In this document: positions 1-26,093 of the stretch, piece after piece
How positions within the stretch are numbered: position 1 is the first letter of the stretch
How the letters are laid out: each line of letters starts with the position of its first letter
DNA from: a virus
Strand: one strand, 5' to 3'
DNA: 26,093 bases
IMG/VR virus record: IMGVR_UViG_3300028800_001081
Span: 1 to 26,093 of that record
The notes under the pieces: model-generated
The model's database searches: none
Told to the model about the DNA's origin: nothing
What the model saw: the letters and a program-made list of their open reading frames with translations, nothing else
Program-made: the position numbers and the translations under genes

Positions 1-79
1 AAAATTAAATAAACTTCTTAATCTTGATACAGAAAAGTTAAATAAAGCGATTAGGAGTTATAGAGATAAATGCAAATAA
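1..79 (+). CDS. 3' end of an upstream gene, possible antitoxin partner
   Basis: Reading from base 2 gives an open frame to a TAA at 77-79 that encodes a short Lys/Asn-rich tail ending RDKCK. Its last ten bases overlap the start of the following PIN-domain gene, an arrangement usual for an antitoxin gene followed by its toxin. The start and most of the protein lie outside the window, so the family cannot be named. The antitoxin role is inferred only from the overlap and the neighbour. Confidence 0.45.
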   Translation, partial: KLNKLLNLDTEKLNKAIRSYRDKCK

Positions 80-582
80 TATTAGATACTAATATTGTAA
101 TATATGGGATATTAGATGACGGAGCACATCCTGATTGTTGGGAAATATTAAATCTTGTTAGACAACAAAAACTTATTCCTATTATATCTGAAGCAGTTGT
201 TAGAGAATATATGTTTGCTCCATTTGAAGTTATAATGTCAGTAATAAAAGAACAGTTAAATAATAAGGAATTAACAGAAAAATTTTTAAATGATTGTAGT
301 AATGAGTTTTATAATTATTCTAAACAAGTATCAAAATTAGTTATAACAAATTCTGTTCAAATTGATGTAAAATCAAATGAAAGAATTTTGTCTGATGTTG
401 AAGATAATAAGTTTATAAATATTTCTATTGATTCTAATTGTGGAATTATTATTACAGAAAATACTAACGATTTTTTAATTGTAAAGTATAATGATTATTT
501 TACGAAAAATGGAACAAGAATTAGAATTATGAAACCAACAGAATTTTTAAATTATTTCGATAAACAAAAGAAAATAGGTTAA
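70..582 (+). CDS. PIN-domain protein, probable toxin-type ribonuclease
   Basis: This 170-residue protein has the PIN-domain layout: LDTNIV at residues 5-10 with metal-binding Asp6, Glu41 and Glu46 in the first helical region, the DVEDNKF motif (Asp109, Asp112) and a late acidic patch (Glu130, Asp134). PIN domains are Mg2+-dependent single-strand ribonucleases, and in bacteria they are often the toxin of a VapBC-like pair. Length is normal for the 'putative toxin-antitoxin system toxin component, PIN family' group. The ATG at 70 lies inside the end of the preceding frame, with AGGAG at 53-57 as ribosome binding site, suggesting translational coupling. It sits at the start of a cargo region, so it could be a plasmid addiction module or an anti-phage toxin. 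The RNA target cannot be read from the sequence. Confidence 0.75.
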   Translation: MQIILDTNIVIYGILDDGAHPDCWEILNLVRQQKLIPIISEAVVREYMFAPFEVIMSVIKEQLNNKELTEKFLNDCSNEFYNYSKQVSKLVITNSVQIDVKSNERILSDVEDNKFINISIDSNCGIIITENTNDFLIVKYNDYFTKNGTRIRIMKPTEFLNYFDKQKKIG

Positions 583-615
583 CCCCTCTTCCCCACCTCC
601 ACTAAAAATACATAA

Positions 616-644
616 TTGTATTAATTTAGCAAATGCTATATAAT
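616..644 (+). promoter_or_regulatory. Sigma-A type promoter for the secreted stalk-domain gene
   Basis: TTGTAT (616-621) and TATAAT (639-644) are separated by 17 bases. The -10 is perfect and the -35 keeps the TTG. The GGAGG ribosome binding site and ATG of the next gene follow directly, so the gene probably has its own transcript. Confidence 0.6.
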
Positions 645-681
645 AGTATAGTTATGAATATTTGTCTATGGAGGTATTTTT

Positions 682-1581
682 ATGAAAATTTTCAAAGGAA
701 AAGGTAAGTTTGGCAAGGGTTATTTCAAAGGTCTGGTTACTGGTCTTGTTTTGGCTTTGGTTTTGGGCGTTGGGGTTAGTGGGTTTGCGGATTCGATATT
801 AAAAACAGTCCAGGTTGCAGAAAATTCAATTAGCATTAAAGTAAATGGTAATCTTTTAAATGCTCCGAATTTTGTTTATGATGGAAGAACTTATGTACAG
901 GTAAAAAACATTGCCGATGCTTTAGGTAAATCTTTAGGTTGGGATGCTGATACTAAAACAGTTAGTATTAATGATAAAACTGGAGATATACCAAGCAATT
1001 CCAATACTTCTACCCTTCCTGATAAAGATATTCAAGATAGTACAAATGGGAATACTACAACTTCAACAAATGCTAATGCAAATGTAGTTTTTAGAAATGT
1101 TAATTGGGGTATGACTATTGATGAGGTTAATAGTTCAGAAGGGAATGGATTGAGCCATCTTCCAAGTACAGGAGATTATTACCTTAATAATATTAAGATT
1201 GGAACTTTAAATAGTAATATTCACTATTTGTTCAATGATGATAAGCAATTATATGCAATTGGTGTTTATAGTGCTGAACATCATACAACTGCTAATTTTT
1301 ATATAGATGATTATAATGTTTATAAAAACCTATTGACTGATAAATATGGTAAAGCAGTAAATGATTTATATGACACTATTTGGCATAATGACTTATTTAA
1401 AGGTGATACTAAAAATTATGGTACAGCAGTAGGGGCAGGACAGTTAGAATATTATACTTATTGGGAAAGAGATAATGAAAATATTAATGTTGACCTTTCT
1501 GCTGATAACTATAATTATGATTTGCATTTTTTATTAGTAAGTAAAACAATAAAACAACCTAAAAAAATGAATGGGATTTAA
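682..1581 (+). CDS. Secreted protein with stalk (copper amine oxidase N-terminal type) domain
   Basis: The 299-residue protein begins with a long basic n-region (KGKGKFGKGYFKG), then a hydrophobic stretch (LVTGLVLALVLGVGVSG) and an Ala-containing cleavage region near residue 36, so a Sec signal peptide is likely. Residues about 45-97 form a stalk domain of the copper amine oxidase N-terminal type (IKVNGNLL, YDGRTYVQVKNIADALG, WDADTKTVSI), common in Clostridium and Paenibacillus surface proteins. A Ser/Thr/Asn-rich linker follows to about residue 133. The C-terminal part starts FRNVNWGMTIDEV, resembling a small domain found in other Firmicute secreted proteins. The gene has its own promoter and a GGAGG site. 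It looks like a cargo gene altering the host surface rather than a virion part. No enzyme motif is visible. Confidence 0.7.
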   Translation: MKIFKGKGKFGKGYFKGLVTGLVLALVLGVGVSGFADSILKTVQVAENSISIKVNGNLLNAPNFVYDGRTYVQVKNIADALGKSLGWDADTKTVSINDKTGDIPSNSNTSTLPDKDIQDSTNGNTTTSTNANANVVFRNVNWGMTIDEVNSSEGNGLSHLPSTGDYYLNNIKIGTLNSNIHYLFNDDKQLYAIGVYSAEHHTTANFYIDDYNVYKNLLTDKYGKAVNDLYDTIWHNDLFKGDTKNYGTAVGAGQLEYYTYWERDNENINVDLSADNYNYDLHFLLVSKTIKQPKKMNGI

Positions 1582-1590
1582 TACCCATTC
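1569..1590. terminator. Short hairpin after the stalk-domain gene
   Basis: GAATGGG (1569-1575) pairs with CCCATTC (1584-1590) across an 8-base loop. No T-run follows on the plus strand, but a run of seven A precedes it. It therefore looks like a better terminator for the minus strand, or only a weak one for the gene that ends within it. Confidence 0.35.
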
Positions 1591-1639
1591 TTCCCTTACA
1601 TATAAATATATATTATAATATGTTTGGGTGGTGAATTAG

Positions 1640-1870
1640 ATGGCTATTAAAGTTGAAATAATTAATACTATTGAAGCAAAGATAAATGAACATAAACGAA
1701 AATTTGGAACAACTAAATCTTGGGTTGCAAATAGAATAGGTGTAACAAGACAATCCTTAAATATTTTATTTGCTTCAAAAAATCCTACGATTGAATCTTT
1801 AGAAAAGATTGCACATGTTTTAAAATGTGATATAAAAGAATTGTATAAATCCAAGATTACAGATGAATAA
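1640..1870 (+). CDS. Small Cro/CI-type helix-turn-helix regulator
   Basis: This 76-residue protein is almost entirely one helix-turn-helix domain. KSWVANRIGVTRQSLNIL (residues about 26-43) gives the turn and recognition helix, followed by NPTIESLEKIAHVLKCDIKELY, the usual fourth and fifth helices of the XRE family. Such proteins bind operator DNA as dimers and repress phage or plasmid promoters. The ATG at 1640 follows GGGTGGTG at 1626-1633. A TATAAT at 1614-1619 lies unusually close to the start, so the leader would be very short. It stands alone between two cargo genes, and its target is unknown. A divergent partner promoter, typical of a lysogeny switch, is not seen, so it may regulate the local cargo. 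Confidence 0.8.
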   Translation: MAIKVEIINTIEAKINEHKRKFGTTKSWVANRIGVTRQSLNILFASKNPTIESLEKIAHVLKCDIKELYKSKITDE

Positions 1871-1899
1871 AAATATTTATACATTTGTATAATTATATA

Positions 1900-1928
1900 T
1901 TGACATTTATTTAAACCTCTATTATAAT
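1900..1928 (+). promoter_or_regulatory. Near-consensus sigma-A promoter
   Basis: TTGACA (1900-1905), a 17-base spacer and TATAAT (1923-1928) match the housekeeping consensus at every key base. It lies 52 bases before the ATG at 1980 and drives the zinc-ribbon gene, perhaps also the large nuclease downstream. It is the strongest promoter seen in the window. Confidence 0.85.
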
Positions 1929-1979
1929 AATATTATGTTAAGGAAATCCTTACCAAATAAAATTTATGGAGGTTTTATT

Positions 1980-2444
1980 ATGTCAAAGTTAATGAAAGAA
2001 ATTAGTAAAGAGGAAATATCTTCCTTACTCAATCAGTTTCAAAGAAAAACAATTTTAATTGATATGAGAACGGCAGATAATTGTATTTATGTTTTTAATT
2101 ACAAACAATTTACTTGGAGTGAAGATGAAGAATACATAAGATTAATGGGATTAGATGAAAATGAAGAATTAAGTTTACTAAAAGAAAATATTGTTGAGTA
2201 TTCTAAATTAGATTCAGAAAGTATTTGGCATGAGGTCATTGAATTTTCATTGAATAATGGTAATATTATAAGTCTGTGTGTTTTGTATAAACCAAGGATT
2301 TGTTCTAAGTGTGATAAGGAATTAAATGAACAACACGAACAAATTTGGAACATAAATCAGGTTGGTGGTTACTATAGTGCATGTGATTCTGAACGAATTT
2401 CTAAGGATTTTTGTGACCAGTGCTTACAAGAGTTTATACAATAA
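1980..2444 (+). CDS. Hypothetical protein with C-terminal zinc-binding cysteines
   Basis: A longer open frame starts at 1935, but the ATG at 1980 is preferred because GGAGG at 1968-1972 sits seven bases before it. The product is 154 residues (MSKLMKEISKEEI...). The first two thirds are acidic, mixed alpha/beta and unrecognised. The C-terminal third carries CSKCDKE and then FCDQC about 40 residues later, with an extra Cys between, a likely zinc ribbon or treble clef. No signal peptide or membrane segment is present. It is the first gene after the near-consensus promoter and precedes the nuclease leader. Function unknown; a small DNA- or protein-binding regulator is possible. Confidence 0.6.
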   Translation: MSKLMKEISKEEISSLLNQFQRKTILIDMRTADNCIYVFNYKQFTWSEDEEYIRLMGLDENEELSLLKENIVEYSKLDSESIWHEVIEFSLNNGNIISLCVLYKPRICSKCDKELNEQHEQIWNINQVGGYYSACDSERISKDFCDQCLQEFIQ

Positions 2445-2461
2445 ATAAAGTTTATAAGATT

Positions 2462-2569
2462 TAGGGATAGATATAATTAAGGTTCGAAACTTGATTATAT
2501 TGATAAGATAACCTCACATCTTCCCTATTAAAATTTTGTGAGGATAAAATAATATATTAAAAGTGAGGT
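2462..2569 (+). promoter_or_regulatory. Structured leader that can mask the nuclease ribosome binding site
   Basis: The leader of the 933-residue protein folds well by eye. TAGGGA (2462-2467) can pair with TCCCTA (2522-2527). Inside lies an 11-base hairpin (2471-2481 with 2490-2500, one G-T pair, loop around TTCGAA). ACCTCAC at 2511-2517 is complementary to GTGAGGT at 2563-2569, which contains the ribosome binding site, and also to a second GTGAGG copy at 2538-2543. The two pairings exclude each other, so the leader could switch translation on or off. This is inference from base pairing only. Confidence 0.45.
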
Positions 2570-2575
2570 ATAATT

Positions 2576-5377
2576 ATGTGTGAAAAACAAACTAAGGTGT
2601 GTAAAGCTTGTAATGAAGAAAAATCATTGGATGAATTTTATAAAAGAGAAAAGGGATATTATAGAGCAACTTGTAAAGTTTGCATGAATATACAAACCAA
2701 CAAATTACAAAGTGAAGGAAATTGGGATATAGAAGAATTTAGAATAGTTATTGATGCTTTATTAAATAAAAGATATAAAAATTTAAATGAGGTTCTTATC
2801 AAATTAAACAACAAGACTATGGAAGATTTGATTTTTGTAATAAAAGAGAAAGTTAAAATATTTAATACAGAATTAAATATTGAATCTTCCTGTTTATATT
2901 GCAATAAAGCTATAATTATTAAACCTTGTGAATATTTATCCAAAGAAGTAAGATTTTGTTCTTTGGATTGTTCAGCAAAATATCACAATGAAAATGAATT
3001 ATGGGGAAATAAAAGTAATGAGTTTATGGAATGGTTTGGAACAAAGGAAGAATTTATTAGAAATTATAGATTATTAGGCATAACTGAAACTGCTAAATAT
3101 TACAATAAAAATGAAAAAACAATTATATATTGGGCTTCTAAATATGAATTAAATAGAGAAATAGTGGTTAGTAATTTATCAGATTTTGAAGTTATAAAAC
3201 TTTATGATTTAATATTAGAAAATAAAATTAATAGTTTTCCTAATGGATTTTCTAAAAATGATAGTTATGCTATTGTTTTAATTAGACATTTAATTAATGA
3301 TATCTTAAAATGGAATAGACAGGATATTTGTAATAATTTGCAATCTAATTTATTTTTAAAGTATAAGTTGGACTCATGTGTTAATTATATAGATGGATAT
3401 TTTGATTTAATTAAAAATTCATTTCCAGAATATAATTTAAAAAGATGGGAATTAAAACATTGTACTAATTTAAATTATAATTTTTGGAATGATGAAGAAA
3501 ATGTAAATGAAGCATTAATATGGCTTCGAGAAATTTTAAATAAAGAAAAATTTATTGATTCCTCAGAAAAATTATCTAATTATAATTTAAAAAAATTATT
3601 ACATGATTATAATTTACATAATTTATGTATATTTAAATATAATAAAAATTCTAAAGAAATGTTTAAAGACGTATATAAAGTAGAAAATTTTATAGAAAAT
3701 GAAATCGAAGTTTTTGAAAAATGTATTAAATGTGAAATTGATAAACCTTATAATAAGAACTATTTTCCTGAGCGTAATCAGTTTAGTTTATTTGGACTTG
3801 GTTTTGTGTGTAAAGAATGTATTGAAAAGGAAGATACAAAACAAAGATATTCTAAATTAGGAATAATATATAATAACATTAATGACATTATTCCTGAACA
3901 ATGGTATGAATATTTTTATAATAATGAAATAACGCAGATGCCTTTACATTGTTATAAAGAAGATAATATGGTAAAGATAATAAGATTTATTGTTTTCAAC
4001 AAAATGGGACTTACTAAAAAAGAAGAAATTTGTAAAAATGTAAATTGTCCAAATTTAAATAATTACAAAATAAATGTTACGCAGAGATTTCAAACAAAAC
4101 TTGAAATGTTACAAAAATGTTTTTTTGAGTATAATATTGATGAAAATGATATTTTATTATATGATGACCAAACTATTATTGATTTAACTGATAATTGGAG
4201 AAAAGAACAAAATATATCAATAATGCAAATTTTAAAAAGTAATGGTATTAATAATTCATTTAACCAAGATATGAAAAATATAATGCAATATGTTAATAGG
4301 CATAAAGGTATGACAATTATGGATTATTTTCTATGGTATATGAATATCAAAAATATTTTATATCCTAAAACAAATAAGCCAATAATAGACCTTGATTTTA
4401 ATAATAAAAATGATGGATTTTGGGATAATAGTGAAAACAGAATTAGAGCTATTAAATATTATTGTGAATATCAATGCAAAGATAGTATATTCAATTTTAT
4501 AAGTAATTATCAAGATTTACAAAAATGGGTTGTCAAATATTTTTCAAAGAAAAAGTTAAAACATTTATATTATTTTAATGTATTTAAAATTCCCACTTTT
4601 GATTTATTAATTGAAGCATATCCATCTATAAAAGATAATAATTTATTATTTTCTTGGGAACTAAGCAGAAATAATGATACTTCAAAAGAAGATTTAATTA
4701 AAGTATTGAGAGAATATGTTTTTTATAGAATGAATAATATTTGTGTCGATATAAAAAGAGATTTGCCACAATATCTAAATAATACTTATATTTATTCGGT
4801 ATTCCCAAAATTTTCAGCATATATTTATAGCAAACATAAACAAAAAAGATTTGATTCATATTATCAATGGGCATGTTTATCTTTTCCTGAATATGCAAAT
4901 GATTGGACGGAATTAGATTTTGGAATTACTGCAACTTATGATGGTGAAAAATGTGGAAGTATTCAAGAAAAAATGATTTATGAGTTTATACAAAGAGATT
5001 GCAACTTAAAATATTTTACTATTATGTCAAGTAAAAGGTCGGGAAACTTTGTTTTTAAATTAGGTGAAGATTTTGTGTATAAAAAATTCTGCCCTGATTT
5101 TGTACTTGAATATATTGAAAAAAATGGTGAAAAAGTTAAATTGATAAAACCTATAATATTTGAATATTATGGATGGTATAGTGAAACAAATCAACATCAC
5201 ATTTTTGATGATTATAGAAAAAAGACTTTACTTAAAAATCAATTTTATAAATCACGAGAAGATATTCATTTCATTGATTTATATCCAGATGATTTAAAGA
5301 ATAATTTTGAAGGAGTTAGACAAAAGCTAACTTCTTTTTTTATGCTTAATTGTAATATAGATTTTAATAACTTTTAA
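2576..5377 (+). CDS. Very large zinc-finger and PD-(D/E)XK/Vsr-like nuclease, probable homing-type
   Basis: The 933-residue protein starts with a zinc-knuckle module (CKACNEEKSLDEFY ... CKVC, residues about 8-40), then a second Cys cluster (CLYC ... FCSLDCSAKYH, about 105-140) with a helix-turn-helix-like stretch (GITETAKYYNKNEKTI). A third zinc pair (CIKC ... CKEC) lies near residues 380-420. The middle is long, Asn/Lys/Tyr-rich and unrecognised. The C-terminal ~135 residues look like a nuclease: a Glu helix (QEKMIYEF), CPDFVLEY with Asp near 841, IFEYYGWY with Glu near 863, then a Lys-rich helix and IHFIDLYPDDL, the order of Vsr/EDxHD-type PD-(D/E)XK enzymes. ATG 2576 has GTGAGGT seven bases upstream. 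It stands as an island between a structured leader and a terminator, just before the tape measure gene. A defence nuclease is an alternative; at 933 residues it is much longer than usual homing enzymes. Confidence 0.6.
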   Translation: MCEKQTKVCKACNEEKSLDEFYKREKGYYRATCKVCMNIQTNKLQSEGNWDIEEFRIVIDALLNKRYKNLNEVLIKLNNKTMEDLIFVIKEKVKIFNTELNIESSCLYCNKAIIIKPCEYLSKEVRFCSLDCSAKYHNENELWGNKSNEFMEWFGTKEEFIRNYRLLGITETAKYYNKNEKTIIYWASKYELNREIVVSNLSDFEVIKLYDLILENKINSFPNGFSKNDSYAIVLIRHLINDILKWNRQDICNNLQSNLFLKYKLDSCVNYIDGYFDLIKNSFPEYNLKRWELKHCTNLNYNFWNDEENVNEALIWLREILNKEKFIDSSEKLSNYNLKKLLHDYNLHNLCIFKYNKNSKEMFKDVYKVENFIENEIEVFEKCIKCEIDKPYNKNYFPERNQFSLFGLGFVCKECIEKEDTKQRYSKLGIIYNNINDIIPEQWYEYFYNNEITQMPLHCYKEDNMVKIIRFIVFNKMGLTKKEEICKNVNCPNLNNYKINVTQRFQTKLEMLQKCFFEYNIDENDILLYDDQTIIDLTDNWRKEQNISIMQILKSNGINNSFNQDMKNIMQYVNRHKGMTIMDYFLWYMNIKNILYPKTNKPIIDLDFNNKNDGFWDNSENRIRAIKYYCEYQCKDSIFNFISNYQDLQKWVVKYFSKKKLKHLYYFNVFKIPTFDLLIEAYPSIKDNNLLFSWELSRNNDTSKEDLIKVLREYVFYRMNNICVDIKRDLPQYLNNTYIYSVFPKFSAYIYSKHKQKRFDSYYQWACLSFPEYANDWTELDFGITATYDGEKCGSIQEKMIYEFIQRDCNLKYFTIMSSKRSGNFVFKLGEDFVYKKFCPDFVLEYIEKNGEKVKLIKPIIFEYYGWYSETNQHHIFDDYRKKTLLKNQFYKSREDIHFIDLYPDDLKNNFEGVRQKLTSFFMLNCNIDFNNF

Positions 5378-5413
5378 TTAACTGCATAATATTAAATATA
5401 AATTTTATGGTTC

Positions 5414-5448
5414 AGAGGGTTGTTTATCACAACTCTCTTTATTATTTT
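5414..5448 (+). terminator. Terminator after the large nuclease gene
   Basis: AGAGGGTTGT (5414-5423) pairs with ACAACTCTCT (5429-5438), one G-T pair, five-base loop, followed by the T-rich TTATTATTTT. It insulates the nuclease from the tape measure gene, whose ribosome binding site follows at about 5451. Confidence 0.75.
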
Positions 5449-5465
5449 ATAAGGAGGTTAGTGAT

Positions 5466-8400
5466 ATGGGAAGTAATGACTTGACAATTCTCATTAAAGC
5501 AATTTTAGAGAAAACAACCGAAACACAATTAATTGAAAAATTAAAACAAATTGAAAAAAATGCTCCTGCTCTTACTTTAAAAATGGACACATTAAATGCT
5601 CAGTTAGAAGTTGCAAAAACACTACAAAAAATTGAAGATATGAATACAAAAAGTAATGCAAAAATTTTAGCTGATAAACAGAAAATTGCATTACAACAAG
5701 AAACACAAAATGAAAAATCATTACAATATGAACAAAAAGTTAGAATGGCAATTGAACAAAATAATGAAACTGAAAAATTAAGAACAATAGAACTTGAAAA
5801 ACAGATAGCTTTATTTAAAGAACAGAAATCAATTCAGCTTCAAAATTTATCCTCACAATATGGGTCTTTATATAATTCATCTTCAAATCAATCGCAAGTA
5901 TCTTCTATTCAAAATTCATTAGGTGGATTAAATGTTGGAAATGCAGAAGAACAATTTAAAAGAATTAATACAGATATATCTCAAGTTGGTGCTAATCTTA
6001 AACAAGCAAGAGTAGAACAAGAAGGATTTTTTGCCGATTTAGGGCATAATGCTCAAAAAATGATTGAATGGACGCTTATAGGAGGTATTCTTTTTTCGAC
6101 ACTTTCGTCTATTAAGGAAGGTGTACAGGATGCTATAAACCTTAATACTCAATTAACACAAATTTCAATGGCAATGAATGCTAATATGTCAGACTTACAA
6201 AATATAGCAAAAAGTAGTCAAGAAATTGCTAAATTAAATTCAGCTAATATTACAGATGTATTACAAATCGCTCATATATATGCAAATATAAATGAAACAG
6301 CAGATTCTATAATGGCTAAAGTTAAACAAGCTGTAGTGTTAACAAATATATCGGGAATGAGTGGTGCCGAAGCTAGTGATGCATTACAAGGAATCCAACA
6401 GCAATTTTCTATAACGGATGATGGTTTAAGTCATGTTAATGATTCTTTGACAGTAATTGCACAGAACTTAAAAGTTAATTTCCAAACTGCCATACAAAAT
6501 ATTTCTGAAGGTGTTCGTACTGCTGGAACTATGGCTTCACAGGCAGGTTTGAGTTTCGAAAAATTTGCCAGTATCTTAGGCGTAACTGAGGAGCGTACAA
6601 GAGCCTCGGGAAGTCAAATTGCGAATTCCCTAAAAATGGTAATGGCAAGAATTTCCAATATTTCAAGTCCCGATGTAGAAGTGACAGGTGAAGATAAAAG
6701 TAAGGCTGCAACAGCTCTTGCAAGTATTGGTGTTGATGTATTAGATAAACAAACACATCAATTGAGGGATATGAATTCAATCCTCTCAGATACATCAAAA
6801 AAATGGGATGGACTTACAGCAGATCAAAAAGCATATGTTTCAGAGAATGTAGCAATGACCAGACAATACTCAATGTTCGAAGCTATTATGCAAGGATGGT
6901 CAAAATCTACTGATGTAGCAACACAAGCATTAAATGCTAACGGGCAAGCACAAGAGTCTAACCAAAAATTCATTGATAGTACAAAGGGAAAAATACAGGG
7001 ACTAACCTCAAGTCTTTCCATTATGTGGCAGAATACAATAAGTTCACAAGGACTTGGAGATTTAGTTTCTATGTTAACTAAATTGATAGATACTTTTGGT
7101 AATTTACCAACATTTATTACATTAGCAACAACTGCATTATTAGTTTGGAAAGGTTCTGCAATTACTACAGCTTTAACTATGGAAGGTTTATCTGGAGTAA
7201 CAATTAGTTTAACTGGTGCTGTTAATGCATTGAAGGTAGCATTTTTAGAGAATCCATTAGGTGTAATTGCTGTTGCATTTACGGCTTTAGCTGGTGCAAT
7301 TATGTTTGCTGATGAAAAACAGAAGGAATATAATGAAGAAACTATTAAAAGTCTACAAGCTGATGCAGACCATCAACAAAAAATTGCTACTTTAACAAAA
7401 CAATATGAAGATTTAAGTGCTAATGTTAATAACGATAAAGATGCTAAATCAAAATTAGCAGAAGTAGAAAAACAATTACAAGATGCTTTAGGTAAAAGTT
7501 CATCAAGTATAGATTTTCAAAATGGAAAGATAGATGAAAATATTGCAAAGATTGCTGATTTAACTAAAGCACAAATTCAACAACAATTAACATTAAAGCA
7601 AATAGATTATGAAAAAGCAACTAAGTATTTATCTGGTGGAGATAATAATGGGTTTTTTACAAGTGCAACTGATAAAGGTAATACTCCAGAGCAAAATGCA
7701 TCACGAAGAGAACAGGAATTAGCAGATTTAAATAAAATAGATAATCCTAATATGATTGTTGATTGGCAAAGGAATAGTTTAAAGAAAGATATTCAGAATT
7801 TAGATGATAAAATAAAGCAAAATAAAGATATAAAAGATGAATATGAAACTTTACAAAAAGCTTTAAATAATCCATTGCAGATAAATCCTACAACTACTCC
7901 AACTACTTCTCCTGCAACAACGTCATCCCCTCCTACTGGAAATCCACCACCCAAAACAACGCCAGAAGGAATAGAAACAGTTGCTAATTCTGCATTGATT
8001 GCCAAAGATCGTTATGAAGAGTATACACAGGCTTTAAATGGTAATTCGCAAGAATTAGAACGTAATAAAGCTTTACAGAGTCTTGCAGGTAATGACATAC
8101 AAAAAAATGTAACTGCTATAAATCAAGAAATTGAAACTAACAAGAAAAGACAAGATATACTTCATCAATTAAATACAGAACAACGTAATGAGCGTGATGA
8201 ATTACAATCTTCTTTATCTTCACAAGGCTTTAGTTTTGCAGGTTTAGGTGATTCCGCACAATTAACAAATTATACGGATGTAATTAATTCATTAACAGAT
8301 GAAGTTAATTCACATGCAAAAGATAAAAATAAAAGTACATACGATGATTTAAAGAATAGATTAAATGATGCCCAAAATAATGCTAAGAGATTCTTCGATT

Positions 8401-9608
8401 TACAATTGACTCAAATACCCAAAACTTCTACAGAATGGTTAAGTTTAAGTAAAGCTATTGGTGATGCAGGAGATAAAACAAAATCATTATTAGAATCTTT
8501 AGCAAAAGATGTTGCAACTTCAGCTCAAAAAGTAGCGAAAATAAATCTTGACAATGAAGTAGATTCTCATCAAAAAATTATTGATGATTTAAAAACTCAG
8601 AATGATTCTTATGATGACCAGATTAAAGTATTAGATGCTAAGGTTGCTCTTGAAACAGAAGCAACGGACACTTTACAAAAACAGAATGATTTATTATTAG
8701 CACAACAAAAATTACAAAACGTTCTTGCTGAAAAGAATACGAAAATCTACCACGAAGGACAAGGGTTTATTTCTGAGAGCAATCCAAACGATGTTAAGGC
8801 AGCCTCAGACGATTTAATTAAGCAACAGACTGATTATAATACATATCAGAATGATTTGGTTAATAAACATGCTAAAGAAGCCTTACAGACACAAAAAGAT
8901 AATAATAATGATACTATTAAAGCAGAGCAAGATAAAATTTCGTCTTTAAAAGATATTTATGATAAAAGTTTTGGTGATTTAACTGTATATTCTGAAAAGC
9001 TAATAGCACAATATGGAGATAATATCACTAGAGCTATAACGGAATTACAGGCAAGGTTAGCATCTTTAAATGTGAAATTGGTTGATGGTAGTTCCGCAAG
9101 TTCGTCATCTAGTTCTCCAAAATTTAATCAAAATACAGACTATGCTGCTTTATTGAGTCAACCAGATATTCCTCAATCTGCTAGAAACGATTTAATATCT
9201 CAACGTAACGCTAAGATTGATGCAGATTCAAGTATGAGTAGTGCAGAAAAAGCAGTAGCAAAAGGAGCAATAACACACGACACAGGTGGTGATTTACAAA
9301 CAGGTTCAGTAGCAATAAACTTATCTGGTAAGCCTGAGAAAGTTTTATCCCCTACTATGACACCAATCTTCGACAAATTCACAACATTGATGCCAAACAT
9401 GGTAAATATGATGGATAGGTTTATGCCTAACATAATGAGTAATTTCCAGACACCGCAATTTAGTTTAGCAGGAGTGAGTGGAAATGGTGGAAGTGGAATA
9501 GTAAATCATAATTATCATTTTGATAAGATGGAAGTTACTACAGATGATGCAAATAGTTTCTTACAATTATTACCTACTCTAGCAACACAGTATAAAAATA
9601 AAAGATAG
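5466..9608 (+). CDS. Phage tail tape measure protein (TP901 type)
   Basis: At 1380 residues this is the longest gene in the window. The first ~170 residues are Gln/Glu/Lys-rich coiled coil. The TP901 core runs from about 210 to 500, with the characteristic FEKFASILGVTEERTRASG then IANSLKMVMARISNI near residues 362-395. Hydrophobic segments at about 545-615 (ALLVWKGSAITTALTM, NPLGVIAVAFTALAGAIMF) are typical of tape measure proteins, which set tail length and take part in DNA delivery. More coiled coil, a Pro/Thr-rich hinge near 805-835 and a Gly/Asn-rich C-terminus follow. AAGGAGG precedes the ATG. No lysozyme or peptidase domain is seen. The length implies a long tail. The usual two chaperone frames are not upstream; the nuclease and cargo genes occupy that place. 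Confidence 0.92.
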   Translation: MGSNDLTILIKAILEKTTETQLIEKLKQIEKNAPALTLKMDTLNAQLEVAKTLQKIEDMNTKSNAKILADKQKIALQQETQNEKSLQYEQKVRMAIEQNNETEKLRTIELEKQIALFKEQKSIQLQNLSSQYGSLYNSSSNQSQVSSIQNSLGGLNVGNAEEQFKRINTDISQVGANLKQARVEQEGFFADLGHNAQKMIEWTLIGGILFSTLSSIKEGVQDAINLNTQLTQISMAMNANMSDLQNIAKSSQEIAKLNSANITDVLQIAHIYANINETADSIMAKVKQAVVLTNISGMSGAEASDALQGIQQQFSITDDGLSHVNDSLTVIAQNLKVNFQTAIQNISEGVRTAGTMASQAGLSFEKFASILGVTEERTRASGSQIANSLKMVMARISNISSPDVEVTGEDKSKAATALASIGVDVLDKQTHQLRDMNSILSDTSKKWDGLTADQKAYVSENVAMTRQYSMFEAIMQGWSKSTDVATQALNANGQAQESNQKFIDSTKGKIQGLTSSLSIMWQNTISSQGLGDLVSMLTKLIDTFGNLPTFITLATTALLVWKGSAITTALTMEGLSGVTISLTGAVNALKVAFLENPLGVIAVAFTALAGAIMFADEKQKEYNEETIKSLQADADHQQKIATLTKQYEDLSANVNNDKDAKSKLAEVEKQLQDALGKSSSSIDFQNGKIDENIAKIADLTKAQIQQQLTLKQIDYEKATKYLSGGDNNGFFTSATDKGNTPEQNASRREQELADLNKIDNPNMIVDWQRNSLKKDIQNLDDKIKQNKDIKDEYETLQKALNNPLQINPTTTPTTSPATTSSPPTGNPPPKTTPEGIETVANSALIAKDRYEEYTQALNGNSQELERNKALQSLAGNDIQKNVTAINQEIETNKKRQDILHQLNTEQRNERDELQSSLSSQGFSFAGLGDSAQLTNYTDVINSLTDEVNSHAKDKNKSTYDDLKNRLNDAQNNAKRFFDLQLTQIPKTSTEWLSLSKAIGDAGDKTKSLLESLAKDVATSAQKVAKINLDNEVDSHQKIIDDLKTQNDSYDDQIKVLDAKVALETEATDTLQKQNDLLLAQQKLQNVLAEKNTKIYHEGQGFISESNPNDVKAASDDLIKQQTDYNTYQNDLVNKHAKEALQTQKDNNNDTIKAEQDKISSLKDIYDKSFGDLTVYSEKLIAQYGDNITRAITELQARLASLNVKLVDGSSASSSSSSPKFNQNTDYAALLSQPDIPQSARNDLISQRNAKIDADSSMSSAEKAVAKGAITHDTGGDLQTGSVAINLSGKPEKVLSPTMTPIFDKFTTLMPNMVNMMDRFMPNIMSNFQTPQFSLAGVSGNGGSGIVNHNYHFDKMEVTTDDANSFLQLLPTLATQYKNKR

Positions 9609-9615
9609 ACATAAA

Positions 9616-9658
9616 TAAACTAAAGTCAATTTGCTTATCCCAAATTGACTTTAGTTTA
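9616..9658. terminator. Bidirectional terminator between convergent genes
   Basis: Bases 9616-9633 and 9641-9658 form a perfect 18-base inverted repeat around a seven-base loop (CTTATCC). A-rich and T-rich flanks on both sides allow it to work both ways. It separates the tape measure gene (plus) from the small minus-strand gene. Confidence 0.85.
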
Positions 9659-9666
9659 AAATAATG

Positions 9667-9909
9667 TTATTTACTTTGTAAAAATAACATTAAACTTTTG
9701 TGATACTCTTCTAATAATTTTTTAGAAATTAATAGAGCATCATTATGGAGTATTGCAATAATACTTCCTTCAGCTTGGGATTGTGAAATTTCTTTTTCTT
9801 TTGATTGATGTTGAATTTCTGCCATTTTAGAACTAGATAAATCTGACACTTCTACAATAATATTGGCAAAAGCTTTATCAAAATCGAATTTGAAATTATT
9901 AATATCCAT
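9667..9909 (-). CDS. Small minus-strand protein inside the tail module, unknown function
   Basis: This 80-residue protein (MDINNFKFDFDKAF...) is read on the minus strand against all its neighbours. The longer frame to 9975 is rejected because AAAGGAG on the minus strand lies just upstream of the ATG at 9909. The sequence is soluble and helical, with a central Glu/Lys/Gln-rich part (MAEIQHQSKEKEISQSQAEG) and an amphipathic C-terminal helix (LLISKKLLEEYHKSLMLFL). It has a good promoter upstream and a bidirectional terminator downstream, so it is a complete independent unit. Phage genes placed this way are often morons expressed in the carried state, for example for superinfection exclusion; that role is inference. 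No family recognised. Confidence 0.75.
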   Translation of the reverse strand: MDINNFKFDFDKAFANIIVEVSDLSSSKMAEIQHQSKEKEISQSQAEGSIIAILHNDALLISKKLLEEYHKSLMLFLQSK

Positions 9910-9941
9910 ATTTGTATCTCCTTTCCTCATTTGATAAATTA

Positions 9942-9970
9942 AGTATAACATATATGGATTTAAATAACAA
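9942..9970 (-). promoter_or_regulatory. Minus-strand promoter of the small moron gene
   Basis: On the minus strand TTGTTA (9970-9965) and TATACT (9947-9942) are separated by exactly 17 bases and lie just before the gene's AAAGGAG site. This supports expression independent of the late tail operon. Confidence 0.65.
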
Positions 9971-10059
9971 CACAAATATAAATATTTTTAATAATACAAG
10001 TTCCAATAAAATAGCAAATATATTTTTAAAATAATAAAATATAGAAAGGAGGAGTAATT

Positions 10060-11328
10060 TTGGCAATCTTAATTCCCTCAAACATATCTCCTAATAATAT
10101 TGCAATTGATGCTTCTTTAGCAAATACATTTTCATGGAAAGAAGACGGAGATAGACAATATTCCTTCCAGATTCAGATTTATAATAATGTTACCAGTGCA
10201 TTAGTTTTTGATACAACGAAACTAACTTCATTTAATAACTTTTATGTATTAGCAAGTAATAGTTTAACTAACGGCATTCAGTATAAATATAAAGTTACTG
10301 TATGGAATTCGGCAAATGAATCACAAACCTCTGCATTTATTTTGGTTAAAGCTTCTAGTACTCCTACATGTGCATTTACTAATTTAAGTACAAATATTTT
10401 AAATTCAAGTTATACATTTCAAGGGTCTTTTTCACAAGCTCAGAGTGTGGCAATAAAAAGTTGGCAGATGATACTTTACAATCAATATTCCGAAATTATA
10501 GGTAATAGTGGACTAATTTATTCTAGTACAATTTCTTATGAATTTGTTGGATTAGAAAACAATAATGATTATTTTATAGAGCTTCAGGTATACTCTCAAG
10601 ACAATTTATTAGCTACTACTGGTAAACAACCTTTTCATGTTCAATTTTCAGTCCCAAAGGCATTTTTAGCTCTCACAGCAGAAACAGTGCAAGAAAAAGC
10701 AGCAGTTGCTTTAGCATGGCATGTAGCACAAATAATTGGAACGTCTACAAGTAGTACATATATAGGTGGAGAAAAATTAGATGTAACAGGTGGGAAAATT
10801 GTTTATTTCGATAATGGGTTTAATATAAATAATGATTTTACTTTAAAAGTTTGGTTGGAGAGTATTACAAATTATAATTATAATATTAATACGAATTCGT
10901 CAATATCTAGTTATAACGTAGCTCCAAGTAATACTACGATTCTTTGGTTGGATAATTCAAGTCAATCAACCATACTACCATTAAATGTCGCTAGAGGTAA
11001 TACAGCTCCTACGAGTGCAAATTATTTATGGTTAGAAGATACAAGTGTATCTACTACAACTAATCTTAATGTAGTTGTAGATGTTTATGCTCCTACAGAT
11101 GTAAACAGCCTATGGTTAGATTTAGGTGACGGAATTGGTGGAAATCTTAATATTATAGATTTAAAGAATACTTCAGGTGATGATATATCTGTAAGATATT
11201 TTAATAATGGATTCTATTTATATAAAAATAATAGTTTAGTAACTAGCGTGTCTATATCTAGTAGTAAATATTATTTATACATACAACAGATAGGAGATAC
11301 TTTAAATCTTCATGCTGAAGCAAATTAG
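10060..11328 (+). CDS. Tail protein with Fn3-like domains and three 28-residue repeats
   Basis: The 422-residue protein starts at a TTG (10060) behind an AAAGGAGGAG site. Residues 1-100 and 100-195 look like two Fn3-like beta-sandwich domains (NTFSWKEDGDRQYSFQIQIY ... YKYKVTVWNSANE; SYEFVGLENNNDYFIELQVYS). The middle has alternating hydrophobic beta strands, and residues 288-371 hold three tandem 28-residue repeats built on AP(S/T)xxxxLWLD. The LWLD-type repeat recurs in phage fibre and baseplate proteins. Its position after the tape measure gene suits a distal tail or baseplate surface protein, acting in the virion and perhaps binding carbohydrate. Its TAG stop sits inside the next gene's ribosome binding site, so the two are tightly coupled. 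No catalytic motif seen. Confidence 0.65.
   Translation: MAILIPSNISPNNIAIDASLANTFSWKEDGDRQYSFQIQIYNNVTSALVFDTTKLTSFNNFYVLASNSLTNGIQYKYKVTVWNSANESQTSAFILVKASSTPTCAFTNLSTNILNSSYTFQGSFSQAQSVAIKSWQMILYNQYSEIIGNSGLIYSSTISYEFVGLENNNDYFIELQVYSQDNLLATTGKQPFHVQFSVPKAFLALTAETVQEKAAVALAWHVAQIIGTSTSSTYIGGEKLDVTGGKIVYFDNGFNINNDFTLKVWLESITNYNYNINTNSSISSYNVAPSNTTILWLDNSSQSTILPLNVARGNTAPTSANYLWLEDTSVSTTTNLNVVVDVYAPTDVNSLWLDLGDGIGGNLNIIDLKNTSGDDISVRYFNNGFYLYKNNSLVTSVSISSSKYYLYIQQIGDTLNLHAEAN
10921..11172 (+). repeat. Three in-frame 84-base repeats in the tail protein gene
   Basis: Units start at 10921, 11005 and 11089, an exact 84-base spacing, each encoding about 28 residues beginning Ala-Pro and containing LWL(D/E). 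The DNA has diverged but the protein pattern remains. This suggests old tandem duplication of a surface-exposed beta repeat. Confidence 0.6.
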
Positions 11329-11342
11329 GAGGTGAAAATGTA

Positions 11343-12128
11343 TTGGGAATTTCAAATATAAATTATGTAAGTGTTTCTAATTGTATAGTAGATCAATTAG
11401 AAGTTAGAGAAAATACAAGTGGAATTGACTTGTCAAATATAAAAGGCAGTTGGGAAATTGATACATTTTTACTTGCGAAATTTCTCGGAGACTTGGAGGC
11501 AGGTAATGTAAGTCTTGGTGGCTTGACTATCACAGACTGGAAAATAAGAAGAAGACGTGTAGATTCTACGACAATTTCAGAATTAACGACAATACCGATG
11601 AGTACAACAACTGATTTTTATTATTTAGATTCTGCTGTAAGACCTACTATAGACTATGAGTGGGAGGTATCTCCCCTATCAAATGGAATTGAGGGTCAAC
11701 CTTTTTTAATACAGTTATCAGTTAGTTTTGATTATTGGTGGTTATCTGATGCTAGTGGAACTGGTAGTGGTGAATCGTACCCATTTTATGCAAATTTAGA
11801 ATTATCAGATGTAGCAATAAATAAGCAAAGATTTCAATATGATACTTTCAATAAATATCCAGTAATATCATACGGATATGAGCAATATAGGTCTGGAACT
11901 ATTACTGCTTGGTTATTAGATGCATTTCAAGAAGTAAGCGTTGCTTATCGTCAAAATGTTGAAAACTTTGTAAATAATCAACTGCCAAAATATTTGCGTA
12001 ATCCGCAAGGAGATATGTGGATGGTTGATACTAATACATCTACCACTAAATTTATGCCATATTTAACTGAGCCAGCTACTTCCATAACATTCTCATATAC
12101 TGAAATTGGTGATTGTAGTAATTTATAA
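11343..12128 (+). CDS. Tail/baseplate structural protein
   Basis: This 261-residue protein starts at TTG 11343, eight bases after AGGAGGTG (11327-11334). An ATG at 11338 is too close to that site and its frame closes after seven codons. The N-terminal half has Fn3-like strands (GNVSLGGLTITDWKIRRRR, DYEWEVSPLSNGIEGQP). The C-terminal half has Tyr/Trp-rich strands (SYGYEQYRSGTITAWLLDAF) and an end resembling beta-sandwich tail proteins (MWMVDTNTS, SITFSYTEIGDCSNL). It lies between the Fn3-like tail protein and the hub-like gene in a compact run, which suggests a distal tail or baseplate component assembled after the tape measure complex. No signal peptide or enzyme motif is seen. The exact family is not recognised. 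Confidence 0.6.
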   Translation: MGISNINYVSVSNCIVDQLEVRENTSGIDLSNIKGSWEIDTFLLAKFLGDLEAGNVSLGGLTITDWKIRRRRVDSTTISELTTIPMSTTTDFYYLDSAVRPTIDYEWEVSPLSNGIEGQPFLIQLSVSFDYWWLSDASGTGSGESYPFYANLELSDVAINKQRFQYDTFNKYPVISYGYEQYRSGTITAWLLDAFQEVSVAYRQNVENFVNNQLPKYLRNPQGDMWMVDTNTSTTKFMPYLTEPATSITFSYTEIGDCSNL

Positions 12129-12163
12129 TATGATAAATATAAATTTAAGGAGGTGTATATTTA

Positions 12164-12568
12164 TTGATATCTGATTTAGAAAAAACGGTTATAGAGTCAA
12201 ATTTAAAGCAATATGTATATTCAATTGAATGGTTAAATCCGCAGGAAGAGACTGTATATGAAGCAATTGTCGATGTAATTAGTGGTTCTGCTAGTTTTGA
12301 TTGTACTAATAATAATAGACGTAGTTTTACATTAGCTTTGAGGAATTTAGATGGTAGTTATACACCTGCTGTAGATTCTAAAATGTGGTTGACAAATAAA
12401 ATTAAAATAAATTGCGGATATAAATATAACGGAATTAATTATTTGTATCCGCAAGGAACGTATATTTTAGGCAATCCTTCTTTGCTTAATTCTCCCACAA
12501 AAAAAGAAGTTAGCTTACAAAATCTTGATAAATGGACTCTTTTAGATGGAACTATTGGTGAAAATTAA
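12164..12568 (+). CDS. N-terminal part of a tail hub-like protein, frameshifted
   Basis: The frame starts at TTG 12164, eight bases after AAGGAGGTG (12147-12155), and stops at 12566-12568 after 134 residues. The sequence (RRSFTLALRNLDGSYTP, CGYKYNGINYLYPQGTYIL, KEVSLQNLDKWTLLDG) looks like the first domain of a Firmicute phage baseplate or tail-hub protein. The stop falls in mid-domain. The coding signal continues in the next frame from 12562 (KLKNQYVVTLGSQIDNVI) with no gap in sense. One extra A in the A4 run at 12561-12564 would join the two parts into one protein of about 371 residues ending at 13278. This is therefore half of one gene, through mutation, sequencing error or homopolymer slippage. 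Confidence 0.65.
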   Translation: MISDLEKTVIESNLKQYVYSIEWLNPQEETVYEAIVDVISGSASFDCTNNNRRSFTLALRNLDGSYTPAVDSKMWLTNKIKINCGYKYNGINYLYPQGTYILGNPSLLNSPTKKEVSLQNLDKWTLLDGTIGEN

Positions 12569-12642
12569 AAAATCAATATGTAGTTACTTTAGGAAGTCAA
12601 ATAGATAATGTAATTAAATCTATTATAGTAGATGAACTTGGA

Positions 12643-13278
12643 ATGACCAACTATATAATTGATACTTGTACAGTGACAACACCTTATACTATAACCAAAT
12701 CAGCAGGAGATACTTACGCAAATTTAATTATAGAACTTTGCCAAATGGCATCTTTCACCGCATATTTTGATGAAATGGGTGGGAATTTTCGGTTTAGAAA
12801 AGCATATCTTCCAGCAGATTATATGGCTATATCACCTACATATGAATATATTGTTGGTGGTAATTTTTTAGATTCTACCAGAGAACTTAAATGGAATGAT
12901 ATTAAAAATTCTGTTGTGGTCTGGGGAATGACAGAATCAGGAACACAATATACTGGAATTGCTCAAGATACAACTGGTTCAGAATTGTCAATAGATAAGA
13001 TAGGAGAACGTGTTGAAGTAATTTCCGACGAAAATATATATAATTCCACACTTTGTACGGAAAGGGCAAATTATGAATTAAAAAATCTTATAATGTGTGC
13101 GGAATCTGTTACATTAAATGTGATACCCAATTTTTCTCATAAAGTTGAGGACGTTATAACCTTGACAGATGAAATTACAGGTTGTTCAGGGAATTATGTC
13201 ATTCAACAAATATCCTATAATTTAGGCTTCGATGCAAAAATGACTTTAACATTATGGAAAATTCGTAGTTGGTCTTAA
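12643..13278 (+). CDS. C-terminal part of the same tail hub-like protein
   Basis: The first ATG in this frame is 12643 (211 residues), but the frame is open from 12562 and there is no ribosome binding site before 12643, so this is most likely the second half of the gene that starts at 12164. It carries strands typical of hub proteins (YLPADYMAISPTYEY, WNDIKNSVVVWGM, a late VEDVITLTDEITG then NYVIQQISYNLGFDAKMTL), ending in the Ile-Trp-rich tail KIRSW. Such proteins form the hub at the tail tip to which fibres attach. A terminator follows at 13343. If the frameshift is real, the phage tail would be defective unless translation slips. Confidence 0.65.
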   Translation: MTNYIIDTCTVTTPYTITKSAGDTYANLIIELCQMASFTAYFDEMGGNFRFRKAYLPADYMAISPTYEYIVGGNFLDSTRELKWNDIKNSVVVWGMTESGTQYTGIAQDTTGSELSIDKIGERVEVISDENIYNSTLCTERANYELKNLIMCAESVTLNVIPNFSHKVEDVITLTDEITGCSGNYVIQQISYNLGFDAKMTLTLWKIRSWS

Positions 13279-13342
13279 TTAATGATAAATATAAAATTTT
13301 AATATTTAAAAAGATAAATTAAGTGTCATGAACTTAGTTGAA

Positions 13343-13376
13343 AAGAGTGGAAATCCTTGTACCCACTCTTCTTTTT
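13343..13376 (+). terminator. Terminator after the tail hub gene
   Basis: AAGAGTGG (13343-13350) pairs with CCACTCTT (13363-13370) and is followed by CTTTTT. It closes the first tail transcript before the second nuclease gene. Confidence 0.75.
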
Positions 13377-13419
13377 ATATTTAAAAACAAGGAAATAAAC
13401 TTCAAGGAGTGATAATTAA

Positions 13420-14418
13420 ATGGGACGAAGTAAAAAGTTAACGTATGATTATGTTAAAAATTTTATAGAAATTGAAAGTGATAGCAGTTGTCTATTATTA
13501 TCTAATCAATGTGAAAATGCTCATTCAAAAATAAAAATATTATGCAAATGTGGAACAGAGTTTGAAACTGACTTTAATAAATTTAAAAGTAGAAATAAAA
13601 GACAATGTAATGCATGTAGTTTAGAAAATGTAAAAAATGCATTAAAATTTGATTATGAATATGTAAAAGAGTTTATAGAAAGTAATAGTAAATGTAAATT
13701 AATAAGTTTAGAATACAAATCTAATTGTACAAATTTAGACATTAAATGCAAGTGTGGAAATATGTTTCAAACTACTTTTGAAAGATTTAAAAATCAGAAC
13801 AAAAGACATTGTAAAGAATGTGGTAAATTACTAATGAGAAATTTTAAACTTTTAGATTATTATAAAGTTAAAAATTATATTGAAGTAGAAAGTAATAGTG
13901 GATGTTTATTAAATAGTAAACAATATGAAGGTTATTTTCAGCCTTTAGATATTCAATGTTCTTGCGGAAGAAGTTATACTACAACATTTGCTTCTTTTAA
14001 AAATAGTAACACAATTAGGTGTAGATTATGTAGCAACAAAACTTCTATACCTGAAGTAAATACAGGAAATATATTAGATAAAATGAATTATTGTTTCGAA
14101 ATGCAATATATGTTTAAAGATTGTAGAAATAAAAAGCCTTTAAGATTTGATATAGCTATATTTAAAAATAGCAATAAAACTAAATTATTGTGTTTATTAG
14201 AATTAGATGGAAAACAACATTTTGAACCAATACATTTTGGAGGTATTTCTAGTGATAGGGCATTAAATAAAATGGAAATAGCACAACATTGTGACTCCAT
14301 AAAAACTCAATATTGCCTAGACCACAACATTCCCTTACTTCGTATTCCCTATTGGGATTTCGATAATATTGAAACAATATTAGAGCAAGAACTTAAAAAA
14401 TATAATCTTATTACATAG
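13420..14418 (+). CDS. EDxHD (Vsr-like) homing endonuclease with three zinc-finger repeats
   Basis: The 332-residue protein has three repeats of about 69 residues (near 7, 77 and 145). Each has a YxxVKxxIE helix, then CKCG or CSCG, two Phe-rich strands and a closing CxxC, likely zinc-binding DNA-recognition modules. The C-terminal nuclease starts near residue 211 (PEVNTG, Glu212), then RFDIAI (Asp244), LLELDGKQHFEP (Glu261, His267), a HCD motif (His290, Asp292) and LLRIPYWDFDNIE. This matches the EDxHD homing endonuclease group with a Vsr-like fold, which cut double-stranded DNA at a long site to spread their own gene. ATG 13420 follows AAGGAGTG. It lies between two tail genes behind a terminator, as expected for a free-standing phage homing gene; no interrupted host gene is seen. 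Confidence 0.82.
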   Translation: MGRSKKLTYDYVKNFIEIESDSSCLLLSNQCENAHSKIKILCKCGTEFETDFNKFKSRNKRQCNACSLENVKNALKFDYEYVKEFIESNSKCKLISLEYKSNCTNLDIKCKCGNMFQTTFERFKNQNKRHCKECGKLLMRNFKLLDYYKVKNYIEVESNSGCLLNSKQYEGYFQPLDIQCSCGRSYTTTFASFKNSNTIRCRLCSNKTSIPEVNTGNILDKMNYCFEMQYMFKDCRNKKPLRFDIAIFKNSNKTKLLCLLELDGKQHFEPIHFGGISSDRALNKMEIAQHCDSIKTQYCLDHNIPLLRIPYWDFDNIETILEQELKKYNLIT

Positions 14419-14474
14419 TAAAAATAAATATTATTAGTTAATAATTATGATTAGAATAGAGGTGATAAAACTTA

Positions 14475-15911
14475 ATGGCTCAAAATAAACAAAATCACGT
14501 AGAGAATGCAAAAACATTACTTGATGCAGTATCCCAAATGGTAAAGGCAAATAATGAATCTTTATCATTTAACACTAAGAAAAAAGGAATTATCAAAGTA
14601 CTCAACGGAGATGGAACAGCAAATGTACAAATTAATGGAGATATATTTACTAACATAAAAATAAACGCAGGATTAGCACCTACTGTAAATGAGGTAGTTT
14701 TCGTTGAGATTCCAAACAATGAAATGAAGTTTGCTTATATAGCAACTGCTTCAGCATCTAGTTCAACTGGAGGAACAGGAACGGTAACAAATGTATCTAG
14801 TGCAAATTCAGATATATCAATTACTAATCCAACAACCACTCCACAATTAACACTTAATTCTGCAAATACGGGAGCAAGTAAGATAGTAAAATATGATACT
14901 AACGGACAAATACCAGCATCTTCTGTAGCAATTGCAGATGCAGGAGGGGTAATAACTGCAAGTAATGTAGAAACTGCTTTACAAGAGATTATAGGAACAG
15001 GGAGAACTACAGAGACAATAAAAGGGAATTCCGATAAAATAGGAGTTTTATCTTCTCTTGCAACCACTGTCAAAACTGCTCTTGTGGGTGCTATAAATGA
15101 AATTGTAACCAATATTACAAATCATTTAGCTGATTTAACTGCTCATGGGGTTGATAAACAAAATGTATTAAGACAATCAATAATCAATAGCAATTTTTCT
15201 ATTAATCAACGTGCTGTTTCTGGAACAGTAACATTATCCGCTGGGCAATATGGACATGATAGATGGAAAGCTGGTTCTTCTGGTTGTACATATACCTTTG
15301 CTACTACCGCAAATATAACTACTATTACAATTTCCGCAGGTTCTCTGCAACAAGTAATTGAAGGCATTAATTTATATACAGGAACTTATACTTTATCGTG
15401 GGTAGGTACAGTACAAGGAAAAATTGGAGCAGGAAGTTATAGTGCATCTGGAATATCTGGAAGTATAACTGGAGGTACAAATACAACTATAGAATTTAAT
15501 ACAGGAACACTAAGTAAAGTACAATTTAACTTTGGAAGTATAGCATTACCTTATATTCCTAAAAATGTTGATGAAGAATTAAGGTTGTGTCAAAGATATC
15601 TTTTTTGTATTGGAAATACGGCATCATTATCAGGTTATAAATGTACTGTATATACTGCAAATGATTTATATTTTAATGCTTCAATGCCAATAAACATGAG
15701 AATAACACCAACTATAATAAATAATACAGAAACAACTTATTGGTCAGTAAATGCAGTAAATTCAGCAGCATATACTGGATTTACTCTTTCTATACAGAAT
15801 AAAAATTTAAATAGTTTAGTATTAAAAGCATCAAAAACTTCACATGGAGCAGATAGTACAGTTTACTTATCTCCTAACTCTAACCTATTTGGATTCGATG
15901 CTGAACTTTAA
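14475..15911 (+). CDS. Tail fibre / receptor-binding protein
   Basis: The 478-residue protein has an N-terminal helix, then an OB-fold-like domain (KKGIIKVLNGDGTANVQING ... VNEVVFVEIPNNEMKFAYI, about 36-92) that probably attaches it to the baseplate. A Gly/Ser/Thr-rich shaft follows with fibre motifs (ANTGASKIVKYDTNGQIP, SNVETALQEI, NEIVTNITNHLADLTAHGVD). The C-terminal domain from about residue 236 is recognisable: INSNFSINQRAVSG, AGQYGHDRWKAGSSG and PYIPKNVDEELRLCQRYLF form a receptor-binding module shared by many prophage fibres. It recognises the host surface. GAGGTGAT precedes the ATG. It heads a fibre unit with two small genes ending at the terminator near 16572. Confidence 0.85.
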   Translation: MAQNKQNHVENAKTLLDAVSQMVKANNESLSFNTKKKGIIKVLNGDGTANVQINGDIFTNIKINAGLAPTVNEVVFVEIPNNEMKFAYIATASASSSTGGTGTVTNVSSANSDISITNPTTTPQLTLNSANTGASKIVKYDTNGQIPASSVAIADAGGVITASNVETALQEIIGTGRTTETIKGNSDKIGVLSSLATTVKTALVGAINEIVTNITNHLADLTAHGVDKQNVLRQSIINSNFSINQRAVSGTVTLSAGQYGHDRWKAGSSGCTYTFATTANITTITISAGSLQQVIEGINLYTGTYTLSWVGTVQGKIGAGSYSASGISGSITGGTNTTIEFNTGTLSKVQFNFGSIALPYIPKNVDEELRLCQRYLFCIGNTASLSGYKCTVYTANDLYFNASMPINMRITPTIINNTETTYWSVNAVNSAAYTGFTLSIQNKNLNSLVLKASKTSHGADSTVYLSPNSNLFGFDAEL

Positions 15912-15923
15912 GGAGACATAATA

Positions 15924-16301
15924 ATGGATGGAAATAAGCATTACATAAGAATTGATTTAAAATTAAATATTATTTACGGTTTTTCAGATGCTTTTGAACA
16001 ACCAAAATCAACTGACATTTGTATAAATGAAAATGGAGAAAGACATTTTGAGTTAAATGGAGTTATTAATATTTCTCTTTCAAATAGCCAAGGAATATAC
16101 TTATTTAAATATATTAACTCAGAAATTATTCCAAAAACTGAGGATGAGATAAATCATGAAATTTCCATTTTGCCACCAGTGCAAAAAACGGAAATAGAAT
16201 TATTAAAAGAAGAAAATGAAAAGCTTACACAAAATATCACATCATTAAATGAAGATTTTGTATCATTTATGGACTTTTATTTTAGTTCAAATCCAGAGTA
16301 A
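15924..16301 (+). CDS. Small fibre-companion protein with C-terminal coiled coil
   Basis: This 125-residue protein lies 12 bases after the fibre gene with an AAGGAG site. The N-terminal part (YIRIDLKLNIIYGFSDAFEQ) is beta-rich. The C-terminus (KTEIELLKEENEKLTQNITS) is a short leucine-zipper-like coiled coil. Such proteins follow fibre genes in many Firmicute prophages (the XkdW-like group) and may assist fibre folding or sit at the tail tip. Its position fits that role. No enzyme motif is visible, and assignment rests on context and overall form. Confidence 0.6.
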   Translation: MDGNKHYIRIDLKLNIIYGFSDAFEQPKSTDICINENGERHFELNGVINISLSNSQGIYLFKYINSEIIPKTEDEINHEISILPPVQKTEIELLKEENEKLTQNITSLNEDFVSFMDFYFSSNPE

Positions 16302-16317
16302 AGGAGGTGAAAATATT

Positions 16318-16560
16318 ATGCAAATAACACCCAATATTTTAGCATTTAGAACTTCTTCATATGCAAGAAGTATTTATATGCTTGGTACTCAACGTTTTAC
16401 AGCAAGGGACGGATTTACTGGAATTCCTACTGAATATGTTGTACCAGTTAAACAATATGCTGCAGGGAATTATACTCTAACTGATATTGATGGAGCTTTA
16501 GTTCAGACTTGGATTAATCAGCAAGAGTATGACGATACAATTGCGTTAATAGTAACATAA
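16318..16560 (+). CDS. Small tail-unit protein of unknown function
   Basis: The ATG at 16318 follows AAGGAGGTG and is preferred over the longer overlapping frame starting at 16249. The product is 80 residues (MQITPNILAF...). It is soluble and beta-rich, with strands in YVVPVKQYAAGNYTLTDID, and has no membrane segment. It is the third gene of the fibre unit and is directly followed by a strong terminator. Small proteins in this place are seen in other Firmicute phages, but I do not recognise a named family. Confidence 0.65.
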   Translation: MQITPNILAFRTSSYARSIYMLGTQRFTARDGFTGIPTEYVVPVKQYAAGNYTLTDIDGALVQTWINQQEYDDTIALIVT

Positions 16561-16571
16561 ATCTATTTTTA

Positions 16572-16611
16572 AAAAGAGCTTACTAATTAGGTAAGCTCTT
16601 TTCTTATTTTT
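16572..16611 (+). terminator. Strong terminator closing the first fibre unit
   Basis: AAAAGAGCTTAC (16572-16583) and GTAAGCTCTTTT (16591-16602) form a 12-base perfect stem around a seven-base loop, followed by CTTATTTTT. It is a clear intrinsic terminator and would work in both directions. Confidence 0.85.
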
Positions 16612-16776
16612 ACAATAATAAATTAATGCAAATCAAGTACATTCAGTATTGAATGTCTTTTATATTATATTGAGGCATTAAAAGGATGTTTCATCGACTT
16701 TTTTGTGCCTTGAAACGGCTTGAAATAAACTTTACGGAAAATAAAAAATAGTAAGATTGAAAGGAAAGTGATTATA
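16612..16776. other. Intergenic spacer with small hairpins and a motif shared with 21224
   Basis: Between the terminator and the second fibre gene is a hairpin, ACATTC...GAATGT, followed by a T-rich stretch. Then comes GTTTC ... GAAAC (about 16688-16716) framing ATCGACTTTTTTGTGCCTTG. Its core resembles ATCGGCTTTTTAGAGCCTG at 21224-21242 (ATCG-R-CTTTTT, then GCCT and TGAA). No gene is visible. It may be a terminator remnant, a leader or a recombination site between fibre modules. Confidence 0.35.
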
Positions 16777-17505
16777 GTGCCAAAATCTAAATTTTATAAT
16801 GGTTCAGCTTGGGTAGAAGTTGATTACTCGGCTTCAAAGGTGGGTCTGGTTGATGCATCAGGTTTAACAACAGCTACAAATGTCGAAGATGCAATTACAG
16901 AAACAAGAACATTGTTAAATGCACATGTATCAGATGCAAGAACACCTTTAGCACATGCATCTACTCACGCTGTCGGGGGAACTGACCCAATTACACAGTC
17001 AATGGTAAAAATAAGTGAAGTAGTTCTAGGAACATCCCAAGCAAGTATTACATTCTCATCTATTCCGCAAACATATCGAGCTTTAAAAATTGGTTTTTCT
17101 GGACGTTCAGATTGTTCCACACAATTGTATGATGTTGCGTTGATGAGATTTAATGGCGATACAGCAGCAAATTATAAATATGAAACTGTAACAATATATG
17201 CAGGTACTCTTTCAGCGTCACAGGCTAATACACAAACGGCAATCAATGTTGCTACTATAAGTTCATCAACTGCACCTACAAGTCACAAAGGGGATTCTAT
17301 TATTGACGTACTTGATTATGCTAGTACATCATGGTTTAAGTCATTAATATCTACTGGTGGTAATCCAAATGTATCGGGTATAGCATTTGTTAGTTCTTAT
17401 GGACAATGGGTAAGTACCGCTGCTATAACTTCAGTAACATTATTTCCACAACTTGGAGCAAATTTTGTAGCTGGTACTAAAGCAATTTTATATGGATTAT
17501 TGTAG
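16777..17505 (+). CDS. Second tail fibre protein
   Basis: A GTG at 16768 is too close to the AAAGGA site (16760-16765), so GTG 16777 is chosen, giving 242 residues (MPKSKFYNGSAWVEVDY...). The start resembles the attachment motif of many phage fibres. Residues 20-75 have fibre-shaft motifs (LTTATNVEDAITETRTLL, HASTHAVGGTDPITQ), known as a trimeric hinge in tail fibres. The C-terminal domain (ASITFSSIPQTYRALKIGFS ... LMRFNGDTAANYKYET ... SVTLFPQLGANFVAGTKAIL) is a beta-rich receptor-binding module. It differs from the first fibre's tip, so the phage may carry two host-binding specificities. The TAG stop lies inside the next gene's ribosome binding site. Confidence 0.75.
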   Translation: MPKSKFYNGSAWVEVDYSASKVGLVDASGLTTATNVEDAITETRTLLNAHVSDARTPLAHASTHAVGGTDPITQSMVKISEVVLGTSQASITFSSIPQTYRALKIGFSGRSDCSTQLYDVALMRFNGDTAANYKYETVTIYAGTLSASQANTQTAINVATISSSTAPTSHKGDSIIDVLDYASTSWFKSLISTGGNPNVSGIAFVSSYGQWVSTAAITSVTLFPQLGANFVAGTKAILYGLL

Positions 17506-17515
17506 GAGGTAAAAA

Positions 17516-17980
17516 ATGGATACAAGAATAGAAACAGATTGTTCAACGGGTGAAAGTATAATTATTTCTCTTACACAAGAAGAAATTGACGAAAGAAATT
17601 ATGTAAATTTAGATAAGTATAAATCAGACAAGATAAATGAGTTAAGCGTGGCATGTAGTAATGCGATAGAATTGGGATTTTATTCGGATTTAAGCCCTAC
17701 AGTCAAGCACTTCTTCAGCTTTGCAAAAGACCCTGATCAACTTAATTTCGGACAAAAGGCTTCAATGTTGGCTTTAAACCCAAATTGTAATGAAATAGTT
17801 TGGAAAACTGAGGATGCAGGAATATTAACATTCACTAGAGATGAATTTATGAAAATTCTGCAAGATGGAGAAAATCATAAAATGGGTAATATCTCAAAAC
17901 AGTGGACTTTAAAAGCACAAGTATTAGCTAGTGAAACAAAAGATCAAATTGATACTATAGTCAATAATGTTGTTTGGTAA
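17516..17980 (+). CDS. Fibre-associated tail protein
   Basis: The 154-residue protein starts 10 bases after the fibre gene with TAGGAGGT. The N-terminal ~30 residues (IIISLTQEEIDERNYVNLD) lead into a helical domain (KINELSVACSNAIELGFYSD), then HFFSFAKDPDQLNFGQKASM, IVWKTEDAGILTFTRDEF and a late helix (NISKQWTLKAQVLA). This layout recurs in small proteins encoded just after fibre genes in Firmicute phages, resembling a structural or fibre-assembly group. It may bind the fibre or act as its chaperone. No active-site motif is seen. Confidence 0.6.
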   Translation: MDTRIETDCSTGESIIISLTQEEIDERNYVNLDKYKSDKINELSVACSNAIELGFYSDLSPTVKHFFSFAKDPDQLNFGQKASMLALNPNCNEIVWKTEDAGILTFTRDEFMKILQDGENHKMGNISKQWTLKAQVLASETKDQIDTIVNNVVW

Positions 17981-18003
17981 CTAAAATATAAATATAAGTC
18001 TAT

Positions 18004-18046
18004 AAAAGAGATGTTTTATCGTAAGTGATAGCATCTCTTTTTAGTT
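18004..18046 (+). terminator. Terminator closing the second fibre unit
   Basis: AAAAGAGATG (18004-18013) pairs with CATCTCTTTT (18032-18041), and inner TATC/GATA pairs can extend the stem. TTTTTAGTTTT follows. It separates the fibre genes from the lysis module. Confidence 0.8.
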
Positions 18047-18066
18047 TTAAAAAGGAAGTGAATTTT

Positions 18067-18534
18067 ATGGAATTACAGTTTGGAGATATTATTCTCTTTA
18101 AACATAATGATTTTATAGCAAAAATGATTGAAAAAATCACTAAATCTCCTTATAGTCATGCTTCAATATGCTTAGATAAATGGCATATGGCTGAAGCTTT
18201 AAGTGATGGTATTGATATTACACATTTAAGAGATTTACCGACAGGATATGATATATATAGATATAATTTAAATGATGAACAGAAACAAAAAATGCAAGAT
18301 TTTATATATCAAAAAATTGCTTGTCCATATAATTATGAAGAATTGTTTGCTTGTCTATTAGAAAAAGAATTAAATTTTAAAATTCCTATAAATAAAAGTA
18401 AATTAATTTGTAGTCAGTTTGTGTTTAATATTTTTAATTTCGCTGGTATTAATTTGTTACCCGATTTTATTGGAAATATTGTTACACCTGCTGACTTATC
18501 TACTTCTTGTATTCTACAGAAAGTTGGTGTTTAA
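18067..18534 (+). CDS. YiiX/NlpC-like permuted papain-fold hydrolase
   Basis: The ATG at 18067 follows AAGGAAGTG and gives 155 residues; the open frame from 18025 lacks a site. The layout matches permuted NlpC/P60 enzymes of the YiiX/YaeF type: GDIILF (6-11), a helix, then PYSHASICL with catalytic His31, a MAEA segment with Glu43, GYDIYRY, and the nucleophile Cys115 in KLICSQFVFN. These enzymes hydrolyse amide or acyl bonds, some in cell walls or lipids. No signal peptide. The next gene starts two bases after this stop. Set between fibre and endolysin genes, it probably aids entry or lysis; the substrate is not visible. Confidence 0.75.
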   Translation: MELQFGDIILFKHNDFIAKMIEKITKSPYSHASICLDKWHMAEALSDGIDITHLRDLPTGYDIYRYNLNDEQKQKMQDFIYQKIACPYNYEELFACLLEKELNFKIPINKSKLICSQFVFNIFNFAGINLLPDFIGNIVTPADLSTSCILQKVGV

Positions 18535-18536
18535 AT

Positions 18537-19607
18537 ATGTTACCCGAAAATGACGCAATATTTACTTTTACAAATTTAAAAAATTTTCACAATGCTGGTT
18601 ATACTGGAAAAGGAATTAACGTTTCTGTGTATGAACAAATGGATGACGATCATTATATCCTAGTTCATAAATCAGTTTCTCAAATTTGTCCAGATGCCAA
18701 CATAGTTGATATTAAATGTGATGAGAATGGATATGCCAATATTAAGAAAAATAATATTCATATTCTTAATATGTCTCAAACTAATGCTCCTTTTGAATCC
18801 CAAGTTAAACAAGCCTATGATGAAAACGTAACGCTTGTGATGGCATCAGGTAATTTTGGTATAAATAAAATGAATGCAGATGCCTATTTATCTTATTGGC
18901 TAAGTGTCGGGGCTGCATATTTAATGGGAAATAAATTTGATGGCGAAATAAAATTACATGATTATAGTTCAACGGGTGATGCTCTTGATACTATTGGTTT
19001 AATTCCTTTTGTACAAGGAGATACTTGTGATTTTCAAGGAGAAGGTACTTCTTTTTCTGATTGTTTTATTAGTGGTTGCCTTGCATGTTGGTTTCAATAT
19101 TATTTTGAGATGACAGGGTGTTATCCTACGCCACAAGAAGCATATTCATTTACTATTAATAATAGTACTCAACCTAATGGACAAAAAGGATTTAATGATG
19201 AGTGGGGAAATGGAATATTTAAGATGCCCTCTACCCTACCGACAATCATTAAATTACAAATTGATAATAAAATTGCTACTATAAATAGTAAGCAAGTAGT
19301 TTTAACAGTATCCCCATTGTTAGTAAGTGGTAGAACTTTAGTTCCAATTCGTTTCATATCTGAAAATTTGGGGTTCAAGGTGACATGGACAGCTAATAAC
19401 AAACCAATTATAATTTCGGATAAAAATAATACTATTGAAATTACTATTAATAGCACTAATGTAAAAATAAATGGAGTTGATAATAAGATTGATGTAGCAC
19501 CTCAATTAATTGGTGATACAACTTATGTTCCTTTGCGTTTCATTTCAGAAACTCTTGGAAAGTCAATTAGATGGATTTCAGATACAAAAGAAATAATTAT
19601 AAGTTAG
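18537..19607 (+). CDS. Subtilisin-like (S8 fold) protein fused to stalk domains
   Basis: ATG 18537 is chosen (356 residues), since it follows the previous stop by two bases, suggesting coupled translation. Residues 20-190 follow the S8 order: GYTGKGINVSVYE (Asp position replaced by Glu33), a degenerate HGxxV helix (His39, Gly replaced by Tyr), ILNMSQ, VMASGN (oxyanion Asn106) and GEGTSFSDCF (Ser172). So Ser, His and Asn remain but the Asp is altered; activity is uncertain. From about 238 to the end are two stalk (copper amine oxidase N-terminal type) repeats (SGRTLVPIRFISENLG; DTTYVPLRFISETLG). There is no signal peptide, so it may be released at lysis or carried in the tail. Two hairpins follow. 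Confidence 0.75.
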   Translation: MLPENDAIFTFTNLKNFHNAGYTGKGINVSVYEQMDDDHYILVHKSVSQICPDANIVDIKCDENGYANIKKNNIHILNMSQTNAPFESQVKQAYDENVTLVMASGNFGINKMNADAYLSYWLSVGAAYLMGNKFDGEIKLHDYSSTGDALDTIGLIPFVQGDTCDFQGEGTSFSDCFISGCLACWFQYYFEMTGCYPTPQEAYSFTINNSTQPNGQKGFNDEWGNGIFKMPSTLPTIIKLQIDNKIATINSKQVVLTVSPLLVSGRTLVPIRFISENLGFKVTWTANNKPIIISDKNNTIEITINSTNVKINGVDNKIDVAPQLIGDTTYVPLRFISETLGKSIRWISDTKEIIIS

Positions 19608-19618
19608 TTTATATCATT

Positions 19619-19701
19619 TATAGGGAGAGGAATACTTTGCCCTCAACGCAAGTATCCCCTTCCCTATAGGAACATCGAAAGGGTATCTTTATTATGCCCT
19701 T
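19619..19701 (+). terminator. Two consecutive hairpins before the endolysin gene
   Basis: The first pairs 19619-19637 with 19650-19668, an imperfect 19-base stem (TATAGGGA ... ATACTT arms) with extra inner G-C pairs. The second pairs AAGGGTAT (19679-19686) with ATGCCCTT (19694-19701), then ATTTGTTAGTTT. The first lacks a T-run, so it may be a processing or regulatory structure; the second is a plausible weak terminator. Confidence 0.5.
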
Positions 19702-19743
19702 ATTTGTTAGTTTATACAAGAAATTATAAGGAAGTGAAAAAAT

Positions 19744-20409
19744 ATGAGTTATCAACTAGATTTTATACAAAAGATTTTATCTGGTGCAAAAAAAGCATAT
19801 CAACAATATAATGTTCTACCATCATTAACAATGGCTCAAGCTGCTTTAGAATCAAATTGGGGTAAGAATGGTATAGGTAATAACTTATTTGGAATTAAAG
19901 CAACTTCATCATGGACAGGAAAAAAGCAATATGTTTGGACTACAGAATATGATGCTAACGGTAATGCGTACAAATGTCAAGATTGGTTTAGAGATTATGA
20001 TAGTATAGATGATTCTATTTTAGATCATGGGAAATTATTAACTTGGTCTAATTATGATAGAGTTAGAGCATCTTTAGACTATAAAGAAGCATGTAAAGCA
20101 GTACAAACTTGCGGATATGCTACCGATCCTGAATATGCTAATTTATTAATAGATATAATTGAAGCATATAATTTAAATCAATATGATGTTAAGGAGGAAG
20201 TATTAACAATGGAAGATTTAAGAAAACAATTAGGTATTACAGACAAGAGTTGGGCAAAAGGACAAATTGATACTCTAAAAACAAATGGTTTAATTAGTGA
20301 TGCTCATGACCCAAATGAGATTTTGACTATGGGAGTTTTAGCAGTTATTATGAATAATTTTTATGCTAAAGTAATGGAAAAGATTGATAAGAAAGTTGAT
20401 AAACAATAA
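19744..20409 (+). CDS. Endolysin, glucosaminidase (LytD/FlgJ-like) type
   Basis: The 221-residue protein is an endo-beta-N-acetylglucosaminidase-type endolysin. The domain spans about 5-150 with SLTMAQAALESNWG (catalytic Glu36), IGNNLFGIKA, then QDWFRDYDSIDDSILDHGKL and YATDPEYANLLIDIIEAY, the normal order of the family. It cuts the glycan chain of peptidoglycan at the end of infection. The C-terminal ~70 residues (TMEDLRKQLGITDKSWAKGQ...) resemble a small helical wall-binding domain. No signal peptide, so it needs the holin encoded two genes later. AAGGAAGTG precedes the ATG. Confidence 0.88.
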   Translation: MSYQLDFIQKILSGAKKAYQQYNVLPSLTMAQAALESNWGKNGIGNNLFGIKATSSWTGKKQYVWTTEYDANGNAYKCQDWFRDYDSIDDSILDHGKLLTWSNYDRVRASLDYKEACKAVQTCGYATDPEYANLLIDIIEAYNLNQYDVKEEVLTMEDLRKQLGITDKSWAKGQIDTLKTNGLISDAHDPNEILTMGVLAVIMNNFYAKVMEKIDKKVDKQ

Positions 20410-20434
20410 TTATAATAATGAAAGGATGGTTCAT

Positions 20435-20602
20435 ATGTATGGAGGTGTCGTTTATACAGTATATGATTTTCTAACTAAAAAAATAGATTCCGAAGATATA
20501 AGCTTAGAATATAGAAAAGCATTATTAGATGTTTTTAATGTTCTAGCTGATTCTATAAATTTAAGTAAATCAAAAAATGATAAAGAATATGAGGAGGAAT
20601 AA
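20435..20602 (+). CDS. Small protein of the lysis module, unknown function
   Basis: ATG 20435 is preferred because AAAGGA (20421-20426) precedes it by eight bases; the frame that opens at 20384 lacks a site. The 55-residue product (MYGGVVYTVYDFLTK...) is helical and acidic at its end (KNDKEYEEE). The first ten residues are mildly hydrophobic but too short for a membrane segment. It lies between endolysin and holin and may modulate lysis timing; this is only context. Confidence 0.6.
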   Translation: MYGGVVYTVYDFLTKKIDSEDISLEYRKALLDVFNVLADSINLSKSKNDKEYEEE

Positions 20603-20604
20603 TT

Positions 20605-21174
20605 ATGAGTGAAACATTGATAAGAGAAATTATAGAAGGTTTATTAGTACCTATATTGCCAATTTTGACAGCCTATATTATAAGTTTATTGAGAAAGAAA
20701 ACCGCAGATATCGAGGAAAATACTAAATTAACTTCTTATTCTAAATATATTAATATATTGGAAAATGCTGTTGAAACTGCTGTAGATGCTGTTAGTCAAA
20801 CTGTAGTTGATACAGCTAAGAAAAATGGTAATTTTGATAGTAATGCTCAAGCTGAAGCATTAAATTTAGCTAAGAGTAAAGTTGGTGCTATTGTAAGTAA
20901 TAACGCCAAGAATGCTATAACAGAAGCACATTCAGATTTTGACGCATATGTAAATGATAAAATCGAGGCTTATATTAAAAATAATTCTAATGGTTCATCT
21001 AGCGTTGCTAGTACAATTATATCAAATAATGTTGGCACTTTAAAGAATGTTGTATCAGATATTGGCAATCAAGTTGTTGAAAAAGCTAACGAAGAAGTAG
21101 ATAAAGTTTTACCAATATCAGATAATAGTTCTGGTAATCCAGAAGTTATTTCTGATGTTTTGAAACAAGAATAA
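20605..21174 (+). CDS. Phage holin, LLH family
   Basis: The 189-residue protein has one N-terminal membrane helix (EGLLVPILPILTAYIISLL, about residues 11-29), then a basic RKK and a long helical part with AVETAVDAVSQTVVDTAKK and AQAEALNLAKSKV, the hallmark of the LLH holin family. It would oligomerise in the membrane and release the endolysin at the programmed time. The C-terminal ~65 residues are an Asn/Ser-rich extension. AGGAGGAAT precedes the ATG, and the gene starts two bases after the previous stop. It is the last gene of the late operon; unusual hairpins follow. Confidence 0.85.
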   Translation: MSETLIREIIEGLLVPILPILTAYIISLLRKKTADIEENTKLTSYSKYINILENAVETAVDAVSQTVVDTAKKNGNFDSNAQAEALNLAKSKVGAIVSNNAKNAITEAHSDFDAYVNDKIEAYIKNNSNGSSSVASTIISNNVGTLKNVVSDIGNQVVEKANEEVDKVLPISDNSSGNPEVISDVLKQE

Positions 21175-21193
21175 TTAGTACTCTACCATCTAA

Positions 21194-21346
21194 CTGGTAT
21201 AGTTACCAGCAAATAGGTTTTTTATCGGCTTTTTAGAGCCTGAAGCCCATTGGATAGGCATTGTCTGAAATAGAAAAATCAAAAGAAAAGACGGAGGATG
21301 GAGAAAATCACTCCACCTCCCCTATTTCGGAACAAGTCCGAAATAG
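21194..21346. other. Non-coding region with several, partly exclusive hairpins
   Basis: Hairpins by eye: CTGGTA/TACCAG (21194-21209) followed by a run of six T; GGCT/AGCC (21227-21240); GGAGG-A-TGGAG with CTCCACCTCC (21293-21303/21311-21320); and a perfect 10-base stem CTATTTCGGA/TCCGAAATAG (21322-21331/21337-21346). TCTGAAATAG at 21264-21273 is a near copy of the last arm, so CTATTTCGGA could instead pair with it and enclose the GGAGG hairpin. The first hairpin may end the late transcript. No gene is seen; GC is higher than around it. Possible attenuator, small RNA, or replication or transfer site. Confidence 0.5.
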
Positions 21347-21396
21347 ATAATATTAATTATTTAGTTTGAGGCTATTGAATTAAATATAAATATTAT

Positions 21397-21425
21397 TTGC
21401 TTTATTATATTTATTATGTTATAAT
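21397..21425 (+). promoter_or_regulatory. Promoter of the DUF5659-like gene
   Basis: TTGCTT (21397-21402), a 17-base spacer and TATAAT (21420-21425) precede the AAAAGGAG site of the gene starting at 21449. It begins the maintenance region, apart from the late operon. Confidence 0.65.
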
Positions 21426-21448
21426 TAGGTAAAAGGAGATGATGTCAC

Positions 21449-21667
21449 ATGAGTAATATTTTTCAAACCTCGTCTTTAAATATTGTGGCGTGGTTATTAA
21501 CTAAAGGATATCCAGTAAAGGATAAAAAACGACTTGATGACAAAACAATATTCTATTTTGATAGAGTTGACACATTACAATCCGCAATTGACGCTTACAA
21601 TAATAATACAGATTTAAAAGAATTTATATCAAACTTTAGACAAGTTAAAATAATGGCTAAAACTTAA
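21449..21667 (+). CDS. Small DUF5659-like protein
   Basis: The 72-residue protein (FQTSSLNIVAWLLTKGYPVK ... IFYFDRVDTLQSAIDAYNNN ... ISNFRQVKIM) matches the pattern of DUF5659 proteins: an N-terminal TS(S/D)LxxxAxLLxKG helix, a beta hairpin and a final helix. These occur in Firmicute phages and mobile elements; their function is unknown. ATG 21449 follows GGAG at 21435-21438. It has its own promoter and terminator, so it is a single-gene unit, perhaps expressed in the carried state. Confidence 0.65.
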   Translation: MSNIFQTSSLNIVAWLLTKGYPVKDKKRLDDKTIFYFDRVDTLQSAIDAYNNNTDLKEFISNFRQVKIMAKT

Positions 21668-21683
21668 TACATATTGATTAAGT

Positions 21684-21708
21684 AAGACTTAGAAATAAGT
21701 CTTTTTTT
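21684..21708 (+). terminator. Terminator after the DUF5659-like gene
   Basis: AAGACTTA (21684-21691) pairs with TAAGTCTT (21696-21703) across a GAAA tetraloop, followed by a T-run to 21708. A classic intrinsic terminator. Confidence 0.88.
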
Positions 21709-21751
21709 ATGTCCATTTTTATCTACAAGATTACTTTAGGAGGTTATTATA

Positions 21752-22336
21752 ATGAATAATGAGAAATATGGAATTAACGGAAATACCGTCTTTGAAAAGG
21801 ATGGTGGCTCAGTCATTGACTTAAAAGAAATTAAAAAAGTAAAAGAAAGAAAAATGATTGAAAAGGTTCATCAAGAACAACAAGAATTGCATGAACTAGG
21901 AATAGAATCTGATTTAATATTTGTTAAACATAGAAATAAAGAATATCAATGTGTTGAAGTTAAAAGAGAATTTGAGTTTAATAAGGAGTTTAGAGTTGAA
22001 TTGAGAGATATAATGATTAGTAAAGAGTTAAGTAAAAATGCAAGATGTTTTATAGGTACTCTATCCCCTTTCGTTAGTTTCCCAACTAATGCAATACATA
22101 TAAAATATAAAAATCCAACTTATATTGAACTTATGGATATATTAGATATGAGTAAAAATATTTTATATGAAACTTTAAATGAATTAGAAGAACATAACAT
22201 AATAAAAAGAATTAAAACAGACGGACAGTTGATAATTTATTTCAACTGTTTTTTATTTGTCGGAGGATATTGTGTAGAAAAAGATACTTATGATTTATTT
22301 AAAAATAGTATCTATAATCCTCTCAATATCAAGTAA
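21752..22336 (+). CDS. Winged-helix regulator or Rep-like protein
   Basis: The 194-residue protein begins with a charged region (residues 1-85, KKVKERKMIEKVHQEQQELH), then RDIMISKELSKNARCFIGTL and a winged helix: NPTYIELMDILDMSKNILYE, LNELEEHNIIKRIKTDGQLI (wing) and YFNCFLFVGG. The end, DTYDLFKNSIYNP, recurs in Firmicute phage and plasmid proteins related to RepL-type replication initiators and to phage MarR-like regulators. It could initiate plasmid replication or control transcription; the sequence cannot decide. TTTAGGAGGT precedes the ATG. It is a separate unit between two terminators, next to an EDxHD endonuclease. Confidence 0.65.
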   Translation: MNNEKYGINGNTVFEKDGGSVIDLKEIKKVKERKMIEKVHQEQQELHELGIESDLIFVKHRNKEYQCVEVKREFEFNKEFRVELRDIMISKELSKNARCFIGTLSPFVSFPTNAIHIKYKNPTYIELMDILDMSKNILYETLNELEEHNIIKRIKTDGQLIIYFNCFLFVGGYCVEKDTYDLFKNSIYNPLNIK

Positions 22337-22361
22337 CAGAATAAGAATATTTAGGATTACT

Positions 22362-22407
22362 AAGTAACTGAAATGCCTTATATATGGGCATTAAGGTTGC
22401 TTTTTTA
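22362..22407 (+). terminator. Terminator after the winged-helix gene
   Basis: AAGTAAC (22362-22368) pairs with GTTGCTT, and the inner AATGCC pairs with GGCATT; six T follow. A long interrupted stem with a good T-run. Confidence 0.8.
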
Positions 22408-22475
22408 TTGTTCAAATTATGGGAAAGAGCATCACATTTTTAATGATTAATTAACAAGTTAAAGGAGAAATGATT

Positions 22476-23615
22476 ATGGGATATACTAAAGGAATAAAAT
22501 GGACATATGAATTAGTAAAAGGATATGTTGAAAATTTAGGATATATTTTAATTAGTAAGGAATATAAGAGTAATAAAAATAATTTAATATTAAAAGATGA
22601 AAGTGAATATTTTTATTGTATTTCATTTGCTAGCTTATTAAGTAATTGTATTCCTAATATAGTACATATATCAAATCCATATACTATACAGAATATAAAA
22701 TTATGGTTAAAGATAAATAATAAGTCATTTGAATTAATAAGTGATAAATATATAAGTTCTAAAGAAAAATTACAATGGAGATGTTTAAAAGTAGAATGTA
22801 GAGAAATTTTTGAATCTACATGGAATGATATTCACTCTGGATGTGGGTGTAGTTTTTGTTCGGGAATGCAAATAGGTTTATCAAATTGTTTAGCAACAAA
22901 GAATCCAAATTTGGCATCAGAATGGCATCCAACTAAAAATGGCAGTTTGACTCCTTTTGATGTAACTTGTGGGAATACTAAAAAAGTTTGGTGGAAATGT
23001 GACAAAGGTCATGAATGGGAAGCAAATATTGCTAGTAGAAATAGTGGAAAAGGCTGTAGTATTTGTAAAGGTCAAATTCCTTCAAATGAAAATAATTTTT
23101 TAGCTTGCAGTCCAAAGTTGTGTGAAGAATGGAATTATGAGAAAAATGACAAAAAACCCGAAAAATATACTCCTCATAGTGGTTTACCTGTCTGGTGGAT
23201 ATGTAAAGATTGTGGATATGAATGGGAAACCCCTATTCATGAAAGAAGCAAAGGAAATGGATGTCCACAATGTAGAATGTCAAAAGGTGAAAAACGAATT
23301 AAGGAAATATTAGATTTATATAACATATACTATATTCCACAAAAAACATTTAATGGTCTAATTGGTTTAGGATATGGAAATTTATCATATGATTTTTATT
23401 TACCCGATTATAATTTATTAATAGAATATCAGGGTGAAATGCATGAAAGATTTGTAAAAGGAATACATAAATCTAAGAATGACTTTGATAAACAAGTAGA
23501 ACATGATAAAAGAAAATGTAATTATGCTATATTAAATAAAATTAAATTACTAGAAATATGGTATTATGATTATGACAATATAGATAGTATTATATTTGAT
23601 TATTTAAATATTTAA
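22476..23615 (+). CDS. EDxHD (Vsr-like) endonuclease with DUF4379-like zinc repeats
   Basis: ATG 22476 is preferred to 22470 because AAAGGAG lies eight bases before it; 379 residues. The N-terminal ~130 residues include a helix-strand module like the repeats of the gene at 13420 and a Cys cluster (RCLKVEC ... GCGCSFC). Two treble-clef repeats follow: LASEWHPTKNGSLTPFDV ... WKCDKGHEWEA ... CSIC, and CEEWNYEKN ... WICKDCGYEWET ... CPQC (DUF4379-like). The nuclease starts near 272: GEKRIKEIL, YDFYLPDYN (Asp306), LIEYQGEMH (Glu317, His323), VEHDKRK (His343, Asp344) and LLEIWYYDYDNID. It fits free-standing homing endonucleases that copy themselves into related elements. Terminators flank it, and ParA follows. 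Confidence 0.82.
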   Translation: MGYTKGIKWTYELVKGYVENLGYILISKEYKSNKNNLILKDESEYFYCISFASLLSNCIPNIVHISNPYTIQNIKLWLKINNKSFELISDKYISSKEKLQWRCLKVECREIFESTWNDIHSGCGCSFCSGMQIGLSNCLATKNPNLASEWHPTKNGSLTPFDVTCGNTKKVWWKCDKGHEWEANIASRNSGKGCSICKGQIPSNENNFLACSPKLCEEWNYEKNDKKPEKYTPHSGLPVWWICKDCGYEWETPIHERSKGNGCPQCRMSKGEKRIKEILDLYNIYYIPQKTFNGLIGLGYGNLSYDFYLPDYNLLIEYQGEMHERFVKGIHKSKNDFDKQVEHDKRKCNYAILNKIKLLEIWYYDYDNIDSIIFDYLNI

Positions 23616-23617
23616 TT

Positions 23618-23686
23618 ACCTATAGTTACACCTATAGGTTTTATTATAGGATTACCTACATGTATGTTTATATGTAGGTAATTTTT
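23618..23686 (+). terminator. Two hairpins after the third nuclease gene
   Basis: ACCTATAG/CTATAGGT (23618-23625/23632-23639) is followed by TTTTATT. ATTACCTACAT/ATGTAGGTAAT (23651-23661/23672-23682) is followed by TTTT. Each is a plausible intrinsic terminator; together they isolate the nuclease gene from the partition operon. Confidence 0.78.
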
Positions 23687-23726
23687 ATTAAATAATTTGT
23701 TTTTACTGAGCATTTTTTATTTACTA

Positions 23727-23755
23727 TTTACATATGTTTTAAATTGTGATATTAT
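23727..23755 (+). promoter_or_regulatory. Promoter of the partition operon
   Basis: TTTACA (23727-23732), a 17-base spacer and TATTAT (23750-23755) precede the AAGGAGTG of the ParA gene. Partition operons are normally self-repressed from such a site; no operator repeat was identified here. Confidence 0.6.
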
Positions 23756-23790
23756 TCCTTTATTAATTACTAATTAAGGAGTGATATTTG

Positions 23791-24573
23791 ATGAATTCTT
23801 TAAGTAATTCCTATGGTTTCTTCAACCTCAAAGGGGGTTGTGGCAAAACAATGTTGAACTACATGCTTAGTGCAAGCTTAAGTGAAAGAGGTTACAAAAT
23901 TTTATGCGTTGATCTTGACGGACAACATAATTTAAGTAAAGCTTTTTTAAATAAGACACCTGAAAAAAGTTTATCTAATGTTTTAGATGGGGAATGTACT
24001 GTAAATGATGTTATAGTACAGCCTTATCCTGAAAGTGAAAAACTGAAAAATATATATTTGCTACCTTGTAATTATGACCTTTTCTTTTTTGTAGAAGATG
24101 GACAACCTAATAAAGTATTAAAATTTAAAAAAGTAATGGAACAATTAAGCATGGAATATTCGTTTATTTTTGTTGATACAAATCCCTCGATTTCATTAGT
24201 TACAACAAGTGCATTATTATATTGTTCAAACGTAATAGGGGTATTAGATGCCAGCTTAGACTCAATTGAAGGTTTTCAATTTTTAGAGAAAAAAATAATT
24301 AATGAAATTCAAAAAGAGGCAAATAAAGATTTAAAAATATTTGGCATTATTCAAAATAATCATGATAGAAGAACTAATTTTACACAGGCTATGATGGAAA
24401 CGACTGAAAAATTATATAAAAAATATTTATTTAAAACTATTATAAGTCCTTCTTCCATAAACAAAGAATCCAGAGCAGCAAGAGTTCCCTTAGTTGAATA
24501 TGACCCTAAACATCCATCTTCAATTCAATTCTCTGATTTAGCAGGTGAGTTTTTGAGAAGGGTAGGTGTTTAG
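23791..24573 (+). CDS. parA: ParA-type partition ATPase
   Basis: ATG 23791 is seven bases after AAGGAGTG; a TTG at 23788 is the alternative. The 260-residue protein has the deviant Walker A KGGCGKT (14-20), Walker A' VDLDGQHNLS near 40-49, Walker B FIFVDTNPS near 130, and IIQNNHDRRTNFTQA in the later region typical of ParA/Soj/MinD-like ATPases. It lacks the N-terminal helix-turn-helix of type Ia ParA, so it is of the shorter type Ib or Soj-like kind. It would move the element along the nucleoid with the protein encoded next. One base separates the genes. Its presence beside phage tail and lysis genes is the main support for a phage-plasmid. Confidence 0.87.
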   Translation: MNSLSNSYGFFNLKGGCGKTMLNYMLSASLSERGYKILCVDLDGQHNLSKAFLNKTPEKSLSNVLDGECTVNDVIVQPYPESEKLKNIYLLPCNYDLFFFVEDGQPNKVLKFKKVMEQLSMEYSFIFVDTNPSISLVTTSALLYCSNVIGVLDASLDSIEGFQFLEKKIINEIQKEANKDLKIFGIIQNNHDRRTNFTQAMMETTEKLYKKYLFKTIISPSSINKESRAARVPLVEYDPKHPSSIQFSDLAGEFLRRVGV

Positions 24574-24574
24574 T

Positions 24575-25180
24575 ATGTCTAAAAAAGATTTTAAAAGCAC
24601 ATTTTTAAATATTCAAAATGAAGAACCTGAAAATATTATCGAACCTAAAGTTATAAAAGAAGAAATTACTGTAGAAAACCAAGAAGTTAAATCCAATGTA
24701 ATAAATATTGATTCAAACAAAAAGAAAGCTGAACTTAAAAATGTTGATAATAAAATTTCTAAAAACAAACCAAAATCTAATATAAAAAAAGCAGTTCCCA
24801 AAAATAATACTATGGAAAAAGCTAAATCTAAAGAAACTATAGTCATTGTTTCTGAAGGAAACAATAAAGATTCTTCAGTGTTGGTTACAACTGAAATTCA
24901 AGTAGCCTCTCAAACTATAAATGAAAAAATACAACAACGGGTTATAGAAATAGAAAAAGAAATTAAAAAACTTAAAACAGTTGGATTTGGTACTGGTAAA
25001 TCTAAAGTTTCGTTTGACGATATGTATGGTGGAAAAACAATTTCAATGAATAGATATCTTAAACCATTGTTTGATGAAATATGTAATACTTCAAGTATTA
25101 CTAGAGCAGAAATTACTGAGAAAATTCTTATTAATGGTATTAAGAATACTAATTTTAATCCACCAAAAAATGATGAGTAA
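24575..25180 (+). CDS. Probable centromere-binding partner of ParA (RHH-like)
   Basis: The ATG at 24575, one base after the ParA stop, gives 201 residues; GGTAGGTG lies upstream inside parA, so translation is coupled. Residues 1-105 are Lys/Asn/Glu-rich and look disordered. Residues about 113-135 form a coiled coil (NEKIQQRVIEIEKEIKKL). The end, after GGKTISMNRYLKPLFDEICN, with TRAEITEKILINGIKN, has the strand-helix-helix order of a ribbon-helix-helix DNA-binding domain. Position and fold match a centromere-binding protein of type Ib-like systems, which binds parS and stimulates ParA. It is longer than usual members (about 80-120 residues). It is not a ParB of the HTH/CTPase type. Confidence 0.65.
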   Translation: MSKKDFKSTFLNIQNEEPENIIEPKVIKEEITVENQEVKSNVINIDSNKKKAELKNVDNKISKNKPKSNIKKAVPKNNTMEKAKSKETIVIVSEGNNKDSSVLVTTEIQVASQTINEKIQQRVIEIEKEIKKLKTVGFGTGKSKVSFDDMYGGKTISMNRYLKPLFDEICNTSSITRAEITEKILINGIKNTNFNPPKNDE

Positions 25181-25219
25181 AAATAAATGATTATACAATA
25201 TACCATTTTGTCTAATTCA

Positions 25220-25345
25220 AAGCCTAGAGTTCTTTTATCTCTAGGCTTACACTTGATGCGACAAAAATTTTATTTTGTATAATGACGTCTTTACATCTTT
25301 ACTACTCTTCTCTATTATTCTATCTCTATTCTACATATATTATAC
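25220..25345. other. Intergenic hairpin and pyrimidine repeats; possible parS or operator
   Basis: AAGCCTAGAG (25220-25229) pairs with CTCTAGGCTT (25239-25248); no T-run follows on the plus strand, so its role as terminator is unclear. ACAAAA/TTTTGT (25261-25278) follows and overlaps a TATAAT (25278-25283). Then comes a pyrimidine-rich stretch with TCTCTATT twice (near 25310-25330). The place between the partition and Rep-like genes suits a centromere, operator or replication origin, but repeats are few and weak. Confidence 0.35.
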
Positions 25346-25400
25346 TAAAATTTATTATAATATGATAAAATATATATGATTAATTTGTGGAGGTAATTTC

Positions 25401-26021
25401 ATGGCTAGAAAATCTAAGTTACCATTTAAAAGATATATTTCTGTAATTAATAACAAAGAACTTTATGAGGTTGGTAAATTATTAACTGACAGAGAAATGT
25501 ATCATATGAATTCAGAAGAAACTGAAGCTGTAGCAATAAATGCTTCATCTGATGTTTTTATGAAAATAACTGAATATGATATTATTCAAAATCCAGCCAT
25601 ACTTTTACAAACAACAAGTAAACAAGAAGTTGTAAAAAAAATTAAAGAACGAATTGATAATTTAGATAGTTTAACTAGAGATGTTTATTCTATTTTGTTT
25701 TCACATTGGTATGAATTTAAAGATGACTTGGGATATGCGTCAATTGAAATTGAAGATATGCATTTTAATTATAGAGGTCACAGAGGTAGAAATGCAAATT
25801 CAACAATGTTAACAGAAGATTATGATAATTATAGAAAATGTATAGATATATTGAGAAATACCAGTGTTAAAATTGATATTAATGATACTAATAATATAGC
25901 ATATGAAAATATTAAATCTTTTAATGTGGGTGCAGTTGAAGGATTTCTATTAGATATAGATACTATTACTTATTATAGTGATGATAAAACAAAAATGAAA
26001 GGTTTTAAATACAAATTGTAG
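25401..26021 (+). CDS. Replication-initiator-like protein, interrupted by an in-frame TAG
   Basis: The ATG follows GTGGAGG. The 206 residues begin RKSKLPFKRYISVIN, continue with an unremarkable region, then a winged-helix-like part (LDSLTRDVYSILFSHWYEF, GYASIEIEDMHFNYRG, LTEDYDNYRKCIDIL, VKIDIN) resembling plasmid/phage replication initiators, which bind the origin. The end runs GFKYKL, TAG (26019-26021), and the same frame then stays open to the window edge (VIQNMSSYYTLQIDDKFSAY). In Rep proteins a strand like GFKYxLG is usually followed by more of the second domain, so the TAG looks like a nonsense change or a domain boundary. TAG ends other genes here, so recoding is unlikely. Assignment as Rep is moderate. 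Confidence 0.5.
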   Translation: MARKSKLPFKRYISVINNKELYEVGKLLTDREMYHMNSEETEAVAINASSDVFMKITEYDIIQNPAILLQTTSKQEVVKKIKERIDNLDSLTRDVYSILFSHWYEFKDDLGYASIEIEDMHFNYRGHRGRNANSTMLTEDYDNYRKCIDILRNTSVKIDINDTNNIAYENIKSFNVGAVEGFLLDIDTITYYSDDKTKMKGFKYKL

Positions 26022-26093
26022 GTTATTCAAAATATGTCATCATATTATACTCTTCAGATTGATGATAAGTTTTCAGCATATTTATTAAAAGCA
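26022..26093 (+). CDS. Continuation of the Rep-like frame after the TAG (partial)
   Basis: From 26022 the frame of the preceding gene continues without a stop to the window edge. An ATG at 26034 could start a separate gene, with only TAGG at 26019-26022 upstream as a weak ribosome binding site. The sequence (SSYYTLQIDDKFSAYLLK) suits the second winged-helix domain of a replication initiator. Whether this is a separate protein or the disabled half of one gene cannot be told from 72 bases. Confidence 0.4.

Follow-up and report, generated by a model that had tools for sequence, protein, structure and literature searches.

The gap between the lysis genes and the DUF5659 operon

The window, a virus record of 26,093 bases, encodes tape-measure, tail, endolysin, holin, homing-endonuclease and ParA-like proteins by profile searches, and belongs to a little-studied group of phages that probably infect Firmicutes. 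The hairpins described here lie in a gap of 274 nt (21175-21448). On its left is the holin gene, last gene of the lysis module (20605-21174, plus strand; phrog_13712 holin, E 3e-29), and on its right a rightward DUF5659/winged-helix operon. The DUF5659 gene (21449-21667, plus strand; PF18903, E 8e-13) opens this operon and is followed by the gene for a 194-aa protein (21752-22336, plus strand), whose C-terminal part resembles a winged helix and whose profile matches are to helix-turn-helix and replication-initiation proteins only. No hidden gene fills the gap: we rejected its short frames, which encode only 23-30 aa and have no credible ribosome-binding site.

Two homing-endonuclease-like genes of the window, at 13420-14418 and 22470-23615, both match phrog_559; the second carries DUF4379 zinc-finger repeats and directly follows the DUF5659/194-aa pair. 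Just one clear leftward gene was noticed in the window; it encodes roughly 80 aa and lies at 9609-9975, between rightward tail genes. It has GGAAAGGAG ahead of an ATG near 9909, a good minus-strand promoter with its -10 at 9947, and a strong terminator hairpin of 18 bp at 9616-9658.

Searches of IMG/VR, genomes, phages and plasmids found a single related locus, in the 130-kb record IMGVR_UViG_3300031578_000004 (locus L008). The gene order there is the same (lysis genes, gap, DUF5659 gene with 72% identity, 194-aa protein with 70%), and the flanking proteins of the two phages are 70-74% identical. An HNH-like gene likewise follows the DUF5659/194-aa pair in L008. A second DUF5659 gene of this relative (L016, 988-1380; about 79.4-79.8 kb of the record) precedes repeated palindromes with the pattern GAGGTACAT..ATGTACCTGAGATTT.

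The first-pass annotation had reported a perfect dyad, a near copy of one of its arms and a GGAGG/CCTCC hairpin in this gap, and all three are present. The dyad CTATTTCGGA-acaag-TCCGAAATAG (21322-21346) pairs 21322-21331 with 21337-21346 at 10 of 10 positions around a 5-nt loop. The third half-site, TCTGAAATAG (21264-21273, plus strand), is an alternative partner for 21322-21331, forming nine Watson-Crick pairs and one U.G pair that exists in plus-strand RNA only. Sequence and folding both identify the GC-rich stem-loop GGAGG(A)TGGAG / CTCCACCTCC (21293-21320), in which GGAGG (21293-21297), a bulged A (21298) and TGGAG (21299-21303) face CTCCA (21311-21315) and CCTCC (21316-21320).

The higher GC and density of stems noted at first sight were also confirmed, with a GC content of 0.39 at 21200-21349 against about 0.21-0.33 in the surroundings and folding beyond that of shuffled sequences on both strands. 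For the whole gap the minimum free energy was -74.9 kcal/mol on the plus strand (z -5.38, none of 200 shuffles as stable) and -64.4 kcal/mol on the minus strand (z -3.93), and a folding scan placed the most stable 120-nt frames of the entire window around 21281. Dyads with arms of at least 10 nt and at least four G/C per arm numbered four in the window, that at 21322-21346 included, and none in 20 shuffles; the remaining three resemble terminator hairpins between genes. A half-site match at one mismatch is expected about four times per 26 kb and about 0.04 times in the gap, and given this expectation the third half-site is weaker evidence than the dyad. The hairpin cluster is most likely a boundary between transcription units, a site where transcripts end, in agreement with its original description as a non-coding, structured region between the late genes and the next operon.

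Other hairpins were noticed in the window. Two strong ones lie in series at 19608-19743 (TATAGGGAGAGG..CCTTCCCTATA and AAGGGTAT..ATGCCCTT), with a subtilase-like gene on one side and the endolysin gene on the other. At 25181-25292, downstream of the ParA-like gene and a partner ORF, an imperfect inverted repeat of 112 nt, built around a perfect core of 10 bp (AAGCCTAGAG/CTCTAGGCTT), may represent either a partition site or a terminator.

The region did not match any known RNA. Rfam 15 gave no family at the gathering threshold and only chance-level matches at E up to 10, and no tRNA or tmRNA was found. DNA similarity in phages and plasmids was at chance level only, one such match being a 30-nt A-rich stretch inside an Acetoanaerobium coding frame. 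A repeated or mobile element was rejected: the dyad with a variable loop occurred in one IMG/VR contig only, in an unrelated coding frame, and the GGAGG hairpin pattern in unrelated contigs only, none with the window's flanking sequence. An apparent duplicate of the element at 16640-16767, similar by eye, was rejected as well, the best local alignment falling elsewhere (p about 0.007, uncorrected for 13 gaps).

Alternative pairing and the proposed attenuation

The two pairings of 21322-21331 had been taken for mutually exclusive hairpins, possibly an attenuator between late and maintenance transcripts. This would be a plus-strand, riboswitch-like device with 21322-21331 pairing alternately to 21264-21273 and to 21337-21346. 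Both pairings exist, and the U.G pair makes the long-range one favourable on the plus strand only. On that strand, however, forcing the long-range pairing cost 2.0 kcal/mol within 21194-21350 and 4.8 kcal/mol in the whole gap, with mean pair probabilities of 0.017 and 0.0006, respectively; on the minus strand it cost 4.0-6.2 kcal/mol. The probability reached 0.28 only in the short fragment 21255-21346. In 21255-21336, where the last arm is not yet made, folding predicts the long-range form, which speaks for the swap in transcripts ending before 21337. The case for a mutually exclusive switch is thus weak, the long-range pairing being 2-5 kcal/mol worse and of little weight in the ensemble, and a two-way switch is possible only as, at most, a transient state.

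An attenuator comprises competing stems, one of which is a terminator, upstream of the regulated gene in the same transcript. Competing stems are present here, but on the plus strand the dyad is followed by ATAATATTAATTATTT, with no U-tract. Furthermore, a very good plus-strand promoter, TTGCTT-17-TGtTATAAT at 21397-21425, scored fifth best of 52,114 positions with weights approximating the sigma-A consensus from general knowledge, so that the DUF5659 operon probably starts from its own promoter downstream of all hairpins. Lack of conservation of the arms in related elements had been named beforehand as evidence against the proposal; none of the window's arms is present in the gap of L008, the sole relative found, and we found no homologous copy of the hairpin region from which covariation could be scored. 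Since the plus-strand U-tract is missing, the long-range form has low weight and the operon promoter lies downstream, attenuation is not supported, and we regard it as very improbable.

Signals on the two strands

Terminator-like signals were found on both strands. On the plus strand, the hairpin CTGGTA-TAGT-TACCAG followed by T6 (21185-21222; dG -8.9, U-tail 4.13, z -2.3) is a candidate terminator of the late operon. Farther right, an AU-rich stem-loop of 56 nt with G-U pairs (21344-21399) is stable as plus-strand RNA only (z -3.92, 0 of 200 shuffles as stable; minus strand z -1.76), and its U-tail is weak (score 2.22). On the minus strand, GGGGAGGTGGAG..CTCCATCCTCC followed by GTCTTTTCTTTTGATTTTT (21275-21328) forms an intrinsic terminator-like site with dG -18.9 and a U-tail score of 4.08. 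This site (21285-21328) has the best combined terminator score of the window and is the only one there with dG at or below -18 and a U-tail score of at least 4, a combination that did not occur in 24 shuffled windows. Both stem and U-tract are present, the latter starting 1-3 nt past the GC core. U-tail scores of at least 4 occur at about 1.5% of minus-strand positions in the gap, where there are several stems and offsets; because U-rich flanks are not particularly unusual beside a strong hairpin in this sequence, the minus-strand terminator is suggestive, not proof.

About 110 nt upstream of this terminator lies a promoter-like sequence on the minus strand, TTTACC-18-TATAAT (21404-21433), which overlaps the plus-strand promoter. 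Its -10 is perfect and its -35 fair, making it moderate overall, at rank 58 of 52,114 positions. The two sites would delimit an untranslated leftward transcript about 110-125 nt long (21275-21397, minus strand; fold z -4.88), within which no minus-strand ORF of at least 20 aa was found. An OOP-like RNA would have its own promoter, a terminator and no ORF; of these, the predicted promoter is moderate here and the predicted terminator strong. The promoter-like and terminator-like sequences come from our scans, and from them we infer transcription and function.

We tentatively suggest that the core hairpins are mainly part of this putative leftward RNA, at the boundary between the late genes and the next operon. 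Its transcription would begin near 21397 at a promoter that overlaps the DUF5659 one; the RNA would fold the 21322-21346 stem-loop and end near 21275-21285 at the GGAGG hairpin and its U-rich tail. It would probably act in cis, either through promoter interference or by base-pairing to late transcripts that read through; a search for trans targets among the gene starts of the window gave none that stood out (best z -1.7). Several observations favour this leftward RNA. Its putative terminator is the only site of the window that passes both cut-offs given above, and has a perfect minus-strand -10 upstream. Among the window's ORFs, no minus-strand gene to the right of the gap has an mRNA that would need a leftward terminator. 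The plus-strand candidate at 21185-21222 lies farther left, so that the core hairpins have no role to fill on the plus strand. Finally, the same gap of L008 contains a leftward promoter-terminator unit comparable in length. Against the leftward RNA stand the rank of its promoter, the chance occurrence of U-rich flanks, the better overall folding of the plus strand, the plus-specific 21344-21399 stem, the G-U pairs of the L008 hairpin, and the lack of an outstanding target in the window or an Rfam match. The small RNA that the first-pass annotation had listed among its options is possible, with the minus strand its likelier source.

In the close rival to this reading, the cluster does no more than form the 3′ end of the late (lysis) mRNA transcribed rightward, and there is no leftward RNA at all. 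A multi-hairpin 3′ UTR would end in the 21344-21399 stem and the tail CTTTATTATATTT, where it would halt RNA polymerase and protect the mRNA just ahead of the next promoter. The position of the cluster directly after the last lysis gene fits this, as do the folding of the gap, which is better on the plus strand, the stability of the 21344-21399 stem as plus-strand RNA only, and the terminator-like hairpins in most of the window's other intergenic regions. However, a good plus-strand U-tract is missing after both the dyad and the GGAGG hairpin, the tail of the 21344-21399 stem is weak, the more ordinary plus-strand candidate comes earlier, and the minus-side U-rich tail is left unexplained. We consider this 3′-end reading possible but somewhat doubtful. 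The strand signals conflict, and both strands may be transcribed.

The L008 gap forms different hairpins (z -2.95 on the plus strand and -3.74 on the minus strand) and contains two divergent promoter-like sites that overlap. With a leftward terminator-like hairpin (dG -9.4, U-tail 3.52) they give a leftward unit starting at about 4267 and ending at 4176, the sequence of which is not conserved with the window. Applying one set of cut-offs, we counted six promoter-terminator units in 67.7 kb of both phages, the terminator cut-offs having been fixed after the L008 terminator had been seen. Two of the six sit in this gap, one per phage and both leftward, whereas shuffled gaps contained such units in 0.75% and 0% of cases. 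The L008 hairpin contains G-U pairs when read in the plus sense, and at that locus they point to the plus strand. A bolder proposal is that of a phage small RNA kept in position and orientation while its sequence diverged, whose leftward promoter overlaps and excludes that of the next operon and so sets a switch between late and maintenance transcription; this we think quite improbable.

Possible DNA sites and known RNAs

The dyads could instead act as DNA. They would then serve as operator half-sites of the form TCYGAAATAG (21264, 21322 and 21337) recognised by a regulator, for example the 194-aa winged-helix protein, or belong to an origin or partition site. All three exact half-sites of the window fall within 83 bp, two of them are direct repeats 73 bp apart, and a winged-helix protein is encoded in the next operon. 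Near-perfect palindromes lie beside the promoter in L008 too. Yet the half-site is not conserved there despite the 70% identical winged-helix protein, the half-sites of the window lie 50-130 bp upstream of the promoter, and matches elsewhere occur at chance level. We therefore find a DNA site unlikely. The L008 palindromes (CCATTGTTGCGACAATGG, TTAAACTGCTAAAGCAGTTTAA) adjoin each other at 4288-4327, just upstream of the DUF5659 start, and are unrelated in sequence to the window's dyad.

The best PHROG matches of the L008 copy of the 194-aa protein are replication-initiation proteins. Identification of the 194-aa protein as RepL was rejected, PF05732 giving no match at E up to 10; hhalign aligned only 31 residues of the winged helix with RepL at a probability of 68%. 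The predicted structure of the 194-aa protein was too poor for use (mean pLDDT 36). An origin of transfer would call for a relaxase gene and a nic site; no relaxase was found among the scanned proteins of the window, which covers the phage only in part.

The OOP RNA of phage lambda ends at a Rho-independent terminator. It is 77 nt long, is transcribed from the pO promoter and is listed as acting in cis (PMC12197685). The proposed RNA resembles it as a short leftward untranslated RNA beside a rightward operon, with a winged-helix protein downstream whose relative best matches replication-initiation proteins. In contrast to OOP, it would overlap no cII-like gene and would lie after lysis genes.

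Plasmid countertranscribed RNAs, such as RNAIII of pIP501, are about 100-140 nt long and consist of stem-loops and an intrinsic terminator. The proposed RNA would share this size and make-up and the proximity to an operon encoding a DNA-binding protein. Unlike RNAIII, it would begin ahead of the point where the operon promoter is predicted to initiate, and so would not overlap the operon mRNA; the leader attenuator was not found here, and the 194-aa protein is only a candidate replication initiator. Intrinsic (Rho-independent) terminators of Firmicutes phages are intergenic GC-rich hairpins followed by a U-tract. The site described here has the same form and position, as do several more in the window, but it points leftward at a place with no leftward gene, and several hairpins are stacked. 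By analogy, the locus would join phage small RNAs or terminators, in a layout comparable to that of lambda OOP.

If the cluster is only a terminator region, it provides an ordinary but useful annotation of the end of a late operon. The leftward RNA, if real, would place an untranslated transcript at the boundary between lysis genes and the next operon in a little-studied phage group, with its layout, not its sequence, common to the window and its 130-kb relative.
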